Of a stretch of 56,943 nucleotides of DNA, positions 1 through 56,943 are shown in pieces. Positions within the stretch are counted from its first letter, which is position 1. Each line of letters starts with the position of its first letter. This DNA is from Pseudolabrys sp. (lineage in GTDB: Bacteria > Pseudomonadota > Alphaproteobacteria > Rhizobiales > Xanthobacteraceae). Location of the stretch: contig JAHBZF010000007.1 in assembly GCA_019635575.1 (NCBI GenBank), positions 1 to 56,943 of the forward strand, given 5' to 3'. The notes under the pieces were generated by a model. It made no database searches, had not been told where the DNA came from, and saw nothing but the letters and a program-made list of their open reading frames with translations. A program made the position numbers and the translations under genes.

Positions 1-480
1 CGCTCGCGCTCGCGCTCGCGCCCCTGCACGTACGTCTCCGGCTCGCTCGGGTCGTCGCTGCGCTGCGCGAGGAACGCCATGTGCGCGACCGACACGCGCC
101 CGCGGATCGACAGGTCGCCCGCGAGCCCCGCGACCGATGCGTAGTGCGTCACGAAGAGCGTGAAGGCGCGCGACTCCAGCGCGAGGTGCCGGAGCGCCGC
201 GTACGCGATCGCCGCGCCATCGAACGTCGACGTGCCGCGCCCGAGCTGGACGTCGCGCGCGCGCGCGCGAGCGTGAGGCCGGCGGGCGAGCGAGCGCACA
301 TCGCGCACCGGCGCACCTCGTCCATGATCACGAGCGACTCGGACGTCGCCGACGACAGGATCTCGCTCGCCTCCGCCAGCTCGACGAAGAACGTGCTGCG
401 ACCGGCGAGCGGGTTGTCGCTCGCGCCCATGCGCGTATAAATCGCGTCGAACACGGGCAGCCGCGCGCTCTCCGCCGGCA
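1..480 (-). other. eukaryotic MSH3-like MutS C-terminal fragment joined to bacterial mutS
   Basis: Read on the minus strand and skipping 246-316, this stretch encodes a continuous MutS-homologue ATPase tail: [13 protein letters not shown], the Walker B segment, then [24 protein letters not shown] and VAHMAFLAQ. Bacterial MutS has IGRGT-type, FATHY and different wording here, while FVTHY, IAYATL and HMxFL are typical of eukaryotic MSH3. Third codon positions are almost all G or C, more extreme than in the rest of mutS. The exact junction cannot be fixed because the region is conserved; it lies about 440-560. It reads as a GC-rich eukaryote (for example an alga) fused to the bacterial contig. 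I favour assembly chimera over real transfer because it sits exactly at the contig end. Confidence 0.75.
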
Positions 481-2551
481 CGAACGAGCCGATCTGCGCG
501 AGCAGCGCGATCAGTGCATTCTGCCGCAGGAAGGTCGACTTACCGGCCATGTTCGGGCCGGTGAGCAGCCAGATGCGTCCTGCCTCATGTCCGCCCGGCG
601 GCGACAGATCGCAATTGTTGGCGACGAACGCGCCGCCGTCGCGCGCCAGTGCCTGTTCCACCACCGGATGACGACCGCCCTCGATCTCGAAGGCGAGCGT
701 TGCGTCGATCTGCGGCCGCACATAATCGCGCTCGGCGGCGAGCGTCGCCAGCGCGGCGGTCACATCGAGCGCGGCGAGCGCCTGCGCCGCCGCCTTGATC
801 GGCTCGCTGGCGACGGTGATGCTCGCTGCGAGTTGTTCGAACATCTCCAGTTCGAGACCGAGCGCGCGGTCGCCGGCGCTGGCGATCTTTGCTTCCAGTT
901 CGCCGAGTTCGGTGGTGGTGAACCGCACCTGTCCGGCGAGCGTCTGGCGGTGGATGAAGGTCTGATTGAGCGGCGCGGCCATCAGCTTGTCGCCGTGCTG
1001 CGCCGTCACCTCGACGAAATAACCGAGCACGTTGTTGTGCCGGATCTTCAAGATCTTGATGCCCGTCTCGTCGGCGTAGCGCGCCTGCAGTGCGGCGATG
1101 ACGCGGCGCGCCTCGTCGCGCAGCGCACGCGTCTCGTCGAGCGTCGTGCTGTAGGCGGGACGGATGAAGCCGCCGTCGCGCTTGAACACCGGAAGCTCGT
1201 CGTCGAGCGCAGCGGCGAGTTCGCGCGCGATCGCCTTGTCGACGCCGGCGCAGGCAGCAGCAGCGTCGGCGAGATCGGCCGGGGCATCCGCCAGCGATGA
1301 CAGACGGCCGGCAAGATCGGCGGCGGCGGTCAGGCCGTCGCGGATGCCGGCAAGATCGCGCGGGCCGGCGCGGCCGAGCACGATGCGCGCCAGCGCGCGG
1401 GCGAGATCGGGTGCACGGTTGAGCGCCGCGCGCAGATCGGCGCGCAAGGTGGCTTGCGCGACCAGAAATTCCACCGCGTCGTGGCGGCGGCGGATCACCT
1501 CGACATCGGTCAGCGGCGCGGCAAGCCGCTGCGCGAGGAGCCGCGAACCCGCCGAGGTCACGGTGCGGTCGATGGAAGCGAGCAGCGAGCCCGCGCGTTC
1601 GCCGCTCATGGTGCGCATCAGTTCGAGATTGGCGCGGGTGGCCTGATCGATCGCCATGGTGGCGCCGGCCTGCTCACGCAGCGGCGGAGACAGCGGCGGG
1701 CGTCTGCCGATCTGCGTGCGCTCGACATAGCTGATGCAGGCGGCGGCCGCGGTGAGTTCGAGCCGCGTCAGATCGCCGAACGCGGCGCTGGTCGCGACCG
1801 CGAAGAAATCCGTAAGCCGTCGCTCGGCGCTGGCGCCGTCGAATACATCGCGCGCCAGCGGCACCACCGCGGGAAACTCGCGCCAGAACGCGGCGAGGTC
1901 TGCATCTGAAAAAAGCGCATCGGAGACGAGGATTTCGCCGGGATCGACGCGCGCGATCTCCGCAGCCAGCGCGCCGCGCTCGCACTCGGCGATGCGGAAT
2001 TCGCCGGTGGAGATATCGATCCAGGCGAGGCCGAAGCGGCTATCGGTCTCGCCGGCGCGGGCGCGCGCCACCGCCAGCAGATAATTGTTGCGCCGCGCGT
2101 CGAGCAGCGTGTCCTCGGTCAGGGTGCCGGGCGTGACGAGGCGCACCACGTCGCGGCGGACCACGGCCTTGGACCCGCGCTTCTTCGCCTCGGCCGGGTC
2201 TTCCATCTGCTCGCAGACGGCGACGCGGTGGCCGAGCGCGATCAGCTTGTGCAGATATTCGTCGGAGCGGTGGATCGGCACGCCGCACAGCGGTACGTCC
2301 TTGCCGAGATATTTGCCGCGCTTGGTCAGCATGATGCCGAGCGCGCGCGAAGCGACTTCGGCATCCTCGAAGAACAGTTCGTAGAAATCGCCCATCCGGT
2401 AGAACAGCAGGCAGTCCGGATTGGCGGTCTTGATCTCGATATACTGTTCCATCATCGGCGTCGGACGCGCGACGTCGTCCGGTGCCTTGACCGGCTCCGC
2501 GGGCGGCGGATCGTCGTCGAGTTCGGAACGGAGGGCGCGGGCGGCGGTCAT
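149..2551 (-). CDS. mutS: DNA mismatch repair protein MutS (3' part replaced by foreign sequence)
   Basis: Mismatch-recognition ATPase. The start at 2551 gives the usual alphaproteobacterial N-terminus; the mismatch-binding Phe-x-Glu motif is at residues 56-58 (GDFYELF), followed by connector, lever and clamp regions. Walker A (GPNMAGKST) is at about 665-673 and Walker B (LVIMDE) at 740-745. From about residue 690 (near position 480) the sequence stops looking like bacterial MutS and becomes eukaryotic MSH3-like. After residue 745 the frame runs into an insert and ends as arginine-rich nonsense at 149, so the encoded 800-residue product is not a real protein. The bacterial part is sound; the intact bacterial 3' end (about 200 residues with helix-turn-helix and dimerisation region) is missing. 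It is not co-transcribed with the catabolic operon downstream of which it lies in any obvious functional sense. Confidence 0.85.
246..316 (-). other. 71-nt GT-AG spliceosomal-type intron candidate
   Basis: On the minus strand the codons for MDE end at 317, the next bases are GTGCGC, and 71 nt later CCAG precedes CTCGGGCGCGGC, which continues the conserved [10 protein letters not shown] motif in frame. The length is not a multiple of three, so the gene is broken unless it is removed exactly at GT and AG. A CTCAC branch-site-like motif has its A (position 274) 28 nt before the AG. The insert is otherwise GC-rich low-complexity sequence. No group I, group II or intein features fit in 71 nt. Confidence 0.7.
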
Positions 2552-2653
2552 GACCGGCGGACGCTAGCAGAAGCGCGCCGGGGTTTCACGGTCGCACGCC
2601 CCAGAACCCCCGGTTTTCACGGGCCGGACTCGCACGAAAAAGCCGGAAAAGCC

Positions 2654-3865
2654 TTATGTCACCGCATTGGCGCGGCGCAGCCCGCCGAGCATGGAGGATT
2701 CCATGACGTGCGCCCTGGCTCGTTGCGGGTCGGCGGCGACCGCCATCAGCTCGGTGAGATGCTGGCGTTGCACGGCGGGATCGCGCTCCTGCAACAATTG
2801 CTTGTTGCGGATCGACATCTTCTGCACCTGCTCGACAGTCGCGGCGCGGCGCTGCCGGTCGTAAACGCCGAGCAGGGTTTCGTTCTCGCCATGCCAGACG
2901 CGGCCGAGCTTGTCGGCGAGATTGATCGCGTCATGGATGCCGCTGTTGAGGCCGAAGCCGCCGAGCGGATTGTTGAGATGCGCGGCGTCGCCGGCAAGCA
3001 GCGCGCGGCCGTGGATGAACGTCTGCGCGACGCGCTGATGCACGCGATAGATGCTCTTGTAGCGGATCTCGTAAGGCTGGTCGCGCTGTACCAGCAACTG
3101 CATCGCGCGCTCGATATTCGCCGGGTCGAGCAGTTCGGCATCGGATTTCTGCGGATCGCCGTAGAACGCCGCGCGCCACAGGCCGGGCGGGCCGTCGTCT
3201 GGCACCTTGAACACCGCGGCCCATTCGATCGGATCGGACACATAGGCGTTCATCGTGAAGCCGTGCTGGCCGAGATCATAAGGCGTGCTGGCGACGACAA
3301 AAAATTCCGGCCAGGTGAAGCCTTCGAATTCGATACCGGTGCCTTTGCGCACGACGCTACGCGAGCCGTCCGCGCCGATCAGCCACGATGCTTCGATGAC
3401 GCGCGTCTCGCCGTCCGTCTCCACGGTGACGCGCACGCCGTCGCCATCCTGCGTGTAGTCGGCGACACGATGATTGAAATGGACTTCCGTGCCGGGGATC
3501 GCCCGCAGGATGTCGAGCTGGATCGGCGTCAGCCGGTGTTGCTCGAGATGCAGCCGATAGGGATACGGCGTGACATCAGCCAGAAGTCCGAGATCGAACT
3601 GCGCGATATATTCGCCGCGCTTGTCGCGGATTTGCCATTCTTGGACCTGCAGCCCGGTGTCGTGCATCCGGTCGGTGATGCCGTAGGGCGCCATCATCTC
3701 CAGCGTCGGCGGGTGATAGGAACCGGCGCGCAGATCGTGGGTAAGCGCCGGTTCGGCCTCGAACACGATGACGGGAATGTTCTGCCGGGCGAGCGCGATC
3801 GCGCACATCAAACCGGTGGGACCGGCGCCGGCGATGACGACGGGCTTGGACGTTTTCGAGTTCAT
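2654..3865 (-). CDS. FAD-dependent aromatic-ring monooxygenase-like protein
   Basis: Class A flavoprotein hydroxylase family (403 residues, cytoplasmic), which use NAD(P)H and O2 to hydroxylate an activated aromatic ring. Seen: Rossmann GAGPTG at 13-18 with Glu36 closing the ADP-ribose site, the DG motif in LIGADGSRS near 161-165, and the GD motif in LLAGDAAHLNNP near 295 followed by the FAD-pyrophosphate helix GGFGLNSGIHDA. It is closer in wording to MhpA/UbiH-type hydroxylases than to PobA. The start at 3865 lies 3 bases after the amidohydrolase stop, so it is the last gene of the TRAP/ior operon. A role hydroxylating the imported aromatic acid (or product of its neighbours) is inference; the substrate cannot be read from sequence. 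Confidence 0.85.
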   Translation of the reverse strand: MNSKTSKPVVIAGAGPTGLMCAIALARQNIPVIVFEAEPALTHDLRAGSYHPPTLEMMAPYGITDRMHDTGLQVQEWQIRDKRGEYIAQFDLGLLADVTPYPYRLHLEQHRLTPIQLDILRAIPGTEVHFNHRVADYTQDGDGVRVTVETDGETRVIEASWLIGADGSRSVVRKGTGIEFEGFTWPEFFVVASTPYDLGQHGFTMNAYVSDPIEWAAVFKVPDDGPPGLWRAAFYGDPQKSDAELLDPANIERAMQLLVQRDQPYEIRYKSIYRVHQRVAQTFIHGRALLAGDAAHLNNPLGGFGLNSGIHDAINLADKLGRVWHGENETLLGVYDRQRRAATVEQVQKMSIRNKQLLQERDPAVQRQHLTELMAVAADPQRARAHVMESSMLGGLRRANAVT

Positions 3866-3868
3866 GGA

Positions 3869-4879
3869 TTAACGGAAGAACTTGACGCCGGTGAGCGCTT
3901 CGAGGTTGCCGCGATAAAGCCGGTCGAGGTCGGCCTGCGAGAAATTCATCGAGTCGATGATCTTCATGGTGTCGCGGATATAGCCGGGGCCTTTCTCCGG
4001 GTCGAACGGGCAATCCGATGCAAAGATGATGTGATCCATGGCATAAAAGTCGAAGCCGCACAGCGCCGCGCCACGGCCGCCGAATGTGGCGGTGTCGGCG
4101 TGGAAATTCTGCTTGAAGTAGTCGAGCGGCCGTTTCTTCAGGCTGCGGCGCAGCGCATCGAGGTCTTCGTCGGATGTGCGCGCGCCGATCTGGTCCCAGC
4201 CGGGGCCGATGCGGCCTTCGAGCATCGGCACGATGCCGCCGAAATGGTGCACGATCAGCTTGAGATCCGGATATTTGTCCAGCGTCCTGGAGAAGACGAG
4301 CCGCGACATCGCAGCGGCCGTTTCATAAGACCAGCCGAGGGCCCACCAGATTTCGTATTTCGATTTCGGCTCGTCCATGTAATCGGGATGCTTGGCGTTA
4401 CGTGCTGGATGCAGCCAGACCGGTTTCTTGTTGCCATTCATCGCCGCGAAGAACGGCTCGAACTCCGGCCGATCGATCGGCTTGCCAAGCACGTTGGTGT
4501 AGATTTGCACGCCGAGCGCGCCGTTCTTCAGCGCGCGTTCGGCCTCGCGCACACCGGCGTCCGGCGCGCCCATCGGCGCCTGCGCGACCCAGCCGGGATA
4601 GCGCTTCGGATCGCGCGCGCAAATTTCGGCGAAGCCGTCGTTGACGATCTTGGCGTAGTCCTCGACCTGATCCGGCGCGGCGAGATATTCGAGCGGCGGC
4701 ATCGGATAGGACAGGATCTGCGCGTAGTTTTCGAAGCTGTCGACCACCCGGTTGCGAACGTCCATGTCGTGGATCGAGGGTACGCCGCGCATGCGCTTGC
4801 CGATGTCGCCGAAGCCGCTGTCCACCAGCTTCTCGAAGAATTTCGGCGGGATGAAATGAGTATAGGCGTCGATCCGCAT
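3869..4879 (-). CDS. amidohydrolase-2 family protein (ACMSD / o-pyrocatechuate decarboxylase type)
   Basis: TIM-barrel metal enzyme of the Amidohydro_2 family (336 residues), whose members decarboxylate or hydrolyse aromatic acids. Candidate metal and catalytic residues are His8, His157 (VWLHPAR), His211/His212 (LIVHHFGG) and Asp289 (FASDCPFD). The usual N-terminal HxH is YTH here, so the first metal His is replaced by Tyr6; related subfamilies vary at this point. It lies between iorB and the FAD monooxygenase in the same orientation, 131 bases after iorB and 3 bases before the monooxygenase. A non-oxidative decarboxylase or ring-cleavage-product hydrolase in the same pathway is the natural guess. 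Confidence 0.82.
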   Translation of the reverse strand: MRIDAYTHFIPPKFFEKLVDSGFGDIGKRMRGVPSIHDMDVRNRVVDSFENYAQILSYPMPPLEYLAAPDQVEDYAKIVNDGFAEICARDPKRYPGWVAQAPMGAPDAGVREAERALKNGALGVQIYTNVLGKPIDRPEFEPFFAAMNGNKKPVWLHPARNAKHPDYMDEPKSKYEIWWALGWSYETAAAMSRLVFSRTLDKYPDLKLIVHHFGGIVPMLEGRIGPGWDQIGARTSDEDLDALRRSLKKRPLDYFKQNFHADTATFGGRGAALCGFDFYAMDHIIFASDCPFDPEKGPGYIRDTMKIIDSMNFSQADLDRLYRGNLEALTGVKFFR

Positions 4880-5010
4880 GGTGGCCCTCGATGTGGTAGC
4901 AATTTATGCGGTGTTAAGGCGCTGTTGTGCAAGCGTGGTGGAGACGGCGAGGCGCATGGCAGCCACGCTGTCCTCTCGGATTATTGCCGCGCTGCGGCAT
5001 CAAAGCGCGG

Positions 5011-6540
5011 TCATTCGGCGGCGGTGGGCAGCGCCGTCTGCGCGGCGATGGCGGCGAGGCAACGTGTCAGGCTCTCGCCTTCCGGGTCGGCCAGGGCCGC
5101 CGCGCGGGCGCTGGCGATGGCATCGATCGCGAGCGGCAGCGGGATCGCGCCCGCCAGTGCCGGCCGGATCACCTGTGTCTCGATGCTTGCGAAATTCGCG
5201 GTGCCGCGGGCATGGGTGTCGCCATAGCCCTTGATCAGGCGGGCGCATTCCGCGATCTCGCGCGCCAGATCGGAGCCGAGGTTGGGCGAGCGCGCCGCGG
5301 CGCCGCGGATCATGCCGAGCCAGTTTTCGATCGCGGCCTGTTCCTCATGGTAGCGATGGCAATGCGGTCGCCAGCCGCGCAGCTTGGCCAGCAGCCAGAA
5401 CCGCAGGAAGCCGGTGACCGAGGTGGTGTTCACCTCCATGCCGAAATAGACGCGGCCGAGCCAGCCGCGCCGCGCCGCCAGCCGCAGGATCGCGCGCGCC
5501 AGGCGCGGCGGCAGGATCTGGCAGAACTCGTCAATGCCGGGCTTGAGGAAATCGGTGATCACGAACGGCTCGCCCGACGCTTTCAGTTCCTCGCGGGCGA
5601 TGCGGGCGAACCGCTCCGGCGCGATCTTCGCCTGCGCGACGCGGATCACATCCTCGAACGACATGCGCACGGCAAGATGCCGCGCTGTCTCGCGCAGCAG
5701 GATCGGGTCGCCGCCGGCGAACGGAGCGAGTCGGTCGAGATAAAGCCGCGCGTAGCGCGCGCTCTGATAGGCGACGAGGCGGCGTACGCCTTCCAGCACG
5801 ATCTCGCGTGCGGCCTCGGGGAATGCCGTCGTGGCGCGCTCCAGGTCGGCCAACGTTTCGCGGCTGTGCTTCTTCGTTTCTACCGGCGCGACGACTGGCA
5901 GCCGCGCTTTCGCTGCCGCGAGCCCAGCGCGGAAGCCGCGCAGATTGGCGTCCGCCGCTTTTCCTTCGGCGCGGATCGCTGTCTCGAAATCATCCGCGGT
6001 CATCGGCATCACGCCGCTGCCGGCGAGCGCACCGAGCATCACGGAATTGATCATGGTGCCGTTGGCCTTCGCCAGGGTCTCCATGTCGATCAGCAGATTG
6101 TCGCGCGCATTGTCGTTGATCGCCTGGATCAGCAGATCGCGGTCGTAACGGCCGTCGCCCATCGCCATCTTTTCGGTGGTGAGATAGGAGCGGCCGGTCG
6201 CGCCGAGCATCAGGGTGCGGTCGCGGGTGACGAAGCCGTTGGCGATGGCCCGACCCGCTTCAAGCAGTTCGGTCGCGGCCATGATGTCGACGTCGCCGAC
6301 GCCGGGGGTGAGCGACAGCACCGGCCGGCGGCCGTTGAGCGCGCGCCATGTCGCGGGCACGACCTCGATATAATAAGTGGTGGCGCCGGTACGCTGCGCG
6401 ACGCCGGGGATCGATGTGCTCTGCACCGGATAGCCGGCATGGGTCGCCGCCTTGACGATCCAGTCGGTGAGCACGCCGCCGCCTTCGCCGCCGAGCGCGG
6501 CGATCAGCAGGGTAATGGGGCGGTCCGGGGCGGCGCTCAT
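5011..6540 (-). CDS. iorB: indolepyruvate:ferredoxin oxidoreductase beta-subunit-like protein
   Basis: The N-terminal ~200 residues are a pyruvate-ferredoxin-oxidoreductase gamma (IorB) domain: ALGGEGGGVLTDW close to the start, then GVAQRTGATTYYIE. The protein is 509 residues, much longer than archaeal IorB (~200); the C-terminal extension from about 215 matches the DUF6537-type region seen in bacterial IorB-like proteins. The start ATG overlaps the iorA stop by 4 bases (ATGA), showing translational coupling. With the alpha subunit it would oxidatively decarboxylate aryl-2-oxo acids to aryl-acyl-CoA, passing electrons to ferredoxin. Real substrate unknown. Confidence 0.87.
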   Translation of the reverse strand: MSAAPDRPITLLIAALGGEGGGVLTDWIVKAATHAGYPVQSTSIPGVAQRTGATTYYIEVVPATWRALNGRRPVLSLTPGVGDVDIMAATELLEAGRAIANGFVTRDRTLMLGATGRSYLTTEKMAMGDGRYDRDLLIQAINDNARDNLLIDMETLAKANGTMINSVMLGALAGSGVMPMTADDFETAIRAEGKAADANLRGFRAGLAAAKARLPVVAPVETKKHSRETLADLERATTAFPEAAREIVLEGVRRLVAYQSARYARLYLDRLAPFAGGDPILLRETARHLAVRMSFEDVIRVAQAKIAPERFARIAREELKASGEPFVITDFLKPGIDEFCQILPPRLARAILRLAARRGWLGRVYFGMEVNTTSVTGFLRFWLLAKLRGWRPHCHRYHEEQAAIENWLGMIRGAAARSPNLGSDLAREIAECARLIKGYGDTHARGTANFASIETQVIRPALAGAIPLPLAIDAIASARAAALADPEGESLTRCLAAIAAQTALPTAAE

Positions 6541-8750
6541 GTCGGTGTCGTGGTGCGGGCGTCAAGGGTGGTGCTGGCGCGTGCCAGCGCGGGAATCGGC
6601 GCCAGTGCCGGCTCGGCCTGTGGGAATCGAATGCCGAACAGGCCGAGGAATCCACGCCGCATCGCGAACAGGAAGCGGTCCCACGCGGTGGCGTTGCGGA
6701 TGATTTCGGCACGATAGAACGACGGGCACAGCACCGCGGCGTGCGCGACCTCGCCGCACAGGCCGCAGCCGACGCAGCTCTCGATCACGGTCGCGACCGG
6801 ATCGGTGCGCAGCGGATCGGGCGACGGCTTCACCGTCAGCGACGGACAGCCGGATAGCCGCATGCAGGAATGGTCGCCGGTGCAGATCTCGTCGTCGACG
6901 CCGTAGCGCGCACGGGTGACTCGCTCGCCGCGCTTGAGCTTCTCGGCATCTTCCACGCGAACGCGCCGCTGGCGCGCAAGCTGGCATTCGCCGTCGGCAA
7001 TGATGACCTTGAGGCCGCGTTCGGCGGTCTGCATCGCTTCCTTCAAGGTCTTCAGCATGGTCGCGACATTGTAGGTGCGGACCTTGCGCAGCCATTTGAC
7101 GCCGAAGGTGCGCAGCGTCTGCTCGATGTCCATGGTCTGGCCGGACGCCGCGTAGCTGTCCTTGCTCGACGGCATGAACTGCTGGCCGGTTGCCGAGGTG
7201 TAGCCGTTCTGCATCACGATCAGCACGCCATCGCCCTTGTTGAACAGGTTCGACGCGACGCCGGTGATCAAACCGTTGTGCCAGAATCCGCCGTCACCCA
7301 TCACTGTGATCGGCCGCCGCTCCATGTTCGGTCCGACCGCTGCGGCGGCGGCGAGCGACATGCCATAACCGAGGATCGAATTGCCCATGGAGAACGGCGG
7401 CAGGGTCGCGAACGAATGGCAGCCGATATCGGTGGAGATATGCGTCGGGCCGAGTTCGCGCTGCATCAACTTGACGGCGGAGAACACCGGGCGTTCCGGA
7501 CAGCCGGTGCAGAAGCCGGGCGGGCGTGGCGGAATCTCGCCGGTTGATTTCGTCGCGGCCGGCCGATGCGCCAGCATGGTCTCGACCCGTGCCGCGATCG
7601 CGTCGGCATCGACGCCGGTCGGTCGCGTCTTGATCAGGAACGCGGCGAGACCGCGCAGCAGCACGTCCTGCGTATATTCGCCGGCGGCGGGCAGGCAGTC
7701 CTTGCCGTGGATCTGCGTCTGGATATCGGCGCGGCGCAACTGCGTGTTGATCTGCTGCTCGATGTAATCGGGGTTGCCTTCCTCGACGATCAGCACCGCG
7801 CGCTTGCCGGCGCAGAACTGCGCCACTTCGTCGGGCACCAGCGGGTAGGCGAGGTTGAGCACATAGATCGGGATGCGCGCGGCGCCGAACAGATCGGCGA
7901 GACCGATGCGGCCGAGCGTGCGCACGACGCTGTTATAGAGCCCGCCGAGCACGACGATGCCGATCTCGCTGACGTCACCGTCGAACACCTCGTTGAGCTT
8001 TTGTTCGCGGGCGAACGCCTGGGCGGCCGGCAGCCGGTGTTCGGCCTTGAGCTTCTCGTGCACGAAGGTGACCGGTGGATGCGCCAGCCGCATGTAATCG
8101 AATTTCGGCGGACCGGAGAGCTTGTTGCGGCCGGAGAATTGTCCGCGGCGGTTATCCTTGGTGGTGAACTCGCCGGTGACATGGCAGGCGCGGATGCGTA
8201 ATTCGAGCATCACCGGCGCGTGGGTCGCCTCCGACAACGCGAAGCCCTGTTCGACAGTGTTGACGATGGTGGGGAGATCGGGCCGAGGATCGAGCAGCCA
8301 GATGCCGCATTTCATCGCATAAGCGTAAGAGCGCTCCTGGATGACGCTTGCGCCTTCGCCGTAATCCTCGCCGATGACGATCATCGCGCCGCCGATGACG
8401 CCGGGTGAGGCGAGGTTCGACAGCGCGTCGGCCGCGACATTGGTGCCGACCACGGATTTCCACGTCACCGCGCCGCGCAGCGGATAGTTGATCGAGGCGC
8501 CGAGCATCGCCGCGGCGGAGGCTTCGTTGGTGCAGGTTTCCAGATGCACGCCGAGATCGTCGAGCAGGTCGCCGGCATCGACCATCACATCGATCAGGTG
8601 CGACACCGGCGCGCCCTGATAGCCGCCGACATAGGACACGCCGGATTGCAGCAGCGCCTTGGTGACCGCGAGGATACCTTCGCCCTCGAAGGTCTCGCCG
8701 TCGCCGAGTTTCAGCGCCTCGACTTCCTTGCTGAATGAACGCTCTGCCAT
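6537..8750 (-). CDS. iorA: indolepyruvate:ferredoxin oxidoreductase alpha-subunit-like protein
   Basis: Thiamine-diphosphate and iron-sulfur subunit (737 residues). Seen: N-terminal pyrimidine-binding domain (SYVGGYQGAPVSHLID), middle transketolase-C-like domain, CTGCPERPVFSA, TPP-binding GDGGFWHNG followed by MQNGYTSATGQQ, and a C-terminal cysteine cluster (CTGDHSCMRLSGCP, then CVGCGLCGEVAH and a later Cys) for 4Fe-4S clusters. The start at 8750 (MAERSF) is chosen because the open frame above it is antisense-like nonsense overlapping the SnoaL-like gene. It lies 25 bases after that gene. Two-subunit aryl-pyruvate oxidoreductases are best known from anaerobes; several aerobic proteobacteria carry this larger form in aromatic amino-acid or arylpyruvate catabolism. 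Confidence 0.9.
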   Translation of the reverse strand: MAERSFSKEVEALKLGDGETFEGEGILAVTKALLQSGVSYVGGYQGAPVSHLIDVMVDAGDLLDDLGVHLETCTNEASAAAMLGASINYPLRGAVTWKSVVGTNVAADALSNLASPGVIGGAMIVIGEDYGEGASVIQERSYAYAMKCGIWLLDPRPDLPTIVNTVEQGFALSEATHAPVMLELRIRACHVTGEFTTKDNRRGQFSGRNKLSGPPKFDYMRLAHPPVTFVHEKLKAEHRLPAAQAFAREQKLNEVFDGDVSEIGIVVLGGLYNSVVRTLGRIGLADLFGAARIPIYVLNLAYPLVPDEVAQFCAGKRAVLIVEEGNPDYIEQQINTQLRRADIQTQIHGKDCLPAAGEYTQDVLLRGLAAFLIKTRPTGVDADAIAARVETMLAHRPAATKSTGEIPPRPPGFCTGCPERPVFSAVKLMQRELGPTHISTDIGCHSFATLPPFSMGNSILGYGMSLAAAAAVGPNMERRPITVMGDGGFWHNGLITGVASNLFNKGDGVLIVMQNGYTSATGQQFMPSSKDSYAASGQTMDIEQTLRTFGVKWLRKVRTYNVATMLKTLKEAMQTAERGLKVIIADGECQLARQRRVRVEDAEKLKRGERVTRARYGVDDEICTGDHSCMRLSGCPSLTVKPSPDPLRTDPVATVIESCVGCGLCGEVAHAAVLCPSFYRAEIIRNATAWDRFLFAMRRGFLGLFGIRFPQAEPALAPIPALARASTTLDARTTTPT

Positions 8751-8775
8751 TGCGGCACCAGACTTTCTCGGCGCT

Positions 8776-9225
8776 TCAGAACATGCCGTTGTTATGTGCC
8801 ATCGTCTCGGGGATGTCCTGCGCGACGTCCCAGTGCTCGACGATCTTCCCGTTCTCAAGACGGAAGATATCCATGATCGCCCGCCCGCGCGTGCCAGGTT
8901 CGCGGATATTGTGGACATGGAGGATCACGTAGTCGCCGTCGGCGAAGACACGCTTGATCTCGCTTTTATAGCCGGGGAACTTGTCCTTCAGGAATGCGAC
9001 AAAAGCCTTGAAGCCGTCGATCCCGTCTTTCGCGCCTGGATTGTGTTGAATGTAGCGCGGTCCGAGATATTTCGCCGCTGCATCGAAATCCTTGTCGTTG
9101 ATGCCTTTCTGATAAAACTCGACAACGGCCTTCTTGTTGGCCTCCATCTGCTTCGCGTCGGCCGCCAGCGCGCCCGACGCCGAGATCAGCGAGAATGCGG
9201 CGGCGGCGATCAGTTTGATCATCAT
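8776..9225 (-). CDS. secreted SnoaL/NTF2-like protein
   Basis: 149 residues. Residues 1-22 form a cleavable signal peptide (basic start, hydrophobic AAAAFSLISASG, then ALA-A). The rest is a SnoaL-like alpha+beta barrel: VVEFYQKGINDKDF, YIQHNP, FPGYKSEI, ILHVH and DIFRLENGKIVEHWD are typical. The start ATG at 9225 follows a strong ribosome site (GGGGAG) and a second ATG comes next. The family includes polyketide cyclases and many ester-cyclase-like proteins of unknown substrate. Its place between the TRAP permease (21 bases upstream) and iorA, together with export, suggests periplasmic handling of the imported compound. That role is inference. Confidence 0.85.
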   Translation of the reverse strand: MMIKLIAAAAFSLISASGALAADAKQMEANKKAVVEFYQKGINDKDFDAAAKYLGPRYIQHNPGAKDGIDGFKAFVAFLKDKFPGYKSEIKRVFADGDYVILHVHNIREPGTRGRAIMDIFRLENGKIVEHWDVAQDIPETMAHNNGMF

Positions 9226-9245
9226 GCTTCTCCCCATTCTTTCAT

Positions 9246-10544
9246 CTACATATGCGACGGGAGCCAGAGCGCCAGGATCGGGAAGGCGATCAGGATCACC
9301 AGCCGGATCAGGTCGGTGACGATGAAAGGCAGCACGCCCTTGAAGATCGTCGCGAAACTGACGTCGTCGATCACGCTTTTTATCACGAACACGATCATCC
9401 CGACCGGCGGATGGATCAGGCCGAGTTCCACGGTCATGACGATGATGATGCCGAACCAGATCGGGTCGAAACCGAGATGCATCATCACCGGGAAGATGAT
9501 CGGGATGGTGAGGATGATCATCGCCATCGCGTCCATCAGACAGCCGAGGAACAGATACATCAGCATGATGAGCGCGAGCACGCCGTAACGGCCGAGGCCG
9601 AGCCCGGTCAGGAACTCGGTGACCTTCTGCGGCGTCTGCGTGACGGTGAGGAAGTAGCCGAACAGCAGCGCGCCGATCAGCACGGTGAACACCGCGGCGG
9701 CGGTGCGCGTCGCCTGCAATAGCGAGCGGCGGATATCGGCGCGGTTGAGCTTGCCGCGCAAGACGCCGATCAGGAACGCGCCGCCCGCGCCCATGCCGCC
9801 GGCCTCGGTCGGCGTGAACAGACCGCCATAGAGGCCGCCGATCACGAACAGGAACAGCAGCAAGGTCGCCCAGATGTCGCGCAGGCTGTCGAGCCGCTCC
9901 TTCCAGGAGTGGCGCGGCGTCGCCGGCAGGAAGCCAGGCCGCACGAAGCCGATGATCATCACCGTCATGATGTACATCGTTGCAGCGAGCAGGCCTGGGA
10001 TGATGCCGGCGATAAACAGCTTGCCGATATCCTGCTCGGTGATGATGCCGTAGACGGCCAGCACCGTGGAGGGTGGCAGCATCGCGCCGAGCGTGCCGCC
10101 GGCGGCGATGACGCCGGTGGCGAACGACTGCGGATAGTTGTAACGGCGCATCTCCGGATAGGCGACGGTGGAGAACGTCGCCGCGGTGGCGACCGACGAG
10201 CCGGAGATCGCGGCGAAGCCGCCGCACGCCGCAATGGTGGCGATGCCGAGCCCGCCGCGGAAATGCCCGAGGAACGAATTGGCGGTGCGGAACAGTTCGC
10301 GGCTCATGCCGGAATTGGTGACGAACGCCCCCATCAGCAGGAACATCGGGATGACGCCGAAGGTGTAGTCGGTCACCGTGCGCATCGAGGTGTGGCCGAT
10401 GATCTTCAGCGCGGCCGAGCCGTTGACGATGTAGGCGAAGCCGGACACGCCGACGAGGCCCATCGCCATGCCGACCGGCACGCGCAGGATCATCATCACG
10501 AACAGCGCGGCAAAACCGAGAATGGCGACGGTATCGGTGCTCAT
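9246..10544 (-). CDS. dctM: TRAP transporter large permease (DctM family)
   Basis: 432-residue inner-membrane protein with about 12 hydrophobic segments, the ion-coupled translocation subunit of a tripartite ATP-independent periplasmic transporter. Family wording includes RVPVGMAMGLVG near the N-terminus, MLPPSTVLAVYG, and HPPVGMIVFVIKS near the C-terminus. It starts 12 bases after the small permease stop. It works with the small permease and the periplasmic binding protein encoded upstream, importing an organic (probably aromatic or 2-oxo) acid with Na+ or H+. Confidence 0.93.
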   Translation of the reverse strand: MSTDTVAILGFAALFVMMILRVPVGMAMGLVGVSGFAYIVNGSAALKIIGHTSMRTVTDYTFGVIPMFLLMGAFVTNSGMSRELFRTANSFLGHFRGGLGIATIAACGGFAAISGSSVATAATFSTVAYPEMRRYNYPQSFATGVIAAGGTLGAMLPPSTVLAVYGIITEQDIGKLFIAGIIPGLLAATMYIMTVMIIGFVRPGFLPATPRHSWKERLDSLRDIWATLLLFLFVIGGLYGGLFTPTEAGGMGAGGAFLIGVLRGKLNRADIRRSLLQATRTAAAVFTVLIGALLFGYFLTVTQTPQKVTEFLTGLGLGRYGVLALIMLMYLFLGCLMDAMAMIILTIPIIFPVMMHLGFDPIWFGIIIVMTVELGLIHPPVGMIVFVIKSVIDDVSFATIFKGVLPFIVTDLIRLVILIAFPILALWLPSHM

Positions 10545-10556
10545 GCGGGGCGCCCG

Positions 10557-11132
10557 TTATTCGACCGGTTTCATTTGATAGCTGCCGCCGTGCTCGTCGG
10601 CATAGAAGATCAGCCGCCAGGTGCGGATCGCGATCAGCAAGACGGCGGACACGTCGCCGATCCACGCGAGCGCGAAGAACGGCCAGGTCGGCAATTGCAG
10701 ATCGAAGGTGAGGACGTGGTCCTCATAGGTGCTGACCACCTTGTCGAACAGCGTGTAGGTCTGCACCGTGACGACGAACAGCAGCACCAGCGTCGCGAAC
10801 ACGTCGATGTAGCGCTGCCAGCGCGGGCTGACATTGCTGTAGAGCAGGTCGACGGTGATGTGGGTGCCGCGATAGGACGTGGCGGCGATGCCCCAGAAGA
10901 TCAGGATGCCGAGCAGCAGCCGGCCGAAATCATAGGCATCGGGAATCTGCACGCTGAAGAAATAGCGCAGCATCACCGAAATGAAGATGTCGGCGGCGAC
11001 GAGACCGACGAAGAACGCAGCGACCAGTTCGATGCCGTCGATGAAGCGATCCATCGGGCCGCGCTTGCGCGGCGGCGGCGATCCGGCAAGCTCGCGGGCG
11101 ACCTCGGTGTCGCTGAGCGTTTCGGGAGTCAT
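10557..11132 (-). CDS. dctQ: TRAP transporter small permease (DctQ family)
   Basis: 191 residues with four predicted membrane segments (around VAAFFVGLVAADIF, LLLGILIFWGIAA, VFATLVLLFVVTV and FFALAWIGDVSAVLL) and the DctQ-type motif RGTHITVDLL in the middle. It bridges the binding protein and the large permease. It is separated from dctP by a palindromic repeat (11160-11273), which may lower read-through from dctP into the permease genes. Confidence 0.9.
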   Translation of the reverse strand: MTPETLSDTEVARELAGSPPPRKRGPMDRFIDGIELVAAFFVGLVAADIFISVMLRYFFSVQIPDAYDFGRLLLGILIFWGIAATSYRGTHITVDLLYSNVSPRWQRYIDVFATLVLLFVVTVQTYTLFDKVVSTYEDHVLTFDLQLPTWPFFALAWIGDVSAVLLIAIRTWRLIFYADEHGGSYQMKPVE

Positions 11133-11159
11133 GTCGATATGTCCGATCGACGTTTGCGG

Positions 11160-11273
11160 GTCATTCCGGGGCGGCCTGTAAGGCCGGACCTAGAATCCAG
11201 AAACAAGTTTCGCTAACGCTGAAGTCCGGGTCGCCGCCTCCACCTGCGGGTGCAGGCGGCGACCCGGAGTGAC
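11160..11273. repeat. intergenic palindromic repeat with a strong hairpin
   Basis: The ends are inverted (GTCATTCCGGG at 11160 and CCCGGAGTGAC at 11263). Inside is a perfect 14-bp stem, CCGGGTCGCCGCCT at 11226 with AGGCGGCGACCCGG ending at 11267, whose loop itself contains CACC-TGCG-GGTG. This resembles the short interspersed palindromes common between genes in Bradyrhizobium and Rhodopseudomonas. In the dctP-dctQ transcript it would fold strongly and may act as an mRNA stabiliser for dctP or partial terminator. Confidence 0.7.
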
Positions 11274-11278
11274 AGCCG

Positions 11279-12322
11279 TCAGTTCGCGGCCGACTTGAAC
11301 TTCACCAGCTCGGCCTTCAGCTCCTTCATGATCGCATCCGGATTGCCGCCGGTCTTGCGGACATTGTTGGCCCAGGTCTTTTCCAGCGGTTCGGCCGCCT
11401 TCTTCCACTCGGCAAGCTGCGCCGGAGTGATCGGATAGACCTCATGGCCGGCTTCCGCCTTAAGCTTGGCGATGCCAGCGTGTTCGAAATCAGCCCACGG
11501 CGCGGCGACCTTCAGTGCCCAGTCGTTATTGCAGTGAGCGTCGATCACCTTCTTCTGCGATGCGGACATCGCCTTGTAGGTGTCCTTGTTGAACACGAAC
11601 ACGAAGGTGGTCGCGTAGAGCGGCACGTCCATGTGGTACTTCGTGACCTTGTCGATGCCGAACAGCGGCACCGAGCCCCACGGGAAGGTCACCGCGTCGG
11701 CGACACCCTTCTCGAGAATGTCGCGTACTTCCGGCGCGCTCGACTGCACATTTGTGCCGCCGAGCGAGGTGACGAAGGTCGCCATGGTGGCGTGTGCCGG
11801 GCGAATCTTCATGCCCTTGATGTCGGCCGGCACCATGATTTTCTTGGTCTTGGAATGGAACGAGCCGGGATCGTGGATGAAGGCGAGGCAGAACTTCACG
11901 TCCTTCATTTCGCGGTCCGCGTATTTGCGATACCAGGCGTCGATCGCCTGTGAGCCGCCCTTGGCGTTGGCGAACAGGAACGGTAGCTCGCCGGCGCCGA
12001 TGATCGGGAAACGGCCGGGCTGATAGCCGGGATTGACGTAGGTGAGATCGGCGATGCCGTCGCGCGCCATGTCGTAATGGTCGAACGCCTTGCCGAGCTG
12101 CTGCGACGGATAGACCTTGTATTTGATCGTGCCGTTCGAGGCTTTCTCGACCGACGCGCCCCAGTCCTCCAGCGCCTTCTGCAGCGGGTGCGACGGCGGC
12201 ACCCAGTGCGCGAGCTTCAATTCAAAGGTCTTGTCCTGCGCTTGAGCCTGCGGCGCGGTAGCGAGCATCAGCGCGACAGCGGTGGCGGAAACGGCGCCCG
12301 CCAGGTGGCGACGAACTTGCAT
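11279..12322 (-). CDS. dctP: TRAP transporter periplasmic substrate-binding protein (DctP family)
   Basis: 347 residues with a signal peptide (basic start, hydrophobic core AVSATAVALMLATAP, cleavage after AQAQA). The mature part begins KTFELKLAHWVPPSHPLQK, typical of DctP, and MKIRPAHATMATFVTSLGG holds the conserved Arg region that binds a carboxylate. A strong ribosome site (GGGGAGGA) precedes the ATG at 12322. It is the first gene of the minus-strand operon and is divergent from marR. The neighbouring enzymes suggest an aromatic carboxylate as ligand; the sequence alone cannot fix it. Confidence 0.92.
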   Translation of the reverse strand: MQVRRHLAGAVSATAVALMLATAPQAQAQDKTFELKLAHWVPPSHPLQKALEDWGASVEKASNGTIKYKVYPSQQLGKAFDHYDMARDGIADLTYVNPGYQPGRFPIIGAGELPFLFANAKGGSQAIDAWYRKYADREMKDVKFCLAFIHDPGSFHSKTKKIMVPADIKGMKIRPAHATMATFVTSLGGTNVQSSAPEVRDILEKGVADAVTFPWGSVPLFGIDKVTKYHMDVPLYATTFVFVFNKDTYKAMSASQKKVIDAHCNNDWALKVAAPWADFEHAGIAKLKAEAGHEVYPITPAQLAEWKKAAEPLEKTWANNVRKTGGNPDAIMKELKAELVKFKSAAN

Positions 12323-12402
12323 GAGTGTCCTCCCCGGACGATATCGTTGTTGACCAAGTTGACCTTGATTCAGCCGATAGCAGCCGTCAGTGTAATCCGG
12401 TA

Positions 12403-12420
12403 TAGTTGGATATCAAACTA
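12403..12420. promoter_or_regulatory. near-perfect palindrome, candidate MarR operator
   Basis: TAGTTGGATATCAAACTA is an 18-bp palindrome with one mismatched pair, in the 112-bp space between divergent dctP and marR, 14 bases before the marR start. It overlaps TATAGT (12401-12406), a possible -10 of marR. Position, length and symmetry suit autoregulation by the MarR protein and control of dctP. Confidence 0.5.
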
Positions 12421-12434
12421 TTTTCGGATGTGCC

Positions 12435-12941
12435 GTGGCGCGCAAGGTTTCTGCTGCAAGACAAAAAACGGATGCTGCGGCGCGGAAGAAAAAGTCCGGT
12501 GCCGCGCCAGCGGCCGATCTCGGTCCGCTCGGCGGCTGGATCGGATTTTATCTGCGCATGGCGCAGATCGCGTCGTTTCAGGCGTTTGCGCGCCGCACGC
12601 GCGAGCACGATCTCAATCCGGGCCGCTTCGCGGCGCTGATGGTGATCGGTAAGAACCCGGACATCAGCCAGACGGTGCTCAGTCAGGCGATCGGCCTCGA
12701 CAAGTCGTCACTGACGCCAGCGATCGACAGTCTGGCGCGGCGCGGTCTGGTACGGCGCACCCGCACCGCCACCGACAAGCGGGCCTACCGGTTGCGGCTA
12801 ACCGCGGCGGGCGAGGGGATTTTGCGCGAGTTGACGGCCTGCGCCCAGGCGCATGACCGCGATCTCGATGCGATTGTCGGGCGGCAGCGGCCCGCCGTGT
12901 TGCGGGCATTGAAGCGCATCGTCGAAACGCTCGGCAGCTAA
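12435..12941 (+). CDS. MarR-family transcriptional regulator
   Basis: 168 residues: a basic, lysine-rich N-terminal tail (about 30 residues), then a winged helix-turn-helix dimer of MarR type (LNPGRFAALMVIGKNPDISQ, DKSSLTPAIDSLARRGLV, then wing residues TATDKRAYRLRLTAAG). MarR proteins such as BadR, CouR and HcaR-type regulators control aromatic-acid genes and release DNA on binding an aromatic acid or aroyl-CoA. It is divergent from the TRAP operon and convergent, 7 bases apart, with the thioesterase gene. It is the only regulator inside the island, so it is the prime candidate to control all three blocks. Confidence 0.9.
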   Translation: MARKVSAARQKTDAAARKKKSGAAPAADLGPLGGWIGFYLRMAQIASFQAFARRTREHDLNPGRFAALMVIGKNPDISQTVLSQAIGLDKSSLTPAIDSLARRGLVRRTRTATDKRAYRLRLTAAGEGILRELTACAQAHDRDLDAIVGRQRPAVLRALKRIVETLGS

Positions 12942-12948
12942 AGCGGCG

Positions 12949-13374
12949 TCAGGCTTCGCCGCGGAATAGCTTCGCCAGATTGTCCGGAATCGGTTTCGAC
13001 TTGATCTTCGATGGATCGTTCGGATCGCGCCCGACCCAGACGCGCTTTTCGAAACCTTCCACCGTCACCTTGCCGTCCTTGACGATACGGTGGGTGATGT
13101 CGAAGCTCGACGTACCGACGCGTGTGAATTCGGATTCGATCGTCACCGTGTCGCCGAACCGGTTGGGGCTGTGGAATTTGCCCTGCGTATCCACCATCGG
13201 ATAGCCGGCCACATCATAAGCCTGGAAGAGCTGATATTTGGTGAGCTTGCTCGCCGCCGAGATCAGCATGGTGGTCGAATGATCGAACATCGCGAAGTAG
13301 CGCGGATAGAACACGATCTGCGCGGGATCGCAGTCGCCCCATTCGATGATGAAGGTGCGGGAATTCTTGAGCAT
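12949..13374 (-). CDS. 4-hydroxybenzoyl-CoA thioesterase-like (hotdog) protein
   Basis: 141 residues. The 4HBT signature GDCDPAQIVFYPRYF is at 13-27 with the catalytic Asp16, equivalent to Asp17 of the Pseudomonas 4HBT enzyme. The remainder has typical hotdog wording (DTVTIESEFTRVGTSSF). It would hydrolyse an aroyl-CoA to the free acid. With the ligase and SDR genes beside it this suits release of a 4-hydroxybenzoate-type acid after side-chain shortening. It lies 98 bases after the SDR gene on the same strand. Confidence 0.88.
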   Translation of the reverse strand: MLKNSRTFIIEWGDCDPAQIVFYPRYFAMFDHSTTMLISAASKLTKYQLFQAYDVAGYPMVDTQGKFHSPNRFGDTVTIESEFTRVGTSSFDITHRIVKDGKVTVEGFEKRVWVGRDPNDPSKIKSKPIPDNLAKLFRGEA

Positions 13375-13472
13375 GCGGGAAGATCCTCGGCGGCGGGTTG
13401 CACCACTATAGCGGTCCCGCGCGCTGGCAACAGGGGTTGCTGATTTACCTCGGTGCCAGTATCGCGGAGCCG

Positions 13473-14231
13473 CTATCGCGGAGCCATGCGCAGCGCGCCG
13501 TCGATGCGGATATTCTCGCCGTTGAGATAACCGTTCTCGATCATGTGCTGCGCCAGCGCGGCATATTCCGCCGGCTCACCGAGCCGCTTCGGGAACGGCA
13601 CCGACGCCCCAAGTGAATCCTGTGCTTCCTGCGGCAACGCGCGCAGCATCGGCGTACCGAAGATGCCGGGCGCGATCGCCAGCACGCGGATGCCGAATTG
13701 GGCCAGTTCGCGCGCCGCCGGCAAGGTCAGCGCAGCGACACCGCCCTTCGACGAGGCATAGGCAGCCTGTCCGACTTGGCCTTCATAGGCCGCGACCGAG
13801 GCGGTGTTGATAATCACGCCGCGCTCGCCATCGACCGGCTCCAGCGTCTGCATTGCAGCGGCAGCAAGCCGCAGCATGTTGAAGGTGCCGATCAGGTTGA
13901 TCTTCACGACCCTCTCGAAATCGGCGAGCGGCTGCGGCCCCTCCTTGCCGACGATGCGCTTGGCCGGACCGACACCGGCGCAATTGATCAGGATGCGCGC
14001 GATATTGTGGGAAGCCGCCGCTTCGGCGATGGCTTCCTCGCCGCTCTTCGCATCGGTCACGTCGCAATAGACGGCGATGCCGCCGATCTTCTTCGCCACG
14101 GCGGTTGCGGCGTCCTTGTTGACGTCGAGAACCGCTACGCGGGCGCCGGCTTTCGCCAGCCGTTCCGCGGTCGCGGCTCCGAGGCCCGAACCGCCGCCAG
14201 TGACGATCGCCGCATGTCCCATGATCTGCAT
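13473..14231 (-). CDS. SDR-family 3-hydroxyacyl-CoA dehydrogenase-like protein (type 2)
   Basis: 252-residue short-chain dehydrogenase: TGGGSGLG at 11-18 for NAD, Asp36 near the end of beta-2 favouring NAD over NADP, NCAG at 83-86, and catalytic Ser145, Tyr158, Lys162. The wording (RGVIINTASVAAYEGQVGQ, MLRALPQEAQDSL) matches the HSD17B10/type 2 3-hydroxyacyl-CoA dehydrogenase group. It follows the CoA ligase by 15 bases, so it probably oxidises the 3-hydroxyacyl-CoA made from the activated phenylpropanoid. No enoyl-CoA hydratase or thiolase is in this operon. Confidence 0.88.
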   Translation of the reverse strand: MQIMGHAAIVTGGGSGLGAATAERLAKAGARVAVLDVNKDAATAVAKKIGGIAVYCDVTDAKSGEEAIAEAAASHNIARILINCAGVGPAKRIVGKEGPQPLADFERVVKINLIGTFNMLRLAAAAMQTLEPVDGERGVIINTASVAAYEGQVGQAAYASSKGGVAALTLPAARELAQFGIRVLAIAPGIFGTPMLRALPQEAQDSLGASVPFPKRLGEPAEYAALAQHMIENGYLNGENIRIDGALRMAPR

Positions 14232-14246
14232 GATGCTGTGTCCGTG

Positions 14247-16121
14247 TCAGTCGCCGATGGAAATAACATGCCCCGGTCGCGGCGCACGATAAAGGTCTTC
14301 GACCAGCTCGGCGCGATGCCGCAGCACCGCGCGCTGGTTGATCGAGCCTTTGTCGGTGGCTTCGCCGATATCAAGGGAGGGCGGAGTTTCGAGCAGGATC
14401 GCGCGGCAGATGCGCGTGGACGAGCCGGTGCTGCGTGCCGCGAGCGCCGTCAGCAGGGCGCGAAACCGGTCCCGCACGCGTGGATCGGTGAGCACTTGCG
14501 CCGGCGATGCGTCGGCGGCGATGCCGTCGCACAGTCTGCGGCAGGCTTCGACATCGGGGAAAATCAATGCGGTGAGATCGTCGCGGTTGAGTCCGGCCAG
14601 AACCACATCGCGCACCAGCGGATTGAAATGTTCGATGAACGCGCCACGCAGCGGCCCGACGCTGACCCAGGTGCCGGTCGCGAGCTTGAAATCTTCCGCG
14701 AGCCGTCCATCGAACAGCAGGCCCTTTCCGGCGTCGCCGGCATCGACGAATTTCAGCGCGTCGCCGAGCTTGTAATAGCCTTCGTCGTCGAAAGTCTCGC
14801 GCGTCAGCGCGTCCTGCCGCCAATAGCCGGGGGTGATGTGCGGGCCGCGCAGCCGCGCTTCCAGCTTGTCCTCGGTCGGCACCAGTTTGAGATCGACGCC
14901 GGGGAACGGCAGACCGATATTGCCCGGATGCGCGGACTCGAAGGTGCGCAGCAGCGAAGCCGGCGCGGTTTCCGTAGAGCCGAGCGACGTGACGAACAGG
15001 ATGCGCTCGCCAGTCACGTCCGCCGACAGCGCCTCGTATTGTTCGGCGACCGCCTGGCTCAGTCCGGCGCCGGCGTAGAACAGCAGTTTCAGCTTGCTGA
15101 AGAACGTCTCGCGCAGCTGCCGGTCGTCGCGCAGGAACGGCAGCAGCGCCTCGTAGCCCTTCGGTACGTTGAAATAGATGGTTGGTGCGATCTCGCGCAG
15201 GTTGCGCGCGGTTTTCGGCGCGCCCGGCGGTGTTGGATTGCCGTCGTCGAGATAGAGCGAGCCGCCGTTGGCGAGCACCATGTTGAAGTTGTGGTTGCTG
15301 CCGAAGGTGTGGCTCCACGGCAGCCAGTCGACCACCACCGGCGGTGCGTCGGTGAGGAACGGCATGCCGGTCTGTAGCATCGCCTGGTTTGCGCAGATCA
15401 TGCGCTGGGTGTTGATCACCGCCTTCGGCTGGCCGGTGGAGCCGGAGGTGAACAGGAATTTGGCGATGGTGTCCGGGCCGACCGTCGCATGCGCGCGATC
15501 GACGGCGTCATCGTTGCCGTTGGTGGTCAGCGCCGCGAACGGCGTCGCGTCGGCATCGCCGCGCGCAACCATGCGCTCGATCCCGTCCGGCACCACAGCG
15601 AGTGCACGACCGAACGGGCCGGCATCGCTGGCATAGACGAGGCCCGGCGTCAGCAGATCGAGAATGTAACGCAGCTTGCCGAAATCTGACGACATCAGCG
15701 AATAGGCCGGCGAGATCGGCGCGTAAGGCACGCCGATCATCATGCAGGCGAGCGACAGCAGTGCCTGCTCGATGTCGTTGCCGGACAGGATCGCCACCGG
15801 CCGATCGGGCGAAAGCGCGCGCGCGAGCAGGCCCTGGGCGATGCCGCGCACCTGCGTGAGCGTGTCGCGATAGGTCAGGGTGCGCCAGCCGTCTTCGCCG
15901 CCTTGGGCGTTGCGTTGCGCGAGATAAAGCCGGTCCGGGGCCTCGCCCGCCCAGCGTTCGAGATGGGCGGTGATCTTGTCCGGATAGGCCGGTAGTGGAT
16001 CGGCGCAGCGTACGAGGATCGCGCCATCGGCGCGGCGCGTCACTTCAGGTCGCAACCTGCCGAGCCGGACCGGCCGCTGCGGCGCGCGAGCCGGCCGCGC
16101 TTGTGTGCCTGATTGTGCCAT
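14247..16121 (-). CDS. feruloyl-CoA-synthetase-like acyl-CoA ligase
   Basis: ANL-superfamily adenylating ligase (624 residues from the ATG at 16121). Seen: P-loop-like FLFTSGSTGQPKAVINTQ, WLPWSHTFGSNHN, the A5 region FVTSLGSTETAPA, and the A7 region YYKLGDALKF. The N-terminus (PQRPVRLGRLRPEVTRRADG) is that of the feruloyl-CoA synthase family, which activates hydroxycinnamates with ATP and CoA. A GTG at 16163 gives 14 more basic residues and cannot be excluded. I prefer 16121 because it leaves room for a promoter beside the palindrome at 16188. First gene of the ligase-SDR-thioesterase group. The true acid could be ferulate, coumarate or another aryl-acid. Confidence 0.85.
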   Translation of the reverse strand: MAQSGTQARPARAPQRPVRLGRLRPEVTRRADGAILVRCADPLPAYPDKITAHLERWAGEAPDRLYLAQRNAQGGEDGWRTLTYRDTLTQVRGIAQGLLARALSPDRPVAILSGNDIEQALLSLACMMIGVPYAPISPAYSLMSSDFGKLRYILDLLTPGLVYASDAGPFGRALAVVPDGIERMVARGDADATPFAALTTNGNDDAVDRAHATVGPDTIAKFLFTSGSTGQPKAVINTQRMICANQAMLQTGMPFLTDAPPVVVDWLPWSHTFGSNHNFNMVLANGGSLYLDDGNPTPPGAPKTARNLREIAPTIYFNVPKGYEALLPFLRDDRQLRETFFSKLKLLFYAGAGLSQAVAEQYEALSADVTGERILFVTSLGSTETAPASLLRTFESAHPGNIGLPFPGVDLKLVPTEDKLEARLRGPHITPGYWRQDALTRETFDDEGYYKLGDALKFVDAGDAGKGLLFDGRLAEDFKLATGTWVSVGPLRGAFIEHFNPLVRDVVLAGLNRDDLTALIFPDVEACRRLCDGIAADASPAQVLTDPRVRDRFRALLTALAARSTGSSTRICRAILLETPPSLDIGEATDKGSINQRAVLRHRAELVEDLYRAPRPGHVISIGD

Positions 16122-16187
16122 CGCCGTTCTGCTGCGTCTTTGTGCCGTCGCTTTGCGTTTCACCCGCTTCCCGGTTCAGGTCCGGGA

Positions 16188-16208
16188 ATTGTTGTTATTG
16201 ACAACAAT
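16188..16208. promoter_or_regulatory. perfect inverted repeat upstream of the CoA ligase, candidate operator
   Basis: ATTGTTGT and ACAACAAT flank a 5-base centre (TATTG), an AT-rich island in GC-rich DNA, 67 bases before the ligase ATG. MarR regulators of hydroxycinnamate genes bind such repeats. A weaker relative (GTTGTTGACCAA) occurs near 12347-12360 upstream of dctP. Confidence 0.55.
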
Positions 16209-16232
16209 CTGCTTTGACTGCTCCCCCGTCAA

Positions 16233-16255
16233 GACCCCTCTCGGCGGGAGGGGTC
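16233..16255. terminator. 8-bp hairpin at the 3' end of the DUF3237 gene
   Basis: GACCCCTC and GAGGGGTC enclose a 7-base loop and overlap the stop codon of the DUF3237 gene. There is no T-run on either side, so it is a weak or factor-dependent terminator, or an mRNA end stabiliser. Confidence 0.4.
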
Positions 16256-16706
16256 AGAGTACCTCGTGCACGTTCAGCTCGACCGCCTGCGCCAGCCGCG
16301 CGCCACCCGCGATAGCGAGAATATTGTTCAGCCAGCCGTGGGTTTTGTCGGCGGTCTCGAACCGCATCACGGTACGGAAATAATAGCGTGCCGGATCGAC
16401 CGGCTCACCGCGCGCGAGGGCGGCGAGCACGTCCGGCGGGCCGTGCCGCAGTCCCTCGCTCGAGACGAGGATATGTGCGCCGTTGTCGGCGGCGATGGTG
16501 TAGCGCGCCTGAATGTCCGCGGTGCCGTCGGCGCGGATCAACTGCCAGTCGGCGCCGCCGCGCAGAATGCGTCCGGTCAGCTTCGGCCCGCTCACGGTTC
16601 CGCCGATGATGTCGATCACGCGGCGCTCGCCGTAAGGCGTCGCGCCGAATGGCAGGATCGGAGCGAGATCGGCGCGAATGGTGAAGATGGGTTGCGGTGA
16701 CAGCAT
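16254..16706 (-). CDS. DUF3237 family protein
   Basis: 150 residues matching the DUF3237 pattern: an N-terminal strand pair, GERRVIDIIGGTVSGPKLTGRILRGG-type core, GADWQL, DIQARYTI, and HGWLNNILAIAGGAR near the C-terminus. The family is a small beta-barrel of unknown biochemical role, often found near aromatic or acyl-CoA catabolic genes. It is divergent from the CoA-transferase operon with 75 bases between the starts, so both may respond to the same operator. It may be read with the ligase downstream, although 132 bases and a palindrome lie between. Confidence 0.8.
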   Translation of the reverse strand: MLSPQPIFTIRADLAPILPFGATPYGERRVIDIIGGTVSGPKLTGRILRGGADWQLIRADGTADIQARYTIAADNGAHILVSSEGLRHGPPDVLAALARGEPVDPARYYFRTVMRFETADKTHGWLNNILAIAGGARLAQAVELNVHEVL

Positions 16707-16716
16707 GATGTCGCAT

Positions 16717-16745
16717 TTGACCCGTTCCAGGGACGCCCGTAAATA
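16717..16745 (+). promoter_or_regulatory. sigma70-type promoter of the CoA-transferase/pca operon
   Basis: TTGACC at 16717-16722 and TAAATA at 16740-16745 are separated by exactly 17 bases, 36 bases before the ATG at 16782. This is the best promoter match in the catabolic island. Confidence 0.55.
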
Positions 16746-16749
16746 CGGG
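16736..16749. promoter_or_regulatory. palindromic operator overlapping the pca-operon -10 box
   Basis: CCCGTAAATACGGG has perfect 6-bp arms around AA and covers the -10 hexamer at 16740-16745. A repressor bound here would block the promoter. It differs in sequence from the palindromes at 12403 and 16188, so a second regulator may act here. Confidence 0.5.
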
Positions 16750-16781
16750 TCCGCTCTTGAACTTTCGCCACAGGATCGAAC

Positions 16782-17642
16782 ATGGCGCGTATCACTTCAC
16801 TCGCGGAAGCCGTGCAGGCGGCCGTCCACGACGGCGACACGGTGGCGATGGAAGGTTTCACCCACCTCATTCCGCATGCGGCGGGCCACGAGATCATCCG
16901 TCAGAAGCGAAAAAATCTGACGTTGATCCGCATGACGCCGGACCTGATCTACGACCAGATGATCGGCATGGGTTGCGCGAAGAAGCTGGTGTTCTCGTGG
17001 GGCGGCAATCCCGGCGTCGGTTCGCTGCATCGGCTGCGCGACGCGGTGGAGCAGGGCTGGCCCAACGCGCTCGAGATCGAGGAACATTCCCACGCGGCCA
17101 TGGCCAATGCCTATGAGGCCGGCGCGGCGGGGCTGCCGCTCGCGGTGTTCCGCGGCTATCTCGGCAGCGATCTGCCGAAGGTGAACAAGAACATCAAGCG
17201 CGTCACCTGCCCGTTCACCGGCGAGGAACTGGCCGCGGTACCGGCGCATCGCCCGGACGTGGCGATCATCCATGCGCTGCGTGCCGACAAGGCCGGCAAC
17301 GTGCTGCTGGAAGGCGTGCTCGGCGTGCAGAAGGAAGCGGTGCTGGCGGCGAAGCGCTCGATCGTCACGGTCGAGGAAGTGGTCGACGATCTCGGCCCGC
17401 GCAGCCTCAACGCCGTGGTGCTGCCGGCCTGGACCATCGGTTACGTGGCGGAGGTGCCGGGTGGCGCGTTCCCGTCCTATGCGCAGGGTTACTACGCGCG
17501 CAACAACAGCTTCTACAAGGCATGGGACAATATCGCGCGCGAGCGCGACCCGTTCCTCGCCTGGATGAAAGAAAACGTGCTGGAGAAAGGCCCCGAGGCT
17601 TTCGCCCAGTATGCGCGCAAGCGCGCGGCAGCGGCGGAGTGA
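16782..17642 (+). CDS. 3-oxoadipate CoA-transferase-like, alpha subunit
   Basis: 286-residue class I CoA-transferase alpha subunit (GctA/CatI type): VHDGDTVAMEGFTHLIPHAAGHEI, FSWGGNPGVGSLHRLRDA, VFRGYLGSDL and NVLLEGVLGVQKEAVLAA. Its length fits the CatI-type beta-ketoadipate:succinyl-CoA transferase better than the shorter PcaI (~230). Placed before the thiolase and protocatechuate dioxygenase genes, it most likely converts 3-oxoadipate to 3-oxoadipyl-CoA with succinyl-CoA. A related glutaconate-type substrate is the alternative. The start has AGGA nine bases upstream and lies just after the promoter/operator at 16717-16749. Confidence 0.87.
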   Translation: MARITSLAEAVQAAVHDGDTVAMEGFTHLIPHAAGHEIIRQKRKNLTLIRMTPDLIYDQMIGMGCAKKLVFSWGGNPGVGSLHRLRDAVEQGWPNALEIEEHSHAAMANAYEAGAAGLPLAVFRGYLGSDLPKVNKNIKRVTCPFTGEELAAVPAHRPDVAIIHALRADKAGNVLLEGVLGVQKEAVLAAKRSIVTVEEVVDDLGPRSLNAVVLPAWTIGYVAEVPGGAFPSYAQGYYARNNSFYKAWDNIARERDPFLAWMKENVLEKGPEAFAQYARKRAAAAE

Positions 17643-17647
17643 CGATC

Positions 17648-18418
17648 ATGGTCGATTACAAGCCCAACGAGATGATGACCGTCGCCGCGGCGCGGGCGCT
17701 CAGGAACGAAGACGTCTGCTTCGTCGGTATCGGTCAGCCCTCGGCAGCCGCCAATCTGGCGCGGCTGTCGCATGCGCCGAACGTGACGTTGATTTACGAG
17801 TCCGGCACGCTCGGCACTAAGCCGACCGTCCTGCCGCTCTCGATCGGCGATGGAGAACTTTGCGAGACCGCACTGACGACGGTGTCGGTGCCGGAGATGT
17901 TCCGCTACTGGCTGCAGGGTGGCCGTATCTCGGTCGGCTTCCTCGGCGGCGCTCAGATCGACAAATACGCCAATCTCAACACGACGGTGGTCGGCGACTA
18001 CAACAAGCCGAAGGTGCGCCTGCCCGGCGGCGGCGGTGCGCCGGAGATCGCCACGTCCTGTGGCGAAATTTTCATTATCATGGCGCAAGGCAAGCGTTCG
18101 TTCGTGGAGAAGATCGACTTCTTCACCTCGATCGGTCACGGCAGCGGCGGCGACAGCCGGCAGAAGCTCGGCATCAAGACCAAGGGGCCGACGCGGCTGA
18201 TCACCGATCTGGCGATCTATCAGCCGGACCCGGAGACCAAGGAGATGATCGTCACGTCGATTCATCCCGGCGTCACCCGTGCGCAGATTCAGGAGAACAC
18301 CGGCTGGACTGTGCGTTATGCCGCGCAGGTAGCCGAGACGCCGGTGCCGACGGCGCATGAGTTGGATATCCTGCGCGAGTTGCAGGCCCGCACCGCGCGC
18401 GCCCACGCGGCGGCGTGA
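17648..18418 (+). CDS. 3-oxoadipate CoA-transferase-like, beta subunit
   Basis: 256-residue beta subunit (GctB/CatJ type). The catalytic glutamate is expected at Glu51 in YESGTLGTKP, equivalent to the active Glu of glutaconate CoA-transferase beta. Other family wording: FLGGAQIDKYANLNTT, RLPGGGGAPEIAT and TDLAIYQPD. The ATG at 17648 lies 5 bases after the alpha-subunit stop, so the two are coupled; a longer upstream reading would overlap alpha and is rejected. Works with the alpha subunit and the thiolase. Confidence 0.87.
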   Translation: MVDYKPNEMMTVAAARALRNEDVCFVGIGQPSAAANLARLSHAPNVTLIYESGTLGTKPTVLPLSIGDGELCETALTTVSVPEMFRYWLQGGRISVGFLGGAQIDKYANLNTTVVGDYNKPKVRLPGGGGAPEIATSCGEIFIIMAQGKRSFVEKIDFFTSIGHGSGGDSRQKLGIKTKGPTRLITDLAIYQPDPETKEMIVTSIHPGVTRAQIQENTGWTVRYAAQVAETPVPTAHELDILRELQARTARAHAAA

Positions 18419-18444
18419 GCAATCGATTATTGGAGTGATCTGAG

Positions 18445-19656
18445 ATGGCGACACGCGACGTTTTTCTCTGCGATGCGGCCCGCACGCCGATTGGTCGCTA
18501 CGGCGGCTCGCTTGCCAAGGTGCGCACCGACGATCTCGCTGCGGCGCCGATCAAGGCGCTCATTGCGCGCAATCCGAAGGTGGACTGGGAAGCGATCGAT
18601 GAGGTCGTGCTCGGCTGCGCCAATCAGGCGGGCGAGGACAACCGCAACGTCGCGCGTATGGCGGCGCTGCTCGGCGGTCTCCCGGTGGCGGTGCCGGGCA
18701 TCACGCTCAACCGTCTGTGCGCGTCCGGTCTCGATGCGGTCGGAACCGTTGCGCGCGCGATCCGCGCCGGCGAGATCGAGATCGGCATCGCCGGCGGCGT
18801 CGAGTCGATGACCCGTGCGCCGTTCGTGCAGGGCAAGGCGACCGAGGCGTTCTCGCGCAGTGCCGAGATTTACGACACGACCATCGGCTGGCGTTTCGTC
18901 AATCCGCTGATGAAGCAGCAATACGGCATCGACTCGATGCCGGAAACCGGCGAGAACGTCGCCGCCGAGTTTCAAGTGACGCGCGCTGATCAGGATGCCT
19001 TCGCGTTGCGTTCGCAGCAGCGCGCGGGCAAGGCGATCGCCGCCGGTTACTTCAAGGCCGAGATCGTTCCGGTCAGCATCGCCGGCCGCAAGGGCGAGAC
19101 GGTTGAGGTGTCGGCGGACGAGCATCCGCGCCCCGAGACGACGATGGAGCAACTTGCCAAGCTCAAGACCCCGTTCCGCAATCCCGGTACCGTGACGGCT
19201 GGCAATGCGTCCGGCGTCAACGACGGCGCGGCGGCGATGATCCTCGCCTCGGAAGACGCCGTGAAGAAATATGGGCTGACGCCCCGTGCCCGCGTGCTCG
19301 GTCTCGCGTCGGCCGGCGTGCCGCCGCGCATCATGGGCATCGGCCCCGTGCCCTCGACGCAGAAGCTGATGGCGCGGCTCGGCATGAAGATCGGCGATTT
19401 CGATTTGATCGAACTCAATGAGGCGTTCGCGTCGCAGGGCCTAGCCTGCATGCGCCAGCTTGGACTCGCCGACGATGCCGAACACGTCAATCCGCACGGC
19501 GGTGCGATCGCGCTCGGCCATCCGCTCGGCATGTCGGGCGCGCGGCTGGCGATGACGGTGGCGCACGGCCTGCAGGCGCGGCAAGGCAAGATCGGCCTTG
19601 CCACCATGTGTGTCGGCGTCGGACAAGGTGTATCGATGGCGCTGGCGCGCGTCTGA
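18445..19656 (+). CDS. pcaF: beta-ketoadipyl-CoA thiolase
   Basis: 403-residue thiolase that cleaves 3-oxoadipyl-CoA to succinyl-CoA and acetyl-CoA, the last step of the beta-ketoadipate pathway. Nucleophile Cys92 in [10 protein letters not shown]; the later motifs [16 protein letters not shown] (His) and CVGVGQG (Cys) complete the active site. LNEAFASQ and the RYGGSL-like start match PcaF. It starts 26 bases after the CoA-transferase beta gene with GGAGTGATCTGAG upstream, and is followed 15 bases on by pcaH. Confidence 0.92.
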
Positions 19657-19671
19657 GGGGAGCAGAAGTCG

Positions 19672-20379
19672 ATGTCGCTGATCTATCCGACCAAGGGGCT
19701 GATCGATTATCCGAGGCATCTGAGCCCCGGATACAAGAGCACCATCAAGCGGTCGCCGTCGAAGCCGCTGATCGTCGTGCCGCACACGCTGTCGGAACTG
19801 ACCGGCCCGGTCTACGGTCACAACGCCATCGAAGACGGCGACAACGACCTGACCAAGATGCACAAGGGCGAACCGCTCGGCGAGCGCATCATCGTTCACG
19901 GGCAGATCCTCGATGAGGACAAGCGGCCGGTACCGGAAGTGCTGGTGGAGCTATGGCAGGCCAATGCCTGCGGCCGCTACGTGCACATCGTCGATCAGCA
20001 CCCGGCGCCGCTCGATCCGAATTTCACCGGCGCGGGCCGCACGCTCACCGACAAGAACGGCTACTACAAGTTCGTCACCATCAAGCCGGGCGCCTATCCG
20101 TGGGGCAACCACCACAATGCGTGGCGTCCGAACCACATCCACTTCTCGCTGTTCGGTCACTCGTTCCTGTCGCGACTGGTGACGCAGATGTATTTCCCCG
20201 GCGACTACCTGTTCCCGTTCGACCCGATCTTCAATTCGGTCACCGACGAGAAGGCGCGCAACCGCATGATCGCCACCTTCGATCTCGATAACACCGTGCC
20301 GGAATGGGCGCTGGCGTTCCGGTTCGATATCGTGCTGCGCGGCCGCGAAGGCACGCCGATGGATGAGGAGAAGCACTGA
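19672..20379 (+). CDS. pcaH: protocatechuate 3,4-dioxygenase beta subunit
   Basis: 235-residue intradiol dioxygenase beta chain, carrying the non-haem Fe(III) that cleaves protocatechuate to 3-carboxy-cis,cis-muconate. Iron ligands Tyr103, Tyr142, His155 and His157 have the same spacing (39, 13, 2) as Tyr108/147/160/162 of the Pseudomonas putida chain. Other family wording: LDPNFTGAGRTLTD, KPGAYPWGN, RPNHIHFSL. It starts 15 bases after pcaF and is followed by pcaG after 2 bases. Usual pcaDC genes upstream are absent here. Confidence 0.95.
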   Translation: MSLIYPTKGLIDYPRHLSPGYKSTIKRSPSKPLIVVPHTLSELTGPVYGHNAIEDGDNDLTKMHKGEPLGERIIVHGQILDEDKRPVPEVLVELWQANACGRYVHIVDQHPAPLDPNFTGAGRTLTDKNGYYKFVTIKPGAYPWGNHHNAWRPNHIHFSLFGHSFLSRLVTQMYFPGDYLFPFDPIFNSVTDEKARNRMIATFDLDNTVPEWALAFRFDIVLRGREGTPMDEEKH

Positions 20380-20381
20380 TC

Positions 20382-20984
20382 ATGTCCGACCTGACCCCCT
20401 CGCAGACCGTCGGCCCGTTCTATGCCTATGGCCTGACGCCGAAAGGCCGCGCGCACTGGGACCCGGACGGCACCTATAGCTGGAAGGAAACCGTCGGCGA
20501 CAATCTGATCACGCCCGATGCCTCCGGCCAGAAGATCCATATCACCGGCGTCATCCGCGACGGCGACGGCGTGCCGATTCCGGATGCGATGTTGGAAATC
20601 TGGCAGGCGGATTCGCAGGGCCGTTACGCGCATCCGCGCGATCCGCGTGCGCCCAATGCCAGCTTCAAGGGCTTCGGCCGCTCGGCCTGCAACAAGCAGG
20701 GCGAGTTCGGCTTCGACACGATCAAGCCCGGTCAGGTGCCGGGTCCGAACGGCAAGTTGCAGGCCCCGCATGTGGTGGTGTGCATTTTCTCGCGCGGCAT
20801 GCTGCGGCAGGTCTATACGCGCATGTATTTCCCGGACGAGGCTGCCAACGCTACCGACCAGATTCTCGCGCTGGTGCCGGAAGACCGCCGCCACACCCTG
20901 ATCGCCAGGAAGGAGAAGGACGGCGTCTATCGCTTTGATATCAAGGTGCAGGGCGACGACGAGACCGTGTTCTTCGAGATCTGA
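20382..20984 (+). CDS. pcaG: protocatechuate 3,4-dioxygenase alpha subunit
   Basis: 200 residues, the usual length. PSQTVGPFYAYGL at the start, DAMLEIWQADSQGRY, and FSRGMLRQVYTRMYFPDE are alpha-chain hallmarks. It lacks the full set of iron ligands, as alpha chains do, and contributes to the substrate pocket of the (alpha-beta)n enzyme. Last gene of the plus-strand pca group; a strong terminator follows at 21066. Confidence 0.95.
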   Translation: MSDLTPSQTVGPFYAYGLTPKGRAHWDPDGTYSWKETVGDNLITPDASGQKIHITGVIRDGDGVPIPDAMLEIWQADSQGRYAHPRDPRAPNASFKGFGRSACNKQGEFGFDTIKPGQVPGPNGKLQAPHVVVCIFSRGMLRQVYTRMYFPDEAANATDQILALVPEDRRHTLIARKEKDGVYRFDIKVQGDDETVFFEI

Positions 20985-21065
20985 TCCGGAATACTGCCCA
21001 CTAGGAGTGGGCTGCGCCGGGCATGGGGCAGGTGACTCTTAGTTCATACCTCAGCAAACGATCGC

Positions 21066-21098
21066 AAAAACCCGTCAGACCTTGTCTGGCGGGTTTTT
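21066..21098. terminator. bidirectional rho-independent terminator after pcaG
   Basis: AAAAACCCGTCAGAC, a 3-base CTT loop, then GTCTGGCGGGTTTTT: a stem of about 10 bp (one G-T pair) with an A-run before and a T-run after. It ends the pca operon and isolates it from the one-carbon genes. The 174 bases from here to 21272 hold no gene that I can support. Confidence 0.85.
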
Positions 21099-21272
21099 CT
21101 TGCGTTGGGCGTTGCCCATTCTTATCTCCCAACTTTCGTGGGCGAGTTTTGTGGTTGACGATATGCGCGGGCGGGGGTTCGATTTGCGCCGGGCTCAACA
21201 GCCTGACTCGAACCGGCAAGCACGCAAATGGCTCACAAGACCGGTAGCAGGGACACGTCTAGGGAGGCGTCT

Positions 21273-22697
21273 GTGAACGAAGTTCTCCTTCAGGAGATCG
21301 CCAGCTTCTGCCGTCAGCGCGGGCTGGCGGAATCCACTTTCGGTCGCCGCGCCGTCAATGACGGCAAGCTCGCCGCGCGGCTGCGCAACGGCGGGCGCAT
21401 CACCACCGACACGCTCGAACGCATCCGCTCGTTCATGGCGGAAAGCGGCGACAGCGGTGGAGACGATGGTTTGCGCCGTGTGGCGCCGCTGTCCGCAGCC
21501 ATCCCGGCGCGCCCGCCGGAGCCGCCGCGTCAGACCATGGTGCCGCCCGGCGCGCCGCCGGTGGACAAGGACGACCCGCAGCGCAACTTTCGCTTCTTCG
21601 ACAATCGGCAGAAATACCTGCTGTTCGTGAACACCTGCTCGGAGAAGTGGGAGATCGCGAACCGCATCGGCCTCGAACTGGGCAGCTTGCATCCGCGGCC
21701 GCCGGCGCTGCGCGTGTTCGATGCCGGCGTCGGCGACGGCACCGTGCTGTCGCGGGTGATGCGGCAGATGCACGACAAGTTTCCGCACACGCCGTTCTAC
21801 ATCGTCGGCAAGGAGATCAGCCTCGAAGATATCCGCCTGACCATGCAGAAGATGGCGGACCGCTTCCACGAGCATCCCTCGACGGTGCTGGTGCTGACCA
21901 ATCTCGCTTACGCCGAAGCGCCGTGGCTCGCGGTGAAATCGCTGACTGCCGCCGCGAGCACCGTGTGGAAGGAAGTGCCGCTCTCCGGCACCTCGTCGCA
22001 CGGTTTCGAGGAGCAGATCACCGCGCTCGAGCCGTTCCTCGCCGAGAACTGGAAGGCGAAGGTGTCGCAGAAGAGCGGCAATCCGGTCTATGAACGGCCA
22101 GTGATTCTGGTGCTCTATCGCGAGGATCATCGCTTCCTGCTCGACCCGATCATTCCCAAGCCCGGCGGCACCACCGCCGACTACGATCTGGTCATCGCCT
22201 CGCAACCCTATCGGGCGCGCGCGTCGCTCGATTTCAAGGCGAAGCGCGTGCTGGCGCCGCTGGCGCGTGCGCTCGGGCCGGGCGGGCGGATGATCGCGAT
22301 CCATTCCTATGGCCACGATCCGGGCATGGATCTGATCCACAAGGTCTGGCCGGACGATAATCCGTTCGCGCACAGCCGCCACGATCTGCTCAAGGCAGTG
22401 AAGAATGAATTGGGTGCCGCCGCGCGCGATCTCAATTTCAACGCCTATTCCGATCAGCGGTCGTTGTTCCGCTACGACATGCATACGCTGCCGTCGGAAA
22501 TCTCCGCGTCGATCGGTACGTCGACCTTGTTGGCGGCGTGGAACGCGGCGATCTATGTGGCGCAGGTGGAGGACGACCGGCTTGCCGACGTCAATGCCGA
22601 TCGCCGCTACATCGAGGCGACGCGCGAAGTGCTGCAGCAGCACGGCGGGCTATGGTTCTACGACGAGTCGTTCGTCATCTCCCGCCGTCGCGAGTGA
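21273..22697 (+). CDS. SAM-dependent methyltransferase-like protein with N-terminal HTH-like domain
   Basis: 474 residues from the GTG at 21273, chosen because AGGGAGG lies six bases upstream; an ATG at 21228 adds 15 residues but has no ribosome site. Residues 1-56 form a small helical domain (ESTFGRRAVNDGKLAARLRNG), found in Rhizobiales proteins and resembling a DNA-binding fold. A proline-rich linker follows to about 100. From about 145 there is a class I methyltransferase fold with motif I FDAGVGDGTVL (149-159). Its stop overlaps the start of the MTHFR-like gene by 4 bases, so the two are coupled. Substrate not recognisable. Confidence 0.75.
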   Translation: MNEVLLQEIASFCRQRGLAESTFGRRAVNDGKLAARLRNGGRITTDTLERIRSFMAESGDSGGDDGLRRVAPLSAAIPARPPEPPRQTMVPPGAPPVDKDDPQRNFRFFDNRQKYLLFVNTCSEKWEIANRIGLELGSLHPRPPALRVFDAGVGDGTVLSRVMRQMHDKFPHTPFYIVGKEISLEDIRLTMQKMADRFHEHPSTVLVLTNLAYAEAPWLAVKSLTAAASTVWKEVPLSGTSSHGFEEQITALEPFLAENWKAKVSQKSGNPVYERPVILVLYREDHRFLLDPIIPKPGGTTADYDLVIASQPYRARASLDFKAKRVLAPLARALGPGGRMIAIHSYGHDPGMDLIHKVWPDDNPFAHSRHDLLKAVKNELGAAARDLNFNAYSDQRSLFRYDMHTLPSEISASIGTSTLLAAWNAAIYVAQVEDDRLADVNADRRYIEATREVLQQHGGLWFYDESFVISRRRE

Positions 22698-23587
22698 GCG
22701 TGTCCGCGTTCACTCTCGAGGCGACGCGGCCCACGGCAGACGAGCTGGCGCGGCTGGCCGCGCTGGTGCCGCCGGGACAGCCGCTCTATTTGAGCCACGT
22801 CCCGTCGCAGAGTTTGTGCGAGATGGCGGATCTCGCCATCGCCGTGCATCGCGCCGGGCTCGATCCGGTGCTGCATCTCGCGGCGCGGCGGATCGCGTCG
22901 GCGGACGATCTGACGGAATGCCTCAAGCGCGCCTGCGGCGAGGGCGGGATGCGCCGCGTGCTGGTGATCGGCGGCGACATTCCCAAACAGCTCGGGCCTT
23001 ATGCCGATGCGCTCGCGTTGATCCGGACGATGGATTGGCGTGTCCTCGGAATCGAGGAGATCGGCATCGCTGGTCATCCGCAGGGCCATCCGGTCATCGC
23101 CGCCGATACGATGGCGCGGGCTTTGACCGACAAACTTGCGGCGGCCCGCGATGCGGGACTGCGTGCGCACATCGTCACGCAGTTCGTGTTTTCCGCCGCG
23201 CCGATCCTGGCCTTTGTGCGCGACCTGCGTGACGCCGGCGTGACCTCACCGGTCCGGATCGGCGTCGCAGGGCCGACCAAACTCACGGCGCTGTTGCGCT
23301 ATGCGGCGCGCTGTGGCGTCGCCGCCTCGGCGCAAGGTTTGATGTCGGGCGCCGCCACGGCCTTGGCGTTTGGCGGCCGGGTAGGCCCCGATGCGATCCT
23401 TGATGCGTTGCGCGGCGCGGCCCCGGCGCTCGGCGATATCGCGCCGCATTATTTTTCGTTCGGCGGGCTGATCGAGACAGCGCGTTATGCGTCAGTCGTA
23501 GCACCAATCGTCCCCGGACGTGCTATCACTCCCCCCGAACAGGAATTCGCCGACCAAGAGCTTCCCAATCAAGAACCCGTGTCATAG
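22694..23587 (+). CDS. methylenetetrahydrofolate-reductase-like protein
   Basis: 297 residues from the GTG at 22694, which overlaps the upstream stop (GTGA). The fold is the MTHFR TIM barrel: LYLSHVPSQSL, DLAIAVHRAGLDPVLHLAARRI, RVLVIGGDIPKQLG, GIAGHPQGHPVI, IVTQFVFSAAPILAF and PVRIGVAGPTKLTALLRYA correspond to the FAD/folate-barrel strands of MetF. It is shorter and divergent from housekeeping MetF, so it may serve a dedicated one-carbon route (methylene-THF and methyl-THF interconversion) with its neighbours. The end is read into an acidic tail just before the MetE-like gene. Confidence 0.82.
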   Translation: MSVSAFTLEATRPTADELARLAALVPPGQPLYLSHVPSQSLCEMADLAIAVHRAGLDPVLHLAARRIASADDLTECLKRACGEGGMRRVLVIGGDIPKQLGPYADALALIRTMDWRVLGIEEIGIAGHPQGHPVIAADTMARALTDKLAAARDAGLRAHIVTQFVFSAAPILAFVRDLRDAGVTSPVRIGVAGPTKLTALLRYAARCGVAASAQGLMSGAATALAFGGRVGPDAILDALRGAAPALGDIAPHYFSFGGLIETARYASVVAPIVPGRAITPPEQEFADQELPNQEPVS

Positions 23588-23620
23588 CGGGTCCGCCGTT
23601 CTCAGGAGGAACATTCGACC

Positions 23621-24724
23621 ATGCAACGGACCAAGCCACCCTTCCGCGCCGACCATGTCGGCTCGATCCTGCGCACCGCCGCGATCAAGGACGCGCGCGC
23701 CAAGCACGAGAAAAAGGAAATCACTGACGCCCAGCTCAAGGCGGTCGAGGATCGCGAGATCGAGAAGATCATCAAGAAGCAGGAAGAGATCGGCCTGCAG
23801 CTCGCCACCGACGGCGAATTCCGCCGCTCGTGGTGGCACTATGATTTCTTCAGCATGCTCGACGGCGTGCGGCTGGAAGCCTCCGACCACGGCATCCAGT
23901 TCCAGGGCATGCAGACCAAGATGCAGGTGCTGCGCGTCGACAGCAAGATCGGTTTCTCCAACCATCCGATGCTGGAGCATTTCAAGTTTCTCAAGGCGCA
24001 CACCAAGGTGATGCCGAAGATGTGCATCCCGGCGCCGACGGTGATGCATTTCCGGCTTGAGCCCGGTTCGGTGAACAAGAGCGCCTATGCCAGCCGCGAC
24101 GCGATCTTCGACGATCTCGCGGTGGCGTATCAGAAGGCGATCAAGGCATTCTATGATGCCGGTTGCCGCTATCTGCAGTTCGATGACACCGCCTGGGCCT
24201 ATCTCTGCTCGCAGGAGGAGATGAAGAAGGCCAAGGATCGCGGCCTCGACGTCGATCACCTGCAGGACAGCTACACGGCGATGCTCAACAAGGCGCTGGA
24301 AGCCAAGCCCGCCGACATGACCATCACGACCCATGTTTGCCGCGGCAATTTCCGCTCCACGTTCATTTCGTCGGGCGGCTACGAGCCGGTCGGCAAGAGC
24401 CTGCTCGAGAAGTGCAACTACGACGGCTACTTCCTCGAATACGACACCGACCGCGCCGGCGGCTTCGAGCCGCTGCGCTTCCTGCCGAAGGGCAACAAGA
24501 TGGTGGTGCTCGGTCTCGTCACCTCCAAGCAGGGCCGGCTCGAACCGAAGGACGACATCAAGCGCCGTATTGACGAGGCAACGAAGTACGTCGCGCTCGA
24601 TCAGTTGTGTCTGTCGCCGCAATGCGGCTTTGCTTCGACCGAGGAGGGCAACGTGCTTGCCGAGGACGAACAGTGGGCCAAGCTGAAGATGATCGTCGAT
24701 CTCAGCAAGGAAGTCTGGGGCTGA
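23621..24724 (+). CDS. cobalamin-independent methionine-synthase-like protein (MetE C-terminal domain), copy A
   Basis: 367 residues, the length of single-domain MetE-like proteins (YxjG type) rather than full MetE (~750). The zinc ligands of MetE are all present: His-x-Cys in THVCRGNF, Glu in YFLEYDTD, and Cys in LSPQCGFAS. It should transfer a methyl group from a folate or another donor to a thiol; the donor in stand-alone core proteins is uncertain. AGGAGG precedes the start. It lies 33 bases after the MTHFR-like gene and is followed by a paralogue at 24860. Confidence 0.87.
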   Translation: MQRTKPPFRADHVGSILRTAAIKDARAKHEKKEITDAQLKAVEDREIEKIIKKQEEIGLQLATDGEFRRSWWHYDFFSMLDGVRLEASDHGIQFQGMQTKMQVLRVDSKIGFSNHPMLEHFKFLKAHTKVMPKMCIPAPTVMHFRLEPGSVNKSAYASRDAIFDDLAVAYQKAIKAFYDAGCRYLQFDDTAWAYLCSQEEMKKAKDRGLDVDHLQDSYTAMLNKALEAKPADMTITTHVCRGNFRSTFISSGGYEPVGKSLLEKCNYDGYFLEYDTDRAGGFEPLRFLPKGNKMVVLGLVTSKQGRLEPKDDIKRRIDEATKYVALDQLCLSPQCGFASTEEGNVLAEDEQWAKLKMIVDLSKEVWG

Positions 24725-24734
24725 CATTCGCGTT

Positions 24735-24824
24735 ATCACCGGGGCCGCGCGCAGCGTGTGTCCCGGCGATCCACCTTCCATCTCCTCTTCCTTTAAGATG
24801 AACCCTCAGGCCAAGCCCGAGGGT
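24735..24824. repeat. two intergenic palindromic repeats between the metE-like paralogues
   Basis: First unit 24735-24770: ATCACCGGG and CCCGGCGAT, one mismatch, around a GC-rich loop. Second unit 24802-24824: ACCCTC-A-GGC-CAA-GCC-C-GAGGGT, a near-perfect hairpin. Both resemble palindromes scattered in Bradyrhizobium-like genomes. They may attenuate transcription between the two paralogues. Confidence 0.6.
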
Positions 24825-24859
24825 GACAGGCGAGCAAGGCGAGAAGCCGGAGGCTAATC

Positions 24860-25969
24860 ATGACCCAACGTACCACCGCTCCGTTCCGCGCCGACCATGT
24901 CGGCAGTTTGCTGCGGCCCGCATCCGTGCGCGATGCGCGGGCGAAACGCGCGCGTGGCGAGATCAGCGCCGCGCAACTGCGCGAGGTCGAGGACCGTGCC
25001 ATCGAGGGCGTGATCCGGAAGCAGGAAGAGGTCGGCCTGCAACTGGCGACCGACGGCGAGCTGCGCCGCTCGTGGTGGCAGTTCGATTTCTTCCGTGGCC
25101 TCGACGGCGTGGAGATGGTCCAGACCGACAAGGGCATCAAATTCCACGGCGTCGACACCAAGATGGAGAGCGTGCGCACGTCGGGCAAGCTCGGCTTCTC
25201 AGGTCATCCGCACATCGAGGATTTCAAATTCCTCAAGGCGCACTGCAAGGTCGCGCCGAAGATGACGATTCCCGCGCCGGGCGTGCTGCACTTCCGCCAG
25301 GGCCGGGTGTCGGTGAGCAAGGAAGCCTATCCGAACCTCGACAATTTCTTCGAGGATCTGGCGCAGACCTACAAGAAGGCGGTGCAGGCATTCTATGATG
25401 CCGGCTGCCGCTATCTCCAGCTCGACGACACCACCTGGGCGATGATGTGCGACGCCAAGGAGCGCGCGCATTCGCGCGAGCGCGGCGACGATCCGGACAC
25501 GCTGCCGAAGATCTACGCCAAGATGATCGATATCGCGATCCGCGACCGGCCAAAGGACATGGTCGTGACCATGCATTCCTGCCGCGGCAATTTCCGCTCC
25601 ACCTGGATCGCCGAAGGCGGCTACGAGCCGGTCGCCGAGGTGATGTTCAACAACACGCCACTCGACGGCTATTTCCTCGAATATGACACCGACCGCGCCG
25701 GTGGGTTCGAGCCGCTGCGGTTCTTCCCCAAGGGCAACAAGCAGATGGTGCTTGGCCTGGTCACCTCGAAGTCGGGGCGGCTGGAGCCGAAGGACGACAT
25801 CAAGCGCCGCATCGACGAGGCGACGAAGTATGTCGCGCTCGACCAGCTTTGCCTGTCGCCGCAGTGCGGCTTCGCCTCGACCGAGGAGGGTAACGTGCTC
25901 GCCGAGGACGAACAGTGGGCCAAACTGAAGATGATCGTCGATCTCAGCAAGGAAGTCTGGGGGAAATAG
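24860..25969 (+). CDS. cobalamin-independent methionine-synthase-like protein (MetE C-terminal domain), copy B
   Basis: 369 residues, paralogue of the gene at 23621, with the same zinc ligands (MHSCRGNF, YFLEYDTD, LSPQCGFAS). The first ~270 residues share roughly half their residues with copy A, but the last ~100 are almost identical. The start has GGAGG six bases upstream. Two diverged copies side by side suggest two acceptors or donors for the same chemistry, or a heteromer. Followed by 183 bases with an operator-like palindrome before the binding-protein gene. Confidence 0.87.
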   Translation: MTQRTTAPFRADHVGSLLRPASVRDARAKRARGEISAAQLREVEDRAIEGVIRKQEEVGLQLATDGELRRSWWQFDFFRGLDGVEMVQTDKGIKFHGVDTKMESVRTSGKLGFSGHPHIEDFKFLKAHCKVAPKMTIPAPGVLHFRQGRVSVSKEAYPNLDNFFEDLAQTYKKAVQAFYDAGCRYLQLDDTTWAMMCDAKERAHSRERGDDPDTLPKIYAKMIDIAIRDRPKDMVVTMHSCRGNFRSTWIAEGGYEPVAEVMFNNTPLDGYFLEYDTDRAGGFEPLRFFPKGNKQMVLGLVTSKSGRLEPKDDIKRRIDEATKYVALDQLCLSPQCGFASTEEGNVLAEDEQWAKLKMIVDLSKEVWGK

Positions 25970-26046
25970 CGCGGCATCGCGCCAGCCGGATCGCCGGGCG
26001 TGCCGCGACAAGCATGACAGTTGCCTCGGCGCGTCCGATCGGCAAA

Positions 26047-26069
26047 GATTGCATGAAGCAATCGATTGC
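26047..26069. promoter_or_regulatory. overlapping palindromes upstream of the binding-protein gene
   Basis: GCAATCGATTGC (26058-26069) is a perfect 12-bp palindrome, and its left half also pairs with GATTGC at 26047. So three GATTGC/GCAATC half-sites lie within 23 bases, about 85 bases before the start at 26153. This looks like a dimeric regulator site. Confidence 0.45.
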
Positions 26070-26152
26070 ACGGGCACCGCTCTGGGCGCTCTAACGCTAT
26101 TGCAGGGAAGCCGCCGGACATGCGCCGGCGCGTAACACGGGAGGAGAAACGA

Positions 26153-27421
26153 ATGCTGCAACATCTCAAACGCGCGCTGGGCAGCCTGACGCTGTCGGCT
26201 GCCGCGCTGGCGCTCGTCGCCGGCACGGCCTCGGCGCAGGCGCCGTCCGGCGAGCCGGTCAAGATCGGCTTCGGCATGTCGCTGACCGGTCCGCTGTCGG
26301 CCAACGGCAAGTCGTCGCTTCTGGCGATGAAGATCTGGGAAGAGGACACCAACGCCAAGGGCGGCCTGATGGGCCGGCCGGTGAAGCTCATCTACTTCGA
26401 CGACCAGAGCAATCCGTCGACCGTGCCGGGCATCTATACGAAGCTGCTCGACGTCGACAAAGTTGACCTGATCGTCTCGGGCTATGCCTCGGGCCAGATC
26501 GCGCCGGCGATGCCGATCGCCATGTCGAAGAAGAAGGTGTTCATCAGCCTGTTCGGCACCGGCATCAACGACGAGTTCAAATACGACCGCTACTTCTCGA
26601 TGATCCCGAACGGGCCGACGCCGAAGCCGGCGTTCACCCGCGGGTTCTTCAAGGTGGCGGAAGCGCAGAATCCGAAGCCGCAGACCATCGCCATCGCCAT
26701 GGCGGACGCCGAGTTCGGCCGCAACGCCTGCGAAGGCGCGGTGGAGAACGCGAAGGCGGCCGGCTTCAAGATCGTCTACGAGCGCCGCTATCCGCCGGCC
26801 ACCACCGACTTCGCGCCGATCGTGCGCGCGGTGCAGGCCACCAATCCGGACCTGTTCGTGGTCTGCTCCTATCCGCTCGATAGCGTCGGCATGGTCAAGG
26901 CCATGAACGAGATCGGCTTCAAGCCGAAGATGTGGGGCGGCGCGATGGTCGGCCTGCAGGCGACTGTGTTCAAGACGCAGCTCGGACCGCTTCTCAACGG
27001 CCTGGTCAACTTCGAAACCTGGCTGCCGGCGAAGACCATGGAATTCCCCGGCTCGATGGACCTGATCAAGAAGTATCAGGCCCGTGCGGCGGCGGAAGGC
27101 GTCGATCCGCTCGGCTACTACATGCCGGTGTGGGCTTATGCCTATCTGCAGGTGCTGGGTGATGCGGTCAACGCCACCAAGTCGCTCGACGACGGCAAGA
27201 TCGCCGACTACATCCGCAGCACCACGTTCAAGACCACGGTTGGTGATGTGAAGTTCGGCAAGAACGGCGAGTGGGCCAACGAGCGCGTGATGGCGGCCCA
27301 GTTCCAGAACATCAAGAGCAACAGCATCGAGGAATTCCGCAAGCTCGATACGCTGCCGATCATCTATCCGCCGGAATACAAGAGCGGCAACGTGATCTAT
27401 CCCTACGAGAAGGCCAAATAA
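26153..27421 (+). CDS. ABC transporter periplasmic binding protein, branched-chain amino acid (LivJ/HAAT) type
   Basis: 422 residues; start at 26153 with GGGAGGAG upstream. Signal peptide to about residue 29 (LTLSAAALALVAGTASA-QA). The mature protein is a Peripla_BP_6 two-lobed binder: VKIGFGMSLTGPLSANGKS, KGGLMGRPVKLIYFDDQS, DLIVSGYASGQIAPAM, AMADAEFGRNACEGA and YYMPVWAYAYLQVLGDAV. In Rhizobiales such proteins often bind aromatic acids as well as amino acids. No permease or ATPase genes follow, so it must use components encoded elsewhere. A terminator at 27458 ends the transcript. Confidence 0.9.
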   Translation: MLQHLKRALGSLTLSAAALALVAGTASAQAPSGEPVKIGFGMSLTGPLSANGKSSLLAMKIWEEDTNAKGGLMGRPVKLIYFDDQSNPSTVPGIYTKLLDVDKVDLIVSGYASGQIAPAMPIAMSKKKVFISLFGTGINDEFKYDRYFSMIPNGPTPKPAFTRGFFKVAEAQNPKPQTIAIAMADAEFGRNACEGAVENAKAAGFKIVYERRYPPATTDFAPIVRAVQATNPDLFVVCSYPLDSVGMVKAMNEIGFKPKMWGGAMVGLQATVFKTQLGPLLNGLVNFETWLPAKTMEFPGSMDLIKKYQARAAAEGVDPLGYYMPVWAYAYLQVLGDAVNATKSLDDGKIADYIRSTTFKTTVGDVKFGKNGEWANERVMAAQFQNIKSNSIEEFRKLDTLPIIYPPEYKSGNVIYPYEKAK

Positions 27422-27457
27422 TCGGGCGAGGTTATCGCTCGATCGAAGAAATGACGA

Positions 27458-27491
27458 CGGCCGGCGCCACAAGCGCCGGCCGTTATGTTTT
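27458..27491 (+). terminator. rho-independent terminator after the binding-protein gene
   Basis: A perfect 10-bp stem CGGCCGGCGC / GCGCCGGCCG around CACAA, followed by TTATGTTTT, 37 bases after the stop at 27421. Confidence 0.85.
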
Positions 27492-27534
27492 GCGACACGT
27501 TGTCTTTTGCATGTCGACGTGATGAAACCGGACC

Positions 27535-28404
27535 ATGCCCATTGATCCTGAGAAGTTGCTCGCACTCGCCGTAGCGCCAGCCGAGCAGCGTTACGACGCG
27601 AAAGACTGCATTCTCTATGCGCTCGGCGTCGGGCTTGGCTACGATCCGCTCGATCCCGCGTCGTTGCACTTTGCCTATGAGCGCGATCTGAAGGTGCTTC
27701 CGACCTTTGCCAGCGTGCTTGCCTATCCGCGCGGCTGGATGACGACCGCCGTCACCGGCATCGACTGGCGCAAGGCGGTGCACGGCGAACAGCATATGCG
27801 GTTTGTCCGTCCGCTGTCGCCGGCGGCGACGGTGCGCGGCACGCTGCGCATCCGCGACGTGATTGATAAGGGCGCGGACAAGGGCGCGCTACTGATCGTC
27901 GAACATGTTTTGAGCGACGTCATCTCGGGCGCGGCGCTGTGCACGACGACGCAGACGATCTTCTGTCGCGGCGATGGCGGCTTCGGCGGTCGGTCGCAGC
28001 CGTCAGCGCCGGCGATGCCGGTGCCGGCGATCCCCGACCGCGCCCCCGATCATGTCTGCGATCTGTCGACGCGGCCGGAGGCGGCGCTGATCTACCGCCT
28101 GTCGGGAGATCGAAACCCGCTGCATGTGGACCCGGTAGCGGCGCGCGTCGCCGGCTATCCGCGACCGATCCTGCACGGCCTCGCCAGCTTCGGCGTTGCT
28201 GGTCACGCCGTGCTGAAAACGCTATGCGGCTACGATCCTGCGCGGCTTATGACACTCGGTGGGCGGTTTTCGGCACCGGTTTATCCCGGCGAGACGATCC
28301 GAACCGAGATGTGGACGACGGGCGATGACGTGACGTTCCGCTGCCGCGTCCCGGAACGCGATGTGACCGTCATCAACAACGGGGGTGCGACGATCAAACG
28401 CTGA
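27535..28404 (+). CDS. MaoC-family (R)-specific enoyl-CoA hydratase
   Basis: 289-residue double-hotdog protein of the hydratase 2 type. The C-terminal hotdog carries the active-site motif YRLSGDRNPLHVDP with Asp192, Asn194 and His197, then GYPRPILHGLAS. The N-terminal hotdog (residues ~1-150) lacks the catalytic residues, as usual. It hydrates trans-2-enoyl-CoA to (R)-3-hydroxyacyl-CoA. It could supply the hydratase missing from the ligase/SDR operon, or feed PHB from fatty acids, but stereochemistry and distance (11 kb) make either uncertain. It is convergent with emrB with 3 bases between. Confidence 0.88.
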   Translation: MPIDPEKLLALAVAPAEQRYDAKDCILYALGVGLGYDPLDPASLHFAYERDLKVLPTFASVLAYPRGWMTTAVTGIDWRKAVHGEQHMRFVRPLSPAATVRGTLRIRDVIDKGADKGALLIVEHVLSDVISGAALCTTTQTIFCRGDGGFGGRSQPSAPAMPVPAIPDRAPDHVCDLSTRPEAALIYRLSGDRNPLHVDPVAARVAGYPRPILHGLASFGVAGHAVLKTLCGYDPARLMTLGGRFSAPVYPGETIRTEMWTTGDDVTFRCRVPERDVTVINNGGATIKR

Positions 28405-28407
28405 TCG

Positions 28408-29961
28408 CTAATCGAGCGCGTGTGCCTCGATCTTGGCTGAGGGTTGGCGCAGCGCCTTCGACGAGCCGACGATCAGGGTTAGCGGCAGCACCGCCAAGGT
28501 CAGCCACATCAGCAGCCAGTAGTCGTTCTGATAGGCGATGATGTTCGCCTGCTGGGTGACGATGCCGTCGAGCATGGCGCGGCCGGTATCGGTCGCTAGG
28601 TTGAGGGTCGAGGCGACGTCGGGCATTTGCAACGCATCGTTGAACGGCGTCACGCTCTCGGTTAGCCGCGCATGCATGTAAGTCGTCTTGCTGGTGAGAT
28701 TGGCGATCACCATGGAGATGCCGATCGATGAGCCGATATTGCGCACCAATGTGGTGATCGCTGTGCCGGCGGTTCGCAGATGGTTCGGCAAGGTCAGGAA
28801 CGCGACCGCGGTGAGCGGTACGAACACCAGGCCGAGGCCGACGCCCTGAACGATGCTCACTGCAATGATGGTGCGCGCACCGGTGTAGTCGGTGAAGCCG
28901 GACATCGAATACAGCGTCGCGGCGGTGAGGCCAAATCCGGCGGCGATCAGCGTGCGCGCCTCGATGCGCGCCATCAGCCACGGCGCCACCATCATCGTGA
29001 ACAGCGTGCCGAGACCGCGCGAGCCGAGCAGGAAGCCGGCGGTCAGGATCGGATAGCCGAGCAGGTTCTGCATGAACGGCGTCACCAGCGCCATGGTGCC
29101 GAACAGAACGACGCCGATCACCACCATGAACAGGCAGCCACTGATGAAGTTGCGGTCCTTGAACAATTCGAAATTGATGAACGGGCGCTGCGTCGTCAGC
29201 GAATGTGCGAAGAAATAGTAGAAGCCCACCGCCGAGACGATTGCCTCGACCCAGATCTCGCGGGCATCGAACCAGCCGACTTGCTCGCCGCGGTCGAGCA
29301 TCAGTTGCAGCGAGCCGATACCGACGGCGAGCGCGGCGAAGCCGAACCAGTCGAAGGTCATCGCTTCCTGCTTCTGTGTCTCCTTCATGAACAACATCAG
29401 GCCGAGCACGGTCGCGATGCCGACCGGAAGGTTGACGAGAAACACCCAGTGCCAGGAATAATTCTCGGTGAGCCAGCCGCCGAGGGTCGGGCCCATGATC
29501 GGGCCGAGCATCACGCCCATGCCCCAGATCGCCATGGCCTTGCCGCGCTCGGCCGGCGGATAGGCGTCGAGCATCACCGATTGCGACAGCGGCACCAGCG
29601 CCGCGCCGGCCATGCCCTGCAGCAGGCGGTAGAGCACCATCTGCTCGATGTTCTGCGCGATGGCACACAACAGTGATGCCGCGGTGAAACCGGCGGCGCA
29701 GATCACGAACAATGTCTTGCGGCCAAACCGGTCGGCGAGCCAGCCGATCGGCGCGGTCATGATCGCGGCGGCGACGATGTACGAGGTCAGCACCCAGTTG
29801 ACCTGATCGAGCGAAGCCGACAGCGAACCCTGCATATACGGCAGCGCCACATTGGCGATGGTCGTGTCCAACGCCTGCATGATGGTCGCGGTCATGGCGC
29901 ACACCGTGACCAGCGCCCGACGGAGACCGTCGGGCATGTCAGCGATGTGCAGCGTGCGCAT
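28408..29961 (-). CDS. emrB: DHA2-family MFS multidrug efflux permease (EmrB type)
   Basis: 517 residues with about 14 membrane segments. DHA2 motifs: LDTTIANVALPYMQGSL after TM1, GWLADRFGRKTLF between TM2 and TM3, and MGVMLGPIMGPTLGGWL (antiporter motif C). Proton-driven inner-membrane pump working with the EmrA-like adaptor. Its start touches the emrA stop (shared base at 29961). Last gene of the emrR-emrA-emrB operon. Confidence 0.93.
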   Translation of the reverse strand: MRTLHIADMPDGLRRALVTVCAMTATIMQALDTTIANVALPYMQGSLSASLDQVNWVLTSYIVAAAIMTAPIGWLADRFGRKTLFVICAAGFTAASLLCAIAQNIEQMVLYRLLQGMAGAALVPLSQSVMLDAYPPAERGKAMAIWGMGVMLGPIMGPTLGGWLTENYSWHWVFLVNLPVGIATVLGLMLFMKETQKQEAMTFDWFGFAALAVGIGSLQLMLDRGEQVGWFDAREIWVEAIVSAVGFYYFFAHSLTTQRPFINFELFKDRNFISGCLFMVVIGVVLFGTMALVTPFMQNLLGYPILTAGFLLGSRGLGTLFTMMVAPWLMARIEARTLIAAGFGLTAATLYSMSGFTDYTGARTIIAVSIVQGVGLGLVFVPLTAVAFLTLPNHLRTAGTAITTLVRNIGSSIGISMVIANLTSKTTYMHARLTESVTPFNDALQMPDVASTLNLATDTGRAMLDGIVTQQANIIAYQNDYWLLMWLTLAVLPLTLIVGSSKALRQPSAKIEAHALD

Positions 29962-31133
29962 CAGCGCGCCTCTTTCTCGGCGGTGCGGGCCTGCGCCGTC
30001 GACATGAACGGGATACGGCTGTGGCCGGTGTCGATCGACACGTTCACGCTCATGCCGCTGCGCAGCAGATGGGTGTTCTCATCCTTGTCGAACACGATCC
30101 GCACCGGAACACGCTGGACCACCTTGACCCAGTTGCCGCTGGCGTTCTGCGCCGGCAGGATCGAGAACTGCGAGCCGGTGCCGGGGCTGACAGACTGCAC
30201 GGTTCCCTTGAAGGTGTGATCCGGGAACGTGTCGACGTCGATGGTCACCTTCTGGCCGGCGCGCAGATAAGTGATGTCGGTTTCCTTCGGGTTGGCATCG
30301 ACCCACGGATTGGCATCGTCGATCACGCTCAACACCGGCGAACCGGCAGCGACGAAGCGGCCGAGCTGGATGTTGTCCACCTGTGTCGCCACGCCGTCGA
30401 TCGGCGCTTTCAGGACCGCATGGTCGAGATTGCGCTGCGCCTCGTCGAGCGCGGCTTTCGCCTGCACATAGGCGGGGAATTTCTCGAGTGGCAGATCGCG
30501 GTTGCCGAGCAACTGGTTCAGCGCGTTGTCGCGCTGCTGCGCGGTGTATTGCGCCTGCAGTTGCGCGGTGACAAGAGCCGCCGCCGCCGTGTCGACGTCT
30601 GCCTGCGCGGTCGCCTGGCTCGACAGCAACCGGGTCTTGCGCTCCACGTCGTGTTGTTTCAGCTCGACATTCTTCTGCGCCAGCTCGGCGAGCGATGTCA
30701 GCGAGTTCAGATTGGTTTTCAGGTTGTTGTAGTCAGTCCGCGCGGTCGCGAGCTTCGCTTCGGCCTGATCGCGCGCGAACCGGAACGGTTCGGGATCGAG
30801 CGAGAACAGTTCATCGCCGGCCTTGACGTGCTGGCCCTCGCGCACGGCCACATGCACGACCTTGCCGGAGATGTCCGGCGTGATCAGCACTTTCTGCGCG
30901 CCGATATAGGCGTTGTCGGTGCCGATATAGCGCCCGCCGGTGAAATAGACGACAGCGCCGATCACCGCGACGACAAGCGGCCCGACAACCAGCAGCATGC
31001 GGCGCCTGCCTTGCAGGAATCCCGCGCGCGCCTTCGGCGTGGCGGCATCGGCGGGCTTGTTCTCGGGCGCGGCTTTTGCCTCGGTCGTTTTTGCCTCGGC
31101 CGCGGGAACGACCTTGAGATTGTGATCAGCCAT
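29961..31133 (-). CDS. emrA: HlyD/EmrA-family membrane fusion protein
   Basis: 390 residues: acidic cytoplasmic tail rich in Ala/Lys (1-45), one membrane segment (LLVVGPLVVAVIGAVVYF, about 47-65), lipoyl/barrel-sandwich part (YIGAQKVLITPDISGKVVHV), a long alpha-helical hairpin (coiled coil, about 115-230), then the second lipoyl half (DGVATQVDNIQLGRFV) and beta barrel. It links the EmrB pump to an outer-membrane channel. Start overlaps the marR stop by 8 bases. Confidence 0.93.
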   Translation of the reverse strand: MADHNLKVVPAAEAKTTEAKAAPENKPADAATPKARAGFLQGRRRMLLVVGPLVVAVIGAVVYFTGGRYIGTDNAYIGAQKVLITPDISGKVVHVAVREGQHVKAGDELFSLDPEPFRFARDQAEAKLATARTDYNNLKTNLNSLTSLAELAQKNVELKQHDVERKTRLLSSQATAQADVDTAAAALVTAQLQAQYTAQQRDNALNQLLGNRDLPLEKFPAYVQAKAALDEAQRNLDHAVLKAPIDGVATQVDNIQLGRFVAAGSPVLSVIDDANPWVDANPKETDITYLRAGQKVTIDVDTFPDHTFKGTVQSVSPGTGSQFSILPAQNASGNWVKVVQRVPVRIVFDKDENTHLLRSGMSVNVSIDTGHSRIPFMSTAQARTAEKEAR

Positions 31134-31674
31134 AGCGTTTGCTCGTTTCGGAGGGGCGGTCGGTCAGCAGGCTCCGCAGGTTGTCGCGGATTGCGCCGAG
31201 GTCTCGCAGCATGGTTTCGATCTGGTCGGTGGAGATGCCGTCGAGCACCTTTCCCGAGATTTCACGCCCGAGCGTGTCGAGACGTTCCATCAATGGGCGG
31301 GCCGCCGGCTTGAGGAAGAGCCGCCAGGCGCGCCGGTCCTGCGGGTCGGGGCGGCGTTCGATCAGGCCGTTGTCGCACAGCCGGTCGAGCAGCCGGGTCA
31401 AGGTGATGGGCTGCAGATCGAGCATGTCGGCGATCTCCGACTGCTTCAGGCCCTCGTGGCGTTCGATGCGCGACAGCACGGCCCATTGCGAATGGGTCAT
31501 GTCGAGCCGGCGCACCTCCTGATCGGCGTAGGTCTGCAGCATCCGGCCGACGTCCTTGATGGCGAAGGCCAGTTCCCGGCCGATCCGGCGCGGGGGAGCA
31601 ACTGCCCCAGACGGAGGGTCGGACGACAGGGGTTTGGAGCGCAGGGATTTGGGCGTGACGGGTTGCGGTGGCAT
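31126..31674 (-). CDS. MarR-family repressor of the efflux operon (EmrR-like)
   Basis: 182 residues: a proline/basic N-terminal tail (~28 residues), then the MarR winged helix: MTHSQWAVLSRIERHEGLKQ, LDLQPITLTRLLDRLCDNGLIE, RPDPQDRRAWRLFLK. It is the first gene of the operon and overlaps emrA, so it is almost certainly its local repressor, released by a pump substrate. A palindrome at 31684 directly upstream is its likely site. Confidence 0.9.
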   Translation of the reverse strand: MPPQPVTPKSLRSKPLSSDPPSGAVAPPRRIGRELAFAIKDVGRMLQTYADQEVRRLDMTHSQWAVLSRIERHEGLKQSEIADMLDLQPITLTRLLDRLCDNGLIERRPDPQDRRAWRLFLKPAARPLMERLDTLGREISGKVLDGISTDQIETMLRDLGAIRDNLRSLLTDRPSETSKRYG

Positions 31675-31683
31675 ACGCTGATA

Positions 31684-31697
31684 ATAAGCATGCTTAT
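31684..31697. promoter_or_regulatory. palindromic operator/promoter of the emrR-emrA-emrB operon
   Basis: ATAAGCATGCTTAT is a perfect 14-bp palindrome, extended by a further two matching pairs after one mismatch. It lies 10 bases upstream of the regulator start and overlaps AT-rich hexamers usable as a minus-strand -10. Very AT-rich compared with surroundings. Confidence 0.6.
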
Positions 31698-31760
31698 AAT
31701 AAGCTCTAATGCCAAAATCGCATGGCTGGCCCGCCAGGGATGCGATGGAACTTCGGCCCT

Positions 31761-32312
31761 TCAGCCTGTGGCGATACTTCTAAAAGCCTCCGCGTGATGG
31801 GCGGCGCTCTCATCCGAGAAGCAGCAGAACGTGATCGCGTCAGGACACCCGGTTTCACGCAGCGCCATGTCTCGTACGGTGGCCACCGCGACGCGCGCGG
31901 CCCGATCCGCCGGAAAGCGATAAACGCCGGTGGAGATCGCCGGAAAAGCGATCGAGCGCAGGCCGTGCGCCGCAGCCAGCGCGAGCGAGCGCCGATAACA
32001 GAATTCCAGGAGCGGATCGCACGCGGCTGCTTCGCCGTTCCACACTGGCCCAACGGTATGGATGACATGACGCGCGGGCAGGCGAAAGCCGGACGTGATT
32101 TTCGCGTCACCGGTCGTGCAGCCGCCGAGCGTGCGGCATACCGCAAGCAGATCCGGACCCGCCGCACGATGAATCGCGCCGTCGACACCGCCGCCGCCGA
32201 GCAGCGATGTGTTCGCCGCGTTCACGATCGCGTCGACCGCGAGCGTGGTGATATCGGCGACGATCACCGAGAGGCGAACAGAACCGAGCGAAAGGCTGGC
32301 GACGTTTTTCAT
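31761..32312 (-). CDS. macro-domain protein (ADP-ribose/O-acetyl-ADP-ribose hydrolase type)
   Basis: 183 residues, almost entirely one macro domain (YmdB/MacroD type): [43 protein letters not shown], and [13 protein letters not shown] with the ADP-ribose-binding glycine loop. Such enzymes remove ADP-ribose from proteins or deacetylate O-acetyl-ADP-ribose. It stands alone upstream of the emr operon, 46 bases after the patatin gene start. No ADP-ribosyltransferase toxin gene is beside it. Confidence 0.9.
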
Positions 32313-32358
32313 GTCCTGTCATGGCGCGGATCGTCCCGGCCATCCCGCGTCGCGACCC

Positions 32359-33444
32359 TCAAACGCGCTCCGGGTTGAGCCCCATGTCGATATCCGCCGT
32401 GCTGCGCACGCCGATGTCGTCGTAATGCGCGTCAAGGAAGCGGCGCAGCGCGCGCTTGCCGCTGGTGCGCAGCATCTCGAAGAAATCGAAGTCGGTGTTC
32501 ATCTTGCTGGACGAGTCGAACTCCTTGCCGGAACTGTCTAGCACGATGCGATGAATGTTGATGCGGCGGTACTGGCCGGGGCCGGTGCCGCGCGGCAGCT
32601 TGCCGTCGTCGATCAAATGGCCGACGAAGGCGAGACCATGCAGTTCCGCCATCAACGACGAGTTGAAGGTGATCTCGTTGATCCGCGCGATGATCTCGTC
32701 CTTGGTCTTCGGCGTGCCGCGCCGAACGACAGGATTGATCTGCACCAGCAGCAAATCCTCGGTGTGGGTTGGGGCGAACAGCGGATAGAGCGGCGGATTA
32801 CCGACATAGCCGCCATCCCAATATGGCGCGCCGTCGATCTCGACCGCGCGGAACAACAGCGGCAGACACGCCGAGGCGAGCACCATGTCCGCCGTCATCT
32901 CCGCGCGATGGAAGACGCGCAACCGTCCTGTCTCCACATTGGTGGCGGAGATGAAAAGCTGCAACTTGTCGCAGTTGCGGATCGCCTCGAAATCGACGAA
33001 GCGCTCGATCAGATCCTTCAGCGGATTGATGTTGAGCGGATTGACGTCGTAGGGCGACAGATAGCGCGATAGCGCGTTGAACCAGATGCCGATCGGCGTG
33101 TCTTCCAGCGGCATGAACGAGAACAGCCGGTCCACGGCGCGCCGTTGGAGGTCCGGCAGATCGCCGCCGAGGCTCGCGGCGCGCCAGAAATCGCCGAGCC
33201 GCTTCTGCGCTTCTTTCGGTCCGCCGCGCGCGAGACCATCAGCCAGCATGATGGCATTGACGGCGCCGGCCGAGGCGCCGCTGATGCCTTCGATGTCGAG
33301 CCGACCATCCTCGAGCAGATGGTCGAGCACGCCCCAGGTGAACGCGCCGTGTGCGCCGCCGCCCTGCAAAGCAAGGTTGATGCGCTTGCGCCCGCCGCCA
33401 TTCTCCGGAGGCGGCTTCACCGGCTTTCGCGAGAACAGGTTCAT
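32359..33444 (-). CDS. patatin-like phospholipase
   Basis: 361 residues. Oxyanion loop GGGAHGAFTWG (28-38), nucleophile Ser58 in GASAG, and catalytic Asp210 in DGGYVGNPP give the Ser-Asp dyad of bacterial patatins. No signal peptide, so it acts inside the cell on lipid acyl esters. It follows the 3-hydroxybutyrate dehydrogenase gene by 18 bases on the same strand; in Rhizobiales a patatin next to bdhA is common and a PHB- or lipid-related role has been suggested by such context only. Confidence 0.92.
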   Translation of the reverse strand: MNLFSRKPVKPPPENGGGRKRINLALQGGGAHGAFTWGVLDHLLEDGRLDIEGISGASAGAVNAIMLADGLARGGPKEAQKRLGDFWRAASLGGDLPDLQRRAVDRLFSFMPLEDTPIGIWFNALSRYLSPYDVNPLNINPLKDLIERFVDFEAIRNCDKLQLFISATNVETGRLRVFHRAEMTADMVLASACLPLLFRAVEIDGAPYWDGGYVGNPPLYPLFAPTHTEDLLLVQINPVVRRGTPKTKDEIIARINEITFNSSLMAELHGLAFVGHLIDDGKLPRGTGPGQYRRINIHRIVLDSSGKEFDSSSKMNTDFDFFEMLRTSGKRALRRFLDAHYDDIGVRSTADIDMGLNPERV

Positions 33445-33462
33445 CGTCGTTGGTCCGCGCGA

Positions 33463-34245
33463 TTATTGCGCGACCCATCCACCGTCGATGGAGTAAGCAG
33501 AGCCGGTAATCGACTGCGCCGCGTCGCTCGCCAGGAACACGGCGAGCGCGCCGATATTCTCCGGCGTGGTGAACTGGTGCATCGGCTGCTTTTCCGACAG
33601 CAATGCGACCTTGGCCTCCTCGATGCTCTGGCCCGACGCCTTGGCGCGCGCCTCGATCTGCTTCTGCACCAGCGGCGTCAGCACCCAGCCGGGGCAGATC
33701 GCATTGCAGGTGACGCCGTTATTGGCCGCTTCGATCGCGACCGTTTTGGTCAGCCCGACGAGACCGTGCTTGGCCGCGACATAAGCGACCTTCTGGCCGC
33801 TGGCGACGAGGCCGTGCGCCGAGGCGATGTTGATGATGCGGCCCCATTTGCGCTTCTTCATGCCGGGGATCGCGGCGCGGATGGTGTGGAACGACGACGA
33901 CAGGTTGATGGCGATGATCGCGTCCCATTTGTCGATGGGGAAATCCTCGATGTTCGCCACGTGCTGGATGCCGGCATTGTTGACCAGCACGTCGACCGAC
34001 CCGAACTGCTTTTCCGCCTGCGCGATCATCGCGTCGATCTCGGCCGGCTTGGTCATGTCGGCGCCCGAATAGATCGCCTTGATGCCGAATTCCTTCTCGA
34101 GCCCGGCGCGTTCTTTCTCGATCGCGGCAGCGTCGCCGAAGCCGTTGATGACCAGATTGGCGCCGTCCTTGGCCATGGCGCGGGCGATGGCCAGCCCGAT
34201 GCCGGAGGTGGAGCCGGTGACCAGCGCGGTTTTGCCTTTGAGCAT
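33463..34245 (-). CDS. bdhA: 3-hydroxybutyrate dehydrogenase
   Basis: 260-residue SDR: GSTSGIG at 11-17, NNAG at 89-92, catalytic Ser142, Tyr155, Lys159. The late region ICPGWVLTPLVQKQI and the length match D-3-hydroxybutyrate dehydrogenase (NAD), which oxidises the PHB monomer to acetoacetate. The start at 34245 has GAGGAAC upstream; a longer reading to 34323 lacks family similarity. Functionally linked to phaAB further along the window. Confidence 0.9.
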   Translation of the reverse strand: MLKGKTALVTGSTSGIGLAIARAMAKDGANLVINGFGDAAAIEKERAGLEKEFGIKAIYSGADMTKPAEIDAMIAQAEKQFGSVDVLVNNAGIQHVANIEDFPIDKWDAIIAINLSSSFHTIRAAIPGMKKRKWGRIINIASAHGLVASGQKVAYVAAKHGLVGLTKTVAIEAANNGVTCNAICPGWVLTPLVQKQIEARAKASGQSIEEAKVALLSEKQPMHQFTTPENIGALAVFLASDAAQSITGSAYSIDGGWVAQ

Positions 34246-34393
34246 GATGGTTCCTCGTCGTGTGGAGTCGCCCGCAGTCTTCTCAGGGATGGATATTGGG
34301 GCTTGGATATTGCAGCGCAACATATACCTTTGCAGAAAGGTTTCGTCAGCCCGGCACTAAAAATTGATAGGGTCGGCCGGAAAGCGAGGTTCC

Positions 34394-34885
34394 GTGTCCC
34401 GGAAAACGGCGGTTTTTCCCGCTCCCAACCACGATCATGACCGTTGCGCAGCCGATGCCCTGTCGCATGCGGAAGCGTTGTGCGCGGCGCGGGCGCAACG
34501 GCTGACGCCGATCCGGCGCCACATCCTCCAGACGTTGTTGTCGAGCCATCGTCCCCTCGGCGCCTACGAGATCATTGACCGGCTGAAAAGCGACGACGTC
34601 GCGACGCCGGCGATCACGGTTTACCGGACGCTGGATTTCCTGCGCGAGCAGGGACTGGTCCACCGCATCGAAAGCCGCAACGCGTTCATCGCCTGCATCC
34701 ATCGTCACGATGCCGGCGATCCGGTGGTGTTCCTGCTGTGCGACCAGTGCGGCGCGGTCGGCGAGGCAGGATCCGAACAGCTCGCCGGCGCGGTGAAAGC
34801 GGCCGCGCGCACCGCGGGTTTCACGCCAAAGACGCCGGTGATCGAGATCGCCGGTGTCTGCGCGCATTGCCGTGGCGCGAGCTAG
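34394..34885 (+). CDS. zur: Zur-like zinc-responsive repressor (Fur family)
   Basis: 163 residues from the GTG at 34394, chosen for the GAGG four bases upstream; a TTG at 34364 is the alternative. Winged helix RLTPIRRHILQTLL and AITVYRTLDFLREQGLVHR, then the metal domain with HRHD and two CxxC pairs (LLCDQCGAV, GVCAHCRGAS), the structural zinc site typical of Zur. An N-terminal HDHDRC adds metal ligands. It represses zinc uptake genes when zinc is plentiful; none are in this window. Divergent from bdhA. Confidence 0.87.
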   Translation: MSRKTAVFPAPNHDHDRCAADALSHAEALCAARAQRLTPIRRHILQTLLSSHRPLGAYEIIDRLKSDDVATPAITVYRTLDFLREQGLVHRIESRNAFIACIHRHDAGDPVVFLLCDQCGAVGEAGSEQLAGAVKAAARTAGFTPKTPVIEIAGVCAHCRGAS

Positions 34886-34933
34886 CGCGTTTTCGAGCGA
34901 ACGGGACGCCGGTTCGCGATCCAAGAAAACGTG
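34884..34933. repeat. palindromic intergenic repeat
   Basis: Outer arms CGTTTTC and GAAAACG, inner arms GCGAAC and GTTCGC, starting on the last bases of zur. The pattern GCGCGTTTTC-n-GCGAA-n-GGTTCGC-n-GAAAACG is a familiar interspersed palindrome in Bradyrhizobium-like genomes. The remaining bases to 35029 show no gene. Confidence 0.6.
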
Positions 34934-35029
34934 ACCAGTCAAAGAATCCGGCATGACGGCTATTCAACGCCTCGCGTAGCGCCGCCGGACGGCTTCCGCT
35001 AGAAGGCGAGGGCCTTCGCCGGGATCACC

Positions 35030-35947
35030 ATGTCGACCACGCCTGCCGCACCGAATGCCGCCACCCGTCCGCTTGATGCGCTGGCGACGCTGGTGGTGAT
35101 TGGCCTGTGCCTGTCGTGGGGCTTCAACCAGGTTTCGGTCAAGCTCGCGATCCACGATATTCCGCCGCTGACGCAGGCGACCATTCGCTCCATCATTGCT
35201 GGTGTGATCGTTTGGGCGTGGATGTGGCTTCGTGGTCTGCCGCTGTTTGCGCGTGACGCCACGCTGTGGCCGGGCATCCTCTGTGGTGTCTGCTTCGGCA
35301 TGGAGTTCGTGATGATTTATCAGGGGCTCAATTACACCACCGCGAGCCGCGCGATCCTGTTCATCTATCTCGCGCCATTCTTCGTCGTGCTCGGCTCGCT
35401 CTGGGTGGTGCCGGCCGATACGTTCAGCCGGCAGCAATGGCTTGGCCTGCTGCTGTCGTTCATCGGCATGGTGGTCGCCTTCGGCGCGCCGACGCCCGCC
35501 GTCGATGCGCGACAGGTGGTCGGCGACGTCATGATGGTCGCGGCAGCGTTCTTCTGGGCCATGACGACGCTGCTGATCAAGGGAACCGCCATCCGCCATG
35601 TGTCGTCGGAAAAGGCGATGATGTACCAACTCGCGGTATCGGTGCCGCTACTGGCCGTCGGCGCGTTGATCGCCGGCGAACATATGAGTCTCAGTTCGGC
35701 GCCATCAGCGCTGGCCATCGCCGCTGTAGCCTATCAGGCGCTCTATGTCGTTCCCGTGACATTCGTCATCTGGTTCGCGCTAATCGTACGCTATTCGGCG
35801 GGCCGATTATCCGCCTTCACCTTCCTGACGCCGTTGTTCGGCGTGGCTGCCGGGCATTTCGTTCTGGGCGATCCGATCACCCCGGCTTTTGCGCTGGCGG
35901 TTGCTCTGGTCGCGGTCGGTCTTATTCTCGTCAACCGGGCGCGCTGA
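35030..35947 (+). CDS. EamA/DMT-family transporter
   Basis: 305 residues, ten hydrophobic segments in two EamA repeats (about 20-140 and 165-300). LCLSWGFNQVSVKLA begins repeat 1 and the second repeat starts at VVGDVMMVAAAFFWAMTTLLIKG. Family members export amino acids, nucleotides or other metabolites across the inner membrane; the substrate is not readable. It is followed 38 bases on by ispG in the same direction but a shared function is not evident. Confidence 0.9.
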   Translation: MSTTPAAPNAATRPLDALATLVVIGLCLSWGFNQVSVKLAIHDIPPLTQATIRSIIAGVIVWAWMWLRGLPLFARDATLWPGILCGVCFGMEFVMIYQGLNYTTASRAILFIYLAPFFVVLGSLWVVPADTFSRQQWLGLLLSFIGMVVAFGAPTPAVDARQVVGDVMMVAAAFFWAMTTLLIKGTAIRHVSSEKAMMYQLAVSVPLLAVGALIAGEHMSLSSAPSALAIAAVAYQALYVVPVTFVIWFALIVRYSAGRLSAFTFLTPLFGVAAGHFVLGDPITPAFALAVALVAVGLILVNRAR

Positions 35948-35985
35948 TGCTTTCGGCGGACCGGGGCGAATGATACGATGAGAGC

Positions 35986-37233
35986 ATGGTGACAGAGGGC
36001 TTGATCGCAAACCGGCGGCGTTCGATCGCCGTCGATGTTGGCGGCGTGACCGTGGGCGCGGACGCGCCGATCGTCGTGCAGTCGATGACCAATACCGACA
36101 CCGCCGACGTGGAAGGGACCGCGCGGCAGGTGGCGGCGCTGGCGCGTGCCGGGTCGGAACTGGTGCGCATCACCGTCGACCGCGATGAGGCGGCGGCTGC
36201 TGTGCCGCATATCCGCGACCGGCTGCTGGCGATGAATGTGCGCGTGCCGCTGGTCGGTGACTTCCACTATATCGGCCACAAGCTGCTGGCCGATCATCCG
36301 GCCTGCGCCGAGGCGCTCGACAAATACCGGATCAACCCCGGCAATGTCGGCTTCCGCGACAAGCGCGATCCGCAGTTCACCCAGATCGTCGAAATGGCGA
36401 TCCGTCACGACAAGCCGGTACGGATCGGCGTCAACTGGGGCTCGCTCGATCAGGAATTGCTAACGCGGTTGATGGACGAGAACAATGCCGCCGGCGCGCC
36501 GCTCTCCGCGCGCGCGGTGACGCACGAGGCCATGGTGCAGTCGGCGCTGCTGTCGGCGGCGCGTGCCGAGGAGATCGGCCTCGCCAAGAACCGCATCATC
36601 CTCTCCGCCAAGGTCTCGGCGGTGCAGGACTTGATCGCCGTCTATCGCGAACTCGGCAAACGCTCCGACTATGCGTTGCATCTCGGCCTCACCGAAGCCG
36701 GCATGGGCACCAAGGGGATCGTCGCCTCGGCGGCATCCATGGGCGTGCTGCTGCAGGAGGGCATCGGCGACACGGTCCGCATCTCGCTGACGCCGGAGCC
36801 GGGCGGTGACCGCACGCGTGAGGTGCAGGTCGCGCAGGAACTGCTGCAGACCATGGGGCTGCGCACCTTCGTGCCGCTGGTCGCGGCGTGTCCCGGCTGC
36901 GGCCGCACCACCTCGACCACGTTCCAGGAACTGGCCGCCGACATTCAGGGCTTCATCCGGGAATCGATGCCGGAGTGGAAGACGCGCTATCCCGGCGTCG
37001 AGACGCTCAACGTCGCGGTGATGGGTTGCATCGTCAACGGCCCCGGCGAGAGCAAGCATGCTGATATCGGCATCTCGTTACCCGGCACCGGCGAGCAGCC
37101 GACCGCGCCGGTGTTCATCGACGGCAAGAAGGCGGCGACGCTGCGCGGCGCGACCCTGAGCGCCGATTTCAAGCAGATGGTGATCGATTACATCGAGCGT
37201 CGCTTCGGCGCCGGCGCCCGCGCGGCGGAGTGA
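35986..37233 (+). CDS. ispG: 4-hydroxy-3-methylbut-2-enyl-diphosphate synthase (flavodoxin-dependent)
   Basis: 415 residues. Converts 2-C-methylerythritol 2,4-cyclodiphosphate to HMBPP in the MEP isoprenoid pathway, using a 4Fe-4S cluster. Cluster ligands Cys302, Cys305 (CPGCGRTT) and Cys348 ([17 protein letters not shown]) are present, with the conserved C-terminal Glu in GPGES. The N-terminal barrel has [15 protein letters not shown] and ADFHY-like [12 protein letters not shown]. ispA further along (42180) belongs to the same biosynthesis. Confidence 0.97.
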
Positions 37234-37273
37234 TCCCTGCAAGACCGTTCTGCCGATATGCCGGAGCCCTGCG

Positions 37274-37657
37274 ATGGATGATGTCGCCCTGACGTCGGTG
37301 ATCCCGATCCTGTTTGTCCGGGATGTCCCGGCGAGTGCCGCTTACTTTCAACAGAAGCTCGGCTTCGCCATCGACTTCCTGCACGGGGAGCCGCCGTTCT
37401 ATGGCGCTGTCTCGCGCGGCAAGGCCTGCCTGCATCTTCGCTGTGTCCACCGGCCGAATTTCACCGAACTGGCCGCGCGCGAAGTGTCGTTGATCCTGGC
37501 GAGCATCGAGGTCTCCGATGTTCGCGCGTTGTTCGAAGAACTCAAGGAACGCGGCGCGGAAATCGCGCAAACGCCGACCGTTCATCCCTGGGGCGGCACC
37601 GACTTCCATGTGCGCGATCCCGACGGAAACGTGATTTCCTTCGTCACCTATGGATAA
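37274..37657 (+). CDS. VOC-superfamily (glyoxalase/bleomycin-resistance-like) protein
   Basis: 127 residues made of paired beta-alpha-beta-beta-beta units: VIPILFVRDVPASAAYFQQKLGF at the start and DFHVRDPDGNVISFV at the end are typical. The closing Asp-Pro-Asp-Gly-Asn and a glutamate-bearing strand would hold a metal in enzyme members, while ligand-binding members look alike. Function not assignable. It lies 40 bases after ispG and 32 before the next gene, all on the plus strand. Confidence 0.85.
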   Translation: MDDVALTSVIPILFVRDVPASAAYFQQKLGFAIDFLHGEPPFYGAVSRGKACLHLRCVHRPNFTELAAREVSLILASIEVSDVRALFEELKERGAEIAQTPTVHPWGGTDFHVRDPDGNVISFVTYG

Positions 37658-37689
37658 CCGCGGCGCAGAATAGTGTATCCTTCGCGCGC

Positions 37690-38382
37690 ATGTCCCGCCC
37701 GTTATCCCGCCCCGTCGCGCCGCCGCTCTCCGCCTTCACGCCCGCCGAACGCCGGCTGATTCGTCGCCTGCGCACACCGGCGCAGGTGCAGGCGTGGCTC
37801 AACGCGCTGCCCTATAACGACGAAAAGAAAGGCGGCACGCTGCGTGGTTTCCGAGAGGTGGTGAAGCGACGAACCGCGCATTGTCTCGAGGCGGCATTGT
37901 TCGCCGCCGCGGTGCTGGAGCAGCACGGCTATCCGCCGCTGACGCTCGAGCTCGGCTCGATCGACGGGCTCGATCACGTCATCTTCGTCTATCGCCGCAA
38001 CGGCCGCTGGGGCTCGGTCGGCCGGTCGCGTGATCCGGGTCTGCACGGCCGCAAGGCGGTGTTTCCGACCTTGCGCGCGCTGGCGATGAGCTATGTCGAG
38101 CCCTATGTCGATTATACCGGCGCCCTAACCGGCTACGCCTTTGTCGATTTGCGCGGCGTCGGCGATGTTGACTGGCGTTTTGCGCATCGCAATGTCTGGG
38201 CGGTGGAACGTTATCTGCTGGCGGCGAAGCAGACCTCACTACCTTATTCCGACGCGCGCGTGCGCAAGCTGCGCGCATGGTACACCGCGTATCGCAGGGC
38301 GCATGACGACCGCAAGCCGCTCGCCTACAAGGGCCGCGAGACCTGGTTGCCGCTGCCCGAGCAATATCGCCGCGTGCGATGA
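37690..38382 (+). CDS. uncharacterised protein with a transglutaminase-like Cys-His-Asp arrangement
   Basis: 230 residues, no signal peptide or membrane segment. I do not recognise a named family. The core runs RTAHCLEAALFAAAVLEQHGY, then DHVIFVYRRNGRWGSVGRSRDPG: a Cys at a helix start, a His in a strand, and an Asp after the next strand, in the order and spacing of transglutaminase/papain-like enzymes. The N-terminal AFTPAERRLIRRLRTPAQVQAWLNALPYN is a helical lead-in, and the C-terminal ~70 residues (WAVERYLLAAKQ, LRAWYTAYRR) are basic and aromatic. It could be a protease, amidase or structural relative. Convergent with tadG, 4 bases apart. Confidence 0.7.
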   Translation: MSRPLSRPVAPPLSAFTPAERRLIRRLRTPAQVQAWLNALPYNDEKKGGTLRGFREVVKRRTAHCLEAALFAAAVLEQHGYPPLTLELGSIDGLDHVIFVYRRNGRWGSVGRSRDPGLHGRKAVFPTLRALAMSYVEPYVDYTGALTGYAFVDLRGVGDVDWRFAHRNVWAVERYLLAAKQTSLPYSDARVRKLRAWYTAYRRAHDDRKPLAYKGRETWLPLPEQYRRVR

Positions 38383-38386
38383 GCCT

Positions 38387-39733
38387 TCAGTTGGCGATGC
38401 GCAACTTGGTCAGATTAGTCCCGATGGCGTTGAAGGTGGTCACGATCTGCGAGGCCGATGTCAGCAGGAAGAACTTGCTCGAATCGCTCGCGCAATTCTG
38501 CAACAGCGTCGAGGTCGGATCGCCCTCGGTGTTCACCTGCACCGTATAGATGGTGATGCCAGCCGCCTTGATGTTGGCGCAGGCACCGCTACCGTCCGAG
38601 GAGTTGTACATGCGCGAGTCCACCTGCGTGGAGGTGGATGATCCGTTGCCGTACCAGCGATCCTGCGTGTTCAATCCGTCGGTCAGCAGGATGATGACCT
38701 GACTATACGTGTAGTTCGGGTCCATCGCCGGCGCGGTGAACGGCCCGCCGCCGGTCAGCGTCATCCAGCCCCAAATCAGACCGATCGGCTGATTGGTGGC
38801 GCCGTTCGGTGTCATGCCGTTGACCACGTTGGTCATGTTATTCCAGTCGTAGCTCAGGCCCATGATCTGTTGCGGACAGGCGGAATACTGCTCGGCCGGA
38901 AACAGCGATGCCGTGATGCTGGAATTCGGCGTGGTCGTGTTTTCGTCGTAGTTAGCGCTGCTCGGTGACGAGGTGTTGCCGCGGTCGGTCACGCAGCCGT
39001 TCCAGGTCGTATGGCTGGCGGCGCTGCAGTTGCGGGAATAACCGTAGCCGGAACAGGTCTGATTGGTGCTGTTCCAGCTCGTCCAGTCGATATAGCTCGC
39101 CGCGTAGTTGTTGGCGCCGATATTGACGTCCTTGGCGAACGGGACGATCGAGACATAGACGTCGCCGTTGTTGGTCGCCGCGCCCTTGAGTTGGGTGATC
39201 AGGTTGTTGGTTGCGGTTTGCAGCGCGCCGATTTTGCCGTCGTCGGCCATCGACCCGGTATTGTCGAGCACCAGCGCGACGCGCAGGCGCGCGTTGCCCC
39301 ACTTCGCCGTCGATGACACGCTGATGGTCATCTTGCTTTGTCCCATCAGCCCCATGAAATAGGTCGGCATCTGCGCGGTGCTGGTGAGCGCGACCGCCGA
39401 GCCGTTGGTGGTCGTATAGCTCGTCGTCACCGTCGTGCCGGTGACCATGTTGGCGCGTGTAAAAAGCGCGAGGAAGTCGTTGGTGGCGGATGTAGCAAGT
39501 TGCGCCGGTGTCTGCGACGACGCGGTTTTCGATATCATCAGTGCGGTCGCGTCGAGCGCGTCCTGCATCGCCGCCTTGACGGCGTTGGCACGACTGTAGT
39601 CAACCGCCGCGCCGACCAGGCCGACCACCGGCACGACCGCGAGCGCGAAGGTCATGGCGACATTGCCGCGATTGCAACGGCACAGCGAAGCCAGCACGCG
39701 CGTGAGCGCGTGTAGAAACCGATAGTCCTGCAT
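38387..39733 (-). CDS. TadG-like pilus-assembly protein with von Willebrand A domain
   Basis: 448 residues. N-terminal TadE/G segment: CRCNRGNVAMTFALAVVPVVGLVGAAVDYSR, one membrane helix (about 25-47) with the helper start of TadG proteins. From about 150 a vWA domain with the metal-ion site DNTGSMADD, then extracellular Ser/Thr/Asn-rich loops, and LLTDGLNTQDRWYGNG. It is anchored in the membrane with most of the chain outside. No cpa/tad genes lie nearby, so it is an orphan copy, downstream of nhaP by 162 AT-richer bases that may hold its promoter. Confidence 0.87.
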   Translation of the reverse strand: MQDYRFLHALTRVLASLCRCNRGNVAMTFALAVVPVVGLVGAAVDYSRANAVKAAMQDALDATALMISKTASSQTPAQLATSATNDFLALFTRANMVTGTTVTTSYTTTNGSAVALTSTAQMPTYFMGLMGQSKMTISVSSTAKWGNARLRVALVLDNTGSMADDGKIGALQTATNNLITQLKGAATNNGDVYVSIVPFAKDVNIGANNYAASYIDWTSWNSTNQTCSGYGYSRNCSAASHTTWNGCVTDRGNTSSPSSANYDENTTTPNSSITASLFPAEQYSACPQQIMGLSYDWNNMTNVVNGMTPNGATNQPIGLIWGWMTLTGGGPFTAPAMDPNYTYSQVIILLTDGLNTQDRWYGNGSSTSTQVDSRMYNSSDGSGACANIKAAGITIYTVQVNTEGDPTSTLLQNCASDSSKFFLLTSASQIVTTFNAIGTNLTKLRIAN

Positions 39734-39895
39734 AGCGATGACCGCGCACCGATATCAAGACGCCCCTGCCGCAAACCATGGCGGTGAGGGTTGAAACGAA
39801 CGTGAATCGTTTTGCGAAACTGGGAAAGCCGGCATTAAAAAAGATAAACCTGTATAGCTTTCGCATTAAACCCGGTGGTCAGGGTTATCACTTCG

Positions 39896-41506
39896 CTAAA
39901 GCGGCGTGCTGTCGCTGCGCCGGGTTTCGATCATCGCCTCTTCAAGATCAAGCTCGCGTTCGATGCGCCGCCGCGCCTCGTCGGTCAGCTTGCCTTTGCG
40001 CAGCAGTCGATAGAGAAACTCCCGCTCGGCCGCGATCAGTTCGACCTGAAGCTCCGCGTTGCGGCCGTGCAGCTCCAGTTCGTCCGGCTTCTCGATGCTG
40101 TCCGGCAGTTGCCGCATGCGATGATGGTGCCGTTCGCGCAGCAGTGAGACGACGTTGCGCGGCAGACTCCGTTCGGTGGCGATCGCACGGAGTTGTTCGA
40201 GCGCGTAGTCGACGGCGTCGTGCCGCGCTTTCAGCTCGGCGATGCGCTCGCGCCGGTGTTCGGCACGGCCCTCCTTGGCGAGGCCAAGCCAGCGCATGAC
40301 CGACGGCAGCATCAGTCCTTGTCCGATCAGGGTCGCGACGATAACGCCGAAAGTGATGAATAGGATGATTTCGCGCTGGATGAACGGTGTGCCGTCGGCC
40401 ATCGTGTAGGGCAAAGCCAGCGCCGCGGCGAGTGACACCACGCCGCGCACGCCGGTGAATGCCAGTGCGAACGGATATTTCCAGTTCGGCGCAGGATCGC
40501 GCCGCGCCAGCGGCGGCCACAGCCAGCGCGGGATGTAGGTCGCCGGAAACACCCACAGGAATCGCGCGAGGACGATGATGGCGGTGATCAGCGCCGTCGC
40601 CAGCAGCAGTCCTTCCAGCGAGAAGCCGTGGGTGCGCTCGATCAGCGTGCGCACCTGCAGGCCGGTCAGCAGGAAAACGAAGCCCTCGATCAGATAGATC
40701 GTGAGATCCCAGAAGAAGATACCTTGCAGCCGCGTTGCCGCCGGGATGAGCGTCGGGCCGATCCAGCTTACATAGAGCCCACAGGCGACGGTGGCGAGCA
40801 CGCCGGAGCCGCCGACATGTTCGGGAATCCAGTAGGCGACATAGGGCGTCAGCAGCGACAGGATGATCTCGATGCGCGGATTGTGCGCCCACGAGCGCAG
40901 CCGCAGACTGAGCCAGCCGACGCCGATGCCGAATGTGATCTCGCCGACGACGATCAGGCCGAAGGTTGCGCTCGCCTGACCGAGCGAAAAGCCGCCGGTT
41001 GCGACCGCGGCCACCGCGAAACGATAGAGGATCAGCGCGGTGGCGTCGTTGGCGAGGCCTTCGCCTTCGAGGATGACGACGAGCCGCCGCGGCAGGCCGA
41101 GCCGCCGCGCCAGCGCGAGCGGCGCCACCACGTCCGGCGGCGAGATGATGGCGCCGAGCACGAAGCCCACCGCCCAGTCCATACCGAGCAGATAATGCGC
41201 GGCTGTTGCCACGGCGCAGGTCGTAAAGATCACGCAGCCAACCGCGAGCAGGGCGATCGGCCGCAGGCTCGACTTGAATTCGCGCCAGCTCATGGCGACG
41301 CCGGCGGAATAGATCAGCGGCGGCAGAAACACGAGCAGCACGGTCTCAGGCCGCAGCACGATTGGCGGCACACCGGGGATGAACGCCAGACCGATGCCGG
41401 CAATCACCAGGAAGATCGACGGCGCGACGTTGAGTCGTTGCGCCAGCACCGCGACGCTGGCGATGATCGCCAGCAGCAGGAACACGGTCTGGATCGAACT
41501 CGTCAC
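39896..41506 (-). CDS. monovalent cation/proton antiporter of the CPA1 (NhaP) family
   Basis: 536 residues, about 12 membrane segments in the first ~400, then a ~120-residue cytoplasmic tail of charged helices. CPA1 motifs: VVLRPETVLLVFLPPLIYSAG, GAIISPPDVVAPLALARRLGLP (the ion-binding aspartate pair region), LEGEGLANDATALI and FTGVRGVVSLAAALALP. Exchanges Na+ or K+ for protons. Its ATG overlaps the stop of the DUF1345 gene (ATGA), so it belongs to the ispA-DUF1345-nhaP operon. Confidence 0.92.
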   Translation of the reverse strand: MTSSIQTVFLLLAIIASVAVLAQRLNVAPSIFLVIAGIGLAFIPGVPPIVLRPETVLLVFLPPLIYSAGVAMSWREFKSSLRPIALLAVGCVIFTTCAVATAAHYLLGMDWAVGFVLGAIISPPDVVAPLALARRLGLPRRLVVILEGEGLANDATALILYRFAVAAVATGGFSLGQASATFGLIVVGEITFGIGVGWLSLRLRSWAHNPRIEIILSLLTPYVAYWIPEHVGGSGVLATVACGLYVSWIGPTLIPAATRLQGIFFWDLTIYLIEGFVFLLTGLQVRTLIERTHGFSLEGLLLATALITAIIVLARFLWVFPATYIPRWLWPPLARRDPAPNWKYPFALAFTGVRGVVSLAAALALPYTMADGTPFIQREIILFITFGVIVATLIGQGLMLPSVMRWLGLAKEGRAEHRRERIAELKARHDAVDYALEQLRAIATERSLPRNVVSLLRERHHHRMRQLPDSIEKPDELELHGRNAELQVELIAAEREFLYRLLRKGKLTDEARRRIERELDLEEAMIETRRSDSTPL

Positions 41507-42183
41507 CCGATCGCCCCGGCGAGCATGTTGATGGTCAGCGCCAGGATGCCGAGATTGAAGAAGAACGAGACGACGCCATGGAACGTCGCGATGCGGCGGA
41601 TCACGCGGCTGGTGATCGCGACGTCCGACACCTGCGAGGTCATGGCGATGACCAGCGAAAAGTACAGGAAGTCCCAGTAGTCAGGCCGCTCGCGGCCGGG
41701 AAAGTTGAGTCCACCGGTCCGGTCGTCATGACCGTCGCCGTAATATTCGTGGGCGTAGTGCAGCGTAAAAGCCAGGTGCATGAACATCCACGACAGGACG
41801 ATCGTCGCCGTCCCCATGATGAGCCGTAGCGCGCCGAGCGCGTCGGGCTCGTTCTTGCCGTGGCCGAGCAGAGCAACCAGCGCCGCGAGGCTCGCGAACG
41901 CGGCGAGCATGGTCAGGATCAGGATCGCGCCGGCACCTTCGTCCTGCACCGCCGCGCGCCGCTTGATCTGGTCGATCGAGCACGGCGCGACGAGAAAAAA
42001 GACCACCGCCAGATAGAGAATGGCGGCGATGTCCCAGCCGCCGATGAGCCGCGCGGCCAGCGGCCATGCGGCCGGCAGCAACGGGATCGTCAGCGCGCCG
42101 AGCGCGAGGCAAGCGAACAGCTTGAGATGCAGCCGCAACATCCGCACCGGCAGCCAGCCGGCATCGGGATTCTTTCGGGTCAT
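41503..42183 (-). CDS. DUF1345 membrane protein
   Basis: 226 residues, about six hydrophobic segments; MFMHLAFTLHYAHEYY and RPDYWDFLYFSLVIAMTSQVSDVAI are hallmarks of DUF1345. Function unknown. The start ATG at 42183 overlaps the ispA stop by 4 bases, and its own stop overlaps the antiporter start by 4 bases. This tight coupling with a cation antiporter suggests an ion-channel or accessory role, which is inference. Confidence 0.88.
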   Translation of the reverse strand: MTRKNPDAGWLPVRMLRLHLKLFACLALGALTIPLLPAAWPLAARLIGGWDIAAILYLAVVFFLVAPCSIDQIKRRAAVQDEGAGAILILTMLAAFASLAALVALLGHGKNEPDALGALRLIMGTATIVLSWMFMHLAFTLHYAHEYYGDGHDDRTGGLNFPGRERPDYWDFLYFSLVIAMTSQVSDVAITSRVIRRIATFHGVVSFFFNLGILALTINMLAGAIG

Positions 42184-43097
42184 AGCCGGCGCTCCGCGAT
42201 GAAGCGCGCGGCCTCGCGCAAGGTGGTCGCGCGCGATCCGAATATATCGAGAGCGGCTTGTGCGTCGCGCACCAGCGTCGCAAGCTGTTGCCGCGCGCCG
42301 TCGACGCCGAGGGCCGCGACCAGCGTCGCCTTGCCGGCCACGGCGTCCTTGCCGGTCTGTTTGCCGAGCGTCGCGGCATCGCCCTCGACGTCGAGCAGAT
42401 CGTCGGCGATCTGGAAGGCACGGCCGATCAAAGTGCCGTAGCGGGTGATCGCGGCGCGTTGCGTCGCATCGCCACCGCCGAGGATCGCGCCGGCGTCGCA
42501 GGCATAAACCAGCAGCGCGCCGGTCTTCATCGCCTGCAGCCGCTCGATGTCGGTGGGTTGCAGAGGGGCATCGTCTTCGAAGCGGCCTTCGGCGGCGAGG
42601 TCGAGCATCTGTCCGCCGGCCATGCCTCCGAGACCGGCGGCGCGCGCCAGCGCCGCGACCAGCGCGACGCGGATCGCCGGATCGGGATGCGTCGTTTCGC
42701 GCGCGGCGAGAGCGAACGCGAAGGTGAGCAACGCGTCGCCGGCGAGGATCGCGGTGGCGTCGTCGAACGCCTTGTGCACGGTTGGCCGGCCGCGCCGCAG
42801 ATCGTCGTTGTCCATTGCCGGCAGGTCGTCGTGCACCAGCGAATAGCCGTGCACGCATTCGAGCGCGGCACCGGCCATCAGCGCTTGCGCGCGCGGAACG
42901 TCGAACAGCGCCGCGGTCTCGACGGTCAGGAATGGCCGCAGCCGCTTGCCGCCGCCGAGCATGGCGTGACGCATCGCCGCCATCAGCCGCGGCGGCCGCG
43001 CGATCTCGCCGGCCTCGGGCGTATCGGTCAGAAGCCGCGCGAGCAGCGCCTCGGTTTCGCTGGCGACGGTTTCAAGGCGGGACGTGAAGTCGTGCAC
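42180..43097 (-). CDS. ispA: farnesyl/geranylgeranyl diphosphate synthase
   Basis: 305 residues from the GTG at 43097; a TTG at 43175 would add 26 residues without family similarity. First Asp-rich motif DDLPAMDNDDLRRGRPT and second DDLLDVEGDAATLGKQTGKD, with GGGKRLRPFL for IPP binding. Length and the two residues inserted in the first motif fit bacterial short-chain synthases. It condenses IPP with DMAPP/GPP for ubiquinone, hopanoids and undecaprenyl lipids, and follows from IspG in the pathway. Divergent from mtgA. Confidence 0.93.
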   Translation of the reverse strand: MHDFTSRLETVASETEALLARLLTDTPEAGEIARPPRLMAAMRHAMLGGGKRLRPFLTVETAALFDVPRAQALMAGAALECVHGYSLVHDDLPAMDNDDLRRGRPTVHKAFDDATAILAGDALLTFAFALAARETTHPDPAIRVALVAALARAAGLGGMAGGQMLDLAAEGRFEDDAPLQPTDIERLQAMKTGALLVYACDAGAILGGGDATQRAAITRYGTLIGRAFQIADDLLDVEGDAATLGKQTGKDAVAGKATLVAALGVDGARQQLATLVRDAQAALDIFGSRATTLREAARFIAERRL

Positions 43098-43204
43098 AGT
43101 GGGTCCAGGATGACGCGGGCCGGGATTAACGGTGTTCCTTTTAACGGGTTTGGCCCGCTTTGGCGCGTCCTTCAAGCCCGCGCGAAATAGGTTAGGCTCC
43201 TGCC

Positions 43205-43948
<744 letters not shown>

Positions 43949-44019
43949 CAATCCGTCCGGCGTTCCTCTATAAGCCCGGCTTCATCGCATAAATTCGAGA
44001 TTTTCCAGGAGTTTCCGCT

Positions 44020-44205
44020 ATGGCGGTGCCAAAAAGAAAGACCTCGCCGTCGCGGCGCGGCATGCGCCGCTCGGCCGACGCGCTGAAGCAGCCGACCTAT
44101 GTCGAGGACAAGGATTCGGGTGAACTCCGCCGCCCGCATCACATCGACCTCAAGACCGGCATGTATCGCGGCCGGCAGGTGCTCAAGACCAAGAAAGAGG
44201 CGTAA
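44020..44205 (+). CDS. rpmF: 50S ribosomal protein L32
   Basis: 61 residues, full length: [20 protein letters not shown] start and [19 protein letters not shown] are diagnostic. The cysteine pairs found in zinc-binding L32 forms are absent, as usual in alphaproteobacteria. AGGAG lies eight bases before the ATG. Confidence 0.98.
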
Positions 44206-44247
44206 GCCCTTTCGTCAGGATCGCCGCGGCGGGAACAGAGACCTCTC

Positions 44248-44937
44248 ATGTATCTGGTCGGTTTCCCGCTGCTGCTGATCCCCTTCGCGATCTACAACAT
44301 CATCGCCTTCCTGATCCCCGGCGTCGGCTGGACGGATGCGCTCACGCGTGTGTCGTTCCCGGCCGGCGGCGAATGGGCGATGTCGCTCGGCGACATGCTC
44401 GTTGCCGTGTCGATCCTGCTGCTGCTGGTCGAGGTCATCAAGGCGTACCGCACCGGCGGCCGCTATGTGATGGATCATCTGCTGTCGGCGCTGCTGTTCG
44501 TCGCCATGGCGGCCGAATTCTATCTGGTGCCGCGCGCGACCACCGCGACCTTCTTCCTGATGCTGGTGGCGAGCTTCGCCGACGTGGTCGGCGGTGTCGT
44601 GGCGATGCGCCGCCGCCGCGCCGTTGTTGTCGCTGCCGCACCGGTTGAGACCGTCGCGCCTGTGACGTCGGAGCCGATGCCGCCGCCTTCACCGCCGGCC
44701 GTGTCGCCCGAAACCTCACCGCCGGTGATCGACGTGCCGCCGCCGACGATCTTGCCGGAGCCGGTCGCGCCGCCCGCCGAAATGAAGCCCGCCGACACCA
44801 AGCCTGCCAACACTAAGCCTGCCGAGATCAAGCCCGCAGATGTGAAGCTGGCCGATGCGCCGGTGGCGGTTGACGCGCCCGCGCCCGCATCGTCCGATAG
44901 CGTGCCGCGCGATCCGTCGCGGTCCGGTTCGCCCTGA
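44248..44937 (+). CDS. membrane protein with Pro/Lys-rich C-terminal repeats
   Basis: 229 residues. The first ~130 hold about four hydrophobic segments (YLVGFPLLLIPFAIYNIIAF, LGDMLVAVSILLLLVEVI, LLSALLFVAMAAEFYLV, FFLMLVASFADVVGGVVA). From about 135 the chain is proline- and alanine-rich and disordered, with a short tandem repeat of a KPADT/KPANT/KPAEI/KPADV pentapeptide at about 177-200 (DNA 44785-44850). No known enzyme motif. The position between rpmF and the gamma-glutamyltransferase-like gene may be conserved in Rhizobiales. Confidence 0.75.
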   Translation: MYLVGFPLLLIPFAIYNIIAFLIPGVGWTDALTRVSFPAGGEWAMSLGDMLVAVSILLLLVEVIKAYRTGGRYVMDHLLSALLFVAMAAEFYLVPRATTATFFLMLVASFADVVGGVVAMRRRRAVVVAAAPVETVAPVTSEPMPPPSPPAVSPETSPPVIDVPPPTILPEPVAPPAEMKPADTKPANTKPAEIKPADVKLADAPVAVDAPAPASSDSVPRDPSRSGSP

Positions 44938-44977
44938 GCGGACCGATCTTCGGACTCCTTCCTGCGACGAGGCCAGC

Positions 44978-46561
44978 ATGAGCCGCGACTTCCATTTTCC
45001 GGGCCGTTCGCCGGTCATCGCCCGACATGGCATGGCGGCGACCTCGCATCCGCTCGCTTCGCTCGCGGCGGTCGACACGCTGCGCGCCGGCGGCACCGCG
45101 GCTGACGCGGCGGTCGCGGCCTGCGCGGTGCTGTGCGTGGTCGAGCCGCACATGACCGGCATCGGTGGCGATTGCTTCACGCTGGTGGCGAAGCCGGGTG
45201 AACCGGTGTGGGGCTATAACGGCTGTGGCCGTTCGGGAGCCGCCGCGACCACGGAAAAACTGCGCGCGCAGGGGCTGACCAGCATCGCGCCGGATTCGCC
45301 GCATGCGGTGACGGTCCCCGGCGCCATCGAGGCGTGGGGCAATATCCTGCGCACGCACGGCCGTTTCGATCTCGCGCGCAATCTGCAGACCGCCATCGAC
45401 TATGCGGAGAACGGCTTTCCGGTTGCCGCGCGCGTCGCGTGGGACTGGGCCGATCTGGTGCCGAAGCTGAAGAAGGATGCGGGCGCGACGCGCCACTATC
45501 TGTTCGACGGCCAGGCGCCGAAGGAAGGCGACGTGATCCGCCTGCCGGCGCTAGCGAAAACCTTGCGCGCCATCGCCGCGAACGGGCCGCGTGCGTTCTA
45601 TCAGGGCGAGATTGCCGACGACATCGCCGCCACCGTCGCGGCGAAAGGCTCGCTGCTGACGGCGGCCGACATCGCCGCGCATCGCGGCGATGCGGTGGCG
45701 CCGATCTTCACGAATTATCGTGGTCTCGATCTCGTCGAGATTCCGCCGAACGGGCAGGGCATCACAGCGCTGCTGATCCTCAACATCCTCGAGAATTTCG
45801 ACATCAAGGCGCTCGATCCGCTGGGCGCGGAGCGCTACCACTTGATGGTGGAGGCGGCGCGCATCGCCTATGCGGTGCGCGATCAGCATGTCTCCGATCC
45901 GCAGACGATGCGGACGCAGGTGCCGGATCTGCTCGACAAGGGCTTCGCGCGCAAGCTGGCGCAGAAGATCGATCGCAATCGCCGCGCCGATCTCACCACG
46001 TTGCCGACACCGGGCAGCGATACGATCTATCTCACCGTGGTCGATCGCGACCGCACGGTGGTCTCGTTCATCAATTCGCTCTACAGCGGCTTCGGTGTTG
46101 GTATCTGCACCGAGAAGACCGGCATCATGCTCAACAACCGTGGTGCGTGCTTCAATCTCACGCCCGACCATCCCAATGCGCTGGGCCCGTCGAAGCGGCC
46201 GCTGCACACCATCATTCCGGCACTCGGCCTGCGCGACGGCCGCTGCGAACTATCACTCGGCGTGATGGGCGGGCACTACCAGTCGCTCGGCCACGCGCAG
46301 ATGATCCAGAACATCGTCGACTATGGCATGGACATGCAGCAGGCGATCGATACGCCGCGGCTGTTCTTCGACGGCGACAGGACCACGGTCGAGCGCGGGT
46401 TTTCGGTGGCGGCGCGCGAGGGCCTGACCGCGCGCGGTCATACCCTCGTCGATGTGAAGCCGCCGTGGGGCGGCGCGCAGATCATCGCGATCGACTGGGA
46501 TCGCGGCGTGCTGATCGGTGGTTCGGAATCGCGCAAGGACGGCTGCGCGCTCGGCTACTAG
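44978..46561 (+). CDS. gamma-glutamyltransferase family protein
   Basis: 527 residues; ATG at 44978 with GAGG six bases upstream. Ntn-hydrolase that self-cleaves: the nucleophile Thr should be Thr349 in SDTIYLTVVD, aligned to the TTHYSVVD of E. coli GGT (Ile-Tyr replacing Thr-His). Also GGTAADAAVAACAVLCVVEPHMTGIGGD, EIPPNGQGITALLIL and GGHYQSLGHAQ. No signal peptide, so it is cytoplasmic, unlike glutathione-degrading GGT; cytoplasmic members include oxamate amidohydrolase-like and cephalosporin-acylase-like enzymes. Confidence 0.87.
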   Translation: MSRDFHFPGRSPVIARHGMAATSHPLASLAAVDTLRAGGTAADAAVAACAVLCVVEPHMTGIGGDCFTLVAKPGEPVWGYNGCGRSGAAATTEKLRAQGLTSIAPDSPHAVTVPGAIEAWGNILRTHGRFDLARNLQTAIDYAENGFPVAARVAWDWADLVPKLKKDAGATRHYLFDGQAPKEGDVIRLPALAKTLRAIAANGPRAFYQGEIADDIAATVAAKGSLLTAADIAAHRGDAVAPIFTNYRGLDLVEIPPNGQGITALLILNILENFDIKALDPLGAERYHLMVEAARIAYAVRDQHVSDPQTMRTQVPDLLDKGFARKLAQKIDRNRRADLTTLPTPGSDTIYLTVVDRDRTVVSFINSLYSGFGVGICTEKTGIMLNNRGACFNLTPDHPNALGPSKRPLHTIIPALGLRDGRCELSLGVMGGHYQSLGHAQMIQNIVDYGMDMQQAIDTPRLFFDGDRTTVERGFSVAAREGLTARGHTLVDVKPPWGGAQIIAIDWDRGVLIGGSESRKDGCALGY

Positions 46562-46577
46562 AGCGCGCCGTCGCGTC

Positions 46578-46877
46578 TTACACCAAGCGCGACATCTGCT
46601 GGCCGCTCGCTGGTGCCGTCATGGTTTGCATCTGGTAAATCCGGACCGCTTCCGCCGGCTCGGCGCGACGGCGGGTGCGTGTCTGCGGCGCCTGTTCGCG
46701 CATGGCGACGAGATGCGCCAGGAACGGGGCGGTGGACGCGGGGCGGGCGGCGCGCGGGTGGTCGGGTTCGGGACGGGCAGTGGCCGCCGCGGGCGTGACC
46801 GGAACCAGAGCGCGGCTGCTCCGGATGTCTCGGATTTGTGCCGAAGCCTGACGACTGCCGATGCCCGCGATGGTCAT
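46578..46877 (-). CDS. small conserved-looking hypothetical protein
   Basis: 99 residues, basic, without membrane segments. The segment STAPFLAHLVAMREQAPQTR followed by RRRAEPAEAV resembles small Rhizobiales proteins of unknown role, and its codon usage is regular on the minus strand. Start ATG at 46877 with a weak GAGA site. It ends 16 bases from the gamma-glutamyltransferase-like stop (convergent). The 231 bases from 46878 to 47108 have no further gene and would hold promoters for this gene and for the GGDEF/EAL gene. Confidence 0.6.
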   Translation of the reverse strand: MTIAGIGSRQASAQIRDIRSSRALVPVTPAAATARPEPDHPRAARPASTAPFLAHLVAMREQAPQTRTRRRAEPAEAVRIYQMQTMTAPASGQQMSRLV

Positions 46878-47108
46878 GATCTGTCTCGCCTGTCCCTGTC
46901 TGAGACACCTTTTCGGCGTCTGCGCTGTTCTGACCTCGCTTTCGCAAACCGCGTGCCGGTGATGCCGTGAACTTTCTGCGATCGGCGCAACGCGTCGCTA
47001 ACTGTGTAACTTTCCGAAATCTTTAGCCGCCGCGCCTAGAGTTTCGGCACGATCGGCGACCGGAGAAACAACGTCCGGCGCGGGGTGGCGTTCCAGAAGG
47101 GGCAAGTC

Positions 47109-48893
47109 GTGGGTCCAGCACAGGCATCCGGAGACGCGCGCGACCGCGATGCGGCTGCGCCGCTCGACGCCGCCGCCAGCTCCGCCATCCTCGCCGACAC
47201 CGGCAGCGCCGCCTACCACTGGACACTCGTTGACGATCTGTTGCGTTGGGACGCCAATGCCGCGCGGACGTTGCGCGCAACGAGCGTGCCGGCGAGCGGT
47301 CGCGCGTTCACCCAGCTCATCGATGCCGGCACTGGTCCCGGTCGCTACGACACCATCGTCCAGTCGACGCAGCAGGATCGCGGCGACGGCGTGCCGTATC
47401 AGATCGAGTATTGCTATCGCCCGTCGGCGGAGTCCGATCTGCGGCTATGGCTCGAGGACAGCGGCCGCTGGTTCGCCGGTGCCGATGGCCGTCCCGCATA
47501 CGCGCAAGGAATCGTGCGTGTCATCAACGAGCGCCATGCCCGCGAGCAGCATCTCGCCTTCCTCGCGCATTGCGACGAACTCACCGGCGAATTGAATCGC
47601 TGGCGGCTGCTGGAAGTGCTGCTGCGCGATCTCAACGAAGCCAAGAAGCTGCGCGGCTCCTGCGGCTTCCTGCTGGTGTCGATCGACAATCTCGCCTGGC
47701 TCAACGAGGGCTATGGTTTCGGCATCGGCGACGAGGTGGTCGGTGCGGTCGCCAAGCGCCTGCGCAGCCTGTTGCGCGGCGAGGATTCGCTCGGCCGCTA
47801 TTCCGGCAACAAGTTCGGCATCGTGCTCAAGCAGTGCAATCCCGACGAACTCGCGATCGCCGCCGAACGGCTGCTGATCGGCGTGCGCTCTGAACTGGTC
47901 GAGACCTCGCGCGGGCCGATCGCCGCGAGCGTGTCGATCGGCGGCCTCACCGCGCCACGCCATGCCAATACCGCCGAGGAGGTGCTGGCGCACGCTCACG
48001 ATGCGCTCGCCGCCGCCAAAGCGAAACGGCTCGGTTCGTTCATGGCGTATCAGCCCAATCCGGAACGTGAGACGACGCGGCGCAACAGCCGCCAGCTCAC
48101 CGACGAGATCGTGCAGGCGCTCAACGAACGGCGCGTCACGCTGGCGTTCGAGCCGGTGGTTGATGTGCCGACGCGACAGGTCGCGTTTTATGAAAGCCTG
48201 ATGCGCGTGCACCGCGCCGACGGCAGCGAGATCCCGATGGCGCAGCTCGTGCCGGTAGCGGAGCGTCTCGGCCTGATCCGGCTGCTCGACCATCGCGTGT
48301 TCGAGATCGCGGTGGCCGAACTGGTGGCACATCCGGAGATCACGCTCAGCGTGAACGTCTCGCCGGCCTCGACCACGGATTCGGAATGGTGGTCCGGTCT
48401 CGGCGCGTTGCTGCGCACGCAGCGCGCCGCCGCCGAACGGCTGATCGTCGAGATCACCGAAACGGCGGCGATCCACGATGTCGGCGAAACGCGCGGTTTC
48501 GTCTCGCGGGTGAAGGATCTCGGCTGCCGCGTCGCTATCGACGATTTTGGCGCCGGCCACACCTCGTTCCGCAATCTGCGCGCGCTCGGCGTCGATATCG
48601 TCAAGGTCGATGGCGCGTTCGTGCAGAACATCACCCGCTCGCCCGACGATCGCGCCTTCGTGCAATCGCTGTTGCAGCTCTCGCATCGCCTCGGTCTGAA
48701 GACCGTGGCGGAATGGGTGCAGGACGAGGAAGCCGCCGCGTTGCTTGCGTCGTGGGGCTGCGATTATCTGCAGGGCGAACTGATCGGCCGCGCTTCGCTG
48801 CGGCGGCCGTGGATGGAGACGGTAGCGGGCGGGACGGCAGCCGCTGCGGCACGCGATGTGCCGGCGCAGCCGCTGCGCGCTGTGGCCGGATAG
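47109..48893 (+). CDS. PAS-like/degenerate GGDEF/EAL cyclic-di-GMP protein
   Basis: 594 residues from the GTG at 47109 (AAGGGG upstream; another GTG at 47085 adds 8). Residues ~30-145 look like a PAS-type sensor; ~150-310 a GGDEF domain whose signature is SGNKF, so it should not make cyclic-di-GMP. From ~335 an EAL domain: the motif reads ESL, but the catalytic set appears intact (Glu in ESL, Asn in NVSP, Glu in EITE, AspAsp in IDDFGAGH, Lys in VKVD, Glu in VAEWV, Gln in LQGEL). So it is probably an active phosphodiesterase, possibly allosterically tuned by the GGDEF part. Convergent with phaR. Confidence 0.88.
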   Translation: MGPAQASGDARDRDAAAPLDAAASSAILADTGSAAYHWTLVDDLLRWDANAARTLRATSVPASGRAFTQLIDAGTGPGRYDTIVQSTQQDRGDGVPYQIEYCYRPSAESDLRLWLEDSGRWFAGADGRPAYAQGIVRVINERHAREQHLAFLAHCDELTGELNRWRLLEVLLRDLNEAKKLRGSCGFLLVSIDNLAWLNEGYGFGIGDEVVGAVAKRLRSLLRGEDSLGRYSGNKFGIVLKQCNPDELAIAAERLLIGVRSELVETSRGPIAASVSIGGLTAPRHANTAEEVLAHAHDALAAAKAKRLGSFMAYQPNPERETTRRNSRQLTDEIVQALNERRVTLAFEPVVDVPTRQVAFYESLMRVHRADGSEIPMAQLVPVAERLGLIRLLDHRVFEIAVAELVAHPEITLSVNVSPASTTDSEWWSGLGALLRTQRAAAERLIVEITETAAIHDVGETRGFVSRVKDLGCRVAIDDFGAGHTSFRNLRALGVDIVKVDGAFVQNITRSPDDRAFVQSLLQLSHRLGLKTVAEWVQDEEAAALLASWGCDYLQGELIGRASLRRPWMETVAGGTAAAAARDVPAQPLRAVAG

Positions 48894-48915
48894 AGCCGGC
48901 TTCCCTGTCTGCGGA

Positions 48916-49485
48916 CTATTCCTTGCGCGACAACTGATCGACGCGCTTCTGCATGTCCTCGAGCTGGCGCTTGAGCTCGTCGATGTCGCCGCCGCTCTTG
49001 GCGGGAGCGCCCGGCACGGCCGCGCCCTTCTCGCCGCGCGCGAACGGCGTGAACATGGCGAAGGTCTTTTCGAACATCTCCATGTTACGGCGAACCTGAT
49101 CCTCGAGCGGACCGAAGCCGCCGCCGAAGGCCTGCGCCATCTGCTCGCGGAATTTGCCCTGCTCGCGAGTGAAGGTGTCGATCGACTGCTCCAGGTAGCG
49201 CGGCACCAGCATCTGCATGCTGTCGCCATAGAACCGGATCAGTTGCCGCAGGAACGAGATCGGCAGCAGGCTCTGCCCTTCCTTGTTCTCCTGCTCGAAG
49301 ATGATCTGCGCCAGCACCGAGCGGGTAATGTCCTCGCCGGTCTTGGCGTCGTAGACCACGAAGTCGTCGCCGGTTTTCACCATGGTGGCGAGGTCTTCGA
49401 GCGTCACATACGTGCTGGTCCCGGTATTGTAGAGACGGCGATTGGCGTACTTCTTGATCGTGATCGGTTCTTTTTCTTGAGCCAT
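48916..49485 (-). CDS. phaR: polyhydroxyalkanoate synthesis repressor PhaR
   Basis: 189 residues, start at 49485 (MAQEKEP). The DNA/PHB-binding N-terminal domain ITIKKYANRRLYNTGTSTYV and DLATMV..DFVVYDAKTGEDITRSVL is diagnostic, followed by the PHB accumulation regulatory domain (FLRQLIRFYGDSMQMLVPRYLE) and a C-terminal coiled coil (IDELKRQLEDMQKRVDQL). It represses phasin and its own gene until PHB granules titrate it. Divergent from phaA. Confidence 0.95.
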   Translation of the reverse strand: MAQEKEPITIKKYANRRLYNTGTSTYVTLEDLATMVKTGDDFVVYDAKTGEDITRSVLAQIIFEQENKEGQSLLPISFLRQLIRFYGDSMQMLVPRYLEQSIDTFTREQGKFREQMAQAFGGGFGPLEDQVRRNMEMFEKTFAMFTPFARGEKGAAVPGAPAKSGGDIDELKRQLEDMQKRVDQLSRKE

Positions 49486-49569
49486 GACCTGCCCTGGTTG
49501 CCCCATTCCCTTTGCCCTTGGCGGGCAGCATAGCTTCTTTTTTCTATCTCTAGCCACCGTTTTATCGCG

Positions 49570-50944
<1,375 letters not shown>

Positions 50945-50980
50945 GCGCGCGCAACAACGCACTGCACAATCAAGACGACG

Positions 50981-51008
50981 AAATGCCCGGCTCGCGCCGG
51001 GCATTTTG
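50981..51008 (+). terminator. hairpin terminator between phaA and phaB
   Basis: AAATGCCCGGC, loop TCGC, GCCGGGCATTTTGT: a stem of about 11 bp with a T-run, 37 bases after phaA. It would reduce read-through into phaB. Confidence 0.75.
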
Positions 51009-51074
51009 TCTTGCGGTCTTCGCGAATGGTCGGGATACTTTCCGTCCAAAAAAACGGCGAAGGGAATACCTGAC

Positions 51075-51800
51075 ATGGCACGTGTGGCATTGGTGACAGG
51101 CGGAACGCGCGGCATTGGCGCCGCGATCAGCAAGGCGTTGAAGGCTGCGGGCTACACGGTGGCGGCGAGCTACGCCGGCAACGACGAGGCGGCGGCGAAA
51201 TTCAAGGCCGAAACCGGCATCCAGGTCTACAAATGGGACGTCAGTTCGTTCGACGCCTGCGCCGCGGGCGTGAAGAAGGTCGAGGACGAGCTCGGACCCG
51301 TCGACGTGCTGGTCAACAATGCCGGCATCACCCGCGACGTGCCGTTCCACAGGATGTCGGTCGAGCAGTGGACCGCCGTCATCAACACCAACCTCGGCTC
51401 GGTGTTCAACATGACGCGGCAGGTGATCGAGGGCATGCGCGCGCGCAAGTTCGGCCGCATCATCAACATCTCCTCGATCAACGGCCAGAAGGGCCAGTTC
51501 GGCCAGGTCAACTATTCGGCGGCGAAGGCCGGCGACATCGGCTTCACCAAGGCGCTCGCGCTGGAGAATGCGAAGGGCGGCATCACCGTCAACGCCATCT
51601 GTCCGGGCTACATCAACACCGAGATGGTGCAGGCGGTGCCGAAGGACGTGCTGGAGAAGGCCGTGATCCCGCAGATTCCGGTGTCGCGTCTCGGCGAGCC
51701 GGAGGAGATCGCGCGCGGCGTGGTGTTCCTGGCGGCCGAGGAGTCCGGCTTCATCACCGGCTCGACGCTCTCCATCAACGGCGGGCAGTACCTGCAATAG
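51075..51800 (+). CDS. phaB: acetoacetyl-CoA reductase
   Basis: 241-residue SDR, NADPH-dependent, making (R)-3-hydroxybutyryl-CoA for PHB. TGGTRGIG at 8-15, NNAG at 81-84, catalytic Ser134, Tyr147, Lys151, and the PhaB-typical INGQKGQFGQVNYSAAKAG and GYINTEMVQAVP. The ATG at 51075 gives the standard length; a longer upstream reading overlaps phaA and the terminator. phaC is not in the window. Confidence 0.95.
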   Translation: MARVALVTGGTRGIGAAISKALKAAGYTVAASYAGNDEAAAKFKAETGIQVYKWDVSSFDACAAGVKKVEDELGPVDVLVNNAGITRDVPFHRMSVEQWTAVINTNLGSVFNMTRQVIEGMRARKFGRIINISSINGQKGQFGQVNYSAAKAGDIGFTKALALENAKGGITVNAICPGYINTEMVQAVPKDVLEKAVIPQIPVSRLGEPEEIARGVVFLAAEESGFITGSTLSINGGQYLQ

Positions 51801-51854
51801 CGCCTCTGCAATGAGGGCATGGCGTCGTCGTGGCCGGCGTGGCATTGAGCCGCG

Positions 51855-52733
51855 ATGACGTCCTCCACCGCCACCCTGATCGGGCTTGCCGCCGTCGTGA
51901 TGTGGTCGCTGCTCGCGGTCCTCACGGTGGCGACCGGCCGCGTGCCGCCCTTTCAGCTTCTCGCGATGACCTTCGCCGTCGGCGCCTGCATCGGCCCGCT
52001 GACCTGGCCGTGGCGGCGCGGCGCGTTGCGCGCCTGGCGGCAGCCTGCCCTGGTGTGGTTCGTCGGGGTCGGCGGGCTGTTCGGCTACCATGCATTGTAT
52101 TTTTTAGCGCTGCGGCTGGCGCCGCCGGCCGAGGCCGGTCTTCTGAACTACCTCTGGCCGCTGCTCATCGTGCTGATGTCCTCGCTGCTGCCGGGCGAGC
52201 GGCTCGCGCCGCATCACGTCGCCGGCGCCGCGCTCGGCTTCGCCGGCACGGTGCTGCTGTTCGCCGGCGGCGGCGGGCAGCGTTTCGAGCCTGCGGCGAT
52301 TCCCGGTTTTGCCGCAGCCTTCGTCGCGGCCTTCGTCTGGGCGGGCTATTCGGTGATGTCGCGGCGGCTCGCCGTGGTGCCGACCGACGCGGTGGCCGGC
52401 TTCTGCTTCGTCACCGCGCTGCTCGCGGCGCTGTGCCATCTCGCGCTTGAAGCGACCGTGTGGCCGCAGACGGCGACGCAATGGCTCGCGGTCGCGGCGC
52501 TCGGCGTAGGCCCGGTGGGGCTCGCCTTCTTCGCCTGGGACATCGGCATGAAACGCGGCGACATCCGTGTACTCGGCGCGGCGTCCTACGCCACGCCGCT
52601 GCTCTCCACCGCCTTCCTCATCGTCGCCGGCTTCGCACAGGCCACCGCGACGCTGGCGCTCGCGGCGCTTCTTATCGCCGGCGGCGGCCTGCTCGCGGCG
52701 AAGCACATGCTGACGGGCATGCGGCGCGGCTAG
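51855..52733 (+). CDS. EamA/DMT-family exporter
   Basis: 292 residues, ten hydrophobic segments. LIGLAAVVMWSLLAVLTVATG opens repeat 1, LNYLWPLLIVLMSSLLPGERL ends it, and AFVAAFVWAGYSVMSRRLA opens repeat 2. The LNYLWP wording resembles YddG-type aromatic amino-acid exporters. Distinct from the DMT gene at 35030. Its stop shares a CTAG with the stop of the convergent cupin gene. Confidence 0.9.
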   Translation: MTSSTATLIGLAAVVMWSLLAVLTVATGRVPPFQLLAMTFAVGACIGPLTWPWRRGALRAWRQPALVWFVGVGGLFGYHALYFLALRLAPPAEAGLLNYLWPLLIVLMSSLLPGERLAPHHVAGAALGFAGTVLLFAGGGGQRFEPAAIPGFAAAFVAAFVWAGYSVMSRRLAVVPTDAVAGFCFVTALLAALCHLALEATVWPQTATQWLAVAALGVGPVGLAFFAWDIGMKRGDIRVLGAASYATPLLSTAFLIVAGFAQATATLALAALLIAGGGLLAAKHMLTGMRRG

Positions 52734-53164
52734 GCGGGCGACCAGCCGGGCGGGGCGAGTTCGAAGGCCGCGAAGTCGAAGCCCGGCGCCACCGTGCACC
52801 CCACCAGCGCCCAGTCGCCGTCGCATTGCGCCGCCTGCCAGGCGCCGGCCGGCACGACCGCCTGCGGCTCATGGCCCGCGGCGATGTCGGGACCGAGCCG
52901 GATCGTGCGCGTGACGTGATCGCCGGCGACATGCAGCGTCAGCGCGCTGCCGGCGTAGTGATGCCAGATCTCGGTGGCGTCGATGCGGTGCCAGTGCGAG
53001 CGCTCGCCGCGCGCCAGCAGGAAATAGATCGCGGTGGACGCCGCGCGCCCCTCGATGGCGCGCGGATCGCGGAAAGTCTCGCGGTAGTGCCCGCCCTCGG
53101 GATGCGGCTTCAGGCCGAGGCGGGCGATGACGTCCGCGGCGGAAAGCTGCAACGCGCCGCTCAC
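52730..53164 (-). CDS. DUF985-type cupin
   Basis: 144 residues. The cupin-5 pattern is clear: LGLKPHPEGGHYRETFRD, STAIYFLLARGERSHWHRID, EIWHHYAGSALTL and VGCTVAPGFDFAAFEL. His and Glu residues could bind a metal; the family's reaction is not established. Start GTG at 53164 overlaps the gloB stop (GTGA), so it is coupled to gloB. Confidence 0.88.
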   Translation of the reverse strand: MSGALQLSAADVIARLGLKPHPEGGHYRETFRDPRAIEGRAASTAIYFLLARGERSHWHRIDATEIWHHYAGSALTLHVAGDHVTRTIRLGPDIAAGHEPQAVVPAGAWQAAQCDGDWALVGCTVAPGFDFAAFELAPPGWSPA

Positions 53165-53928
53165 GAGTTGTTCTTGCGCTCGCGCAGTTCGCCGAACACC
53201 TCGGCGGGGCTCTTGCCGGCGAGCCCGACCGCGGCGGCGACCGCCGGCACGTCGGCGCGCAGGAAGACGTTGGCCTCCTTCTCGTCGCGGATCAGCGTCG
53301 GGATGGTGGGCTGGTTCGCCGCGCGCTGGCGCGCGACCTCCCCGGCGCGCGCCTTCAGCGCCGGATTGTCCGGCTCGATGCCGAGCGCGAACTTGACGTT
53401 GGAGGCGGTGTATTCGTGGCCGCAATAGATGCGCATGTCGTTCGGCAGCGCGCGCAGCTTCAGGAGCGAGGCCCACATCATCGGATAGTCGCCCTCGAAC
53501 ACCCGTCCGCAGCCGATCGAGAACAGCGTGTCGGCGCAGAACAGCGCGCGCTCGTCGTCGAACACGTAGCTGATGTGGTCGAGGGTGTGGCCGGGCGTCT
53601 CCAGCACGCGCGCGGCGAGGTGGCCGACGCGCACGGTGTCGCCTTCCTTCACGCGCTCGTCCACCTGCGGGATCGCGGTGGTCTTGTCATGCGGCGCGAC
53701 CACGCGGCAGCCGTATTTCGCTTTCAGCTCGGCGATGCCGCCGACGTGATCGGCATGGTGATGGGTGACCAGGATGTCGGTCAGCGTCCAGCCCTCGCGC
53801 TGCAGGGCCTTGACGATCGCGCCGGCGTCCGGCGCGTCGATGGAGGCCGTCGCCCCGGTTGCCGGGTCGTGAACGAGATAGCCGTAATTGTCGGACAGGC
53901 AGGGAAACAGGCGAATCTCGGCGGCCAT
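53161..53928 (-). CDS. gloB: hydroxyacylglutathione hydrolase (glyoxalase II)
   Basis: 255 residues, metallo-beta-lactamase fold. Metal site THHHADHVGG with His56, His58, Asp60 and His61, then TPGHTLDHISY, and YCGHEYTASN; the C-terminal HAGH-type domain (LIRDEKEANVFLRAD) binds glutathione thioester. Hydrolyses S-lactoylglutathione to lactate and glutathione. Divergent from the methyltransferase at 54030, which may be a conserved pair in Rhizobiales. Confidence 0.94.
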   Translation of the reverse strand: MAAEIRLFPCLSDNYGYLVHDPATGATASIDAPDAGAIVKALQREGWTLTDILVTHHHADHVGGIAELKAKYGCRVVAPHDKTTAIPQVDERVKEGDTVRVGHLAARVLETPGHTLDHISYVFDDERALFCADTLFSIGCGRVFEGDYPMMWASLLKLRALPNDMRIYCGHEYTASNVKFALGIEPDNPALKARAGEVARQRAANQPTIPTLIRDEKEANVFLRADVPAVAAAVGLAGKSPAEVFGELRERKNNS

Positions 53929-54029
53929 GACGTCTCCATCGTTCGGGGATGGCGAGACGCTAACACGGCGCGGGCCGCGCGTGAATTCCGTTAACGCCGC
54001 GGCGTGCCCGCCATGGTAGGATTGCCGCC

Positions 54030-54791
54030 ATGAGCATCGACGTCATCGATCTGCGCAATTTCTACTCGCAGCGCCTCGGCGGCGTGGCGCGGCGGCTGAT
54101 CAGCCGCGGCATCAAGCGCCACTGGCCGCATGCGGAGAGCCTGCGCGTGGCCGGGCTCGGCTATCCGACGCCCTATCTCGGCCTGTTCCGCGAAGATGCC
54201 GAGCGCTGCATCGCGCTGATGCCGGCGGCGCAGGGCGTGATGAAATGGCCGACCGAGCGGCCCACGCTGTCGACGCTGGTGGACGAATACGCGCTGCCGC
54301 TGCCCGACGCCGCGATCGACCGGATCCTGCTGGTGCACGCGCTGGAGATTTCCGACGATCCGGAAGGGCTGTTGCGCGAGGTGTGGCGCGTGCTCGCGCC
54401 GTCGGGGCGGATGATGGCGGTGGTGCCGAACCGCCGCGGCGTGTGGACGCGCACCGACAACACGCCGTTCGGCCACGGCCGGCCCTATTCGCGCTCGCAG
54501 ATCACGCAGCTCTTGCGGCAGACCTGGTTCACGCCGACCGCGTGGGGCGAGGCGCTGTTCGTCCCGCCGATCGAGGGCGGCTGGATCCTGCGTTCGGCGA
54601 TGGCGTGGGAGCGGATGAGCGCGGCGGTATCGTCGCCGTTCGCCGGCGTCCATATCGTCGAAGCGACCAAGCAGGTGTACCGGCCGATCCCGGCCCACCG
54701 CGAGCGTACCCGGCTCATCCCGGCGATGCCGCCGGTCCTGGTGCCGACACCGACGCCGACACGGCGCGACGACGTCTCGACGGCCGGCTGA
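54030..54791 (+). CDS. class I SAM-dependent methyltransferase-like protein
   Basis: 253 residues. Methyltransf_11-like: ILLVHALEISDDPEGLLREVWRVL and SGRMMAVVPNRRG mark the post-motif strands. The first motif is unusual (VAGLGYPTPYLGLF instead of DxGxGxG), so SAM binding is not certain. The C-terminal tail is Pro/Thr-rich. Substrate unknown. Its position divergent from gloB is its main contextual clue. Stop lies 4 bases from the convergent DUF4167 stop. Confidence 0.82.
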   Translation: MSIDVIDLRNFYSQRLGGVARRLISRGIKRHWPHAESLRVAGLGYPTPYLGLFREDAERCIALMPAAQGVMKWPTERPTLSTLVDEYALPLPDAAIDRILLVHALEISDDPEGLLREVWRVLAPSGRMMAVVPNRRGVWTRTDNTPFGHGRPYSRSQITQLLRQTWFTPTAWGEALFVPPIEGGWILRSAMAWERMSAAVSSPFAGVHIVEATKQVYRPIPAHRERTRLIPAMPPVLVPTPTPTRRDDVSTAG

Positions 54792-54795
54792 ACGC

Positions 54796-55506
54796 TCAGT
54801 CGCCGGCCGGACCGAAATCCTCGCTCGGCGGCGCCGCCACCTGGCTGTCCGGGCGCGGGCCCGGCGGCCGGCGCCGGCGGCGATGGCTGAAGCGCTCGCC
54901 GGCCTGCCGCTCACCGCCCTCGAATCCGCCGGCCGGCTGCGGCTGCGCGCCGCCGGTAATGAAGGACGGCAGGCGATCCACCTCCTGGCTCTCCGCCGGC
55001 TGCGGCTGCGGCTGCGGGCGCGGCTCGCGGTAGGCCTGCTCGCGCGGTTGGTACTGTTCGCGCGGCGGATAGGGCTGCTGCGCTTCGCGCGGCGGGTAAT
55101 GCGGCTGCGGCTGCGGCGCAGGCTGGACGAAGCCCGGTTCGGCGCCGAACGAGGAATAGTCGTCGCCGAGGTCGTCCGCGCCGTCGATATCCGGGCGGAT
55201 GACGGGCTGCTGCTGTTGCTGGGGCTGATTCTGGCGGAACTGCTCCTGCGCCGCCGCGATGAGGCGGAAATAGTGCTCGGCGTGCTGGTAGTAGTTCTCG
55301 GCGGCGACCGGGTCGCCGGAGGAGCGGGCGTCGCGCGCAAGCTGGACGTATTTCTCGGCGATGTGCGAGGCGGTGCCGCGGATCTTGATGTCCGGTCCGT
55401 TGGACTCGAAAACCCGGGTCATCGGGTTCTGGCCGCGCCGGTTGTTGTTGTTGTTGCCGCCGCTCCGGCTGCGCATGCGCTTGTTGCTGTTCGGACCGTT
55501 TCTCAT
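54796..55506 (-). CDS. DUF4167 protein
   Basis: 236 residues. The N-terminal NNNNNRRGQNP and the domain VFESNGPDIKIRGTASHIAEKY...AENYYQHAEHYFRLI are the DUF4167 signature, specific to Rhizobiales and relatives. From about 95 the protein is disordered, rich in Pro/Gln/Tyr (PQPQP, YPPRE repeats), and ends in a basic patch RRRRRPPG. Probably RNA- or protein-binding, but function unknown. Downstream of prmC with a long noncoding gap. Confidence 0.92.
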   Translation of the reverse strand: MRNGPNSNKRMRSRSGGNNNNNRRGQNPMTRVFESNGPDIKIRGTASHIAEKYVQLARDARSSGDPVAAENYYQHAEHYFRLIAAAQEQFRQNQPQQQQQPVIRPDIDGADDLGDDYSSFGAEPGFVQPAPQPQPHYPPREAQQPYPPREQYQPREQAYREPRPQPQPQPAESQEVDRLPSFITGGAQPQPAGGFEGGERQAGERFSHRRRRRPPGPRPDSQVAAPPSEDFGPAGD

Positions 55507-55939
55507 ATCGTGCCTTTATGCCAGTTCTGGAACGTCGCTCGGTGGGGCGGAGACGCTGCGCATCGCGCGCGGGAAGCGCTGCCGTCCGGATTCAGATCGA
55601 TTGTGCCGCGTATCGCGTTCAACAAGGACGCGTTCTCCAAGGGCTCCGGGGCTCTCAGCCGCCCGGGCCGGATCAGATCAGCCTGCACCAGCAAGCGCGA
55701 TGTTCTGCAAATCAGAGTTTAAGCGCACTCTCAGGCTTTCATTGGCTTTGCGATCCCAGACGGCGCAGCTTTCTTGAGCTTTCGCGCGCGACGTGACCTG
55801 CCTTGTCGGAACCTTTCACCCGGCGGGCGCCTCTCTCGAGACTTCTGGCTCACCCCGTATTCCCTAACGGGGGCCCACGACCCTGCACCGATGCTGTGCC
55901 GGAACCTAGTCGCTCCGGGGCGATATTCCAAGAGATTTT
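55507..55939. other. 433-base noncoding region between prmC and DUF4167
   Basis: No frame here looks like protein on either strand. It contains a small hairpin (CCCCGT / ACGGGG, 55853-55872), an AT-rich patch (AGATTTTTTATC near 55932-55944) and many short GC-rich inverted pairs. Since both flanking genes are on the minus strand, it would hold the prmC 3' end, the DUF4167 promoter and a long leader, or a small RNA. I see no tRNA, riboswitch or known RNA motif. Confidence 0.5.
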
Positions 55940-56845
55940 TTATCTTGCCGACACCCTTTCGCCGGGCGATTTCCGCCCTATGACCGCGCGCGGAACCCCG
56001 GCCAGATCGGCCCGCGGCGGGGAGGGCAGGGCGAGCCCCGCCGCTTGCATCATCCCGCTCACCGCCGCGTCCTGGCCGCGCCCGACTTCGACGACCAGCG
56101 CGCCGCCCGGCGCGAGCAGGCGCGCCGCCTGCGGCACCAGGATGCGATAGGCGGCAAGCCCGTCGGGCCCGCCGTCCAGCGCGCGGTGCGGGTCGTGCGC
56201 GCGCACGTCGCGATCGAGGCCGGCGATGTCCGCGGTCGTGATATAGGGCGGGTTGGCGACGACAAGATCGAGCGGCCCCGCGAGCGCCGCCGCGTAGTCG
56301 CAGCGGACGAACGTTGCGCGGCCGGCGAGGCCGAGGCGCCGCGCGTTCTCCTCCGCGGTGGCCAGCGCCGCCGCGCTGATGTCGGTGCCGATGCCGGCTG
56401 CGTTCGCAAGCTCCGTCAGGAGCGCCAGCAGGATCGCGCCGGAGCCGGTGCCGATATCGGCGATGCGCAGCGCGTCTATGGTGCGGTGTTCGCGCCGCAG
56501 GATATCGAGCGCCGCCTCGACCACGGTCTCGGTATCGGCGCGCGGCACCAGCGTCGCCTCCGACAGCAGGAGATCGAGGCCCCAGAATTCCTTGCGGCCG
56601 AGGATGCGCGCGACCGGCTCGCGGCCGATGCGCCGCCGCACGAAACCTTCGATCGCCGCGGCTTCATCGGGCGTGACGCGCCGCGCCGCCTGCACCGCGA
56701 GCCCGGTGAGATCAAGGCCAAGCGCCGCGCCGACCAGCAGCCGCGCGTCGAGGTCGGGCGACTCGATGCCCTCAATCCGCAAGCGCGCGGCGAGCGCGCG
56801 GCGCGCCGCCTGCACGGTGAGGCCGGCGAGCCCGCCGCCGCTCAC
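55940..56845 (-). CDS. prmC: peptide chain release factor N5-glutamine methyltransferase
   Basis: 301 residues. N-terminal helical domain, [26 protein letters not shown] (HemK hallmark), SAM motif [13 protein letters not shown], and catalytic NPPY in [12 protein letters not shown]. Methylates the GGQ glutamine of release factors. Start is GTG at 56845, overlapping the prfA stop (GTGA), so it is translationally coupled to its substrate's gene. Confidence 0.95.
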
Positions 56846-56943
56846 GCGGCGTCGCCCTGGGCGGCGAGCTGCGCCGCCTGGTGCTCGGTGGTCAGCGCGT
56901 CGATCAGCTCGCCCAGAGCCTCGCCGGCGATCACCTGCGGCAG
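56842..56943 (-). CDS. prfA: peptide chain release factor 1, C-terminal end (partial)
   Basis: Only the last 33 codons are in the window, ending at the TGA in 56842-56844. [19 protein letters not shown] is the normal RF1 C-terminus. The gene continues beyond the right edge. Its identity rests on this tail and on the overlap with prmC. Confidence 0.85.

Follow-up and report, generated by a model that had tools for sequence, protein, structure and literature searches.

A mutS gene running into an MSH3/MSH6-type tail at a Pseudolabrys contig end: very probably a metagenome misassembly of an ordinary bacterial gene

The mutS locus

The window analyzed here is a stretch of 56,943 nucleotides that forms the entire contig C177 of a Pseudolabrys sp. 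assembly (G000), which consists of 209 contigs totaling 3.83 Mb, with an estimated completeness of 83.6% and an estimated contamination of 5.4%. A mutS gene starts at window position 2551 on the minus strand and continues to the beginning of the contig, where it is joined to a foreign tail (Table 1). Pfam places MutS_I to MutS_IV and positions 1-93 of the 188-position MutS_V profile in one minus-strand frame (window 2551-149). A further piece of MutS_V, matching profile positions 86-132, lies in another frame of that strand (window 308-3). The host part has the layout of bacterial MutS1, with domains I-IV in order followed by the start of the ATPase domain V, all above the Pfam cut-off. A complete domain V in one frame is absent from the window, and the later positions of the in-frame 1-93 match are already foreign. 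Residues 1-655 are 97% identical at the amino-acid level to the MutS of the same-genus genome G015, and 1910 of 2052 columns are identical when window 2551-500 is aligned with the G015 mutS gene. The same residues find bacterial MutS first in the PDB (345 bits versus 90 bits for MSH3), which bears out the bacterial character of the N-terminal ~690 codons that the original prediction had called alphaproteobacterial MutS. The host part is thus like MutS1 in domains I-IV, the start of domain V, and its closeness to an intact relative, but differs in that the end of domain V is foreign in the window, while the real one lies on another contig, C113. On the opposite strand, a 999-aa open frame (window 2228-5227, plus strand) runs antisense to the mutS start and to two more genes; in this GC-rich DNA it is probably spurious.

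Table 1. Features of the chimeric mutS end in the window and of its counterpart on contig C113.
Feature	Position	Strand	Evidence
Foreign tail, second exon-like piece: ...TLFVTHY...HMAFLAQRSDDPSEPETYV, then CGCTCG-type simple repeat at the contig end	3..245	-	MutS_V 86-132, FVTHY
Insert of 71 nt (2 mod 3) with GC 0.82, bordered by GT...AG; likely a donor spliceosomal intron	246..316	-	Restoration of frame and motif
Foreign tail, first exon-like piece	317..489	-	phmmer of the joined tail
False-join zone within a conserved MutS stretch, most likely near 490	474..545	-	Drop in identity to G015, shared 11-base runs
Authentic host mutS: ~687 N-terminal codons with domains I-IV and start of V	490..2551	-	Pfam, identity to G015
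FAD403, 403-aa upstream neighbor of mutS	2654..3865	-	99% to the G015 gene adjoining intact mutS (tblastn, ORF)
Second chimeric mutS (L026): foreign sequence to about 761, followed by the host mutS C-terminus	G000:C113 1-1186		Reciprocal to the break in the window

Collinearity with an intact relative

G015 encodes an uninterrupted MutS of 915 aa, and its mutS stands in the gene order FAD403 - mutS - MEM265 - ADH351. We take FAD403 to be a FAD-dependent monooxygenase-like gene, and MEM265 and ADH351 are presumably a membrane-type gene (265 aa) and a dehydrogenase-type gene (351 aa), respectively. In G000, this order is divided between two contigs: FAD403 and the N-terminal part of mutS are on C177, and the C-terminal part of mutS, MEM265, and ADH351 are on C113. 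All three neighbors are 98-99% identical to their G015 counterparts at the protein level. When compared with the G015 locus by blastn, window 463-8750 aligns at 93%, C113 428-3689 at 92%, and C113 3693-7394 at 95%, and the two contigs meet within the G015 mutS gene; the C113 match opens with ~330 bases that belong to a foreign but homologous part. The downstream arrangement is shared more widely: in all five relatives whose loci were fetched, mutS is followed by MEM265 and ADH351 homologues at a distance of at most about 6 kb; FAD403 lies upstream of mutS in two of these five. Among the other same-genus genomes, 22 of 23 have a MutS match, which is free of internal stops in 21 of the 22. The match at G021:C31:8676-10631 contains an internal TGA and is accompanied by a second, overlapping match, perhaps owing to a frameshift or an assembly error.

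Farther into the window, collinearity with G015 weakens over positions 8750-11279, where 9247-11063 aligns at 73% between stretches of 93% and 91%. At the right end, window 54500-56943 aligns with G015:C5 in five pieces (70-77%), with two short stray matches elsewhere. Because the five pieces are in order up to the last base, this comparison gives no sign of a second false join at the right end.

Position of the join

Measured in blocks of 30 columns, identity between the window and the G015 mutS gene ranges from 0.77 to 1.0 over positions 930-541, is 0.83 and 0.80 in the two blocks of 540-481, and drops to 0.50-0.63 over 480-361; the block 360-331, at the edge of the alignment, has an identity of 0.23. 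The last 11-base runs common to the two sequences are found at 502-492 and 484-474. This fall in identity over 540-361, together with the last shared runs, places the junction between about 545 and 474, most likely near position 490, and agrees with the original prediction of a switch inside a conserved MutS stretch. Since the loss of identity is spread over ~70 bases, the exact base of the junction cannot be named. The reading frame runs on unbroken through the join itself.

Structure of the foreign tail

The tail consists of ~480 bases, of which ~138 codons are present, encoding an MSH3/MSH6-type ATPase end. Read straight through, it loses its MutS sense after the residues IMDE and encounters a TGA at window 151-149, so that the chimera, taken as a bacterial gene, is frame-broken. 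Taking out 71 nt (window 316-246) gives back the conserved motif DE/LGRGTS, the slash marking the exact site of the insert, as well as a frame that stays open to the contig end. Eight GT..AG pairs spaced by 30-130 nt were tried in the stretch examined; four leave no stop before the contig end, and one restores DE[LIV]GRGTS. Conversely, a 71-nt deletion yields this motif in six placements, one of which has GT..AG borders. By our estimate, chance could place GT..AG borders at this site a few percent of the time; the evidence for an intron is therefore good but not absolute, and the insert is likely a short, GC-rich spliceosomal intron of the donor. The contig itself begins (window 1-20) in a CGCTCG-type simple repeat that reads ERERE in the frame of the tail; just before this repeat on the minus strand, GTACGTGCAG could be the 5' end of a second intron.

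The tail also differs in composition, with a third-position GC of 0.96 over its 138 codons versus 0.84 over the 677 upstream codons, as had been predicted, though upstream windows of 50 codons (starting at codons 80-140 and 460-500) also have values of 0.90-0.98. Since some upstream windows are equally GC-rich at third positions, composition alone is a weak argument. The last ~450 bases had been read as an MSH3-like continuation of the gene; the MSH3/MSH6-type ATPase end holds, whereas a single open frame does not, given the 71-nt break.

The other half of the host gene

A MutS_V search of the window's own genome also hit contig C113 almost at its start, identifying a second gene there (C113:419-982). 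Bases 762-1186 of C113 are the host C-terminus, identical to G015 mutS at 405 of 425 positions. For bases 1-761, only 417 of 745 aligned bases are identical (405 of 724 for bases 1-740). A 22-base run common to C113 and G015 marks the switch (C113:762-783). The foreign part of the C113 gene presumably resembles planctomycete MutS.

The region between the two host parts was sought with the 381-base core of the G015 gene, which in G000 matches C177 (85%, up to query base 104), C113 (69%), and C133 (a 39-base match). No intact copy of this core was found in G000 among the 40 of 179 candidates that were scored. It seems that about 245-340 nt of the host mutS, the most conserved part that encodes the ATPase core, were lost from the assembly, as judged from these alignments. 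When window 1-600 was compared with its own genome, only the window itself and two short, weak matches (C113 and C146) were recovered among the 40 of 198 candidates scored.

Origin of the tail

By phmmer against the PDB, the tail with the 71-nt insert removed scores 102 bits to MSH3, 97 to MSH6, up to 90 to MutS, and 79 to MSH2, whereas the homologous piece of G015 MutS, used as a control, scores 120 bits to MutS, 96 to MSH2, 90 to MSH6, and 85 to MSH3. Among solved MutS/MSH proteins, MSH3 is thus narrowly the best match; scores of up to 104.6 bits are seen in some bacterial genomes. The tail is matched in 275 of the 299 genomes of the phylum, the window's own being among those searched. Score alone was rejected as proof of a eukaryotic tail, since bacterial MutS proteins of the same phylum attain this 104.6-bit value.

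These numbers lend some weight to a second reading, which accepts a false join but traces the tail to a bacterial mutS, divergent or decayed, whose frame is broken by a 71-nt insertion. The first ~95 residues of the tail are at least as close to the best bacterial MutS as to MSH3: among the matches listed, the best other genomes of the phylum score 104.6 bits, one of them with 56% identity over residues 1-95, compared with 102 bits for MSH3. Identity over the whole tail is 58/116 to MSH3, 53/103 to MSH6, and 59/117 to one bacterial sequence (L047), which equals MSH3 in this respect. The GT..AG borders, found in one of six placements, could likewise be due to chance at the rate of a few percent that we estimate. 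Because bacterial scores and identities match those of MSH3, the conserved core alone does not separate the domains of life.

Four observations argue against a bacterial tail. First, the motif FVTHY occurs in the tail and in MSH3 only among the sequences compared, whereas all 38 bacterial sequences have FATHY or FATHF. This set comprises 19 relatives (L005-L023), L024, 16 matches picked from the phylum (the top ones and some lower ones), L025, which is the same gene as L005, and L026, the C113 chimera. Second, of the 122 residues of the tail, bacterial matches stop at residues 89-110 among the matches listed, whereas MSH3 reaches 118-120. Third, a FastTree phylogeny built with one sequence per MSH paralogue groups the tail with MSH3 (0.63) and within MSH3 plus MSH6 (0.84), with a value of 0.68 when MSH2 is added. 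Fourth, a scan of 84,980 prokaryote genomes for tail relatives sharing exact 8-residue words returned 178 pattern stretches, one of which was confirmed, and offered no close bacterial relative. The same exact-word search in viral contigs returned 42 pattern stretches, none of which was confirmed. The one confirmed match of the prokaryote scan, in Thermosporothrix hazakensis, has 49% identity over query residues 12-56 and the motif FATHY; neither scan points to the donor.

With the first ~95 residues indecisive, the eukaryotic assignment is carried by FVTHY, the terminal part of the tail, the insert resembling an intron, and a modest tree. On this evidence, we regard the tail as very probably eukaryotic and a bacterial donor as unlikely. 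If the tail is eukaryotic, it probably derives from MSH3 rather than MSH6, a preference that the scores (102 versus 97 bits) and the tree (0.63) support weakly. The tail shares FVTHY and AIAYA with MSH3, and its TRMGASDN and HMAFL are near the TRMGAADN and HMGFL of MSH3. In turn, STFFVEL is common to the tail and MSH6, and the tail is as similar to MSH6 as to MSH3 in percent identity, which leaves the choice of paralogue tentative. Of the predicted eukaryotic MSH3-type tail, the eukaryotic part is supported by the insert, FVTHY, and the small tree, less strongly than the artefact itself, and the choice of MSH3 over MSH6 only weakly.

How the chimera may have formed

Taken together, an intact mutS in a close relative that lacks the join (G015), the collinearity of both contigs with that relative, two reciprocal chimeric ends, the rest of the broken gene at C113:762-1186 with its downstream genes, and a host core that was not found intact lead us to conclude, with little room for doubt, that window positions 1 to about 490 are a metagenome misassembly of an ordinary host mutS. 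The suspicion of an assembly artefact from a mixed sample, raised at the outset from the position of the chimera at the contig edge, is thereby substantiated. The bacterium-eukaryote fusion gene is almost certainly not a real feature.

Short words shared by conserved genes are branching points of assembly graphs. The host bacterium would carry an ordinary mutS that broke during assembly within domain V, at its most conserved part, in which short DNA words are shared by unrelated organisms. From there, the contig bearing the N-terminal side (C177) would have continued into an MSH3/MSH6-type gene, together with its intron, from a GC-rich and probably eukaryotic organism of the same sample. C113, which bears the C-terminal side, would have been prolonged backwards into the mutS of a third organism. 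Within this account, we infer both that the assembler made the false join and that the tail is eukaryotic in origin.

A join already present in real DNA molecules, created in the laboratory by amplification or during library construction, is another reading, as such chimeras are also known to arise at shared words. We consider this origin quite improbable here, since two different foreign partners and a missing shared core fit ambiguity in the assembly graph better than a laboratory chimera. A genuine mutS-MSH3 gene, acquired by transfer of eukaryotic DNA into the bacterium, has in its favor the continuous frame across the join and the membership of both parts in one protein superfamily, in which a domain swap could work in principle, but is scarcely credible: an intron-like insert, which a bacterium would not remove by splicing, breaks the frame about 170 bases past the join, the host C-terminal part survives on C113 with its proper neighbors behind a second foreign piece, a relative with 97% identity over residues 1-655 has a normal mutS, and the tail lies at the very end of a contig. 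It would require that the ATPase end of mutS in this lineage had truly been replaced by a eukaryotic MSH3 segment, intron included, beside a second, partial foreign mutS, for which we see next to no chance.

Misassembly, the reading we retain, has precedent. One published study (PMC8862208) describes how metagenome assembly can merge similar regions of different organisms, and the chimeric contigs of metagenome-assembled genomes discussed there are alike in this respect. Both broken ends here run on into the mutS or MSH genes of other organisms, which is a known kind of metagenome misassembly. The present case differs in that both broken ends of one host gene are visible in one assembly, and in that they lead into two different foreign homologues, of which one seems to be eukaryotic.

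Implications

A protein database made from contig C177 would contain a spurious MutS protein. Looking for the remainder of a broken gene elsewhere in its assembly, on another contig, is a check that needs no reads and could serve for other claimed gene chimeras at contig ends. The Pseudolabrys mutS locus illustrates clearly how false bacterium-eukaryote fusions can arise from strongly conserved genes in metagenome-assembled genomes.
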